Origin: Thiomargarita sp.
GTDB taxonomy: Bacteria; Pseudomonadota; Gammaproteobacteria; Beggiatoales; Beggiatoaceae
NCBI GenBank assembly: GCA_020726335.1
Contig: DYSU01000011.1
Span: 1-45,104, forward strand
Reading direction: 5' to 3'
Length of the DNA: 45,104 nt
The position numbers and the translations under genes were made by a program. The notes under the pieces are model-generated. The model was not told the origin of the DNA and searched no databases. It worked only from the letters and a program-made list of their open reading frames with translations. Shown piece after piece: positions 1 to 45,104 of this stretch; position 1 is the stretch's first letter, and the number at the start of each line of letters is the position of its first letter.

Positions 1-564
1 TGCCACTGCACTGGCGGCAGGGGTGATGGTCACTTTTTTGGTTTCAGTGGCGATGGTGTTGTATAAATCGCCAGCACTGGGGCCTTGATAGCGTTCTTGC
101 AGTTGAATGGTGACGATGTCTTCACCCAAAGCACTGGCGGGGTAGTAAATATTGACCCGACCCAAGCCTTGGCTCAATTGAGTGTATTTAACGGAAGCTT
201 CAAATTTGCCTGCTTGTGGGATGGCACCCGAATTACCCGAACCGTCACTGTCACTGCCATCATTGCCAGTTCCAGCATCTTTCACTTGCCCTTTTGAGCT
301 GGAAACCACGGCCATGATGACCGAGCCTTTTTGCTCGGCGTATTGATCCACTTTACCGTTGGCATCCAAACCCATCAACGCCAAGTTGACAAGGCCGCCT
401 GCTGGCACGGATGTTTTATCTAAAATAAAGCTGGCACCCACGGTGGAGGTGTTGGATTCCGCCATTACAGGCAAGTTAATCGCACCCACCGCCAATACAG
501 AGGCAATTGCGCCAGCCAATACAGTTTTCTTAGCTGAAAACGTTACTAAATTTCTTTCAGTCAC
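1..564 (-). CDS. Secreted protein of unknown function, N-terminal 188 residues (runs off the left edge)
   Basis: This is a partial gene read leftwards with a GTG start at 564-562, preceded by AAGGAG at a good distance. It stays open to base 1. The product begins with a short basic segment and a hydrophobic stretch (about residues 14-33) ending in an Ala-rich site (VMAES), a signal peptide. The mature part alternates beta-strand-like stretches with a Gly/Ser/Asp/Asn-rich insert near residues 98-112, as in surface or extracellular proteins with Ig-like folds. I do not recognise the family and the C-terminus is not in the window. Plus-strand open frames at 85-297 and 359-718 are antisense shadows of it. 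Confidence 0.75.
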   Translation of the reverse strand, partial: MTERNLVTFSAKKTVLAGAIASVLAVGAINLPVMAESNTSTVGASFILDKTSVPAGGLVNLALMGLDANGKVDQYAEQKGSVIMAVVSSSKGQVKDAGTGNDGSDSDGSGNSGAIPQAGKFEASVKYTQLSQGLGRVNIYYPASALGEDIVTIQLQERYQGPSAGDLYNTIATETKKVTITPAASAVA

Positions 565-848
565 GAGGTTACTCCTTCTACATGAATGTAGTTATCAAAA
601 GTTTTCCAAAATCAAATCGAACAGCCGAGAGCATACTATAAATGAAATTAAAATCCCAGTCTTTGACAGCATAACCCAGCCTATGTTCTTGTCATTTTAC
701 CTATTTGCGGTAAAATAACAACACCTTTTTTAATCAAACGATAAAAAAACAACAAGTTTATTCAGGGTCTGTTCATAAACCCCAATTGATTTAGAGTAGA
801 CGAGAATATTTTATTTTTTGTTGATGGACAAAAATGTTTGCCAAGTTC

Positions 849-1994
849 TCAAGTCGTTCTCAACCACCGCCACGCCAGCAAATAGCCGATAAAACACAGC
901 AAACTGGCACTGGCAAACACCCCGCTGGGGGTGACCACCCACAAATAGCCGCTGGCCAAAGTGCCAACCGCAGAACCTGCGCCAAAGCTGATACTGGTGT
1001 ACAAGGCTTGGGCGCGTCCTTGCAAGCGGCCATGGAAAAAACGCGCTAAAAAGCGCATCGCTGTGCCGTGATAAAGCGCGAACGTGGCGGCGTGCAACAA
1101 TTGGCTGAGGTAAATCAGCGCAAATGAATCGACAAAAAAACCCATCAACAACCAGCGCAAACAGCCCAATAATAAACCAAGACGCAACAACTGCCCCATG
1201 CTGAAAACCGCGCTGAGACGGTGCATCATGACGAACAAAGCGATTTCTGCCACCACAGCAACCGCCCATAAATAACTGATGGTGGTTGAGGGGAATTGGT
1301 GTGCGGTCAAATAGAGGGTATAAAAAGCATAATAAGGTGTGTGCGCCACTTGATTGATGAACGCAGTCAAAAACAACACCCACACCGCAGGTTGACGCAA
1401 CACTTGGCTGAAACGGACATTGTGCGAGGGGTGCGGATGCGGGTGGTCGCTGTCGTTGATGCTCAAACTGACCAAAAACAAGCCCAGCAAAATCCCCCAC
1501 AACAGCCACGGCACGCTGGCAATAGAATAATGGCCGATGATTTGCCCGATAAACACCACCGCGATGATAAACCCTATCGACCCCCAAAGGCGAAGCAAAC
1601 CATAGCAGTGGCTGTTGTCGCCCAAATAATGTAAAGTGGTGGCTTCAAATTGTGGCAAGCTGGCATTCCAAAAAAAGCTGAACACCCCCATCACCACCGC
1701 CAACCAAACGAGCTGTTGGCTGACCAGCACCCCCCCAAAACTGATGACAGCCAGCAAACAACCCCAGCGCACCAGCACCATGCGCCGCCCTGTGTGGTCA
1801 GCCAACCAACCTGCCAGATTGGGCGCAACCATGCGGGTAATCGCCAAAATCGCCATCAACTGGCCGATGGTTATTGCATCAAAACCCAACGATTGCAAAT
1901 ACGCCGCCCAATAAGGCATTAATCCGCCCAAACTGGCAAAGTAAAAAATATAAAAGCTCGACAATCGCCAATAAGGCAGTTGGGCTGTTTGCAT
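849..1994 (-). CDS. MFS transporter (HcaT/MFS_1-like permease)
   Basis: A 381-residue hydrophobic protein with about twelve membrane segments. It has the MFS loop 2-3 signature in the form GWLADHTGRRMVL and begins MQTAQLPYWRLSSFYIFYF, which resembles the MFS_1-like/HcaT group (PF12832) whose first helix contains a YF-GG-P-Y-YL pattern. The substrate cannot be told from sequence. I chose the ATG at 1994 because a longer frame to 2081 would overlap the divergent trmL start and adds only non-hydrophobic residues. It is transcribed divergently from trmL with 78 bp between starts and has no same-strand partner. Confidence 0.85.
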   Translation of the reverse strand: MQTAQLPYWRLSSFYIFYFASLGGLMPYWAAYLQSLGFDAITIGQLMAILAITRMVAPNLAGWLADHTGRRMVLVRWGCLLAVISFGGVLVSQQLVWLAVVMGVFSFFWNASLPQFEATTLHYLGDNSHCYGLLRLWGSIGFIIAVVFIGQIIGHYSIASVPWLLWGILLGLFLVSLSINDSDHPHPHPSHNVRFSQVLRQPAVWVLFLTAFINQVAHTPYYAFYTLYLTAHQFPSTTISYLWAVAVVAEIALFVMMHRLSAVFSMGQLLRLGLLLGCLRWLLMGFFVDSFALIYLSQLLHAATFALYHGTAMRFLARFFHGRLQGRAQALYTSISFGAGSAVGTLASGYLWVVTPSGVFASASLLCFIGYLLAWRWLRTT

Positions 1995-2072
1995 GGTCGT
2001 TCTCACAAGACAGAAGACAGAAAGGCGCGGACAAGTTAAAATACTGATCCCATTGACTTCTGTCCTAAAGCC

Positions 2073-2540
2073 ATGTTCCATTGTGTATTATTTGAGCCTG
2101 AAATTCCGCAAAACACGGGCAATATCATTCGCTTATGCGTCAATGCGCCGATTCAATTGCATTTGATTCAACCTTTGGGTTTTCAATTAGACGACAAAAA
2201 ACTGCGCCGCGCAGGTTTGGATTATCATGAATGGGCGCGGGTGCAACAACACGTCTGCTTGAGCGATTTTATCGCGAAAATCAAACGCCGCCGCCTGTTC
2301 GCTTGTTCAACCAAAGGGCGACAATCTTATCACACCATCGCCTATCAAGCGGGCGATGCTTTTTTATTTGGCCCTGAAACCCGTGGTTTGCCCGCCGAGG
2401 TGTTGGCGATGTTCGATGCCCAACACCTCATCCGCATCCCGATGCAAGCTTACAGCCGCAGTTTGAATTTATCCAATTCCGTGGCCATCATTTTATACGA
2501 AGCGTGGCGACAAGCCGACTTCATGGGGGCAAGAGGATGA
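2073..2540 (+). CDS. trmL: tRNA (cytidine(34)-2'-O)-methyltransferase TrmL
   Basis: A 155-residue SPOUT-class methyltransferase, the usual size for TrmL/YibK, which 2'-O-methylates the wobble base of leucine tRNAs using S-adenosylmethionine. Visible family motifs are FEPEIPQNTGNIIRLC near the N-terminus, FGPETRGLP in the middle and RSLNLSNSVAIILYEAWRQ near the end; the last two form the trefoil-knot cofactor site. The stop overlaps the next gene's start in an ATGA arrangement, so the two are probably translationally coupled. Confidence 0.95.
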   Translation: MFHCVLFEPEIPQNTGNIIRLCVNAPIQLHLIQPLGFQLDDKKLRRAGLDYHEWARVQQHVCLSDFIAKIKRRRLFACSTKGRQSYHTIAYQAGDAFLFGPETRGLPAEVLAMFDAQHLIRIPMQAYSRSLNLSNSVAIILYEAWRQADFMGARG

Positions 2541-3835
2541 GCGCGCACCATAAAGGGTTGTGCATTATTCTGGATGGTTTGGGCGACAAACCGCATCAGA
2601 AATTAAACCACAAAACCCCCTTGCAAGCGGCCAAAACCCCGCATTTTGACGCATTGCTCAAACGCGGCCAAGCGGCCATGGTGCATCCTTTGCAGGCGGG
2701 TTTACCCGTTGGCACCCATACAGGCACAGCGGTGTTGTTTGGCTTGTCACCACAACAAGTGCCTTATCTCAGCCGTGGGCCGATTGAAGCGGCGGGGGCG
2801 GGGGTTAAATTGGCCGCAGGCGACATTGCCATTCGCTGTAATTTTGCCACCGTCAAGCGCGGCAAAAATCATTTCAAACTGCTTGATCGCCGTGCAGGCC
2901 GCATTGACAAAGGTGTGAAGAAACTGACCCAGGCATTGCAAAACATCCGCTTAAAACACCACATCACCGCCAGCATCCACCCCGCCACCCAACACCGCGC
3001 CATCATCCACCTGCAAGGCAAAAACCTGTCTGCCGACATCAGCGACACCGACCCCGGCACCAGCAATGTGGACAAAGGCTTGCTAACCGCCAAAGCACTG
3101 AACAACCAGCGTGCCGCCCAAAAAACCGCCGATGCGCTCAATCAATTGACGGCCAAAGTCTATCAACGGCTGAAAAAACACCCCGTCAATCAAAAACGGC
3201 GCAAACAAAATTTACCTGTGGCCAACGCCGTTATCAGCCGTGGTGCAGGCCAAGCCTTTGTTTTAAAAAGCTTATTGAGTCGGTTAAACTTGAAAGTGGC
3301 GGTTATCAGCGGCGAACGCACAGTGTCAGGCTTGGCCAAATTATTGGGCTATGATTGCATTGAAAGCCCCCGTTTTACCGCATTGGCCAACACTGATTTG
3401 GCCGCGAAAGTGAGCGCAACCCGAACTGCATTACACCATCACGATGTGGTTTATCTGCACATCAAAGCCACGGATATTTGTTCTCATGATCACAATCCTG
3501 TGGGCAAAAAAAAGTTCATTGAAAAAGTGGATAAAGCCTTAAAACCCTTGTTAAAACAAAAGAATATCGTCATGGCCGTGGTCAGCGATCATTCCACCGA
3601 TTGCAACAGTGGTCGCCATTGTGGTGCCAGCGTTCCCGCGATTTTAACTGCACCTCACGGGCGTAAAGACGATTGCCATCATTTTGATGAACGCCATTGC
3701 AGTCACGGCGGTTTGGGTCAACTCAGCGGCCATGGGTTTTTGTTGCATTTTCTTGATGAAATCGGCTGTTTACGCCAATTCACCCACGAAATGGCCGCGT
3801 ATACTTTGGCCATCAACAAGTCGTTTTTTTATTAA
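2537..3835 (+). CDS. apgM: 2,3-bisphosphoglycerate-independent phosphoglycerate mutase, archaeal type
   Basis: A 432-residue alkaline-phosphatase-superfamily protein of the ApgM group (COG3635), which interconverts 3- and 2-phosphoglycerate. Metal-site motifs are visible: ILDGLGD at the N-terminus, the GTHTGTAVLFG segment carrying the candidate Ser/Thr nucleophile, IKATDICSHDHN, and VVSDHSTDCNSGRH with a later HCSHGG. The ATG at 2537 overlaps the trmL stop; an in-frame ATG at 2504 lies inside trmL and is less likely. The 3' end overlaps the convergent gspJ end by four bases. Relatives such as phosphonopyruvate decarboxylase-like proteins share the fold, so the exact substrate is inferred. Confidence 0.85.
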   Translation: MSAHHKGLCIILDGLGDKPHQKLNHKTPLQAAKTPHFDALLKRGQAAMVHPLQAGLPVGTHTGTAVLFGLSPQQVPYLSRGPIEAAGAGVKLAAGDIAIRCNFATVKRGKNHFKLLDRRAGRIDKGVKKLTQALQNIRLKHHITASIHPATQHRAIIHLQGKNLSADISDTDPGTSNVDKGLLTAKALNNQRAAQKTADALNQLTAKVYQRLKKHPVNQKRRKQNLPVANAVISRGAGQAFVLKSLLSRLNLKVAVISGERTVSGLAKLLGYDCIESPRFTALANTDLAAKVSATRTALHHHDVVYLHIKATDICSHDHNPVGKKKFIEKVDKALKPLLKQKNIVMAVVSDHSTDCNSGRHCGASVPAILTAPHGRKDDCHHFDERHCSHGGLGQLSGHGFLLHFLDEIGCLRQFTHEMAAYTLAINKSFFY

Positions 3836-4506
3836 AGTGTAAGCTTTTCATTGGCTTGTGGTTTGGCGGGTTTTTCAGGATTAATCACAGGATCAATCAA
3901 TTCAACCAAGCATTGAATATCGCCAATGTCGCTCAAACGGAGGTTGATTTCAATGGCTTTGGGCAACTGTTCATCTGCCCATTGTGTCTGCCATTGGCCT
4001 TGGTTGTCTAAATAACGCAAAGAAAAATCAACCACTTGCGTCAACAACACTTGACTTGAAACCTCGTCATTGCCTTGGTCTAACACAGGCCATGTATCCC
4101 GCATCAATTGTTGCGCTTGCCAGCGGTAACGTAGCCGTTGGATTTGGCCGCGTTTTTGCTTGTGGAGTGAAATTTGTCCACCGCCGTTGCGGCTGAAAGT
4201 CAGTTGTTGGGCATCACCCAGCAGCGCAGCTTCGCGTTGGCCGAAAGCATTGCGCACACTGCGGTTGATGGCTTGGCTTAAATCTTTTTCCAACCGCTGG
4301 ACGGCGATTTGTAAATCGGCGGTGCGTTGGGCGTATGCGTTGGCGGCTTGTTGGTTTTGAATGGCGGTGTTTAACCCCAAATAAGCCGTGCTGGCAATCA
4401 AGGCAAACAAGCTGATGGCCAACAGCAGTTCAAGCAAGGTAAACCCTTGTTGTTTTGTCCAATTCAAGCGACAATAAGCGGTGTTTTTTGGCCAAGCATC
4501 TGTCAT
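3832..4506 (-). CDS. gspJ: Type II secretion minor pseudopilin GspJ-like protein
   Basis: A 224-residue prepilin-like protein. Residues 1-21 form a leader ending KQQG, followed by the class III methylation site FTLLELLLAIS and a hydrophobic helix. A pseudopilin body follows with the GspJ-type patterns LQIAVQRLEKDLSQAI and LRYRW. GspJ is a minor pseudopilin at the tip of the type II secretion pseudopilus, processed by prepilin peptidase. It stands alone: no gspG/H/I/K or other secretion gene is nearby. No clear ribosome-binding site precedes the ATG at 4506. A related type IV minor pilin is the main alternative. Confidence 0.75.
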   Translation of the reverse strand: MTDAWPKNTAYCRLNWTKQQGFTLLELLLAISLFALIASTAYLGLNTAIQNQQAANAYAQRTADLQIAVQRLEKDLSQAINRSVRNAFGQREAALLGDAQQLTFSRNGGGQISLHKQKRGQIQRLRYRWQAQQLMRDTWPVLDQGNDEVSSQVLLTQVVDFSLRYLDNQGQWQTQWADEQLPKAIEINLRLSDIGDIQCLVELIDPVINPEKPAKPQANEKLTL

Positions 4507-4543
4507 AATATGTCAATCGTTGGTTTGCTTTAAGGAGTTTGCA

Positions 4544-5692
4544 ATGGGTTTTTGGAACAGTCTGAAAAATGAATTGATTGACATCATCGAATGGCTGGAC
4601 GACAGCCATGATACCATGGTTTACCGTTTTGCGCGCCATGACAATGAAATCAAATACGGCGCAAAATTGATTGTGCGCGAAGGCCAATGCGCGATTTTCA
4701 TCAATGAAGGCCAATTGGAGCAACCCAAGCCGCAAAAATGGAATGTGATGGAATACGATGCCAGCAAACAAAGTGATGTGTTTGAAGCAGGCACTTATAC
4801 CTTAGATACCAAGAACTTACCGATTTTATCGACATTGCAAGGCTGGAAATACGGTTTTGACAGCCCGTTTAAAGCCGAAGTTTATTTTATCAACACCACC
4901 CGCTTTACCCATCAAAAATGGGGAACACCCAACCCCATCATGGTGCGTGACCCTGAATTTGGCCCCCTTCGCTTACGCGCTTTTGGCAGTTACAGCCTGA
5001 AAATCAAAAACCCCGTCTTGTTTTTGCGCGAAGTGTCAGGCACCAAAGGCCGATTTACCACCGAAAATATCAGCGATGAATTACGCAGTCTGATTGTGTC
5101 GCGTTTTACCGACACGCTGGGCGAAAGCAAACTGGCGGCGTTGGATTTGGCTTCCAATTATGATGAGCTGGGGCGGTTTGTCACCCAAAAAATGCAAGAT
5201 GATTTTTTGCAATACGGTTTGGAACTCAAACAACTGGTCATCGGCAATATCTCATTGCCGCCTGCGGTCACCGAAGCCTTGGACAAACGCAGCAGCATGG
5301 GGGTGTTGGGCAATCTGCAACAATACAGCCAATTTCAAGCGGCCAACGCGATAGAGCAGGCGGCAAAAAACCCCAGTGGCGCGGCCTCTGAAGGCATGGC
5401 CATGGGCGCAGGATTTGCCATGGCCAGCCAAATGGCACAACAATTTAACCAACCGCAAACCCCAGCCCCCATGCCACCGCCGCCACAAACCACGTTTCAT
5501 GTTGCGGTCAACGGCCAAACCACAGGGCCGTTTGATCTGCACAGCTTAAGCCAACAGCTACAAACAGGCCAATTCACCCGCCATTCATTGGTGTGGCGCG
5601 CAGGCATGAGCCAATGGCAAGCCGCAGGCGAAGTGGCTGAGCTGAAAAATTTATTGGGTGCCATACCGCCACCTATTCCACCAACTCTTTGA
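4544..5692 (+). CDS. SPFH-domain protein with C-terminal GYF_2 domain (YdjI/virion-core-like)
   Basis: A 382-residue protein. The N-terminal two thirds match the bacterial SPFH group containing B. subtilis YdjI (COG4260), seen in the opening WNSLKNELIDIIEWLDDS, the IKYGAKLIVREGQ strand and the later QDDFLQYGLELKQLVIGNISLP. A Met/Ala/Pro-rich linker follows, then a GYF_2 domain (VNGQTTGPFDLHSLSQQL, VWRAGMSQWQAA) of the kind that binds proline-rich or partner segments. The start at 4544 follows AAGGAG with seven bases between. Twelve bases separate it from the zinc-ribbon membrane gene downstream, so they are probably one operon. The biochemical function of this family is unknown; membrane-associated assemblies are inferred from other SPFH proteins. 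Confidence 0.85.
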   Translation: MGFWNSLKNELIDIIEWLDDSHDTMVYRFARHDNEIKYGAKLIVREGQCAIFINEGQLEQPKPQKWNVMEYDASKQSDVFEAGTYTLDTKNLPILSTLQGWKYGFDSPFKAEVYFINTTRFTHQKWGTPNPIMVRDPEFGPLRLRAFGSYSLKIKNPVLFLREVSGTKGRFTTENISDELRSLIVSRFTDTLGESKLAALDLASNYDELGRFVTQKMQDDFLQYGLELKQLVIGNISLPPAVTEALDKRSSMGVLGNLQQYSQFQAANAIEQAAKNPSGAASEGMAMGAGFAMASQMAQQFNQPQTPAPMPPPPQTTFHVAVNGQTTGPFDLHSLSQQLQTGQFTRHSLVWRAGMSQWQAAGEVAELKNLLGAIPPPIPPTL

Positions 5693-5704
5693 TTTTATTA
5701 CCTA

Positions 5705-6739
5705 ATGATGATGAAAACACCGCAAACCAAAACCTATGAAATGCTGTGGGATTGCGCCTATTGCAACACGGCCAAGCTGTTGGGTAAAACCCACCGTTTT
5801 TGTCCAAACTGTGGCGCACAACAAGAGGCGAATAAACGCTATTATCCCGCTGATGATGAAAAAGTTGCCGTTGAAGACCACCGCTATATCGGCGCAGATA
5901 AAACCTGTGCCGCTTGTCAAACGGCCAACGCCGCTGATGCCGCGTTTTGTATGCAGTGTGGCGCGGCTTTGTCTGATGCAATACAGGTCAAGTCATTGCG
6001 CGCTGAATTGCAATCGGCGCGGAAACCTTTTAAACAAAGTAAGCAAAATCAATCAGATAAATTAGAAACGCCCCCCGTGGTGAAAAAAAGCCGTCAATTT
6101 TTATTTCTATGGCTGGGCTTGGCGGCGGTTGTGCTGTTGGCTGTGGTGGTGTTGGCGGTATTTTGGACAAAAGTGCAAACGCTGGTTGTGACGGGACATC
6201 ACTGGTCGCGTGCTGTGTTGGTGGAAGATTACGCGCCACGGCATGAATCCGCGTGGTGTGAGCAACTGCCACAACAAGCCTACGCATTGTCACGCAAACA
6301 AGAAACGCGCTCTTATCAACAAATCGCTGATGGCGAAGTGTGTCAAACCCAACGGCTGGATCAAGGCGATGGCACTTATGTGGAAAAAGAGCTTTGTCAG
6401 CCCAAATATCGGCGTGAGCCTGTGTATGCGGACAAATGTTATTATCAGATTGACCGTTGGGCGTATGCGCGCACCATCACCGCCAAGGGCGACGATTTGC
6501 AACCATATTGGCCGAAAGTACAATTGCAATGCGCCAATCAGCCGCGCATCGGTTGTGAACGCGAACAAGAAAGAACGGCAGAATACACGGTGATTTTGCA
6601 AAATCAACAGCAACAAGCTTATGATTGCCCTGTTGCCCAAGAAAAATGGCAAAGTTTGGCGAATAATTCCACTTGGACTGCTGAGATCGGCAAGCTGTTG
6701 AATGATATTCGTTGTGACAGTTTGCAACCGCTTGATTGA
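5705..6739 (+). CDS. Double zinc-ribbon, single-pass membrane protein
   Basis: A 344-residue protein with two CxxC pairs making one zinc ribbon (Cys17, 20, 33, 36) and a second set (Cys68, 71, 82, 85), a basic linker, one transmembrane helix at about residues 131-154, and a Cys-containing C-terminal domain of about 190 residues outside the ribbon side. The start may be any of three consecutive ATG codons. It follows the SPFH/GYF gene by 12 bases and is probably its partner. Zinc ribbons linked to a membrane helix commonly act as protein-binding adaptors; no enzymatic motif is visible and I assign no function. Confidence 0.75.
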   Translation: MMMKTPQTKTYEMLWDCAYCNTAKLLGKTHRFCPNCGAQQEANKRYYPADDEKVAVEDHRYIGADKTCAACQTANAADAAFCMQCGAALSDAIQVKSLRAELQSARKPFKQSKQNQSDKLETPPVVKKSRQFLFLWLGLAAVVLLAVVVLAVFWTKVQTLVVTGHHWSRAVLVEDYAPRHESAWCEQLPQQAYALSRKQETRSYQQIADGEVCQTQRLDQGDGTYVEKELCQPKYRREPVYADKCYYQIDRWAYARTITAKGDDLQPYWPKVQLQCANQPRIGCEREQERTAEYTVILQNQQQQAYDCPVAQEKWQSLANNSTWTAEIGKLLNDIRCDSLQPLD

Positions 6740-6749
6740 AAGGTGTGCC

Positions 6750-7322
6750 ATGAAAACCCAATATTCCTATCAAAATCAATTTTTAATTGCGATGCCCCGC
6801 TTAATGGATTCGGTGTTTTCTCAGACTTTGACCTATATTTGCGCCCACGACCCACAAGGCGCGATGGGGGTCATCATCAATCGCCCGTTGAATTTAAAAT
6901 TGGGCGACATTTTGCGCTCTATTCAAACCGTAAACTTGCAGCCCAATCCCAGTTGGGATTTGCCCCTTTATTTCGGTGGCCCAGTCAACCCTGAAAGCGG
7001 TTTTGTCTTGCATCAACCGATGGCGCAACAATGGAAAGCCAGCACACCGTTGTCCAAAGAGCTGACCTTGACCACATCGGAAGACATCATCAACGCAATG
7101 GCAGAAGGCAAAGGCCCTGAACGGGTGATTTTGAGTTTGGGTTTTGCCAATTGGGGCGCGGGTCAATTGGAACAGGAAATTGCGGAAAACAGTTGGCTGA
7201 CCAGCGCATGTGACACCCATATCATGTTTGATATCGCGCCCAAAGACCGTTGGCAAGCGGCGGTGCATTTGCTGGGGGTTCATGATTTATACGCGCTCAG
7301 TGATCAAGTGGGTCACGCTTAA
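6750..7322 (+). CDS. yqgE: YqgE/AlgH family protein (UPF0301)
   Basis: A 190-residue protein with the family's opening NQFLIAMPRLMDSVFSQTLTYICAHDPQGAMGVIINRP and its later YFGGPV, GFVLH and FGFANWGAGQLEQEI-like segments (here LGFANWGAGQLEQEI). The length is normal for YqgE (about 187). The ATG at 6750 follows AAAGG; an upstream in-frame codon at 6702 lies inside the previous gene. The biochemical role is not established; AlgH of Pseudomonas was named for an effect on alginate. It ends two bases before the GGDEF relic on the opposite strand. Confidence 0.92.
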   Translation: MKTQYSYQNQFLIAMPRLMDSVFSQTLTYICAHDPQGAMGVIINRPLNLKLGDILRSIQTVNLQPNPSWDLPLYFGGPVNPESGFVLHQPMAQQWKASTPLSKELTLTTSEDIINAMAEGKGPERVILSLGFANWGAGQLEQEIAENSWLTSACDTHIMFDIAPKDRWQAAVHLLGVHDLYALSDQVGHA

Positions 7323-7324
7323 GT

Positions 7325-7705
7325 TTACAAACAATACACTTGATTGCGGCCATTGTTTTTGGCCTGATACAAGGCTTGGTCGGCGCGTTCCAGCAAAGTT
7401 TCCATGTTGTCGCCCGTTTGGTATGCGGTTAAACCAAAACTGGCGGTCAGGGTGAATTTGGCTAAGCGTTAAATGGGCGATTGCTTGACGCAAACATCTT
7501 TTAAGCGATAAATTTCAGGTTTTTGCACATTTTCAATATAAGTGTGCAATGCTTTGTGGGTCAACAACAATTTTTCAATTTGTTTTTCACCTTCGTGCAA
7601 CGCATACCGCTGGGTTTGTTGAAAAAAAACCGCCACCAACACTGCTTGGGCGATACAAAACAGGGTGAAAACAATCCCCAATATTTGATATGTTTTATGG
7701 TTCAT
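7325..7705 (-). pseudogene. Relic of a membrane sensor / diguanylate cyclase gene with the middle deleted
   Basis: The 5' part (7705 to 7469) encodes one membrane helix (about residues 8-30) and LLTHKALHTYIENVQKPEIYRLK, resembling the start of a DUF3365/Tll0287-type heme sensor domain. It then meets a TAA at 7471-7469. Directly after that stop, in the same frame, comes the last part of a GGDEF domain: FTLTASFGLTAYQTGDN followed by LLERADQALYQAKNNGRNQV, ending at TAA 7327-7325. A normal protein would have several hundred residues between these parts, including GG(D/E)EF itself. The locus is read as an internal deletion relic; cyclase activity is not possible. Confidence 0.75.
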
Positions 7706-7752
7706 AACCGCATTTTAGCAGATTCAGCACCACAAACCACCCTTGTCGCGGG

Positions 7753-9669
7753 TCAAGGTAAATAGACTTCATCACCCACATTCAACCCTTGAATCACTTC
7801 CACGGACGTTTCATTGCTTGAACCCAAAATCACGGCTTGTTCTTTGAATTGATTGATTTTTTTTAGTTTTACCCACCATTGGCCTTGGTTTTGATAAAGC
7901 GCGGACAAGGGCAACAACAAGGCTTTTTCATTTTCATAGGTGATGACTTCCAACGTGGCTGACATACCCAAGCGCAACAAAGGTCGCTGGCTTGCATCAA
8001 TGTGATGAACGATGATGCGCACATTGAAAAAGGGTACTTTGCCATATTCGCTGTCGGCTTGGGCGGAAATGCTGTCCACCCGACCTTTGAGTTTCAATTG
8101 CGGAAAAGCTTCACCTGAGACCAGCACGGTTTGTCCTTCATGGATTTTGGGAATATCGACTTCATCCACTTTGGCTTCCACCGCAATGCCCGTTAAATTG
8201 CCAATGGCAAACAAGGCTTCTCCTTGATTAACTTGTTTGCCATCAATGATTTGTTGTTGTGGCTGATCATTATTGCTTTTAACGGGCATGATCACGCCAT
8301 CGACAGGTGCAATGATTTTAGCGTTTTTTAGCCGTTGCTCTATGGCGCGCAATTGCAAAAAAGCGTTGTTCAACTCCAGCTCAGCCACTTTTAAATTTTG
8401 GCCTTGGCCTTTGGCTGTGACCGCTTCTAAACCTTGCAATGCGGTTTGGTATTCCAATTCTTGTTGGCGCAACGCTTGAACGCTGGCGCGGTGTTCGCTT
8501 TCAGGGATGATGCCCATGGTGAGCAGGCGTTGATTTTCTTGTTCTTTGGTGAACAGATCGCTTTTTTCCAGCTCCAATTGATGCACATGGCGTTTGGCAT
8601 CTTTGACTTCGGGGCCGTTTTGCCAATTTTTCAGTTCGTCTAAATGGTTTTTGGCTTTGATGTGATTGGCTTTAGCTTCTTGGGCGCGAATTTCTTCTTC
8701 AATGGTGTCCAGCTCCAGCAACAATTGGCCTTTTTTGACTTTTTCATGGTAATTGAAATAATGGCGTTCAATTTTACCGTTGAACGGACTGATGATATGC
8801 ACCACATCCAAAGGGCTGATATAACCCGACAATAAAAGGGTGGCGCGCATGGTTTGGTATTGCATGATTTGGCGGGTGCTGGGTTTTTCTGCCATAACGT
8901 CTTCTTCGCTGGCCATTTGTGTCACCAATGAATCTTTGCCGTGGATAAACCAAAACAATGACCCAATAAAACCAAGGACAAACAACAGTGAAACGATGCG
9001 GCTGATTTTTACTTGTCGCAAAGCGGTTCTCAACTCCTCATTGCTTTCGGTCAATTGTTGATAAGCGTTGGTCAATTGGCCATTTTGTTGTTGCAAAGCG
9101 GCAGACAATTGGCTTTCGTTGTCACGCAATTGGTTGACATGCTCGTAAAGTTGCGCATTTTCAATCGCAATCGCAATTTGAAAGCACAACGCCTTCAACA
9201 AGGATTCATCTTCTTTGGTAAAATTGCCGTGGTGTTTGTTCAACACTTGCACCACGCCAAGGACCTTTTTTTGCGGGTCAAACAACGGTACACACAATAA
9301 AGTGTGGGTGACATGTTGGCCATCGCTGTCGATGCGCGCATCAAAACGCGGGTCTTGGCTGGCCACATGACACAACACACTTTCGCCATGGCACAGGGCA
9401 TAGCCCGTGATACCACAATCAGCTTTCAACCAAACTTCTTTAAAATCAGTATGATGCCCCTCTTTTCCCTGTTTTACCTGTCGTTGCCGCAACCGTGACC
9501 ACAGCATGTTTTTTTCTTTGTCATACAAGAACAAAGTGCTGTGTTCAGCCGCCATAAAGCGGGTGATTTGCCCCATGGTTAAAGTGAGTACCGTGTTTAA
9601 ATCCATTTTTTTATAATAATTGAATATCTGATAAAATGCAGGCGAAATATATTCTATAACAATCTGCAT
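7753..9669 (-). CDS. GAF-domain / HlyD-type membrane fusion protein
   Basis: A fusion of about 638 residues. Residues 10-165 form a GAF domain ([49 protein letters not shown]). A Gln-rich coiled coil spans 170-220 and a transmembrane helix 222-243. The remainder is an RND/ABC-type periplasmic adaptor: [29 protein letters not shown] lipoyl half, long coiled-coil hairpin, [11 protein letters not shown] second half, and beta-barrel with [11 protein letters not shown]. No pump or outer-membrane channel gene is adjacent. Starts at 9669 or 9606 are possible; neither has a clear ribosome-binding site, and 9669 keeps the first GAF helix. The GAF part would lie in the cytoplasm and the adaptor outside. 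Confidence 0.82.
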
Positions 9670-9684
9670 GTTAATGAGGGCATT

Positions 9685-10431
9685 ATGGCTGGACACAGTA
9701 AATGGGCCAATATCCAACACCGTAAAGGCGCGCAAGACGCTAAACGCGGCAAACTGTTCACCCGTTTAATTCGAGAAATCACAGTGGCAGCCCGTATGGG
9801 CGCAGAGGCCGATTCAAACCCGCGTTTACGTTTGGCCATTGACAAAGCGTTGAGCAACAACATGACCAAAGACACCATTGAACGCGCCGTCAAACGCGGC
9901 TCAGGCGCGCAAGAAGCGGATAATTATGAAGAAATTATCTACGAAGGTTATGGGCCGGGTGGGGTGGCCTTGTTGGTCAATTGCTTAACCGACAACCGCA
10001 ACCGCACCGTGGCCGAAGTGCGCCATGCGTTCAGCAAAGCGGGCGGTAATTTAGGCACCAATGGTTCAGTGTCCTATTTGTTCAAAAAAGTGGGGCAAAT
10101 ATCCTATGAAAACAAAGACAAAGAAGATGCCATCATCGAAATCGCTTTAGAAGCAGGGGCGGAAGATGTCATCATCAATGCCGATGGCTCAATGGATGTT
10201 TTAACCCAAGTGGATGATTTTCTTAATGTTAAACAAGCGTTGCTGGCGGCCAAACTCCCTCCTGACAACGCCGAAATCACCATGCGCCCCGAAACTGAAA
10301 TCAGCTTAACGCTGGACGATGCACAAAAAATGATGCGTTTAAGCGATACGTTGGAAGATTTGGACGATGTTCAATCCGTGTATTCCAACGCCGACATCAG
10401 TGATGACATATTGGAGAACTATAATGTTTGA
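9685..10431 (+). CDS. yebC: YebC/PmpR family protein
   Basis: A 248-residue full-length YebC-family protein with the hallmark opening [23 protein letters not shown] and later [22 protein letters not shown] and [14 protein letters not shown]. Members have been described as transcriptional regulators, and some as translation factors easing stalling at proline runs; which applies here is not visible. The start has GAGG seven bases upstream. The stop overlaps the ffh start by eight bases, so the two are coupled; ruvC, a common YebC neighbour, is absent. Confidence 0.95.
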
Positions 10432-11785
10432 CAATTTAACCGAACGCTTAAGCAAAACCTTTAAAAATTTAACGGGCAAAGGTCGCTTAAGCGAAAGCAA
10501 CATCAAAGAAGCCTTGCGTGATGTGCGCATGGCTTTGCTGGAAGCCGATGTGGCCTTGCCCGTGGTCAAAGATTTTATTGAAAAAGTGCGCCTGCGTGCC
10601 ATTGGGCAAGAAGTCATCGGCAGTTTAACCCCCGGTCAAGCTTTGCTCAAAGTGGTTTATGACGAATTGACCGCACTGATGGGCAATTATTGCGATGAAC
10701 TCAATTTGCGCGCCGCCCCGCCCGTGGTGGTGTTGGTCGCAGGTTTACAAGGTGCAGGCAAAACCACATCTATCGCCAAACTGGCGCGTTGGTTGCGCGA
10801 ACGCCAAAAAAAATCGGTCATGACCGTCAGTTGCGACATCTACCGTCCTGCGGCGATTGACCAACTGCAAACCCTCTCCCTTGAAGTCAACGCTCACTTT
10901 TTCCCCAGCCATACGGGGCAAAATCCTGTCAACATTGCCAAAGACGCGATTATTCAAGCGCGCAAACAAGCCGCCGATGTGGTATTGGTGGACACCGCAG
11001 GGCGGTTACACATTGATACCCAAATGATGGCAGAAATCAAAGCCATCCATGCGGCGATTAACCCCACAGAAACCTTGTTTGTGGTTGACAGCATGACCGG
11101 CCAAGATGCGGCCAACACCGCCAAAGCCTTCAACGATGCCTTGCCTCTGACGGGGATTATTCTGACCAAAGCCGATGGCGATGCACGCGGCGGTGCAGCG
11201 TTGTCGGTGCGCCATATCACAGGCAAACCGATTAAATTTTTAGGGATTGGCGAAAAAACCACGGCGTTAGAGCCGTTTTATCCCGACCGTTTGGCTTCGC
11301 GCATCATTGGCCAAGGCGATGTGCTGAGTTTGATTGAACAAGTCGAACAAAAAGTGGACAAACAAAAAGCCGCCAGCTTGGCCAATAAATTTAAAGCGGG
11401 CAAAGTTTTTGATTTAGAAGACTTTCGCACCCAACTGGAACAAATGCGCAAAATGGGCGGCGTGGCCAGTTTGATGGAAAAAATGCCCGGCATGGGGCAA
11501 GTGCCACAGGCGGCCAAAGCCAAAATCAACGACAAAGAAATGATCAAAATGGAAGCCATCATCAATTCCATGACCCCCAATGAACGCCGTTTTCCCGCCT
11601 TGCTCAAAGCCAGCCGCAAAAAACGCATTGCCGCAGGCTCTGGCACACAAGTGCAAGACATCAACCGTTTGCTCAAACAATTTAAAACCATGGGCAAAAT
11701 GATGAAACAAACCCGCAGTAAAGCGGGCATGGCGGGTTTAATGCGGGCGATGAAAGGCAAAATGCCGCAAGGATTACGGTTTTAA
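10424..11785 (+). CDS. ffh: Signal recognition particle GTPase Ffh
   Basis: A 453-residue SRP54-type protein that binds 4.5S RNA and signal sequences and delivers ribosomes to FtsY at the membrane. The N domain begins [22 protein letters not shown]. The G domain shows GLQGAGKTT, the insertion-box segment [22 protein letters not shown] and [15 protein letters not shown]. The Met-rich M domain ([25 protein letters not shown]) fills the C-terminus. The ATG at 10424 has GGAG seven to ten bases upstream and overlaps yebC. Confidence 0.97.
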
Positions 11786-11823
11786 CGCAATAACCGCCTA
11801 TTTAATTCAGGAAAATCAACTTC

Positions 11824-13362
11824 ATGGAAGAAATTTTAATCAACATGACCCCACGCGAAACACGGGTTGCCATCATCGAAAACGGCGTGGTGCAACAATT
11901 GTTGATTGAACGTGAGAATAAACGCGGCTTGATTGGCAACATTTACAAAGGCAAAATCTCGCGGGTATTGCCCGGCATGGGCGCGGCATTTGTCGATGTT
12001 GGCTTAGAGCGCGCCGCTTTTTTGCATATTTCCGACATTTTCACATCCAACAAGGAAAACTGTGCGATTGAAGCGTTGTTGCATGAAGGCCAATCCATTT
12101 TGGTGCAAGTGATTCGCAACCCCATCGGCAGCAAAGGGGCGCGTTTGACCACCCAAATTTCCATTCCATCGCGCTATTTGGTGTTTATTCCCGATTTAAG
12201 CACGGTCGGCATTTCCCAACGCATTGATGGCGCAGAGCGGCGGCGGCTGATGGACATTGTCAAACAATATTTGAATTTGTCCGATGCCGACCTGCCCGAA
12301 GTTGAAGCCCCTCTAAAACCGCAAAACAACGACAAAACCAGCATTACAGTCTGCATCAGTTACCCTGAAAAAGTGCAAAAAATCAATTATGGCTTTATCA
12401 TTCGCACCGCCGCTGAAGGCGTGGATGAAAAAACCTTACAATCTGACATGGATTTTTTGTGTCGCATGTGGCAAAGCAAACACACCGAAGCGAAAAAAGC
12501 CAAATCTCCCGCGTTGATTTATGAAGAATTGCCGCTGATTAAACGCACGTTGCGCGATATTATCGGCGACCATGTGGAAAAAATCCGCATTGATTCACGC
12601 GAAGGTTTTCAGGAAATGTATGATTTTTCACAACAATTTATTCCTGAACTGTTGCCGTTGTTGTCGCATTACACGGGCGAACGCCCTATTTTTGATTTGC
12701 ACAATGTGGATGATGAAATTTCCAGCGCGTTGGAAAAACGGGTGCAACTGAAATCAGGCGGCTATTTGATCATCGATCAAACCGAAGCGATGGTGACCAT
12801 TGATGTCAACACGGGCGCGTTTGTCGGTCATCGCAATTTGGAAGAAACCATTTTCAAAACCAATTTGGAATCGGTGCCTGTCATCGCCCGTCATCTGCGC
12901 TTACGCAATCTGGGTGGAATTATTATCTTAGATTTCATTGACATGCAGAATGAAGACCACCGTCGCCAAGTGTTGCGCTTGTTGGAAAAATATCTGGAAA
13001 AAGATCAGGCCAAAGCGCACATCAGTGAAATTTCATCTTTGGGTTTGGTTCAAATGACGCGCAAACGCACCAGTGAAAGTTTGGAGCATATTTTGTGCGA
13101 AATTTGTCCAACCTGCCAAGGACGCGGCTCTATCAAAAGCGCGGAAACCGTTTGTTATGAGATTTTTCGTGAGATTTTGCGCGAAGCGCGGGAATATGAC
13201 AGCCAGCAATTTTTATTGATGGTGTCGCGCAGTGTCGGCGATTTGCTGATTGATGAAGAATTCAATAACTTGCGTCGATTGGAGCAGTTTATCAGCCGTC
13301 CGATTAAATTCCAAGTTGATCCGTATTATACCCAAGAACAATATGATATCGTGTTGATATGA
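11824..13362 (+). CDS. rng: Ribonuclease G
   Basis: A 512-residue RNase E/G-family endoribonuclease, close to the length of RNase G and lacking the long C-terminal scaffold of RNase E. The S1 domain is visible (LIGNIYKGKISRVLPGMGAAFVDVG), as are the catalytic metal segment TIDVNTGAF, DFIDMQNEDHR, and the zinc-link CPTCQGRG. RNase G processes 16S rRNA 5' ends and some mRNAs. Its stop overlaps the ATG of a histidine-phosphatase relic (ATGA), suggesting that gene was once the next member of the operon. Confidence 0.93.
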   Translation: MEEILINMTPRETRVAIIENGVVQQLLIERENKRGLIGNIYKGKISRVLPGMGAAFVDVGLERAAFLHISDIFTSNKENCAIEALLHEGQSILVQVIRNPIGSKGARLTTQISIPSRYLVFIPDLSTVGISQRIDGAERRRLMDIVKQYLNLSDADLPEVEAPLKPQNNDKTSITVCISYPEKVQKINYGFIIRTAAEGVDEKTLQSDMDFLCRMWQSKHTEAKKAKSPALIYEELPLIKRTLRDIIGDHVEKIRIDSREGFQEMYDFSQQFIPELLPLLSHYTGERPIFDLHNVDDEISSALEKRVQLKSGGYLIIDQTEAMVTIDVNTGAFVGHRNLEETIFKTNLESVPVIARHLRLRNLGGIIILDFIDMQNEDHRRQVLRLLEKYLEKDQAKAHISEISSLGLVQMTRKRTSESLEHILCEICPTCQGRGSIKSAETVCYEIFREILREAREYDSQQFLLMVSRSVGDLLIDEEFNNLRRLEQFISRPIKFQVDPYYTQEQYDIVLI

Positions 13363-13451
13363 CTCAATATATCCTGCGCCATGCGCAAACCGATTTTAAT
13401 GTGCAACACCGTGAAGAGGGCTGGCACGGCAGGCATTGGGCATGGATTTGA
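13359..13451 (+). pseudogene. 30-codon relic of a histidine-phosphatase-family gene
   Basis: Starting with an ATG that overlaps the rng stop, 30 codons are open and then meet TGA at 13449-13451. The residues YILRHAQTDFN followed by VQHREEGWHG match the N-terminal catalytic signature of the histidine phosphatase / phosphoglycerate mutase superfamily (LxRHGxTxxNxxxRxxGW, with RHA for RHG). The rest of such a protein (about 170 more residues) is absent because coaD begins eight bases later. A ten-base direct repeat CTGCGCCATG lies at 13374-13383 and 13452-13461. A deleted gene is the simplest reading; a functional 30-residue peptide is unlikely. Confidence 0.65.
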
Positions 13452-13458
13452 CTGCGCC

Positions 13459-13956
13459 ATGTTAATCACTGCGGTTTATCCCGGCACGTTTGACCCCATC
13501 ACCTATGGCCACAGCGACATTGCCCAACGGGCGGCCAATATGTTTGATCATGTGATTTTTGCCGTGGCTGACAGCCCGCACACCAACAAACGCCCTGTGT
13601 TCACTTTGGCCGAGCGCGTGGCCTTGGCGCAAACCGTGTTTCACCCCTACGACAACATCAAAGTCAAAAGTTTTTCTGGCTTGTTGATTAATTTTGCAAA
13701 AAAAAATAAAGCCCGCATCATCATTCGGGGCTTGCGGGCGGTGTCTGATTTTGAATATGAATTTCAATTGGCGGGGATGAACCGTTCATTAATGCCTGAT
13801 ATTGAAACTGTTTTTTTACCCACTTCACCACAATACACTTATTTATCGTCTACCTTAGCCAAAGAAGTGGCGCGTTTGGGCGGCAATGTGCAACCGTTTG
13901 TTCATCCTTGTGTCTATGCCGCTTTGCTTGCTAAAATGCAGGCAAATCGGCAGTGA
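13459..13956 (+). CDS. coaD: Phosphopantetheine adenylyltransferase CoaD
   Basis: A 165-residue nucleotidyltransferase that makes dephospho-CoA from phosphopantetheine and ATP. The HxGH-type site appears as YPGTFDPITYGH, the substrate loop as IIRGLRAVSDFEYEFQLAGMNR, and the C-terminal nucleotide motif as YTYLSSTLAKEVARLGG. The ATG at 13459 fits the family N-terminus; an upstream in-frame ATG at 13381 would add 26 unrelated residues that lie within the preceding relic. No strong ribosome-binding site is seen, which may be a consequence of the deletion just upstream. Confidence 0.95.
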   Translation: MLITAVYPGTFDPITYGHSDIAQRAANMFDHVIFAVADSPHTNKRPVFTLAERVALAQTVFHPYDNIKVKSFSGLLINFAKKNKARIIIRGLRAVSDFEYEFQLAGMNRSLMPDIETVFLPTSPQYTYLSSTLAKEVARLGGNVQPFVHPCVYAALLAKMQANRQ

Positions 13957-13981
13957 ACAGAGGGTGTACGTTTTTGTTTTT

Positions 13982-14000
13982 TGCTGTTATAATATAACAT
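13982..14000 (+). promoter_or_regulatory. Extended -10 promoter for the ferredoxin gene
   Basis: A perfect TATAAT at 13988-13993 is preceded by TG one base away (TGTTATAAT), the extended -10 form recognised by sigma-70 without a good -35 box. It lies 27 bases before the ferredoxin ATG, with AGGA between. The -35 position has no convincing match. Confidence 0.55.
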
Positions 14001-14011
14001 TTTAACTTTAG

Positions 14012-14266
<255 letters not shown>

Positions 14267-14270
14267 GATT

Positions 14271-15176
14271 TTGATAAAAAAAAGAATTTTATTAATCGGC
14301 CCTGATGGTCAAGTGGGCTTGCAATTACATGCCTGTTTGCAAACCATCGGTCAAGTCATCACAGCAGGTTGGGTGCAATCGCCTTTGCCGCCGATGTTGG
14401 CGTTGGATTTGACCGACCATCAAAACATCCGCCAAGTGGTGGCCGAAGCCAAACCCGATGTTATCATCAACGCAGCGGCTTATACGGCGGTGGATAAAGC
14501 GGAAAGCGACAGCGACACCGCCATGGCCATCAATGCCACAGCGGTGGGCATTTTGGCGGAAGAAGCTTTGAAACGGCACGCGCTGTTGGTGCATTATTCC
14601 ACTGATTATGTGTTCAATGGCAAACGTTGCCAACCGTATCATGAAGATGTCACGCCCGACCCGCGTTCAGTTTATGGCGAAACCAAACTGGCGGGTGAAC
14701 AAGCGATTCAAACGGTGGGCGGTGATTATTTGATTTTACGCACCGCATGGGTGTATGGTTTGTATGGCTCTAATTTTTTGCGTACCATGCAACGTTTGGC
14801 CAATGAGCGTGAACGTTTATCCGTCGTTGCTGACCAAATCGGCTCACCCACATGGAGTTTTACTTTGGCTCAAGCCACCAGCCAAATTCTTAACCTCTAT
14901 TATTCGCCGTTTTGCACCTTGAGCAAAGCACACATGACAGGGCTTTATCATTTGACCGCACAAGGTCAAACCAGTTGGTATGGTTTTGCCCATGAGATTT
15001 TGCGCTACAGCCAACAAGCCGATAAACTCACAGCCATCACCACAGAAGATTATCCAACCCCCGCCACCCGCCCTGCCTATTCGGTGTTGGCCACGGATAA
15101 AATTCAAACCACTTTTGGCTTGCATTTGCCGCAATGGCAACAGGCTTTGGCTGTTTGCATGGCGTTGCGTGGTTAA
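14271..15176 (+). CDS. rfbD: dTDP-4-dehydrorhamnose reductase (RfbD/RmlD)
   Basis: A 301-residue short-chain dehydrogenase of the RmlD family, which reduces dTDP-4-dehydrorhamnose to dTDP-L-rhamnose with NAD(P)H. The nucleotide motif GPDGQVG is near the start, followed by DVIINAAAYTAVDKAESD, the substrate segment YSTDYVFNGK, and the catalytic YGETKLAGE (YxxxK). The start is TTG at 14271, four bases after the ferredoxin stop; no ATG precedes the conserved strand. The other rhamnose genes (rfbA/B/C) are not in the window, so the gene is separated from its pathway. Confidence 0.92.
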   Translation: MIKKRILLIGPDGQVGLQLHACLQTIGQVITAGWVQSPLPPMLALDLTDHQNIRQVVAEAKPDVIINAAAYTAVDKAESDSDTAMAINATAVGILAEEALKRHALLVHYSTDYVFNGKRCQPYHEDVTPDPRSVYGETKLAGEQAIQTVGGDYLILRTAWVYGLYGSNFLRTMQRLANERERLSVVADQIGSPTWSFTLAQATSQILNLYYSPFCTLSKAHMTGLYHLTAQGQTSWYGFAHEILRYSQQADKLTAITTEDYPTPATRPAYSVLATDKIQTTFGLHLPQWQQALAVCMALRG

Positions 15177-15218
15177 ATAGAATCTATAGCCAGTTCATTT
15201 GAACAGTATGGAATGTGT

Positions 15219-15623
15219 ATGATGAATTCAAGTTTTATCCCCATGAATGAATTGGAAAAACAATTGTTGCACGCACAAGCGGGCCAAATGACAGGTGAGG
15301 CTTTTATCACTGTTTTAGCCAACAGCGAAGTGTTTATGCCGATTTATGAAAAAATTCAAATCAGCGGTTTTCAACCCCATGACCAGGCGCAACCGTTGAT
15401 TTTGGATGGTGACAGTGGTGATAAGATATTGATCTTATTTACAAGTCCTGAACGTGGCAAGGTTTTTTTGCAAGATTTTGCAGGCTATGGCGGTGGTTTA
15501 TTGGTTGAATTTAAGTGGGTGATTGAAAAAATGGGCGTGGGGTTTAATATCAGCATCAACCCCGACAGCGAAGTGGGTTTAGATTTACACGCCGCTGCCA
15601 TTGCTCAAATGTTTCCGCATTAG
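15219..15623 (+). CDS. SseB-domain protein
   Basis: A small acidic soluble protein of about 134 residues. The order of motifs (MNELEKQLLHAQAG, FITVLANSEVFMPI, ILILFTSPERGKVFLQD, GVGFNISINPDSEVGLDL) matches the SseB N-terminal domain (PF07179), where a strand-loop of the form LxINPxSxxGxxL is typical. No catalytic function is known for this fold. Starts at 15213, 15219 and 15222 are all possible; GGAA precedes the second. It is convergent with the response regulator gene. Confidence 0.75.
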   Translation: MMNSSFIPMNELEKQLLHAQAGQMTGEAFITVLANSEVFMPIYEKIQISGFQPHDQAQPLILDGDSGDKILILFTSPERGKVFLQDFAGYGGGLLVEFKWVIEKMGVGFNISINPDSEVGLDLHAAAIAQMFPH

Positions 15624-15648
15624 CCCCTGTTATGCCGAGGCGATGGGG

Positions 15649-17070
15649 TCAGTTGTTGCCGTGTTTGGTCAGCCGTTGCATTTTGCTGTATAACGTGGTG
15701 CGGTTAATGCCTAAAATCCGCGCCGCTTGGCTTAAATTGCCTTGGCTGATTTTCAAGGCGGCGTGGATGTATTTGCCTTCCCAATTCAACAAGGTGTCAT
15801 CCAATGAAAAATTGCCTTCAGTCAATTGTTGTTCAATCACGGTATCGGCATCGGCTGAGGCATAAGACAGGTTTTTGGTTGATACATCGGTTTCTAATTC
15901 GGCTTCCAATTGATGGGCTGTCACTTCACCATTGGGGTATCTTGCGCCCAAGCGGATAACGATGTTGCGCAATTCACGCACGTTGCCGGGGAAATTATAG
16001 CTGCGCCATAATTTAGCGGCTTCTTTGTCCAGTTTGAAATTCACACCCATGTTGGCGTAAAATTTTTGAAAATGGTTCAGCAACAAAAAGCTGTCTTCGC
16101 CGCGTTCAACCAATGGCGGCACTTTAATGGATAACACGGTTAAGCGGTGGTATAAATCAGAACGAAACTGGCCTGAGCGCACTTCTTCTTGTAAATCGCG
16201 GTTGGTGGCGGCAACGATGCGGGCAGTGGATTTGCGCACCCGCGTTTCACCCAAGCGATAATATTCGCCGTTTTCCAATACCCGCAATAATTTGGATTGT
16301 AATTCCAGCGGCATTTCGCCAATTTCATCTAAAATCAATGTGCCGTTGTTGGCTTCTTCAAAAAAACCCGCACGGGCGTTGTTTGCCCCTGTGTACGCGC
16401 CTTTGGCATGACCAAACAATTGTGCGTCCAACAATTCAGCAGTGAATGCGGCGCAATTGACGGTCAAACAAGGGCCGGTGCTGTTGGAGTTTTGGTCGTG
16501 TAAACATTGTGCCACCAATTCTTTGCCTGAGCCTGATTCACCTTGAATCAAAATGGCAAACGGTGAATTGGCGAATTGTTTGATTTGGGCGCGCAACACA
16601 ACCATCACAGGACTTTCGCCCAATAAACCACAGTTTTCAGTTTGTGATTGGGGTTGTGGTTTGATTTTGGCGTTTTGTTCGGTTTCGATAAACAATAATT
16701 GGTGTTGCAACCGAATGCGCAATAAATCAATATCACACGGTTTTGGCACAAAATCCACCGCCCCCAAAGTCAGCGCGTGTTGTACATTGGCTTTGGAATC
16801 TTGTCCCGATAGAATTAAAATCTTGATTTGTGGATTGAATTTGATCAGTTCTTTGACTGTGGCAAAACCTTCATCAGGTTCGTGCGGATTGGGCGGCAAA
16901 CCCAAATCAACCAAGGCGATGTTTGGCAATAAAGCGGTGGTTTGCAGGTGTTTTTTGACTTCATCGCGGCTGGCCAATACCGTGATTTGAAACAGATTTC
17001 GCAACACAAAAGCCAAAGATTCACTGATTAAAGGGTCATCGTCAATTAACAGCAGTTTGGGTTTACCCAT
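15649..17070 (-). CDS. Sigma-54-dependent response regulator (NtrC family, PrsR-like receiver)
   Basis: A 473-residue protein: receiver (about 1-125) with acidic pocket LLIDDDP, phospho-acceptor in ALVDLGLPP and KP switch (FVPKPCDID); AAA+ domain with Walker A GESGSGKE, the sigma-54 contact loop as GAYTGA, Walker B GTLILDEIGEMP and arginine-finger FRSDLYHRL; and a C-terminal Fis-type helix-turn-helix (LSQAARILGINRTTLYSKM). The LGLPP plus EGF pattern in the receiver resembles the PEP-CTERM-associated PrsR group. The ATG at 17070 has AAGGA eight bases upstream and is preferred over 17085. No histidine kinase is adjacent. Target sigma-54 promoters were not identified. Confidence 0.92.
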   Translation of the reverse strand: MGKPKLLLIDDDPLISESLAFVLRNLFQITVLASRDEVKKHLQTTALLPNIALVDLGLPPNPHEPDEGFATVKELIKFNPQIKILILSGQDSKANVQHALTLGAVDFVPKPCDIDLLRIRLQHQLLFIETEQNAKIKPQPQSQTENCGLLGESPVMVVLRAQIKQFANSPFAILIQGESGSGKELVAQCLHDQNSNSTGPCLTVNCAAFTAELLDAQLFGHAKGAYTGANNARAGFFEEANNGTLILDEIGEMPLELQSKLLRVLENGEYYRLGETRVRKSTARIVAATNRDLQEEVRSGQFRSDLYHRLTVLSIKVPPLVERGEDSFLLLNHFQKFYANMGVNFKLDKEAAKLWRSYNFPGNVRELRNIVIRLGARYPNGEVTAHQLEAELETDVSTKNLSYASADADTVIEQQLTEGNFSLDDTLLNWEGKYIHAALKISQGNLSQAARILGINRTTLYSKMQRLTKHGNN

Positions 17071-17146
17071 TACAGCATCCTTCATGTGGGGAGGTTATGT
17101 ATTATTTTTTACCAAGGTTATCCACCCATCGCACAAGGGCATGGAT

Positions 17147-18064
17147 TTAACCCTTGGCTTGGCTGGTCAAATCCTTGATGATTGACAATGCGCCGATTAA
17201 ATCGGTGGCCTCATAAGGCACTACAATTTTATCTTTGGAATTGCTTTTAGCCATGGCAGCGAAGGCTTTAATGCGGTCTTTGGCCAACAAAAATTCAGCC
17301 GCTTGGGGGTTGCCCGCCATGGCGGTGTTGATGCGCTCCATCGCGGTTTGTTGCGCCAATGCCACGCGCTCTTGTTGGTAGGCTTCGGCATCGGCCAAAC
17401 GTTCTTGCGCTTCAGCTTGCAACACTGCGGTTTGTTTTTGTGCTTCAGCGGCACGAATCACCGCTTCTTTATCGGCGGAGGCTTTGAGTTCAATCGCCCG
17501 TTTTTCGCGCTCAGCTTTCATTTGCAGACTCATGGCCGCTTCAATTTCGTGTGGCACTTGAATGTCGCTGATTTCAATCCGTGTGACTTTAATGCCCCAG
17601 TTTTCGCCCGCTTCATCCAATACCATCAAAATTCGGGCATTCAACGATTCGCGTGAACTCAACACTTCATCCAAAGCCATTGAACCGATTTCGCTGCGCA
17701 AATTGGTGATGGCTAAATTGGCCACCGCATCTTTAAAATCAACCACGTTATAAGTGGCTTTGGCCGCATCTTGCACCACCAAAAACACAATGCCATCAAT
17801 GTTGATGGTGACATTATCACGGGTAATCACGGGTTGTTTTGGCACATCAATCAATTGTTCTTTGGTGGTGACTTTGTTGACCACGCGGTCAAAAAACGGA
17901 ATGATGAGACTGAAACCACCCCGCAACACTTTGTTGAATTTGCCCAAACGTTCCACCACATAAATATCCGCTTGGGATACGACTTGAATACCGCGATATA
18001 AAATTGAAAAAATCAATACCGCAATCACCAGCATGGGTACAGCAATGTCCATAAAACCACTCAT
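17147..18064 (-). CDS. SPFH/stomatin-like membrane protein (QmcA/paraslipin type)
   Basis: A 305-residue protein with an N-terminal membrane anchor (residues 5-27), a band-7 domain (YVVERLGKFNKVLRGG, ITRDNVTINIDGIVF, LRSEIGSMALDEVLSSRESLN, WGIKVTRIEISDI), and a long Ala/Glu/Gln coiled coil, the layout of QmcA and paraslipins. These assemble into cage-like membrane microdomain complexes, often with an NfeD protein and FtsH; no nfeD gene is adjacent. AGGAGT precedes the start. It ends the yejA-side gene run, 10 bases after the binding-protein gene. Confidence 0.92.
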   Translation of the reverse strand: MSGFMDIAVPMLVIAVLIFSILYRGIQVVSQADIYVVERLGKFNKVLRGGFSLIIPFFDRVVNKVTTKEQLIDVPKQPVITRDNVTINIDGIVFLVVQDAAKATYNVVDFKDAVANLAITNLRSEIGSMALDEVLSSRESLNARILMVLDEAGENWGIKVTRIEISDIQVPHEIEAAMSLQMKAEREKRAIELKASADKEAVIRAAEAQKQTAVLQAEAQERLADAEAYQQERVALAQQTAMERINTAMAGNPQAAEFLLAKDRIKAFAAMAKSNSKDKIVVPYEATDLIGALSIIKDLTSQAKG

Positions 18065-18074
18065 TTTTTTACTC

Positions 18075-19844
18075 CTATTTGATCCACCATGTTAGCACCA
18101 TCCAGCTTTCGCCCGTTGGATAATACAACGGCACGGTTGCAGGTTGGGCAAATTTATCCCGATACGCCACCCGATGTTGGCCAATATACCAATTTGGCAC
18201 CAGATAATCACCGTGTAACAGCACCCTGTCCAACGCTCTGCTGACGGTCAACAATTGTTGGCGGTCTTTGGTCGTGACCAGCTTATCCACCAGCGCATCA
18301 ACCACAGGATTTTGCAAACCGATGAAATTTTGACTGCCTTTTTGGGTGGCGGCACGCGAATGCCACATATTGTACTGCTCATTGCCCGGTGACAAACTTT
18401 GCGCAAAGCTGGCCACCGTCATATCAAAATCAAAATCATCCAGCCGTTGTTTGTACAGAGCAGTATCGACGGTACGATAACGGATGTCAATTCCCAGTTT
18501 TTTCAAGTTTTTAGCAAACGGTGCCAAAATGCGTTCAAATTCACGTTGCGCCAGAATGACTTCAAACGCCAGTGGAACGCCCTTTTTTTCCAGCGTTCCG
18601 CCCTGCAATTTCCATCCCGCTTTGTCCAATAATTGTTGGGCTTGGCGTAAATTTTGGCGCAGGCTGTGAGGCGGCTCGGTGCTGACGGGTGTCCACGCTT
18701 GATTAAAAACGGCGGGCGGCAACAGGGCTTTAAATTGCGTCAACAACGCCAATTCATCGCCTTGTGGCAAACCCGTGGCGGCCATTTCGCTGTTGCTGAA
18801 ATAGCTGTTGCAACGGGTGTATTGATTGAAAAACAGATTTTTATGGGTCCAGCCAAAATCAAAAGCCAAATTGATCGCACGGCGCACGGCGATGTCTTGA
18901 AACAACGGACGGCGCAAATTGAACACAAAGCCTTGCATCCCTGCGTTATTTTGATGGCTGAGCAACACTTTCACCAATTCACCTTGGTCAAACTTGGGGC
19001 CGGTCATGTCTCTGGCCCATTGTTTGGAGCTGTAAATGTCCATAAAATCAAATTCGCCCGCTTTCAACGCTTCCAGTGAAATGGTGTGGTCTTGATAGTA
19101 TTTATAGCCAATGAAATCAAAGTTATACATGCCGCGCATCACGTTTAAATCGTTGCCCCAATAATGGGGGTTGCGTTTATAGCGCACCGTTTTACCCATT
19201 TGATGGTTGTCCAAAACATACGGCCCCGAACCCAGCGGCGGGGTTTGGGTGACTTCATCCAACGTTTTGCCGTTGAGCCACTCGCGTGAAAACACGGGAA
19301 TATCAGCCGCCAACAAGTGCAATTCTCGGTTGACTTTGGCAAAGCGAAAACGCACGGTGCGTTCGTCCACCACCTCGCAGGCCTTGATGTCTGCCCAATA
19401 CAGGCGGTATTGTGGGTGGGCTTGATCACCTTTTAAAGTTTCAAATGAAAATTTGACATCGGCGGCGGTCACGGGTTTGCCATTGGAAAAGCGCGCCTTG
19501 GGATTGAGTTTGAACGTGACGGATAATTGGTCGGCGGCCAATTCGATGTCATGGGCCAACAAACCATATACGCTGAAGGGTTCATCCAAGCTTTTGACCA
19601 TCAAGGTTTCAACCACCAAGCCCAAACCATCGGCCACCGTGCCTTTTAAAATGTAGGGGTTGAAGCTGTCATAACGGCCAAAACCTGACAACAACAGTTC
19701 ACCGCCTTTGGGTGCGTCAGGGTTGGCATAATCAAAATGGCTGAAATTTTCAGGGTATTTGGGGCTTGCGCCCAAAGCCACGCCATAGGCGGCGAAACTG
19801 GGCGCGCTGATAAACCACAATAAAAACAGCGAACAATAACGCAT
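18075..19844 (-). CDS. Extracellular solute-binding protein, family 5 (YejA-like)
   Basis: A protein of about 589 residues. The ATG at 19844 gives a signal peptide (MRYCSLFLLWFISAPSFA) cleaved before AYGVALG. The family 5 body follows: GVALGASPKYPENFSHFDYANPDAPKGGEL, LSVTFKLNPKARFSNGKPVTAADVKFSFE and YKRNPHYWG. The long N-terminal DYANPDAPKGG form is typical of YejA, the binding protein of a microcin C/peptide ABC importer. No yejB, yejE or yejF lies nearby. The start overlaps the upstream gene's stop (TAATG), so the two are coupled. Confidence 0.88.
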   Translation of the reverse strand: MRYCSLFLLWFISAPSFAAYGVALGASPKYPENFSHFDYANPDAPKGGELLLSGFGRYDSFNPYILKGTVADGLGLVVETLMVKSLDEPFSVYGLLAHDIELAADQLSVTFKLNPKARFSNGKPVTAADVKFSFETLKGDQAHPQYRLYWADIKACEVVDERTVRFRFAKVNRELHLLAADIPVFSREWLNGKTLDEVTQTPPLGSGPYVLDNHQMGKTVRYKRNPHYWGNDLNVMRGMYNFDFIGYKYYQDHTISLEALKAGEFDFMDIYSSKQWARDMTGPKFDQGELVKVLLSHQNNAGMQGFVFNLRRPLFQDIAVRRAINLAFDFGWTHKNLFFNQYTRCNSYFSNSEMAATGLPQGDELALLTQFKALLPPAVFNQAWTPVSTEPPHSLRQNLRQAQQLLDKAGWKLQGGTLEKKGVPLAFEVILAQREFERILAPFAKNLKKLGIDIRYRTVDTALYKQRLDDFDFDMTVASFAQSLSPGNEQYNMWHSRAATQKGSQNFIGLQNPVVDALVDKLVTTKDRQQLLTVSRALDRVLLHGDYLVPNWYIGQHRVAYRDKFAQPATVPLYYPTGESWMVLTWWIK

Positions 19845-20095
19845 TAAAAATCGCACAGACCACCGCCACAACCGCCACGGCCACAACTGGGCGGCTCAGG
19901 ATTTTTTAACGCGCCACTGCTGACCAATTGCCCGCCCGTGATTAATTTTTCCACCGCACTGTCAGCGGGCGTATCCCCCAAATCAAGCCCCGCCAATTGA
20001 CACACTTGCGCCCAAGTGGTCAGTTTTTCACTCATCGCATGTTTGACTTCAACCACTTGGCCATTGGCAGGACAACGATAATCATAACTTGGCAT
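19844..20095 (-). CDS. Small FmdB-like zinc-ribbon protein with altered metal ligands
   Basis: An 83-residue protein opening MPSYDYRCPANGQVVEVKHAMS, which matches the FmdB zinc-ribbon start (YEYRCxxCGxxFEV) except that the second Cys of the first CxxC is replaced, giving CPAN. The middle has VEKLITGGQLV and the end is a Gly/Cys cluster (CGRGGCGGGLCDF). The first ribbon knuckle therefore cannot bind zinc in the usual way; the C-terminal cysteines might. AAGGAG lies six bases before the ATG at 20095. It is coupled to the downstream binding-protein gene. Function unknown. Confidence 0.75.
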   Translation of the reverse strand: MPSYDYRCPANGQVVEVKHAMSEKLTTWAQVCQLAGLDLGDTPADSAVEKLITGGQLVSSGALKNPEPPSCGRGGCGGGLCDF

Positions 20096-20145
20096 AAACA
20101 CTCCTTTTGCTTAATAAAACTAAGATTATAAAACGGCTCATTTTG

Positions 20146-20940
20146 TTACTGGCTATTATAAATGGCTTTGAGTTTTCCCCAAGATTCACTTGAAAGCCTA
20201 TTGATCTCATCTCGATTTTTTTTAGCTATATCAATAGCTTGACCTATGTTTTGATTGGCTGTTTCACGGATATTGCCCCATTTTTCAGCACTGGCATTTT
20301 TTATATTATGCCAATTTTGGCCAAATTTTCCAGTTAAACTTTCTTTAACTGCATTGGAAATGACTCCGACATCATGTTTAGCCATGGCGAGACAGGTTTT
20401 TATGTCAAATGGTTTATTTGTATCATTTAAAATATTTTCTTCCTGCAATAAAACTTTTTTCTCTTCACAATAATCATCCGCTTCCAGTATACCAACTGTG
20501 GTGATGACAGCAACCGTGCCAACAGTAATGGCTGATAAAGCAGAGGCCGTAATTTTTCTACTGGTTCGCTTGACAAAAAGTTTTGAAAGATTAAGCTCTT
20601 TTGCGGTTAAATTTTTTTGTAAAAGATTAAATTTTGTTTGTTGTTTTTTTAAAAAAACTTCTGAATTTTTGGCCATAGTTTGCGCTGTGACTAAATTTTT
20701 ATTTAAAAATGCGACCTTTTTTTGCGATATATCTAACTTTTTTCGTAAATTTACGGATTCTAAATGCTGTTTTTTATACAATGTTCTCATAGCAAGCTGT
20801 GAAGCTTGTAATTTAGCCAGGGTGCCAGCGGATACAGCAACCAAATCAAAAACGGCTAATACGCTGTTTAAAAACAACGAAAAAGCAAAACTCATGATAG
20901 CTATCGTACTGATAAATGTAGAGAAAATGATTTTAATCAT
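20146..20940 (-). CDS. AT-rich hypothetical membrane protein with coiled coil
   Basis: A 264-residue protein of no family I recognise. A hydrophobic N-terminal segment (residues 3-30, possibly a signal anchor) is followed by a Lys/Gln/Leu-rich coiled coil (about 42-122), a second membrane helix (131-153), and a polar C-terminal domain with AVKESLTGKFGQNW, KWGNIRETAN and SWGKLKAIY, where Trp recurs in short helices. AAGGT precedes the start. The gene is visibly richer in A/T and in AAA/AAT/TTA codons than both neighbours, which suggests recent transfer. Confidence 0.7.
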   Translation of the reverse strand: MIKIIFSTFISTIAIMSFAFSLFLNSVLAVFDLVAVSAGTLAKLQASQLAMRTLYKKQHLESVNLRKKLDISQKKVAFLNKNLVTAQTMAKNSEVFLKKQQTKFNLLQKNLTAKELNLSKLFVKRTSRKITASALSAITVGTVAVITTVGILEADDYCEEKKVLLQEENILNDTNKPFDIKTCLAMAKHDVGVISNAVKESLTGKFGQNWHNIKNASAEKWGNIRETANQNIGQAIDIAKKNRDEINRLSSESWGKLKAIYNSQ

Positions 20941-21061
20941 AAAAATTACCTTGTTAGAAAGAAATCAATCAATGTTCAAAAAATACCAGTATAGTGTGAT
21001 TTATTCAAAGTGGCCATTATATCGGTTTTGCTCAAGTCAGGCCATAGCGCAAATTTTCAGC

Positions 21062-21067
21062 TATAAT
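21062..21067 (+). promoter_or_regulatory. Candidate -10 box upstream of gshA
   Basis: A perfect TATAAT sits 36 bases before the proposed TTG start of gshA. No good -35 hexamer was found at 16-18 bases upstream, so this is a single-box call. Confidence 0.35.
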
Positions 21068-21103
21068 CTTCATCCTTCAATCGTCCAACACAAGGTGATT
21101 TGT

Positions 21104-22678
21104 TTGTACGCTCAAGCCCAAAAAAATCTCAATTTATTGGTGCAAACCCAACAACCGTTGCTTGCTCAAGGCTTGATCGGTTTAGAAAAAGAAAGTTTGC
21201 GCGTTTCATCCCGTGGTGTGATTGCACAAAGCCCACATCCTGTGCGTTTGGGTTCGGCGTTGACCCACCCTTATATCACCACCGATTATGCTGAACCAAT
21301 GCTGGAACTCATCACCCCACCGCAAGCGAGTTTGGGTAGCGCATTACAATTTTTATGCGATTTACACCGTTTTGTTTATCAACAACTGGCCGATGATGAA
21401 CTGCTGTGGGCAAGCAGTATGCCTTGTGTGCTGGCAGACGAAGAGGCGATTCCACTGGCGTATTATGGCAGCTCCAACCTCAGCCAAATGAAAACCATTT
21501 ATCGGCGTGGTTTGGGTTATCGCTATGGGCGCAAAATGCAAGTCATCTCAGGCGTGCATGTCAATTATTCATTTTCGCTTGATTTTTGGCAGGTTTACCG
21601 CGATTTACAGCAAGCGCGCCAACCGTTGCAAGGCTTTATCAATCAACAGTATTTTGGCTTGATTCGCAATTTGCAACGCTACGGCTGGTTGATTCCCTAC
21701 CTGTTTGGCGCGTCGCCTGCCGTTTGCAACTCATTTTTGCACGGCAAGATTCACCCGCTGGCGCGTTTTGACGATTGTACGGATTATGAACCCGACGGTG
21801 TATCCATGCGCATGGGCGACATCGGCTATCAAAACCACCAAGAAGACAAAACGGGCATCAAAGCGTGCTACGACAGCATTGATACTTATGTCGCCAGTTT
21901 GGTCAAAGCTTTGACCACGTCTTGCCCGCTGTATGAAAAAATTGGTTTATTAGATAAAACAGGGTGTTATCGTCAACTCAACACCTGTTTATTGCAGATT
22001 GAAAACGAATATTACAGCACCGTGCGTCCCAAACAAGTGTTGCAAGCGGGCGAACGCCCCATCACCGCCTTGCAAAATCGCGGGGTGCGTTATGTTGAAC
22101 TGCGCTCGTTGGATGTCAATACGTTTGACCCTTTGGGCATCAACGAAGAACAATTGCGTTTTTTGCAACTGCTGTTTATTTTTTGCTTGCTTCAACCCAG
22201 CCCGTTGATTGATGCAAATGAACGCCATGCAATTGATGCCAATCAAAGCGCGGTGGCGCATCATGGCCGTAAGCCACAGCTCAAATTACAGCGCGCAGGC
22301 GAAGCGGTGTCGATGCGCCAATGGGGTTTGGAACTGTGTCAACAAATGCAACCGATTGCTGAAATTTTGGATGCCGATTGGCCACAAAAACCTTATCAAC
22401 ACGTTCTCAATGCCCAGCGTGAAACCTTGCTTGACCCTGACAACACGCCCGCCGCCCGCATGTTGGCTGAAATGCGCCAACACAAGGAAAGCTTTTTTCA
22501 ATTTGCTTGTCGTTTATCGCAACAACACAAACGCTTTTTTCATTCTTCACCTTTGTCTTTGAATCAACAACATTATTTTCAAGATTTGGCACAGCAATCG
22601 CTAGAAGAGCAACGGCAAATAGAACACAGCGACCACTTAAGCTTTGCTGAATTTTTAACCCAACAACAGAAGATTTGA
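21104..22678 (+). CDS. gshA: Glutamate-cysteine ligase GshA
   Basis: A ligase of about 525 residues joining glutamate and cysteine, the first step of glutathione synthesis. It belongs to the E. coli type: LLAQGLIGLEKESLRVS, SALTHPYITTDYAEPMLELITPP, YGRKMQVISGVHVNYSF, ENEYYSTVRPK and GVRYVELRSLDVNTFDPLGI. The frame is open far upstream (20498), but that stretch is antisense to the AT-rich gene. A TTG at 21104 follows AAGGTG with six bases between and gives the family's expected N-terminus and length. An ATG at 20972 would add 44 unrelated residues. Confidence 0.93.
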   Translation: MYAQAQKNLNLLVQTQQPLLAQGLIGLEKESLRVSSRGVIAQSPHPVRLGSALTHPYITTDYAEPMLELITPPQASLGSALQFLCDLHRFVYQQLADDELLWASSMPCVLADEEAIPLAYYGSSNLSQMKTIYRRGLGYRYGRKMQVISGVHVNYSFSLDFWQVYRDLQQARQPLQGFINQQYFGLIRNLQRYGWLIPYLFGASPAVCNSFLHGKIHPLARFDDCTDYEPDGVSMRMGDIGYQNHQEDKTGIKACYDSIDTYVASLVKALTTSCPLYEKIGLLDKTGCYRQLNTCLLQIENEYYSTVRPKQVLQAGERPITALQNRGVRYVELRSLDVNTFDPLGINEEQLRFLQLLFIFCLLQPSPLIDANERHAIDANQSAVAHHGRKPQLKLQRAGEAVSMRQWGLELCQQMQPIAEILDADWPQKPYQHVLNAQRETLLDPDNTPAARMLAEMRQHKESFFQFACRLSQQHKRFFHSSPLSLNQQHYFQDLAQQSLEEQRQIEHSDHLSFAEFLTQQQKI

Positions 22679-22700
22679 GTTTGTAACAGGGCAAACCCAT

Positions 22701-22769
22701 GTCAATCTCTGAATTAATTTTGCGATAAAATTTCAGTAGCACACTGAAATATCTCAAAATTAATTTGAC
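22701..22769. repeat. 69-bp bulged palindrome between gshA and grpE
   Basis: Nested inverted repeats: GTCAA (22701-22705) with TTGAC (22765-22769), AATTAATTTTG (22712-22722) with CAAAATTAATT (22755-22765), and ATTTCAGT (22730-22737) with ACTGAAAT (22743-22750) around a five-base loop AGCAC. All pairs within each arm are Watson-Crick; the arms are separated by asymmetric bulges. It follows the gshA stop by 22 bases and could be a 3' stabilising hairpin for gshA, a terminator without a T-tract, or a small palindromic mobile repeat. Confidence 0.7.
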
Positions 22770-22780
22770 GCATGAAGGGG

Positions 22781-22808
22781 CTTGAATCTCAAACAAACAG
22801 CCTTATAA
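22781..22808 (+). promoter_or_regulatory. Heat-shock (sigma-32-like) promoter for grpE
   Basis: CTTGAAT at 22781-22787 and CCTTATAA at 22801-22808 are separated by 13 bases, matching the sigma-32 pattern CTTGAAA-N13-15-CCCCATnT in the -35 box and partly in the -10. It lies about 50 bases before the grpE start. Confidence 0.5.
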
Positions 22809-22858
22809 ACTTCGCATCTTATGCCAAACCAGAATAAATCAATCCAGCAGGAATTTTT

Positions 22859-23488
22859 ATGTCAAAAAAAGATACCCCTTATGAAGATAAAACCACAGAC
22901 AACAAAGCCGCCAATAACACAACGGTAGAAGGTGAGTTGCTGGACGAAAACGCTGATGTAGCCACCATCACCGAAAGTGAAGAGGCGATTAACAACGCCG
23001 CCAAAGATGCGATTTTATCGGCTGAAGAGCTGGTGCAACAATCGCGGATTATGCAGACAGAAATTGAAAAATTAGAAGATAAATTATTGCGCCAACAAGC
23101 TGAGCAACAAAATTTGCAACGGCGGATGGAGCGCGAAATCGACCATGCGCGTAAATTTGCAGTCGAACGGTTTATCAAAGAATTGTTGCCGATTAAAGAC
23201 AGCATGGAAATCGCGCAAGTTGCAGCGGCCAAAGACGATGCCGACTGGGCCACTTTGCGCCAAGGCAATGATTTGATTGTCAAAATGATGGTGGCCATGA
23301 TGGCGAAACTGAGCATTACCGAGATCAACCCCGCCATCGGCGAAAAATTCAATCCTCAATGGCATGAAGCGATGAGCATGTTGCCTGACCCTGAAAAAGA
23401 ATCGGGCAACATCATGATAGTCCATCAAAAAGGTTATCTGTTGAATGAACGCTTAATTCGCGCCGCCAAAGTCATCGTGGTGCAATAA
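22859..23488 (+). CDS. grpE: Nucleotide exchange factor GrpE
   Basis: A 209-residue GrpE that releases ADP from DnaK. An acidic disordered N-terminus (to about residue 50) precedes a long coiled coil ([46 protein letters not shown]) and the C-terminal beta domain with the family's NPxxHEAM-like segment [17 protein letters not shown] precedes the ATG. It is first in a grpE-dnaK-dnaJ block in which each gene has its own intergenic region. Confidence 0.96.
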
Positions 23489-23508
23489 AAGTATTATCCA
23501 AGACACAA

Positions 23509-23537
23509 CTTGAAAAACAAGCGACATGGCCTTACCT
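23509..23537 (+). promoter_or_regulatory. Heat-shock (sigma-32-like) promoter for dnaK
   Basis: A perfect sigma-32 -35 box CTTGAAA at 23509-23515 is followed after 14 bases by CCTTACCT at 23530-23537, a partial match to CCCCATnT. The same CCTTA core occurs in the grpE promoter. Confidence 0.6.
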
Positions 23538-23558
23538 ATCAGGGCAAAATACACAGTT

Positions 23559-23583
23559 AAGCCCACGAATAAACGGCTTTTTT
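23559..23583 (+). terminator. Short hairpin with T-run between grpE and dnaK
   Basis: AAGCC at 23559-23563 pairs with GGCTT at 23575-23579, followed by six T residues. It may end readthrough from grpE or attenuate dnaK transcription, since it lies downstream of the dnaK promoter candidate and 25 bases before its ATG. The stem is only five base pairs. Confidence 0.4.
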
Positions 23584-23607
23584 AAAATTTTACAGGACGA
23601 TGAGATT

Positions 23608-25545
23608 ATGGGAAAAATTATTGGGATTGATTTAGGCACCACCAATTCTTGCGTTGCGGTGATGGAAGGCAAAACCCCGAAGGTGATTGAAAATTCTGAA
23701 GGTGCGCGCACCACCCCATCAATTGTGGCATATACCGAAGACGGTGAAGTATTGACCGGCCAAGCGGCCAAACGGCAAGCGGTCACCAACCCCAGCAACA
23801 CCTTGTTTGCGGTTAAACGCTTGATTGGACGACGGTTCAAAGACAGTGTGGTACAACGCGATGTCAGCATGGTGCCTTATAAAATCGTTGGGGCGGACAA
23901 CGGTGATGCGTGGGTGGAAGCCAACGGCAAAAAAATGGCACCGCCTGAAGTGTCTGCCCGTGTATTGATGAAAATGAAAAAAACCGCTGAAGACTATTTG
24001 GGCGAAGAAGTGACTGAAGCCGTCATCACCGTGCCTGCCTATTTCAACGATTCCCAACGCCAAGCCACCAAAGACGCGGGGCGCATCGCAGGTTTAGAAG
24101 TCAAACGGATTATCAACGAACCCACAGCCGCCGCGTTAGCGTATGGCATGGACAAGAAAAAAGGCGATAAAACCATCGCCGTATATGATTTGGGCGGTGG
24201 CACATTTGACATTTCCATCATTGAAATCGCTGAAATTGATGGCGAACAACAATTTGAAGTCTTGTCCACCAACGGCGACACCTTTTTAGGCGGCGAAGAT
24301 TTTGATTTGCGCTTGATTGATTATTTGGCTGCTGAGTTCAAAAAAGAAAGCAGTGTTGATTTGCACAACGACCCATTGGCGTTGCAACGGCTGAAAGAAG
24401 CGGCTGAAAAAGCCAAAATTGAGCTGTCTTCCAGTCAACAAACCGATGTGAATTTGCCTTACATCACCGCCGATGCCACTGGACCCAAGCATTTGAATGT
24501 CAAAATCACCCGCGCCAAATTTGAATCATTGGTGGGTGATTTGATTGAACGCACCATAGCACCTTGCAAACAAGCGTTGAAAGATGCGGGTTTGAAGGCC
24601 GTTGATGTGGATGAAGTGATTTTGGTCGGTGGTCAAAGCCGTATGCCCAAAGTACAAGCCACGGTCAAAGACTTGTTTGGCAAAGAAGCGCGCAAAGATG
24701 TCAACCCCGATGAAGCCGTGGCCGCGGGCGCGGCGATTCAAGGCGGAGTGTTGTCGGGCGATGTTAAAGATGTGTTGCTGTTGGATGTCACACCGTTGTC
24801 TTTGGGCATTGAAACCATGGGTGGGGTGATGACCAAATTGATTGAGAAAAACACCACCATCCCCACCAACGCATCCCAAACTTTCTCCACGGCTGAAGAC
24901 AATCAAACCGCTGTGACCGTGCATGTGTTGCAAGGTGAACGCGAAATTGCCTCGGCCAATAAATCATTGGGACGCTTTGATTTAAGCGATATTCCACCCG
25001 CCCGCCGTGGCGTGCCACAAATTGAAGTGGCGTTTGATATTGATGCCAACGGTATTTTGCATGTGTCGGCCAAAGACAAAGCCACAGGCAAAGAACAATC
25101 CATTCGCATCACCGCGTCCAGCGGTTTGAGCGAAGATGAAGTAGAAAAAATGATTCGTGATGCCGAAGCCCATGCCGAGGAAGATAAAAAATTCCAAGAA
25201 TTGGTCAAAACCCGCAACCAAGCGGATAGCATGATTCATTCAGTCAGAAAAATGTTGGATGAATTGGGGGATAAAGTTGAGCCAGAAGAGCGTGAACGGA
25301 TTGAAGTGGCTGCGAAAGACTTGGAAGCGGTGATTCAAGACAATGATAAAGCCGTGATTGAAGCCAAAACCCGTACATTGACCGAAGCGTCCAGCAAATT
25401 GGCGGAAAAACTCTATGCTGACCGTGATGCCGCAGGCGGCAGTGGCTTTACCTCAGCGGCTGAAGCGGCGGCTTCTAAAAAACAAAGCAAAAAAGATGAT
25501 AATGTCGTTGATGCCGAGTTCAAAGAAGTTAAAGACAAAAAATAA
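23608..25545 (+). CDS. dnaK: Molecular chaperone DnaK (Hsp70)
   Basis: A full-length 645-residue Hsp70. Hallmarks are [17 protein letters not shown] at the N-terminus, [20 protein letters not shown], the phosphate-2 motif [25 protein letters not shown], the interdomain linker [14 protein letters not shown], the substrate domain, and the acidic C-terminal EVKDKK-type tail. It works with the flanking grpE and dnaJ products to fold and disaggregate proteins. AGGACGATGAG precedes the ATG. Confidence 0.99.
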
Positions 25546-25557
25546 TAACTATTTTAA

Positions 25558-25643
25558 GTATTTATAATAGACTTCTTGCAAGACTGAGGTGTCGAGCGTT
25601 GGTATATATGTATTGGTGCGCTATTTTGAAAGAAGTTTAATAC
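25558..25643. repeat. Bulged inverted repeat in the dnaK-dnaJ gap
   Basis: GTATT (25558-25562) pairs with AATAC (25639-25643), and ACTTCTT (25571-25577) with AAGAAGT (25630-25636), enclosing about 52 bases. The whole dnaK-dnaJ gap is 147 bp and is A/T-rich. A structured processing or attenuation site between the chaperone genes is one reading; a decayed palindromic repeat is another. Confidence 0.4.
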
Positions 25644-25692
25644 AGTTTTCACTGAATTCTAAATACCATAAGTGCGAGCATAGGAATAATAA

Positions 25693-27862
<2,170 letters not shown>

Positions 27863-27870
27863 GGATAGGC

Positions 27871-28059
27871 ATGAACGTCCCAATTGTCACGGACAGCCAT
27901 CGCCCCCATTCGCAAAGCAAGCGCATCGGCAATTTGCTCAAGGCGCAGTATCTTAATGATTTTAAAAAGATTTTTGTTCATCATTTGGCGGACATGCGCG
28001 CCGATTGGGCAAAAACCGATGCTTTTGTCATCTTTTGTTTGTGTACGCCAGCGCATTGA
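27871..28059 (+). CDS. Unassigned small open frame after trxB (doubtful)
   Basis: A 62-codon frame begins eight bases after the trxB stop and has a good AAGGA before its ATG. The peptide includes HSQSKRIGNLLKAQYLNDF and ADWAKTDAFVIFCL, which I do not recognise. A second frame continues as ALMQVRNAPLAFALNTLMARHS around 28045-28110, and an 88-codon minus-strand frame (27790-28056) overlaps. The 249-bp gap 27863-28111 may hold a real small gene, a frameshifted relic or nothing coding. Confidence 0.25.
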   Translation: MNVPIVTDSHRPHSQSKRIGNLLKAQYLNDFKKIFVHHLADMRADWAKTDAFVIFCLCTPAH

Positions 28060-28111
28060 TGCAAGTGCGTAACGCGCCGCTGGCTTTTGCTCTCAATACC
28101 CTTATGGCCCG

Positions 28112-28636
28112 TCATAGCAACAGCAAATGCACCAGTTTTTTGACATCTTCTGCACGGCGGGCATCGATTTTTTCCACGGGGAAAATTTGCCCGCGCTGGG
28201 CTAAAACTTGTTTGTAATCAGATAGTTTAATCCGATTGGATACATCGCAACGGGTGATGCCAATCACCACATGGGTGCGCTGAATAAATTGGGCGAACGC
28301 ATCTAAATAGGTGTGCATGTCGTTCAGCGGGTCAGGGCTGGCGTTGTCCAAAAATAAAATCAAGCCATTGCCGCCTTTGGTTAAAATGGGCCACATGAAT
28401 TCAAAGCGTTGTTGCCCGGGTGTGCCGTATAAGTGTACTTTGTGGCCGCCATCTAATGTCAGCGTGCCGTAATCCATGGCCACGGTGGTGGTTTTTTTGT
28501 CATGGCGAATGTGTCGGGATGACTTGACTTCGCTGTGTAACACTCTGTTTTCACTGATGCTACAAATGGCAGTGGTTTTACCCGCGCCCACGGGACCTGT
28601 GAAAATGATTTTACTGGGTTTTTCTGGATTAATCAC
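28112..28636 (-). CDS. Small GTPase of the COG2229/CvnD (MglA-related) type
   Basis: A 174-residue single-domain GTPase. G1 is FTGPVGAGKTT (residues about 12-22), switch I contains the KKTTTVAMDYG segment, G3 appears as LYGTPGQQRFEFMW instead of DTAGQ, and G4 as TRCD. The GTPGQ form is characteristic of the COG2229 GTPases, including CvnD of Streptomyces conservons, relatives of MglA. Such proteins pair with roadblock proteins; one is encoded at 30287, across the divergent promoter region. It is last of a PAS - PhnD-like - GTPase series on the minus strand, 30 bases after the preceding gene. Cytoplasmic. Confidence 0.88.
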   Translation of the reverse strand: MINPEKPSKIIFTGPVGAGKTTAICSISENRVLHSEVKSSRHIRHDKKTTTVAMDYGTLTLDGGHKVHLYGTPGQQRFEFMWPILTKGGNGLILFLDNASPDPLNDMHTYLDAFAQFIQRTHVVIGITRCDVSNRIKLSDYKQVLAQRGQIFPVEKIDARRAEDVKKLVHLLLL

Positions 28637-28666
28637 CTTGACTTTCTCCGCTTGATTTTTTGTCAG

Positions 28667-29413
28667 CTAGCTTCTTAATGTATCGACCACATCAATCATG
28701 AATTCCATTTCTTCTTGGCCGATGGCATCCCAGCAGTCAAAACCAAGATTGTGCAACGCATCTAACCCCGTTGTTTGTTTGGGCATCTCCAATAAAGCTT
28801 GTTGTAAATTGGGCATTTTCGCCAGCATGTCAGGGTGAATCATTAAGGTGTGATGGATGATAAAAATTTGGCTTCTGACCAATGGCCGCAGTTGTTTGCG
28901 CACTAAATTAGACAAATGGTCATAGGCTTCAGTCAAGAAAAACCCCACATCCGCTTGACCTTTGATTAGATTTTTGGCAATTAAAATATAGTTTTCGCAC
29001 AGAATGGGCCGAACATCGTTTTTATTTAAATCGGCAGGCTCTAACATGATCATCCCCATCATTTGTACGCTGGGGTCTTGGGTATAGGCGACGCGACAAC
29101 CCATGTCCAATTCTTCTACGTTTTGCGCAAGGTGTTTGTTGGCCACTGCAATGAGTGCTTCATCGGTTTTTTTATGCGGACAAACCAAGGGTACAAAGTT
29201 TTTTTCCCGCATCAACACGCCCGCATCGTAGGGGTTGGCGTAAATCAGGTCGATTTTATTGTCGTTGATCGCTTGGCGTTGGCCACTGAAATCGTCGTAT
29301 ACATCAAAATGTACCGCTTGGCCAAAGGTTTTTTGTAGCCATGTATTGAAAATAAACCATCCTGACAGTTGTTCAGGATTGTAATCTGGACTGACGCTTA
29401 ATTTATAAGACAT
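28667..29413 (-). CDS. PhnD-like phosphate/phosphonate-binding-fold protein without signal peptide
   Basis: A 248-residue protein matching the PhnD-type periplasmic-binding fold (PF12974): YKLSVSPDYNPEQLSGWF, the hinge phrase DLIYANPYDAGVLMREKNFVPLVC, RVAYTQDPSVQMMG and KGQADVGFFLTEAYDHLS. The start at 29413 leaves no signal peptide or lipobox, and no transporter genes are adjacent, so it is probably a cytoplasmic ligand-sensing protein. A longer frame to 29536 overlaps the PAS gene. It lies between the PAS and GTPase genes. Confidence 0.78.
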   Translation of the reverse strand: MSYKLSVSPDYNPEQLSGWFIFNTWLQKTFGQAVHFDVYDDFSGQRQAINDNKIDLIYANPYDAGVLMREKNFVPLVCPHKKTDEALIAVANKHLAQNVEELDMGCRVAYTQDPSVQMMGMIMLEPADLNKNDVRPILCENYILIAKNLIKGQADVGFFLTEAYDHLSNLVRKQLRPLVRSQIFIIHHTLMIHPDMLAKMPNLQQALLEMPKQTTGLDALHNLGFDCWDAIGQEEMEFMIDVVDTLRS

Positions 29414-29435
29414 GGTAAATACTCTTGTTATTGGC

Positions 29436-29918
29436 TTAAAATAAAGTGGGATAAAAGGTTTCACATTCATGTACTTTGGTACGCGAAGGTTTGCGGCGCA
29501 CTGAAGTATAACTGACAATTTGGCCGTCACGAACATTGGGAATCACCGTGGCATACACCCAATAATACGCACCGTCTTTGCGTAAGTTTTTCACATAGCC
29601 AAACCATTTTTTGCCTTGTTCAATCGTATCCCACAAATCTTTAAACGCTGCGGGCGGCATGTCGGGATGGCGCAAAATATAATGCGGTGCGTCCATTAAT
29701 TCCTCTGTGGAAAAACCTGACATATCAACGAATGATTGATTGACATGGGTGATGATGCCTGTAACATCGGTGGTGGAGACAATTAAACGTCCTTCAGGAT
29801 AAGGAATTTCTTCTTGCGTGTATAATACCCGACGCGCTCTATTGTCTGCATAGGTTAAAACCGTTTCTTGATAGTCTCCTCTCATATCTTCTGGACGCAT
29901 GTCTTTGAGTTCTTTCAT
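29436..29918 (-). CDS. Aer-type PAS domain protein
   Basis: A 160-residue single PAS domain. The segment VSTTDVTGIITHVNQSFVDMSGFS, then HPDMPPAAFKDLWDTI and GYVKNLRKDGAYYWVYATVIP, matches the Aer/FAD-binding PAS subgroup that senses redox or oxygen. There is no attached output domain or membrane helix, so it must act through other proteins, probably the two downstream products. AAGGAA precedes the ATG at 29918, which is preferred over the upstream codon at 29960. Confidence 0.85.
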   Translation of the reverse strand: MKELKDMRPEDMRGDYQETVLTYADNRARRVLYTQEEIPYPEGRLIVSTTDVTGIITHVNQSFVDMSGFSTEELMDAPHYILRHPDMPPAAFKDLWDTIEQGKKWFGYVKNLRKDGAYYWVYATVIPNVRDGQIVSYTSVRRKPSRTKVHECETFYPTLF

Positions 29919-30286
29919 AAAATATTCCTTTTTTGTTATGCCTTGCAGATAGCAAAGCAAATTGCAAAGATGAGGCTTAAAGTTTCAAATTAGCCCATGT
30001 GATGTTCAGCATCGGTTATTTTTCTTGTAAATCAGGATGATATGACAAATACATCAGGCCAAAATGAATCTTGCCTTTTCAATTAAAAACGGTACGGTAA
30101 CAATTTAATATCGTCATTAAGCAAGCTTTACGCCCTCTGTTCAACACAATTTAAATTTCTTTTAACCACCATCAACCAGCCTTGGTTTTTGGCGCGTCTG
30201 TTATGGAGAATGGATTAAAATTTAAAATGGAATGGATATTGCCCTTTCGTACACTATTCAATTCCCAAGACAAAGGAGATTAAACC
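29919..30286. other. Divergent intergenic region (368 bp) between the PAS and roadblock genes
   Basis: No gene or strong terminator seen. It must hold the promoters for both arms of the signalling cluster. I found no convincing -35/-10 pair. The roadblock gene has AAAGGAG at 30272-30278. Two A/T-rich stretches around 30095-30160 and 30210-30235 are possible promoter sites. Confidence 0.5.
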
Positions 30287-30655
30287 ATGGAATTAGATAG
30301 AATGTTATTGGGTGTGCTAGAAAGCTTAAAAAGCACATCCGTTGATATTGAAGCGGCGGCGGTGTTGTCTGTTGACGGCTTGACAATGGCCTCTATTTTA
30401 CCTTCTGATTTAAACGAAGACCATGTAGGCGCGATGGGTGCCGCCATGCTGTCTTTGGGCGAGCGCACGGCCCAAGAACTTCAACGCGGCAGTTTGGAAC
30501 AAGTGTTAATAAAAGGCCAAAAAGGTTATGTCATCATGACCAGTGCAGGTGAAGAAACTGTTTTAGCTGTCTTGGCCAAATCTTCTGCTAAACTCGGTTT
30601 AATCTTTTTTGACATCAAACGTGCCGCCAAGGAATTGGTTAAAATTTTAGATTAA
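30287..30655 (+). CDS. Roadblock/LC7 domain protein (MglB/CvnB-like)
   Basis: A 122-residue protein consisting of one roadblock/LC7 domain: an opening helix (ELDRMLLGVLESL), then VDIEAAAVLSVDGLTMAS, GAMGAAMLSLGERTAQEL, VLIKGQKGYVIMTSA and TVLAVLAKSSAKLGLIFFDI. Roadblock proteins form dimers that bind small GTPases and act as activating or scaffold factors (MglB for MglA, CvnB for CvnD). A matching GTPase lies 1.7 kb away on the other arm of the cluster. AAAGGAG precedes the start. Confidence 0.92.
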   Translation: MELDRMLLGVLESLKSTSVDIEAAAVLSVDGLTMASILPSDLNEDHVGAMGAAMLSLGERTAQELQRGSLEQVLIKGQKGYVIMTSAGEETVLAVLAKSSAKLGLIFFDIKRAAKELVKILD

Positions 30656-30729
30656 TTTATCAAAAAAATGTCCCAATCTGACAAACATTGTTTTGCTCAG
30701 ATTACAACTTCAACTGTGATGTGCTAACC

Positions 30730-31665
30730 ATGAAACCTAAAATAATCATACCTTTAACCCTAATCTTATTGGGCGGATTTTGCGTGATTGCGGCTTCTTG
30801 GTTAAGTCGGCACATCACCGAAGACCTTAGCCGTCAAGTAAAACAACTGTTTTATGACATGGAATTGCCGCAAGAAGCGGTTGCAGTGCAAGGCACCCAA
30901 CTGCTGATTGACCAAGAAACCCTTAACCGCACCAAAGAAAAGGCTAAAAGCAACAATAACGCTGAACCCATTACACCACCGACTATAGACCGCACCACTG
31001 AAACCGAACCAGCCGCGCTACCTGACGCAGAAAAAGCGATAACACAAGCCACTGCCACAACAGCAGAACCTGAATTAAATGAAACCACAACTGAAGAACA
31101 GCAGACCACCGAGGCGGTACCAAAAGAAATCACAACCGCCCATGAACGGGCTGTTCCTGAAACCAACGAACTTGACACGGCAACGACAGAAACAGCCTCA
31201 GAGAACAACAGCCAGAGCGAAAAAATAAAACCTGAAACCATACCGCCTGTTATCAACGAAACAGTTCAAACCACCGCCGACCAAAGCCAAGACAGCTTAT
31301 TACAAGCAGAAATCAACCGCTTGTTTAGCCATGAAAAAATTGAATTTGAATTTGAAAGCACCCATTTAACCGAAGCCAGTGAAATATTGCTCAATGAATT
31401 GGTCAAACTCCTCAATCAATATCCCGCCGCCTTGATCGAAATCGCAGGCCATTCCGATGCCCGAGGTAATCCCCAATTTAACCAAAAACTAAGCCAACAC
31501 CGTGCCGAAATTATTTTAGAATATATATATAAACAAGGCATTGAACGCCATCGATTGACCGCCATGGGCTATGGTGACAGCAAACCTTTGATTGCTGATG
31601 CAAAAACCCCAGAACAACACCAAACCAATCGGCGTATCAGTTTCACCCACCGCAAGGAAAATTAA
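30730..31665 (+). CDS. OmpA-family protein with inner-membrane anchor
   Basis: A 311-residue protein. Residues 5-24 form a membrane anchor (IIIPLTLILLGGFCVIAASW); about residues 75-195 are a low-complexity Thr/Glu/Pro/Ala linker; the last 110 residues are an OmpA-type peptidoglycan-binding domain (IEIAGHSDARGN, LSQHRAEIILEYIYKQGI, AMGYGDSKP, TNRRISF). The topology is that of MotB-like or PG-tethering proteins, without the MotB plug. The start at 30730 lacks a strong ribosome-binding site; a codon at 30688 would add 14 polar residues. One base separates its stop from the next gene's start. Confidence 0.85.
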   Translation: MKPKIIIPLTLILLGGFCVIAASWLSRHITEDLSRQVKQLFYDMELPQEAVAVQGTQLLIDQETLNRTKEKAKSNNNAEPITPPTIDRTTETEPAALPDAEKAITQATATTAEPELNETTTEEQQTTEAVPKEITTAHERAVPETNELDTATTETASENNSQSEKIKPETIPPVINETVQTTADQSQDSLLQAEINRLFSHEKIEFEFESTHLTEASEILLNELVKLLNQYPAALIEIAGHSDARGNPQFNQKLSQHRAEIILEYIYKQGIERHRLTAMGYGDSKPLIADAKTPEQHQTNRRISFTHRKEN

Positions 31666-31666
31666 A

Positions 31667-32002
31667 GTGGACACACTATTTCAACAACTTTTAGGTTGGT
31701 TTTTAGCCAGTGCAGGCTTGGGATTTGCTGCGGGCGGATTGGTTATGCACTTGTTTTCCCAACAAAAATTACACCATCTGCAAAATGAACAACAACAGCA
31801 TAAAATTCAATCAAAGCGACAACAACAAGCCTTAGATGATAAAGAATATATGATTCAAGAACTTAAAATGGAATTGGACCGCTGTGAACAACAAACCACA
31901 GCAAAACAAAATCAAGAAAGCGATTGCAGTGGTTATCAAATCAAAATTGCCCAACTGGAAAAAGCGTTATTGGATGTACTGAAAAATCGCCAAGCAGAAT
32001 AA
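31667..32002 (+). CDS. Small membrane-anchored coiled-coil protein
   Basis: A 111-residue protein starting with GTG at 31667, preceded by AAGGA, directly after the OmpA-like gene stop. A membrane helix (about 9-30, LGWFLASAGLGFAAGGLVM) leads to a Gln/Lys/Glu-rich coiled coil to the end. An in-frame ATG at 31592 lies inside the previous gene. Function unknown; tight spacing suggests it works with the OmpA-like protein. Confidence 0.72.
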   Translation: MDTLFQQLLGWFLASAGLGFAAGGLVMHLFSQQKLHHLQNEQQQHKIQSKRQQQALDDKEYMIQELKMELDRCEQQTTAKQNQESDCSGYQIKIAQLEKALLDVLKNRQAE

Positions 32003-32036
32003 ACAACTGCAGTTAAACGCTTGTTTAAACGCAAAA

Positions 32037-32066
32037 AAACCAGCAAGCCCAAAGGTTTGCTGGTTT
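32037..32066. terminator. Bidirectional intrinsic terminator
   Basis: AAACCAGCAA (32037-32046) pairs perfectly with TTGCTGGTTT (32057-32066) around a ten-base loop. A T-rich tail follows on the plus strand and a run of seven T follows on the minus strand, so it can end both the signalling operon and aprA, which converge here. Confidence 0.85.
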
Positions 32067-32090
32067 TCTGTTTCACTCAATCGTCAGTGA

Positions 32091-34082
32091 TTAATGTGCG
32101 CCAGATTTGAATAATTTGGATTTGTCAACCAAATCAACGTGTTTGCGTTTGAAGCAAGTCCATTTTTTGGTTTCTTTGTCATAAATGGAGTTGACAAAGC
32201 AATGCCAGTTTTCTTCATCCACGAAGTTTTTGTCTGCGCGGTAGTAGAAACCGGGGTAACGGCTTTCTTCGCGGAACTGGATGTGTTTCATGTGGGCTTC
32301 GGCAGTCAAGATGCGGTGGTAATTTTCCCATGCACGCAATAATTCGTGTAGGTCTTTGGCACGCATTTTTGCTGCGTCTTCTTTCAACATTTCCAATTTT
32401 TCTTCGGCAACTTTCAACATTTCAGCGTTGGTAATGTAGTAAGTCGCAACACCTGCAACGTATTCGTCCATGATTTTTTGTAAACGGAACTGCAACATTT
32501 TTGGTGTGATGTAGTTGGGGTTTACGTCAATCGCGGTGGAATAGTTTTTAAATTCCATGAAAGTGCGAACAGGTTTGTAGATTTCTTCAACCAATTGATC
32601 CACTGGGGTGTCTAATTCTGGTTTCCAATCAGCGTTGTCTAAGCAGAATTTAACCATGGATTTAGCCGCCATACGACCTTCAGCGTGCGAACCTGATGAG
32701 AATTTATGACCCGATGCGCCCACGCCGTCACCTGCGGTGAACAGGCCTTTAACAGTGGTCATACTACGGTAGCCCCAGTTCCATCCAGATGGCAAGTGTG
32801 CAGGTACGCCCGCTTCCGCTTCTTCAGTTGGCGCGCCAACGTCGGTAGGACCTGAAACCCAAATACCACAACAACCTGAGTGTGAGCCTAACAAGTAAGG
32901 TTCGGTTGGCATTAATTCAGAGTTCTTTTTCTCTGGCTCAATGTTTTCACCGACCCAAATACCGCATTGGCCAACGCACATGTCAAGGAAATCTTCCCAA
33001 GCTTCTGCTTCCAAATGTTTGACTTCGCGTGGGGTCAATACTTTTTTCAAGTTAGCCAAAGCGGTGACGGTGTCCATGTAGATTGGGCCACGGCCTTCTT
33101 TCATTTCTTTCAACATCAAGTGGTTACGCAAGCAAGAGGCAGGAACGGCGGCTTTACCATAAGGAGGGTAGTCGTCCAACATCGCTTTGTTGCGATCCAT
33201 GTAAACTTCACCAAAAGCGTTGGTGGCTTTGGCTTTGAATAACAAGAACCACGCGCCCACAGGGCCGTAACCGTCTTTGAAACGGGTGGGTACGAAGCGG
33301 TTTTCCATCAGCGTTAATTCAGCACCTGCTTCAGCGGCCATGGAATAGGTTGAACCTGCGTTCCATACGGGATACCAAGCGCGGCCTGTGCCTTCACCCA
33401 CGGAACGTGGACGGAAGATGTTGACACAACCACCAGCGGCCAACAAGCAAGCTTTGAATTTGTAAACGTGTACGGTATTTTCACGCACGGAGAAACCAAC
33501 AGCACCTGCAACACGGCCTTTGTCGTTTTTGTCATTGACTAATTTAACGATGAAGATACGTTCTTGGATGCGGTCAGAAGTCATGGCTTTTTTGGTGGCT
33601 TCTGCAACAATCCATTTATAGGATTCACCGTTGATCATGATTTGCCATTTGCCAGAGCGCACAGGTTTGCCGCCGTCTTTCAATGGTGTCATGCCTTTAG
33701 AGCCGTCAAAACGTTCGCCGTTTTCGTCGGTTTTCCAAATGGGCAAGCCCCATTCTTCAAATAAGTGTACGGATTCATCCACATGGCGGCCTAAGTCGTA
33801 GGCCAAATCGTCACGGGTAATCCCCATTAAGTCGTTGGACACCATACGCGCATAATCGGCGGGGTCTTGTTCCGTGCCGATGTAGGTATTGATCGCGGAT
33901 AAACCTTGTGCCACAGCACCCGAGCGATCTAAAGCGGCTTTATCAACCAATTTAACTTTTAAGTCTGTGCCTTCAATCCAGCGCATGATTTCAAAACCAG
34001 CACCGCAACAGGCCATACCACCACCGATTAACAGGATGTCAACTTCTTCTTCGATAACGTCTGGATTTCCAAATTCAGCCAT
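32091..34082 (-). CDS. aprA: Adenylylsulfate reductase alpha subunit
   Basis: A 663-residue flavoprotein subunit. In sulfur oxidisers AprBA runs in the oxidative direction, joining sulfite and AMP to APS and passing electrons onward. The FAD motif is ILLIGGGMACCGAGFEI near the N-terminus, followed by VDKAALDRSGAVAQGLSAINTYIG, LLAAGGCVNIFRPRSVGEGTGRAW, ENRFVPTRFKDGYGPVGAWFLLFKA and GDGVGASGHKFSSGSHAEGR. Length matches the family. It is 49 bases downstream of aprB. The codon use looks strongly biased, as expected for a highly expressed gene. Confidence 0.98.
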   Translation of the reverse strand: MAEFGNPDVIEEEVDILLIGGGMACCGAGFEIMRWIEGTDLKVKLVDKAALDRSGAVAQGLSAINTYIGTEQDPADYARMVSNDLMGITRDDLAYDLGRHVDESVHLFEEWGLPIWKTDENGERFDGSKGMTPLKDGGKPVRSGKWQIMINGESYKWIVAEATKKAMTSDRIQERIFIVKLVNDKNDKGRVAGAVGFSVRENTVHVYKFKACLLAAGGCVNIFRPRSVGEGTGRAWYPVWNAGSTYSMAAEAGAELTLMENRFVPTRFKDGYGPVGAWFLLFKAKATNAFGEVYMDRNKAMLDDYPPYGKAAVPASCLRNHLMLKEMKEGRGPIYMDTVTALANLKKVLTPREVKHLEAEAWEDFLDMCVGQCGIWVGENIEPEKKNSELMPTEPYLLGSHSGCCGIWVSGPTDVGAPTEEAEAGVPAHLPSGWNWGYRSMTTVKGLFTAGDGVGASGHKFSSGSHAEGRMAAKSMVKFCLDNADWKPELDTPVDQLVEEIYKPVRTFMEFKNYSTAIDVNPNYITPKMLQFRLQKIMDEYVAGVATYYITNAEMLKVAEEKLEMLKEDAAKMRAKDLHELLRAWENYHRILTAEAHMKHIQFREESRYPGFYYRADKNFVDEENWHCFVNSIYDKETKKWTCFKRKHVDLVDKSKLFKSGAH

Positions 34083-34131
34083 TCTCTTTATTCCTTAAAT
34101 GTTTGTTAATATTAAACCAAAGCGCAACTGA

Positions 34132-34599
34132 TTATAAGTTGATGAGTTCGCTGCGGTTGCCTACACGATAACCATTTTCTTGGCAGAAGAAACCGGGTTC
34201 TTCAATTTTACTCATGTCAGCGGCGGGTTTGCCAGCATAAGGATCGATAGAACCTTCTGGTGTGGTACGAATAGGGAATTTGAAACGTTTCATGGTGCCG
34301 TTACGGAATTTAATCGTCCACATGATGGAGTCAGTACCGCGCAAAGGCTGAACAGAGCCGCCCAAAGGCACAACGTCAGCATAGTGACGGGCTTCTATCG
34401 CGTTTTGTGGACAAATTTTAACGCAAGAATAACATTCCCAGCATTGTTCGGGTTCTTGGTTGTAGGATTTCATTGCATGACCGGTATCAGAACCGTCTTT
34501 GTCCAATTTCATTAAGTCATGCGGGCAGATATACATGCAAGCTGTTTTATCTTGACCTTTACAGCCATCACATTTATCAGTACGTACGAATGTAGGCAT
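34132..34599 (-). CDS. aprB: Adenylylsulfate reductase beta subunit
   Basis: A 155-residue iron-sulfur subunit with two 4Fe-4S sets: Cys10, 13, 21, 25 (CDGCKGQDKTACMYICP) and Cys53, 56, 59, 63 (CWECYSCVKICP), followed by the C-terminal tail that wraps AprA. It passes electrons from the AprA flavin. It is first in aprBA; GAGGAG lies about 11-15 bases before the ATG and may be masked by a leader hairpin. No sat, aprM, qmo or dsr gene is in the window. Confidence 0.98.
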   Translation of the reverse strand: MPTFVRTDKCDGCKGQDKTACMYICPHDLMKLDKDGSDTGHAMKSYNQEPEQCWECYSCVKICPQNAIEARHYADVVPLGGSVQPLRGTDSIMWTIKFRNGTMKRFKFPIRTTPEGSIDPYAGKPAADMSKIEEPGFFCQENGYRVGNRSELINL

Positions 34600-35039
34600 T
34601 GTTCAGAGTCTCCTCGTGGGTTACTGTGGCGGGAACAAAAAGTTCCAAAGACGATAGTTCTATCTGCCAGCGTCCATCAGGAGGATGACAGATAAAAGAC
34701 CCGCATACATTAATCCCTCTCGCATATTAAGCCAAGCTAATATATTCTGGCTAAATATAAAATAATTCTATTAAAAATAAATAAGATGAATGAAGCCGCA
34801 GTGGCCAGCAAAAAAAACAAAGGGCGTTAATCTACTAACCCTCTCATTTTTAATAAAAAATACCCCATTTTACCCACTAAAAAGCTACAATTCTTGCTAA
34901 TTTTTTAGGTCTAAAAAGTGCGCTGACATTGACAAAAAATTGTTAAGTGAATAAAAAATAAAGAAGAAATGCCCTAGATGATATTAACCAAAAACCCTAA
35001 TTTAAGCACAGGTTGGGTGTCTGATGCCAAGGCGATAGA
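34600..35039. other. 440-bp gap upstream of aprBA with a structured leader
   Basis: No coding frame seen. In the half near aprB the minus-strand transcript can form GGAAC-TTTTT-GTTCC (34632-34646), an outer TATCTG/CAGATA stem (34661-34666 with 34689-34694) and inside it CATC-CTCCT-GATG (34675-34687). The CTCCT loop is complementary to the AGGAG of the aprB ribosome-binding site. The far half is strongly A/T-rich with runs of A; several TATATT/TAATAT-like boxes occur near 34715-34750 but no clear -35. Confidence 0.5.
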
Positions 35040-36143
35040 CTACAAACAACGCGCCAATTTGTTGATAAAAAAGACATTTTCATCAGGCAAACCCATGCTG
35101 ATGCGCAAATGTTGCGGCAGTCCATAATTGGCGACAGGACGGACAATCACACCGTGTTGCAACAGTTTTTGATAAAGTGTTTGGGCATCTTGTTGAAAAT
35201 CAACGCAAATAAAATTACCCACGGATGGAATAACAGAAAACCCCATGCTTTCAATGGCTTGACTTAAATAAGCCCTGCCTTGCTGGTTGAGTTCGATTGC
35301 TTTTTGCAAATGCGCACCGTCGTCTAAGGCGTTTTCTGCCGCCAATAAAGCCAAACTGTTGACATTAAACGGCTGGCGCACGCGATTGAGCAAATCGGCG
35401 ATGTCGGGATGAGACAGCGCGTAACCGACGCGCAAGCCTGCCAAACCATAGGCTTTGGAAAACGTGCGGGTGATGATGAGGTTGGGAAAATCGGCCAACC
35501 ATGGCAAGCTGTTGGGATAATCAGGTTCGCTGACATATTCAACATAAGCTTCATCCAATACCACCAAAATCGTGGCAGGCACTTGATGCAAAAAATTGTG
35601 CAATGCGTGTTGAGTCAACCATGTGCCTGTCGGATTGTTGGGGTTGGCAATGAAAATCACTTGGGTGTCGGTTTCAATTGCCGCCAGCATTGCGCTCAAA
35701 TCGTGTCCCCAGTCTTTGGCCGGCACGACAATCGCACGCGCCCCAATGGCTTGTGTGATGATGGGATAAACGGCAAACGCATATTGGCTGAACAAAGTGC
35801 TGTGTTGTTCATTGGCAAACGCACGCGCAATCAGCTCCAACACGTCGTTGGAGCCATTGCCCAAGGTGATTTGTTGTGGGCTGAGCTTTAATTTAGCCGC
35901 CAATTGGGCTTTGAGGCGAAAACCATTGCTGTCGGGATAACGGGCAAGGTTTTCAGCCGTGCAAGCATTTTTCAGCGCATTCAATGCCTTGGGGCTGGTT
36001 CCCAATGGATTTTCGTTGGAAGCCAATTTGACCACCTGTTTTAGACCGTATTCACGTTGCACTTCTTCAATCGGTTTACCCGCTTGATAGGGTTTGAGCT
36101 GTTGCACGCCTGCATTGGCGATCCTAAAAAAATCAATAGCCAT
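35040..36143 (-). CDS. hisC: Histidinol-phosphate aminotransferase
   Basis: A 367-residue class II aminotransferase using pyridoxal phosphate, acting in histidine synthesis. Motifs are KLASNENPLGTSPKAL, LGNGSNDVLELIARAF, FIANPNNPTGTW, VLDEAYVEYV and the cofactor lysine in RTFSKAYGLAGLRVGYA, with a final RISMGLPDEN. Its start overlaps the fau stop by 11 bases. No other his gene is nearby, so it is a detached copy that could also serve aromatic amino acids. Confidence 0.95.
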   Translation of the reverse strand: MAIDFFRIANAGVQQLKPYQAGKPIEEVQREYGLKQVVKLASNENPLGTSPKALNALKNACTAENLARYPDSNGFRLKAQLAAKLKLSPQQITLGNGSNDVLELIARAFANEQHSTLFSQYAFAVYPIITQAIGARAIVVPAKDWGHDLSAMLAAIETDTQVIFIANPNNPTGTWLTQHALHNFLHQVPATILVVLDEAYVEYVSEPDYPNSLPWLADFPNLIITRTFSKAYGLAGLRVGYALSHPDIADLLNRVRQPFNVNSLALLAAENALDDGAHLQKAIELNQQGRAYLSQAIESMGFSVIPSVGNFICVDFQQDAQTLYQKLLQHGVIVRPVANYGLPQHLRISMGLPDENVFFINKLARCL

Positions 36144-36735
36144 GGCTGTTCCTTGTGATGATGCGTTGTTCGGTCAAAATGGCATTTAACCCCACATCCC
36201 AACGTTGTGCGGTTAAATGCGACACTTGTTGAAAACTGTGCGCCACGCCGATGAGTTTGGGGGCTTGGCGGTTAAAGCGGTGTTTATAAGCGGCCAAGGT
36301 GTAATCATAAAAGCCGCCGCCCATGCCCAAACGGTTGCCATAAGCATCAAACGCAACCAAGGGCATGAGAATAATATCCAATTGTTTCAGACTGATAGGG
36401 CGTTTGTTGCGGGGTTCTAAAATACCCAAGCGATTGGCGACCAGTGGCGTTTGTGGCGTATAAGCGACAAACAGCAATTGGCGTGGTTTGATTGAATGTA
36501 AACAAGGTAAATAACAATGGCGTTGTTTGCGCCACAAATAGCGAATCAGCCGCGATAAATCGGCTTCTCCCGCTTGTGCCAAATAAATTCCAATGTGTTT
36601 TGCTTGTTGTAAGTTGCGATGCAGACAAAAATGATTGCGTATTGCTTTGGCGTGCTGCGCTTGCTGTTGTGGTGTTAAATTACGCCGTTGTTGGCGCAGG
36701 CTTTGACGCAATTGCTGGCGAGATGATGGATACAT
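36133..36735 (-). CDS. fau: 5-formyltetrahydrofolate cyclo-ligase
   Basis: A 200-residue protein of the YgfA family, which converts 5-formyl-THF to 5,10-methenyl-THF with ATP. The opening SRQQLRQSLRQQRRNL, the DIILMPLVAFDAYGNRLGMGGGFYD segment carrying the phosphate-binding glycines, and LIGVAHSFQQ are diagnostic. It lies directly after the 6S RNA gene, the conserved gammaproteobacterial arrangement (zapA - ssrS - fau). Confidence 0.93.
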   Translation of the reverse strand: MYPSSRQQLRQSLRQQRRNLTPQQQAQHAKAIRNHFCLHRNLQQAKHIGIYLAQAGEADLSRLIRYLWRKQRHCYLPCLHSIKPRQLLFVAYTPQTPLVANRLGILEPRNKRPISLKQLDIILMPLVAFDAYGNRLGMGGGFYDYTLAAYKHRFNRQAPKLIGVAHSFQQVSHLTAQRWDVGLNAILTEQRIITRNSHGY

Positions 36736-36777
36736 GCAAGACGGGAATAAAGATTGCCTGTGCCGTTGTTGATATAA

Positions 36778-36960
36778 AAGCGTCTCTCACACTGTTTGCT
36801 TCTTTGTGTCGAACCCTGTGGTTCAGGTGGGCTCTGCAAAAAGCACGACAGGCTTTCCACTCACGGTGGACTTGCACAAAGTGCCTTTATTCAGCTCCCT
36901 ACAAAGATGGAATAGGTTCAAACAATTAAATAGGGCAAACAGTGTATTTAACGAGAGACA
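36778..36960 (-). ncRNA. ssrS: 6S RNA
   Basis: The gap between zapA and fau encodes a transcript of about 183 nt whose ends pair: 5' GTCTCTC and ACACTGTTTG (plus strand 36935-36959) with 3' CAAACAGTGT and GAGAGAC (36782-36798). Near the 3' side it contains CACCTGAACCACAGGGTTC, matching the conserved E. coli 6S segment of the same place and shape. 6S RNA mimics an open promoter and holds sigma-70 RNA polymerase in stationary phase. Position, length and closing stem agree; the exact ends are estimated. Confidence 0.88.
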
Positions 36961-36982
36961 CTACAAGACCAGACTAACAAAT

Positions 36983-37285
36983 TTAGCTGGTTTTCGCCAG
37001 TGCAATTTCGACCTTTTTATGCAAATCCTGTAACTTTTGTGAAATTTGCGCATCCAGCATTGCATTTTGCGGTTTATTTTGTAATAAATCGTGGACGATG
37101 GTTAAAGCGGCGATGACGGCAATGCGTTCCGTGCCTAAAATTTTGCCCGAGTTGCGCACTTCGCGCATTTTTTGATTGAGATAATCCACTGAAGCCAACA
37201 ATTCCAACCGTTCTGATTCTGGGCAAGCAACCACGTATTCTTTATCTAAAATGCGCAAAGTTAAAGGTTGGCTGCGTTGGCTCAT
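36983..37285 (-). CDS. zapA: Cell division protein ZapA
   Basis: A 100-residue protein with the ZapA pattern: LTLRILDKEYVVACPESERLELLASVDYLN, the MREVRNSGKILGTERIAVIAALTI helix and a C-terminal coiled coil. ZapA tetramers crosslink FtsZ filaments at midcell. Its start overlaps the preceding coiled-coil gene by four bases, and 6S RNA follows. Confidence 0.95.
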   Translation of the reverse strand: MSQRSQPLTLRILDKEYVVACPESERLELLASVDYLNQKMREVRNSGKILGTERIAVIAALTIVHDLLQNKPQNAMLDAQISQKLQDLHKKVEIALAKTS

Positions 37286-37470
37286 AAATGCGCTTCCATG
37301 CGTTTAATACGCACAATCATCGCCTCAATGCGTTCTTTTGCCGCTTGGGTTTTTTTCTCTAAATCTAAATTTTTCTGTTTTAATTGTTGATTTTGCTGGT
37401 GTAATTGATGACAACGTTGAATTAAAGTATCGATTTTCGCCTCTAATTGTTCTAATTCAACGATGTTCAT
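37282..37470 (-). CDS. Small coiled-coil protein (TIGR02449/ZapB-like)
   Basis: A 62-residue protein almost wholly coiled coil (LEQLEAKIDTLIQRCHQLH, LKQKNLDLEKKTQAAKERIE), matching the short family found just upstream of zapA in gammaproteobacteria. By analogy with ZapB it may act in the division ring, but that is inference. Its stop overlaps the zapA start. Confidence 0.8.
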   Translation of the reverse strand: MNIVELEQLEAKIDTLIQRCHQLHQQNQQLKQKNLDLEKKTQAAKERIEAMIVRIKRMEAHL

Positions 37471-37473
37471 AAA

Positions 37474-38241
37474 TTATAGATCATCAAACAATTCATCATT
37501 GCTGATCGCTTCGCCTTCGGGAATTTTACCATCGTTGACCAAAGCATCACGCCGTTGTAAAAACGCATTGCGCACAAACAAATAAGGGTCGGTGGCGGCC
37601 GTGTGCAATACTTTTTCCGCGCTGAGCAAACCCGCACGGGTGTCGATGATGTCAACAAAATTGGTGGAACCATACAATAAATTGCGATGCGAAACCACTT
37701 GGGTATATAAGCGTGGGTCAAAGTTTCTGTCCACCAGCAAGCCTGTCAAATCACGGAAATTGCTTGCGCCTAGCAAGGGGACGACCAAATAAGGCCCTTT
37801 TGGTATGCCCCAATAGCCCAAGGTTTGACCAAAATCTTCGTTGTGTTTAAGAAAGCCTGCATTGCTGGCCACATCAAAAAAACCAAATAGGCCAATGGTG
37901 GTATTTAACACAAAGCGACTGGCATCCGAAGCCGCTTGCACCATTTTGAATTGCAGTACATCATTGATGGTCACCACCACATCGTCAATATTGCTAAAAA
38001 AATTGCTGATGCTGGTGCTGAAAAAGTCAGGCAGTAATTTATCATACAATTCGGCCACGGGTTTGACAACGGCTTTGTCAATGTCGTCGTTAAGCATATA
38101 AACGCCACGGTTAAAGCCTTCAAAGGGGTCAGCATTGTGATTTTGACTGTCATCGACAGGGGCGGTGATACACCCTGAGAGCAAGAGCGGACTGAGGACA
38201 ACCGCTAATAAAAATGTTCTTATTTTGGTTTTAGTTGGCAT
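37474..38241 (-). CDS. mlaA: MlaA (VacJ) outer-membrane lipoprotein
   Basis: A 255-residue lipoprotein with signal peptide and lipobox LLSGC (Cys about 24). The MlaA body is clear: DPFEGFNRGVYMLNDDIDKAVVKPVAELY, RFVLNTTIGLFGFFDVAS, HNEDFGQTLGYWGIPKGPYLVVPLLG and FRDLTGLLVDR. It removes phospholipid from the outer leaflet of the outer membrane. The other Mla genes are elsewhere. It lies three bases upstream of the ZapB-like gene. Confidence 0.95.
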   Translation of the reverse strand: MPTKTKIRTFLLAVVLSPLLLSGCITAPVDDSQNHNADPFEGFNRGVYMLNDDIDKAVVKPVAELYDKLLPDFFSTSISNFFSNIDDVVVTINDVLQFKMVQAASDASRFVLNTTIGLFGFFDVASNAGFLKHNEDFGQTLGYWGIPKGPYLVVPLLGASNFRDLTGLLVDRNFDPRLYTQVVSHRNLLYGSTNFVDIIDTRAGLLSAEKVLHTAATDPYLFVRNAFLQRRDALVNDGKIPEGEAISNDELFDDL

Positions 38242-38420
38242 AAGCTTGACTCTTTTATACTGATTCGCCTACCTATCAGATGAAAAAAACCCCGATTTTA
38301 GCGATTATCTTATGACAGGGCAAGTATTGATTAGGGCAGTTAAAACAAACAGCACAAGCCGTTTGGAACGACGAATTAAGCTAAATATATGCCAATTGGA
38401 TTTTAAGAAACAGGACTTAG

Positions 38421-38458
38421 CAGTTGACCCACAAAATAAAGCTTTGTTGGGTCAACTG
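38421..38458 (-). terminator. Strong hairpin after rpsI
   Basis: CAGTTGACCCA (38421-38431) pairs perfectly with TGGGTCAACTG (38448-38458), extended inside by CAAA/TTTG with one bulged base. It begins ten bases after the rpsI stop on the minus strand. No T-run follows directly, so it may be a 3' stabilising or Rho-associated structure rather than a classical terminator. Confidence 0.6.
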
Positions 38459-38468
38459 TCGGCACAAA

Positions 38469-38861
38469 TTAACGTTTGGAGTATTGTGTGCCTTTGCGTG
38501 CTTTGTGTAAGCCAACCTTTTTCCGTTCAACTTTACGGGCATCACGGGTAACAAAACCTGCTTTACGCAATGGCGGACGAAGTGTTTCATCATAAGCCAT
38601 TAAGGCGCGGGTGATACCGTGACGAATTGCCCCTGCTTGACCTGTATTGCCGCCGCCTTTGACTGTGACATTGATGTCGAAATTTTCCAACATATTAACC
38701 ACTTCTAAAGGCTGACGCACAACCATGCGTGACGTTTTACGCCCAAAATAAGCGTCTAAGCTTCGGCCATTGACCGTGATATTGCCATTGCCTGCACGGA
38801 TAAAAACACGGGCGGTTGAACTTTTGCGCCGACCTGTCCCATAATATTGTGTGTCTGCCAT
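38469..38861 (-). CDS. rpsI: Ribosomal protein uS9
   Basis: A 130-residue small-subunit protein: [19 protein letters not shown], the [20 protein letters not shown] segment, and the basic C-terminus ending QYSKR that reaches the P-site tRNA. It follows rplM by 15 bases in the conserved operon. Confidence 0.98.
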
Positions 38862-38876
38862 AATAATGATTACCGA

Positions 38877-39305
38877 TTAAATACTTAAGGTGATGGGTTG
38901 TTGGGCGGTATGCTGATGCTCAGAACCTGCATAAACTTTTAATTTGCGAAACATATCGCGCCCCAAAGGCCCTCTGGGTAACATCCCTTTCACCGCTGTT
39001 TGAATAATTTGTTCAGGGGCTTTGGCTTGTAACTTTCTGAAATTGATAGATTTCAACCCACCAGGATAGCCAGAATGGTGATGGTACATTTTATCATCGG
39101 TTTTACGACCTGTGACGCGAATTTTTTCTGCATTGATAATCACAATATAATCGCCCGTATCCACATGCGGGGTATATTCTGGTTTATGTTTGCCACGTAA
39201 ACGTCTGGCCACTTCAGTTGCTAACCGACCTAAAACGGCATTTTCAGCATCAATAACAAACCAATCTCTTTTTACTGATTGCGGTTTTGCGCTAAAGGTT
39301 TTCAC
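38877..39305 (-). CDS. rplM: Ribosomal protein uL13
   Basis: A 142-residue large-subunit protein: [50 protein letters not shown] and [20 protein letters not shown]. The start is GTG at 39305, confirmed by the conserved N-terminus; GGAG lies about nine bases upstream within the loop of a GC-rich hairpin. It heads rplM-rpsI from a near-consensus promoter. Confidence 0.98.
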
Positions 39306-39306
39306 T

Positions 39307-39342
39307 CGCGGGTACTCCGTGTGTCAAGATAGTTTTCCCGCG
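39307..39342 (-). promoter_or_regulatory. Leader hairpin enclosing the rplM ribosome-binding site
   Basis: In the transcript CGCGGG (39342-39337) pairs with CCCGCG (39312-39307), which ends one base before the GTG start; the 24-base loop holds the GGAG. In E. coli uL13 represses its own rplM-rpsI mRNA through the leader, so this is a candidate operator for the same feedback. Confidence 0.5.
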
Positions 39343-39389
39343 TTAAACGGCTTGAAAACTTTGAATTAAAACGAATTAAAAAGGCCGCG

Positions 39390-39418
39390 ATTTTATCGGC
39401 TATAATGAAACTTGTCAA
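39390..39418 (-). promoter_or_regulatory. Sigma-70 promoter for rplM-rpsI
   Basis: On the minus strand a perfect TTGACA (39418-39413) is followed by 17 bases and TAAAAT (39395-39390), one mismatch from TATAAT. Transcription would begin near 39383, about 78 bases before the rplM start. Confidence 0.82.
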
Positions 39419-39458
39419 GATGCAAACGGCCATCTTTTTATTCATGGATGAACTGCTG

Positions 39459-39602
39459 TTAAATTATAATCAATTCAGCCACTTGTTGTTGCATAGGATC
39501 AATCAACTGCTGTGTAGTTTGTAGTTCTTGGCGAATGGCTTGGTTATCTTGTTGTAAACGTTGATTTTGTTCCTGTAGCGCATTAAATTGTTGCCAAAAT
39601 AT
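39459..39602 (-). pseudogene. 3' relic (47 codons) of a coiled-coil protein gene
   Basis: On the minus strand, codons from 39602 to a TAA at 39461-39459 read as a Gln-rich heptad coiled coil (FWQQFNALQEQNQRLQ, then QAIRQELQTTQQLID and QQQVAELI). The frame has no start codon and meets an in-frame stop at 39605-39603, exactly where the PAS remnant on the plus strand begins. It looks like the C-terminal end of a gene whose 5' part was deleted. Coding bias is suggestive only. Confidence 0.5.
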
Positions 39603-40625
39603 TTATGCCAACCCACAATCTATCCCATCAAATGATTTCTTTAGCGTTAAATATCGGGTATTGCGCGAAAACGGCGGTTGGGTATGGATGATCAGCCGTG
39701 GCAAAGTGGTGGCCAGAGATGACCAAGGTCACGCTGAACGCATCGTGGGCATTCAATCTGACCTGACAGAGCGTGAATTGGCCACATTAATTTATCAGCA
39801 TTCCAACCAAGCGATGTTTGTCACCGACATCAACAACATTATCAGCATCAACCCCGCCTTCACCGCCATAACAGGTTATCAAAAATCGGAAGTCATGGGC
39901 CAAAACCCACGCATTTTTGCTTCAGGCCAAGATGACAAAAAATATTACACCGCTTTATGGCAAACGATCAACAATACAGGCCAATGGCAAGGCGAATTGT
40001 TCAACAAACGTAAAAACGGCGAAGTGTATCCCGCTTCATTCACCATCAATACGGTATTCAACTGGCGCAATGGCAACAAGAACAGATTCAATTGCAATTG
40101 AGCATCAATATTTCACCGTTGCAATTTCAGTCTAAAAACCACCTCAACCAGTTATTGCGTTGTGCCAATCAAAAAGCACTGGCTTGTTGTGTGATTGAAA
40201 TCACCGAAGGCTTGTTGATGGCCGCTGAAGCGCATGTATTGCAACAGTTGGCCCAACTACAACAAGCAGGCATTGCCGTGGCGTTGGATGATTTTGGCAC
40301 AGGTTATTCTTCGTTATCGTATTTGAAAAAATTTCCGATTGATTACATTAAAATTGACCAATCGTTTATCAAAGAATTGCCCAACAGCAATCATGACCAA
40401 GCGTTGTGCGAAGCGATCATTGTCATGGCAAAAAAAATGAAGATTCAAGTGATTGCCGAAGGCATTGAAACGCTTGAACAATATCAACTATTGAAACAAA
40501 TGGGCTGTGATTACACCCAAGGTTATTATCATGCCAAGCCTTTACCCGCGCAGGCTTTGGTTCAATGGGTCAGGCAAAATAATTCAATTGCTCAAACGTT
40601 GGATCATCGCTTAAAACAGGCTTGA
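39603..40625 (+). pseudogene. Truncated PAS-(GGDEF)-EAL gene, 5' end and middle deleted
   Basis: Reading begins inside a PAS_3 domain (SVKYRVLRENGGWVWMISRG, IVGIQSDLTERE), continues through a second PAS (SNQAMFVTDINNIISINPAF, GELFNKRKNGEVYPASFTI), then near 40058-40066 changes frame into the middle of an EAL domain (LAQWQQEQ, LSINISPLQFQ, VALDDFGTGYSSLSYLKKF, VIAEGIETLEQY, GYYHAKPLPAQ) and ends at 40625. The first half of PAS 1, all of GGDEF and the EAL motif itself are missing. The frame also stops at 40101. It overlaps the recX end by 22 bases. No phosphodiesterase activity is expected. Confidence 0.82.
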
Positions 40626-41032
40626 ATTTCTGTCCACGCAAAGCCGCGATTGAGCAAAAACCGCGCTTGTTTTTGCCGTTCGGCAGGGTTTTGCGGCAAA
40701 GTTGCACCAAAATGCTGTCGGCAAGCTTGTGCGGCCAAATCCGTCCATTGGGTTTGATAAACGGATAAACTTTGCTGAATCAATGGGTTACTGATGCCGC
40801 GCTGTTGCAACGCATGGGCAATTTTTATTCTGCCATCGCCTTTGGCCACGCGGTATTCACAATACAATTCAGCAAAACGGCCATCGTTCAGATAATTTTT
40901 GGCCACCAATTGCAAAATCACTGCTTCAATCTCTGGCCAAGCATAGCCTTTTTGCGCCAATTTTTGGCTTAACTCATGCGCGCTGTGGTCACGTTGCGCC
41001 AAAATGCTCAACGCTCGTTGAAAAATAGCCAT
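40604..41032 (-). CDS. recX: Regulatory protein RecX
   Basis: A 142-residue RecX, which binds RecA filaments and limits their growth. Tandem three-helix repeats are visible: ALSILAQRDHSAHELSQKLAQKGY, YLNDGRFAELYCEYRVAKGDGRIKIAHAL and QARFLLNRGFAWTEIQACF. recA is not adjacent. Its start overlaps the stop of the beta-barrel gene (TAATG). Confidence 0.92.
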   Translation of the reverse strand: MAIFQRALSILAQRDHSAHELSQKLAQKGYAWPEIEAVILQLVAKNYLNDGRFAELYCEYRVAKGDGRIKIAHALQQRGISNPLIQQSLSVYQTQWTDLAAQACRQHFGATLPQNPAERQKQARFLLNRGFAWTEIQACFKR

Positions 41033-41745
41033 TAAAATTGATAACTTAAGCCCGTACGAATGGAAAAAATGTGTTCATTGATGCTGCCTTCAGAGCGGTC
41101 GAGTTTGTCATAAAAATAGCTGTGGCGAAACAAACCGATTTCATATGCCCAGCGGTCCTTAAGCGGGGCTTTCCAATGCAGGCTTAAGCTCGCGCCCGTG
41201 GCATTGCCTCGGGTGGTGGGGATGTTGGATTGTTTATAACTGGCACGCATCCAGGCAAAACCTGCGCTGAACGACAACATTCCGCCGCCAATCGGCCACG
41301 CCGCGCCTGCACCCACAAAAGGCCCTTTGGCGTTTAAACGAATAAAATTGCCGCGTAAATCAGAGCTGTTCAACGCGGTGATGGCCGTTTCGCCTATTTT
41401 GTAGCCAGAAAACACGCTTAAGGTTGGGTTGAGGGCATAACCAAAAGACAATGAGCTGTCTTTGCGTTCAAAAGTGACGGTGTTGGCCACCAAATTGGTG
41501 GTGCGCTCTTCGGTTGGACGGACATTTTTTTCAGTAAAAACATGGCTATAGAAATTTTTATGGGTGGTGGTCAGCCCAAAACCCAAGGACAATACATGGC
41601 CTTCAACCCCTGTTACCCCTGCCGTATAGTCAAAATTGCGGTAAGCGGTGTAAATTTTAGGGGCAAAATGCCATGGCTCATCCGCCCAAACCCCTGTTTG
41701 ACATAACAAAACTACCCAGCCCCAATATAAGCGCGTCACTGTCAT
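41032..41745 (-). CDS. Outer-membrane beta-barrel protein of unknown function
   Basis: A 237-residue protein with a signal peptide (cleavage after GVWA), then alternating amphipathic strands with aromatic girdles (YTAYRNFDYTAGVTG, SLSFGYALNPTLSVFSGYK, MLSFSAGFAWMRASY) and a C-terminal Phe (GLSYQF), the mark of BAM-assembled barrels. I do not recognise the exact family. It follows phoR with a four-base overlap, so it may belong to the phosphate-starvation operon. Confidence 0.75.
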   Translation of the reverse strand: MTVTRLYWGWVVLLCQTGVWADEPWHFAPKIYTAYRNFDYTAGVTGVEGHVLSLGFGLTTTHKNFYSHVFTEKNVRPTEERTTNLVANTVTFERKDSSLSFGYALNPTLSVFSGYKIGETAITALNSSDLRGNFIRLNAKGPFVGAGAAWPIGGGMLSFSAGFAWMRASYKQSNIPTTRGNATGASLSLHWKAPLKDRWAYEIGLFRHSYFYDKLDRSEGSINEHIFSIRTGLSYQF

Positions 41746-43079
41746 GATGTTCCTTGTTGAAAAATAAGGGTAAACACACTGCCTTGGCCTTCAACGCTGT
41801 GAATATGCAGTTTGCCGCCCAATTGACCTGCGGCATGTTTGACAATTGCCAAGCCCAAACCTGTGCCACCATTGGCGCGTGAGCGGCTTTTATCCACCCG
41901 ATAAAAACGTTCAGTCAAGCGGGGAATATGGCGGGCGGCAATGCCTGCGCCACGGTCTTTGACCGCGAACAACAGTTTGTTGTCAGCGACAAACCAGCGA
42001 ATCACAATCGGCGTTTTGGCTTGACTGTAGTGTACCGCATTGAGGATTAAATTAGAAAAAGCCATGTACAATAATTTTTCATTGGCCTGAAAATGGCGGG
42101 GCGCGGTCAAATCCAAATGAAATTGATGTTGTTTATCAGCACTGATCAATTGGGCTTCTTGAATCAGGGTATGCAGTAATTTTTCCATATCCACGGCTGT
42201 TTTTAGCCATTTTTGGGGGTTTTCAATATGAGACAACTCTAATAAATCATTGATAATCAATTCCATACGTTGACTTTGTTGATACATCAATTGAAAATAT
42301 CTTTGCCATTCTGGACAAGCAGGGTTGTGGATAAAATTGTCTAAAAAACCGTGAATGACGGTCAGCGGCGTGCGCAATTCATGCGAGGCATTGGCCACGA
42401 AATCTTTGTGAATACGGTCTAAATAATGGGTACGGGTGACATCACGCGCCAACAACAAATAATCCTTTTTTTTATTTTTCAACGCTATGATATATAAGGA
42501 TAAAACTTTGCGTTTGTTGTTGGGGATTTCTAAAATTAACGGTTGACGATAATCGTGTTGCGCCAAATACTGTTGCAACACGGGGTGCGATACCACATCG
42601 GTCAACAACGCGCCCGCTTGTTGTGGCCAATCAAGCCCCAGCAAATAACAGGCTTTGGGATTGCACCATTGCATTTCTCCTGTGGTTTTATAGACCAGCA
42701 TCCCATCGGGCCATACTTCCGCCGCTTGATACAATTGGCGATAAAATTGCGCCACTTGGCGTTTTTTCTGGTCATGGCGTTTTTTCAGCCACAAAAGTTG
42801 CTGGCTGATATGGGTCAAAAAATCGCCCAAAAACGGCACAGGAAAAGCAGGCGGTTCGGTTTTCATTTTTGACTGTTGCCATCCGCGCAAAAAACGCAAC
42901 ACCCAAAAAGTTTGCCAGCCCCCTAACAACAGCAACGCCAGCGCGAAATAAAAGCCCCATTGTCTGTTCCAGAGCAACAACACGCTTGTTATTACTAATA
43001 ACAACAAGAGCTTACGTTGCTGTCGCACCAAGCGAGCAAAGATTTTATGGCTTAGCGGTTCTAAAGCAATAGCCTTCAC
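41742..43079 (-). CDS. phoR: Phosphate regulon sensor kinase PhoR
   Basis: A histidine kinase of about 445 residues: two N-terminal membrane helices with a short periplasmic turn, a PAS domain, H-box FVANASHELRTPLTVIHGF, N-box LILNAVHYS, G1 DRGAGIA, F-box RLTERFYRVD and G2 GGTGLGLAIVKH. The layout and the adjacent phoB identify PhoR, which phosphorylates PhoB under low phosphate. The start is uncertain: GTG at 43079 overlaps phoB by 35 bases, an ATG at 43112 overlaps by 68, and TTG/GTG at 43031/43028 lie after the phoB stop; none has a clear ribosome-binding site. Confidence 0.92.
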   Translation of the reverse strand: MKAIALEPLSHKIFARLVRQQRKLLLLLVITSVLLLWNRQWGFYFALALLLLGGWQTFWVLRFLRGWQQSKMKTEPPAFPVPFLGDFLTHISQQLLWLKKRHDQKKRQVAQFYRQLYQAAEVWPDGMLVYKTTGEMQWCNPKACYLLGLDWPQQAGALLTDVVSHPVLQQYLAQHDYRQPLILEIPNNKRKVLSLYIIALKNKKKDYLLLARDVTRTHYLDRIHKDFVANASHELRTPLTVIHGFLDNFIHNPACPEWQRYFQLMYQQSQRMELIINDLLELSHIENPQKWLKTAVDMEKLLHTLIQEAQLISADKQHQFHLDLTAPRHFQANEKLLYMAFSNLILNAVHYSQAKTPIVIRWFVADNKLLFAVKDRGAGIAARHIPRLTERFYRVDKSRSRANGGTGLGLAIVKHAAGQLGGKLHIHSVEGQGSVFTLIFQQGTS

Positions 43080-43743
43080 CCCAGACGGTGTGCAACAGTT
43101 GGTCATGTCCACTGTCAGCCAAAATTTTGCGCAACCTGCGAATGTGAACGTCGATGGTACGCTCTGTTAAATAAACAGTGTTGCCCCAAACTTTGTCCAA
43201 CAATTGGTTGCGGCTGTAGGTACGGTCGCTGTGGCTCATCAAATACCACAACAAACGAAATTCAGTGGGGGCTAATTTCAGCGGTTGATTAAAGGCAAAG
43301 GCTTGATATTGCTGTTTTTCTAAGCGCAAGCCTGCGATTTCCAACACAGGGTGCATCACATCAGGCGCGGTGCGGCGCAACACCGCGTGAATACGGGCAA
43401 TCAATTCTTTGCTTGAAAAGGGTTTGGTGACATAATCATCCACGCCAACATTCAACCCGCGCACTTTGTCGGCTTCTTCAGCGCGAGCAGTCAATAAAAT
43501 AATGCCCATGTCTTTGTATAACGGGTCATTTTTCAAGATTTTCGCCCACGCCAAACCACTTTGTTCGGGCAACATCCAATCCAATAAAATTAAATCAGGT
43601 GTATAATCAAGCAATTGGCGTTTGGCGGCGGCCACGCTTTCAACCCCAGAACAGTCAAAACCCGCGCCGTTGAGGGTAAATTCAAGCGTGTCTAAAATGG
43701 CGCGTTCATCATCAACCGCTAAAACTTTAATAACCTTGTTCAT
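43045..43743 (-). CDS. phoB: Phosphate regulon response regulator PhoB
   Basis: A 232-residue OmpR-family regulator: receiver with VDDERAILDTLEF, phospho-acceptor in LILLDWMLPEQSG, TAR and KPFSSKELIARI; winged-helix domain with LKLAPTEFRLLWYLMSH and LTERTIDVHIRRLRKIL. DWMLP is typical of PhoB. The ATG at 43743 follows AAAGAG by five bases; a GTG at 43749 overlapping the smpB stop is the alternative. It sits between smpB and phoR on the same strand. Confidence 0.94.
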   Translation of the reverse strand: MNKVIKVLAVDDERAILDTLEFTLNGAGFDCSGVESVAAAKRQLLDYTPDLILLDWMLPEQSGLAWAKILKNDPLYKDMGIILLTARAEEADKVRGLNVGVDDYVTKPFSSKELIARIHAVLRRTAPDVMHPVLEIAGLRLEKQQYQAFAFNQPLKLAPTEFRLLWYLMSHSDRTYSRNQLLDKVWGNTVYLTERTIDVHIRRLRKILADSGHDQLLHTVWGEGYCFRTAKP

Positions 43744-43745
43744 AA

Positions 43746-44231
43746 TCACTCTTTATGGCTTTTCATCACCCGCTGTTTTTCTCGTCCCCAATCGCGGTCT
43801 TTTTCCGTGGCACGCTTGTCATGTTGTTTTTTGCCCGTGGCCAGCGCAATTTCCAGCTTGGCTTTGTTGCTTTTGCTCCAATACATCGCTGTCGGAATCA
43901 ACGCCTGCCCTTTGCGTTCCACTGCGCCGATGAGAGTGTCCAATTGTGCGCGATGTAACAACAACTTACGGGTGCGTTGCGGGTCGGGTATAATATGGGT
44001 GGATGCAGTGGCCAATGGCGTAATCAATGCGCCAAATAACCACGCTTCATTGTTTTTAATCAAAATATAAGCATCGCTCAATTGCACTTTTTTCGCACGC
44101 AAACTTTTCACTTCCCATCCTTGCAACATCAATCCCACTTCAAAACGCTCCAATAAAAAATAATCAAAACGGGATTTTTTATTTAACGCAATGGTATTGG
44201 ACAAGGTTTTAGATTTTTTCGCTTGTGCCAT
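43746..44231 (-). CDS. smpB: SsrA-binding protein SmpB
   Basis: A 161-residue tmRNA-binding protein for ribosome rescue: [44 protein letters not shown]-type core (here split by its strands), [14 protein letters not shown], and the basic C-terminal tail ([20 protein letters not shown]) that enters the mRNA channel. The start at 44231 (MAQAKKSK) fits the family better than 44255. tmRNA itself is not in the window. Confidence 0.96.
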
Positions 44232-44288
44232 AATAAAACTCACATAATTCAACACGTTTTATTGTACAACAGTTCAAAGCAGATGAAT

Positions 44289-45008
44289 CTACAAAAATTT
44301 CACTGCAATAAAAATTCTGCCGCTTAACACACTTGCGCCATGTTGTCGCTTTGTGTGAATATGCGGTTGTGTGCAATAAGCCTTTGATACGCAACACATC
44401 GTGACCCCGCAAGCCCGTGATTTGGCGCAACCAATAATCGACTTTGACCAAATCGACAGGGACAAAACGTTGCAAACAAAACTGCGCAATGCCGTGTAAA
44501 TCATGGGTTTTTGAAACTTTAGGCGGTATCCATTGATGGCTGGGCCGATCAAACAATTGTTGCGCGTTGGGTGTGTCGCTTTGGTCAACACCATGTGTTG
44601 CGCCAACAACAATTATTTAACCGTAACAACCTGTTGTTTTAACTGCTGTTTAATATACAATGCATCCACAGTGACGATTAAATTATCCACCCGATAATGT
44701 TGGCGTAAAAAAGCATCGGTGAAAAACGTATATAAAATTGGCGCAGGATCAGCTAACCCACTGGTTTCAATCACAATTTGTTCAAAAAAAGGCACTGAAC
44801 CCGCTTGGCGTTGCAGATAAAGTTGTTCCAACCGTTGATACAAATCGCCGCGCAATTGACAACACAAACAACCGCCTGCCAACAACACCAAATCTTCTTT
44901 GACATGTTCGACCAACAAATGATCAATGCCGATATCGCCAAATTCATTGATAATCATCAAGGTACGCGCCAACGGTTGTTGGTGCAACAAACGGTTGAGC
45001 AATGTGGT
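44289..45008 (-). pseudogene. Broken CobW/COG0523 GTPase (metallochaperone) gene
   Basis: The 5' part starts abruptly at TTLLNRLL, missing the P-loop (GxxGxGK), and continues with MIINEFGDIGIDHLLV, the metal motif GGCLCC, and VIETSGLADPAPIL to a TAA near 44613. The C-terminal domain follows in another frame (QLFDRPSHQWIPPKVSKTHD, then FCLQRFVPVDLVKVDYWL and LRGHDVLRIKGLLH), without the region holding the N/TKxD motif. The end then shifts frame again (SGRIFIAVKF, stop at 44289). These are all signs of a dead gene. The intact family inserts or stores zinc, cobalt or iron. Confidence 0.8.
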
Positions 45009-45013
45009 GAAAC

Positions 45014-45042
45014 TTGACAGAGCGAAAACAAATCATTATTAA
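45014..45042 (+). promoter_or_regulatory. Promoter for the hsdS-like gene
   Basis: A perfect TTGACA at 45014-45019 is followed after 17 bases by TATTAA (45037-45042). It lies just inside the sequence that replaces the CobW 5' end and points to the ATG at 45069, which has AAAGGAG upstream. Confidence 0.6.
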
Positions 45043-45068
45043 TGATGCAATAACAAAAGGAGTTCCTT

Positions 45069-45104
45069 ATGAGATATAAAGACAGTGGTGTTGAATGGTT
45101 GGGG
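45069..45104 (+). CDS. hsdS: Type I restriction-modification specificity subunit, first 12 residues
   Basis: The window ends 12 codons into a plus-strand gene reading MRYKDSGVEWLG. This opening (YKDSGVEWLG, normally followed by EIPxHW) is highly characteristic of HsdS subunits, which carry the DNA target recognition domains. AAAGGAG lies about nine bases upstream. Only the first residues are visible, so the call rests on this one signature. Confidence 0.68.
   Translation, partial: MRYKDSGVEWLG

Follow-up and report, generated by a model that had tools for sequence, protein, structure and literature searches.

Positions 28112 to 32002 of the 45,104-nucleotide stretch of Thiomargarita sp. DNA analysed here (contig DYSU01000011.1; the whole stretch is referred to as the window) contain six open reading frames. 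All six were confirmed together with the domains that a sequence-only reading had given them: a minus-strand run encoding a PAS protein, a PhnD-fold protein and a GTPase faces a plus-strand run encoding a roadblock protein, an OmpA-domain protein and a coiled-coil membrane protein (Table 1). The minus-strand genes are spaced by 22 bp (PAS and PhnD-like) and 30 bp (PhnD-like and GTPase), and the roadblock gene lies 1.65 kb from the GTPase gene. Two starts were corrected, the likely start of the OmpA gene being the ATG at 30730 and not the TTG at 30688, and that of the coiled-coil gene the GTG at 31667 and not position 31592. The terminator proposed to close the plus-strand run was borne out by a 78-nt stretch that folds at -27.1 kcal/mol (z -4.5), none of 200 shuffles being equally stable; this hairpin is absent from the list of a simpler scan. 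A consensus promoter scan of the window returned fewer sites than were found in shuffles.

Table 1. Genes and features of the locus (positions within the window)
Feature	Position	Strand	Evidence
Ras-like GTPase, Group-3-like MglA, 174 aa, GTG start	28112..28636	-	Pfam Ras, ATP_bind_1, G-motifs
PhnD/PtxB-fold protein without export signal, 248 aa	28667..29413	-	PF12974 E 2e-33
Stand-alone Aer-type PAS protein, 160 aa	29436..29918	-	PAS_3 E 1e-16
Gap between divergent transcripts, 368 bp; putative shared regulatory region	29919..30286	.	
Roadblock/LC7 protein (MglB-like), 122 aa	30287..30655	+	PF03259 E 1.2e-16
N-terminal membrane anchor, long linker and C-terminal OmpA domain, 311 aa	30730..31665	+	PF00691 E 3e-19, N-terminal hydrophobic stretch
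Membrane and coiled-coil protein, 111 aa, GTG start	31667..32002	+	no Pfam match above cut-off
Intrinsic terminator hairpin, end of plus-strand transcript	stem 32036..32067	+	folding versus shuffles

The GTPase matches the Pfam families Ras (34.4 bits, cut-off 21.6) and ATP_bind_1 (40.2) and carries GTPGQ in G3, which is invariant in all 13 aligned GTPases including that of the window, TRCD without the usual lysine in G4, and DAR in G5. The roadblock protein, the sole Robl_LC7 match in the window genome, has an Asp-Gly pair at D30-G31 that is invariant in 12 of 12 sequences. A GTPGQ G3, a lysine-less G4 and a DAR G5 define Group 3 MglA, which was described with its MglB from sequence in 2014/15 (Wuichet and Sogaard-Andersen, PMC4316618). 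Judged by its motifs, the GTPase/roadblock pair is of this published kind, a label that rests on those motifs, the trees holding the relatives found here and no published Group 3 references; hence the core is not wholly new, and of the candidate new module put forward earlier it is the PAS-PhnD pair that stands as new. The names mglA and mglB in the text of PMC10806987 denote type VI secretion genes.

In the tree, the window GTPase has a long branch and joins a paralogous clade of its own family, apart from the family's roadblock-linked GTPases; a tree placing it with the latter was not rejected (p-AU 0.19, 4 of 66 rows dropped as long branches). The window roadblock protein likewise falls outside the clade of its family, as a foreign origin might produce, but the constrained tree that keeps it inside was not rejected by the AU test and even fitted marginally better (p-AU 0.595, 15 of 84 long-branch rows dropped). 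Most relatives encode a neighbouring protein, X213, whose predicted C-terminal half looks roadblock-like. A profile comparison did not identify X213 as a roadblock protein (probability 0.4%), and in a search with its predicted structure (pLDDT 77.5) each of the 50 matches listed was a chain with the roadblock fold (Roadblock/LC7, MglB, Ragulator subunits), the best at E 1.2e-3 and none among them at E <= 0.001. A 429-aa-type protein, presumed from the published description to be the pseudo-receiver partner that is typical of Group 3 systems without defining them, occurs at 55 of the 72 loci compared below. Since neither single-sequence nor alignment queries found X213 in the window genome, and the partner gave no full-length match there but two that are confined to its N-terminal part (E 4e-7 and 4e-5), the module may be reduced in this genome.

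The co-occurrence of these genes, named beforehand as a test of the sequence-only reading, was followed in a sample of 369 genomes of the class (Gammaproteobacteria). All 16 strong PhnD-like matches (E < 1e-50, the window counted) have a roadblock orthologue within 0.9 kb; the linked core genes span 12 families, the window's family counted, and in all 22 other loci having both genes the order is roadblock-PAS-PhnD on one strand. The GTPase gene was not found within the fetched stretch in five of eight named trio loci (L033, L034, L038, L039, L040). That the window neighbourhood is a chance meeting of unrelated genes might be suggested by its head-to-head layout, the exception among the loci compared; with identical core genes linked in 12 families, this is highly improbable, and for the roadblock, PAS and PhnD-like genes it is refuted. 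Roadblock protein, Aer-type PAS protein, signal-less PhnD-fold protein and small GTPase are thus a real conserved module across many families. Four weak PhnD-like matches (29-31% identity; G061, G206 twice, G313) lie on contigs other than those of the roadblock matches of their genomes, and the weak PhnD-like proteins of L096, L098 and L100 have 0, 13 and 0 residues ahead of the fold, with no long leader. The PhnD-like gene of L100 adjoins a gene for an SCP2 protein.

The PhnD-like protein was modelled with a pLDDT of 92.3, its best-matching folds being PtxB, ArrX and PhnD (TM-scores of about 0.8 for the predicted structure). Read from the ATG at 29413, the protein begins with its first beta strand and has no leader. 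The frame could open at 29536, adding 41 residues that overlap the PAS gene and are absent in relatives; among the 22 intact module proteins, 18 have 0-9 residues ahead of the fold, and in the remaining four the longer frame overlaps the PAS gene. The module proteins showed no sign of an export signal, as had been claimed for the window. A hidden export signal and transporter partners would mark the protein as a component of an importer, a reading in keeping with the name of its Pfam family (periplasmic phosphonate-binding protein) and with the extendable frame. Against it stand the protein starts just described and the gene neighbourhoods: a repeated ABC-ATPase cluster was found near one of 24 PhnD loci (L032, on the opposite strand; single unshared genes were not all annotated). 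The importer, which we consider barely credible, was rejected on the lack of ABC partners by this measure and of a leader ahead of the fold.

PtxB has a Ser/Thr stretch that forms its anion or ligand contacts, and at the aligned place it is seen in none of the 23 module proteins (broken L094 omitted; L095 split in two frames, its N-terminus missing), the alignment being weak (E 1e-6). On this weak alignment and the family columns, the phosphate- or phosphonate-like ligand suggested earlier is unsupported. Since the fold is retained together with letters on the side of the cleft such as YANPxDA, a ligand of some kind may nonetheless be bound. A motif resembling EFMIDLMDTL at the C-terminus (EFMIDVVDTL in the window) is present in 23 of 23 module proteins and in none of four other aligned PhnD-like proteins. 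Together with the Ser/Thr stretch not seen at the aligned place, this motif speaks for a PhnD-like protein that binds no small molecule and acts as an adaptor or regulator of the nucleotide state of the GTPase, with the PAS protein alone sensing; the retained fold and cleft-side letters and the weak alignment speak against it, and we give such an adaptor a sizeable chance, well short of even.

The PAS protein was correctly placed with the Aer type, its best PDB match being the PAS domain of the aerotaxis receptor (8dik, E 1e-35), and its sequence resembles the PAS domains of Aer and NifL. The 160 residues comprise the PAS domain alone, with no HAMP and no MCP signalling domain. As the domain is of the Aer type, the redox sensing that had been proposed for it is plausible.

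What lies beside the roadblock gene was compared at 72 loci, one row per fetched roadblock locus with the window included; L001-L031 (shorter versions of loci already included), L066-L080 (loci that are paralogous, low in identity or short) and L096, L098 and L100 (no roadblock gene) were excluded. The loci are not independent, G234 and G382 giving two each and many sharing a family, and some contigs are short, so an absent gene may reflect a contig end. PAS-PhnD occurs at 23 of the 72 loci, a CZB gene at 24 (directly beside the roadblock gene in 22) and a protoglobin gene at six, one of them together with PAS-PhnD, while none of the four commonest sensor genes is present at 19. CZB and PAS-PhnD are together at none of the 72, and G382 carries both kinds apart, L085 with PAS-PhnD and L112 with CZB; since 23 of the 24 CZB loci belong to the window's family, the exclusion partly reflects kinship. 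Other genes following the roadblock gene encode FIST (two loci), V4R, MCP and ODP proteins (one each). There are thus signs that the place beside the roadblock gene is a sensor slot whose content varies among related bacteria, and these signs are new, as is the PAS-PhnD pair. A library of open-licence papers gave no match for PhnD together with GTPase and roadblock, for roadblock, CZB and GTPase, or for roadblock, LC7, Acinetobacter and GTPase.

The inclusion of the OmpA and coiled-coil genes in the module was borne out in part: an OmpA gene followed by a membrane or coiled-coil gene recurs at three other fetched loci (L095, L111, L120). At two of these the pair is preceded by a FimV/HubP-like gene, the three genes coming after the module in L095 and after the roadblock gene in L111. 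Counted by eye, the PilT family is present in 45 of the 46 genomes with a roadblock match and in 264 of the 323 without one (Fisher p 0.0026, uncorrected for kinship); this co-occurrence is kept as weak support for a pilus link because the pilT model also matches E. coli and 309 of the 369 genomes overall. In a species with Group 3 genes, mutation of an orphan mglB was linked by the authors to altered pilus-dependent motility and to colonisation (PMC11112851). MglA and FimV are named in passing in the text of PMC10519157. The switch may inform the surface or pilus machinery of the cell about conditions.

Computation establishes the genes with the families they belong to, their conserved linkage, the change of sensor gene beside the roadblock gene and the missing export signal; flavin binding, all protein contacts, the direction of control and the output are inferences. 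The Aer-type PAS protein would read redox or energy state, probably through a bound flavin; by way of the roadblock protein, PAS and PhnD-fold proteins would alter the nucleotide state of the GTPase or where it is located; and the GTPase would act on partners in the envelope, for which the OmpA-domain protein and the coiled-coil membrane protein are candidates in the window. Pole- or pilus-linked behaviour would thereby be set by a short energy-taxis route to a GTPase polarity switch, replacing CheA. We hold it slightly more probable than improbable that the module is such a redox-sensing polarity switch, a Ras-like GTPase system of the Group 3 MglA/MglB type to which stand-alone sensors in the cytoplasm have been added. 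The output could instead be transcription, with the Group 3 GTPase and its pseudo-receiver/winged-helix partner controlling genes and PAS-PhnD tuning them: receiver and winged-helix folds are predicted for the partner and gene regulation is proposed in PMC4316618, and the presumed partner is common among the 72 loci. However, the GTPase, roadblock, PAS and PhnD-like genes all persist in the window genome, where that partner has N-terminal-only matches, and the FimV/HubP-like and OmpA neighbours, at few loci, point to the envelope; we judge a transcriptional output unlikely, though it deserves to be kept in mind.

If the redox-sensing polarity switch is extended to the other sensors, Group 3 MglA/MglB loci would form a sensory platform parallel to chemotaxis, in which exchangeable single-domain sensors (Aer-type PAS, CZB, protoglobin, ODP, FIST, V4R) encoded beside the roadblock gene signal directly to a polarity switch based on a Ras-like GTPase, and what was once a substrate-binding protein serves as a cytoplasmic switch subunit that travels with PAS. 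This generalisation is tentative, and we would sooner bet against it than for it. To our knowledge, signal input to bacterial Ras-like GTPases is known mainly from Myxococcus and the conservons. With conserved, separate and varying sensors encoded next to Group 3 GTPases, signal input could be tested directly in a large beta- and gamma-proteobacterial family that has seen few experiments, oxygen or redox sensing could be linked to the control of poles and pili with no kinase involved, and the PhnD-like protein would clearly exemplify a substrate-binding protein put to new use within the cell.

Among known systems, the actinobacterial conservons (CvnA-D) likewise encode a sensor alongside a GTPase and its roadblock protein; theirs is a histidine kinase, whereas here it is a stand-alone cytoplasmic domain, and a scan of the six genes and three of their neighbours found no CvnA-type histidine kinase. 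The aerotaxis receptor Aer has a closely similar PAS domain, there joined to the HAMP and signalling domains. AioX, ArrX, PtxB and PhnD share the fold of the PhnD-like protein but are periplasmic, and the module protein differs in its missing export signal, in the Ser/Thr stretch of PtxB not seen at the aligned place and in its own C-terminal motif. The globin-roadblock fusion HGbRL of Methylacidiphilum also ties a heme sensor to a roadblock domain; in contrast to the present module it is one fused polypeptide, reported from one genus, in a bacterium described as non-motile (PMC4476040). The fusion counts in favour of the proposed switch, the reported lack of motility against it. The mgl locus of Snodgrassella and Neisseriaceae has a Group 3 MglA with coupled and orphan MglB, and the main text describing it holds no PhnD or phosphonate term (PMC11112851). 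The published Group 3 MglA/MglB loci (PMC4316618) differ in that PAS and PhnD genes are not mentioned in the section describing the partner, the main text containing 'pas' 0 times, and in that searches of the window genome found neither a full-length partner nor an X213-like second roadblock protein; shared with them are the GTPGQ G3, the lysine-less G4, the DAR G5, the Asp-Gly of MglB, the beta- and gamma-proteobacterial range and, in most relatives here, a partner of the pseudo-receiver type along with another roadblock-like protein.

The six genes of the window locus form two divergent transcripts, with minus-strand gaps of 22 bp between the PAS and PhnD genes and 30 bp between the PhnD and GTPase genes, and the terminator that the sequence-only reading had placed after the plus-strand genes is borne out by a strong hairpin. 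Genes for thioredoxin reductase and adenylyl-sulfate reductase (aprBA) lie nearby, on opposite sides of the locus, and suggest a sulfur-metabolising gammaproteobacterium as host. The stretch that separates the thioredoxin reductase gene from the GTPase gene holds a 62-codon open frame (27871-28059) which, judged by eye, looks like the beginning of an NAD(P)H-dependent FMN reductase-type protein and is perhaps a remnant.

Genes and terminator of the window locus
Feature	Position	Strand	Length	Reading order of minus-strand run
PAS protein	29436-29918	minus	160 aa	first
PhnD-fold protein	28667-29413	minus	248 aa	second
Small GTPase	28112-28636	minus	174 aa	third
Roadblock protein	30287-30655	plus	122 aa	
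Protein with N-terminal membrane anchor and C-terminal OmpA domain	30730-31665	plus	311 aa	
Membrane/coiled-coil protein	31667-32002	plus	111 aa	
Strong hairpin, end of plus-strand run	32036-32067	plus		

The roadblock and PhnD-like proteins were searched separately in the same 369 sampled gammaproteobacterial genomes (E <= 1e-15), which gave roadblock matches in 46 genomes and PhnD-like matches in 19, at 20 places. Sixteen of these places, the window included, have E < 1e-50 and all 16 share a contig with a roadblock match, so that the neighbourhood proposed from the window alone, a GTPase/roadblock pair next to PhnD, recurs in Gammaproteobacteria as PhnD beside roadblock in every strong match. 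The gap between the two genes measures 511-700 bases in 14 of the 16, a size that fits a PAS gene, 874 bases in the head-to-head arrangement of the window and 282 bases in genome G349, whose copy carries an in-frame stop codon and incomplete PAS and roadblock genes. The remaining four places (three genomes) have no roadblock match on their contigs. Among the 36 genomes of the window's own family, Beggiatoaceae, the PhnD-like gene was found in the window alone, bar distant matches with E 4e-7 or worse.

In all 22 other loci in which both the PAS and the PhnD gene were found, roadblock, PAS and PhnD follow one another in that order on the same strand, and the window is the sole divergent layout among the compared loci with all three. 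Named carriers of this trio are a Gammaproteobacteria MAG, two Luteimonas, three Psychrobacter, Lampropedia and Corticibacter; the GTPase was not found in the examined stretch of five of these eight loci (L033, L034, L038, L039, L040). Relatives from other families usually show the order TPR-like protein, 429-aa-type protein, GTPase, X213 and roadblock, then PAS and PhnD where present. X213, which was not found in the window's genome, gave no Pfam match (one protein scanned) and no match when compared as a profile with the roadblock alignment; in a search with its predicted structure (pLDDT 77.5) all 50 matches listed were chains of roadblock fold (best E 1.2e-3). X213 probably corresponds to the second MglB known from Group 3 loci. 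At L087, which also has a normal PAS-PhnD pair, a very divergent second PhnD-like ORF (8484-9218) lies between X213 and roadblock. Locus L094 is a decayed copy of the module, with an in-frame stop in PhnD and incomplete PAS and roadblock genes, and may be a draft-assembly error.

The model of the PhnD-like protein (pLDDT 92.3) matches PtxB, ArrX and PhnD in fold with TM-scores of about 0.8. In agreement with the absence of a signal peptide noted in the window, 18 of 22 intact module proteins have only 0-9 residues before the fold, while the other four frames (window, L033, L034, L088) extend back into the PAS gene. In 23/23 module proteins DPDV-type letters are aligned opposite the Ser/Thr-rich, anion-holding stretch of PtxB (a weak alignment, E 1e-6). 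The phosphate- or phosphonate-like ligand proposed earlier is thus not borne out, as far as this weak alignment goes, and the protein likely binds a different ligand or none. A C-terminal motif like EFMIDLMDTL is likewise present in 23/23 module proteins and in none of four other PhnD-likes aligned. Given the short N-termini, the DPDV-type letters and this motif of its own, the protein looks like a repurposed binding-protein fold. Elsewhere, at L100:6906-8143, a PhnD-like protein that has no export signal is encoded immediately behind an SCP2-domain protein; the roadblock locus of that genome has neither PAS nor PhnD.

When the genes around 72 roadblock loci were grouped and listed locus by locus, the place beside the roadblock gene proved to hold different putative sensors. 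PAS and PhnD occur in 23 loci, one of them also with protoglobin, and L094 keeps PhnD but no intact PAS. CZB occurs in 24 (22 directly beside roadblock; L041 and L053 only after the GTPase), protoglobin in six (five just before roadblock, one just after) and none of these in 19. No locus of the 72 combines CZB with PAS or PhnD, but genome G382 carries both kinds at separate loci (PAS-PhnD in L085, CZB in L112). The window's own family supplies 23 of the 24 CZB loci, so the counts are shaped by kinship in addition to function. In the group of 19, the next gene after roadblock encodes FIST in L051 and L115, V4R in L037 (a Campylobacterales MAG), ODP in L120, MCP in L116 and a FimV/HubP-like protein in L111; in the rest, downstream genes are unrelated, unclear or none are listed. 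L032 has a further ODP gene 4.3 kb upstream. As a group, the Aer PAS, CZB, protoglobin and ODP domains respond to redox state, to oxidants or zinc, or to oxygen.

The window GTPase carries GTPGQ in G3, TRCD in G4 and DAR in G5, and its roadblock, the only Robl_LC7 match in the genome (2.1 Mb, 88 contigs), has the Asp-Gly pair; these are given as Group 3 hallmarks by Wuichet and Sogaard-Andersen (PMC4316618). The 429-aa-type protein, present in 55/72 roadblock loci, is presumably the Group 3 partner described there. No full-length match to it was found in the window's genome; two proteins match its N-terminal, pseudo-receiver part only (E 4e-7 and 4e-5), the first at G000:C40:12342-12719, within a response regulator, and the second at G000:C41:31880-32167. 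In the GTPase trees the window GTPase sits on a long branch together with five GTPases that belong to a second, paralogous locus of its family (SH-aLRT 96 on the full set, 94.9 once four rows were removed); the alternative, a placement with the family's roadblock-linked GTPases, is not rejected (p-AU 0.19). The window roadblock falls outside the clade of its family, and a tree that places it inside is not rejected either (p-AU 0.595). The paralogous loci (L069-L075, L078-L080) contain one or two GTPases, a pseudo-receiver-type protein and a divergent roadblock, followed by an OmpA-domain gene in L072 and a short ORF, STAS-like by eye, in L080. Elsewhere in the window's genome lies a second Group-3-like GTPase (L124:9498-10508, contig C1) with a C-terminal extension of ~150 aa, followed by a 214-aa ORF (L124:10524-11168); extension and ORF are roadblock-like by eye, without Pfam confirmation.

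The OmpA and coiled-coil genes, also counted to the module by the sequence-only reading, recur in L095, L111 and L120, where an OmpA gene whose product has a membrane segment at its N-terminus stands before a membrane/coiled-coil gene; they are an occasional part of the module, not its core. In L095 and L111 (two genomes, one family) the pair is directly preceded by a protein with a FimV/HubP C-terminal domain (41.6 and 45.3 bits, cut-off 30.65), the FimV/HubP core domain scoring below its own cut-off. The pilT family is found in 45/46 roadblock-positive and 264/323 roadblock-negative genomes (counted by eye, uncorrected for kinship); the pilT model also matches in E. coli. For an orphan mglB mutation in Snodgrassella, the authors infer altered pilus-dependent motility (PMC11112851). 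Co-occurrence, neighbours and phenotype are indirect support for a possible pilus link. In the proposed mechanism, the PAS and PhnD-fold proteins would act on the roadblock/GTPase pair, and the GTPase in turn on envelope or pole partners.

The GTPase/roadblock core is already known. In the open-licence literature no paper was found linking it to PAS and PhnD or to a sensor slot, and within that literature these would be the new elements. Independently, a published globin-roadblock fusion joins a sensor to a roadblock domain, in a host that is reported as non-motile (PMC4476040). Group 1 Rup GTPase loci, as described in PMC4316618, have OmpA and coiled-coil partners too, a parallel for which no homology is claimed.
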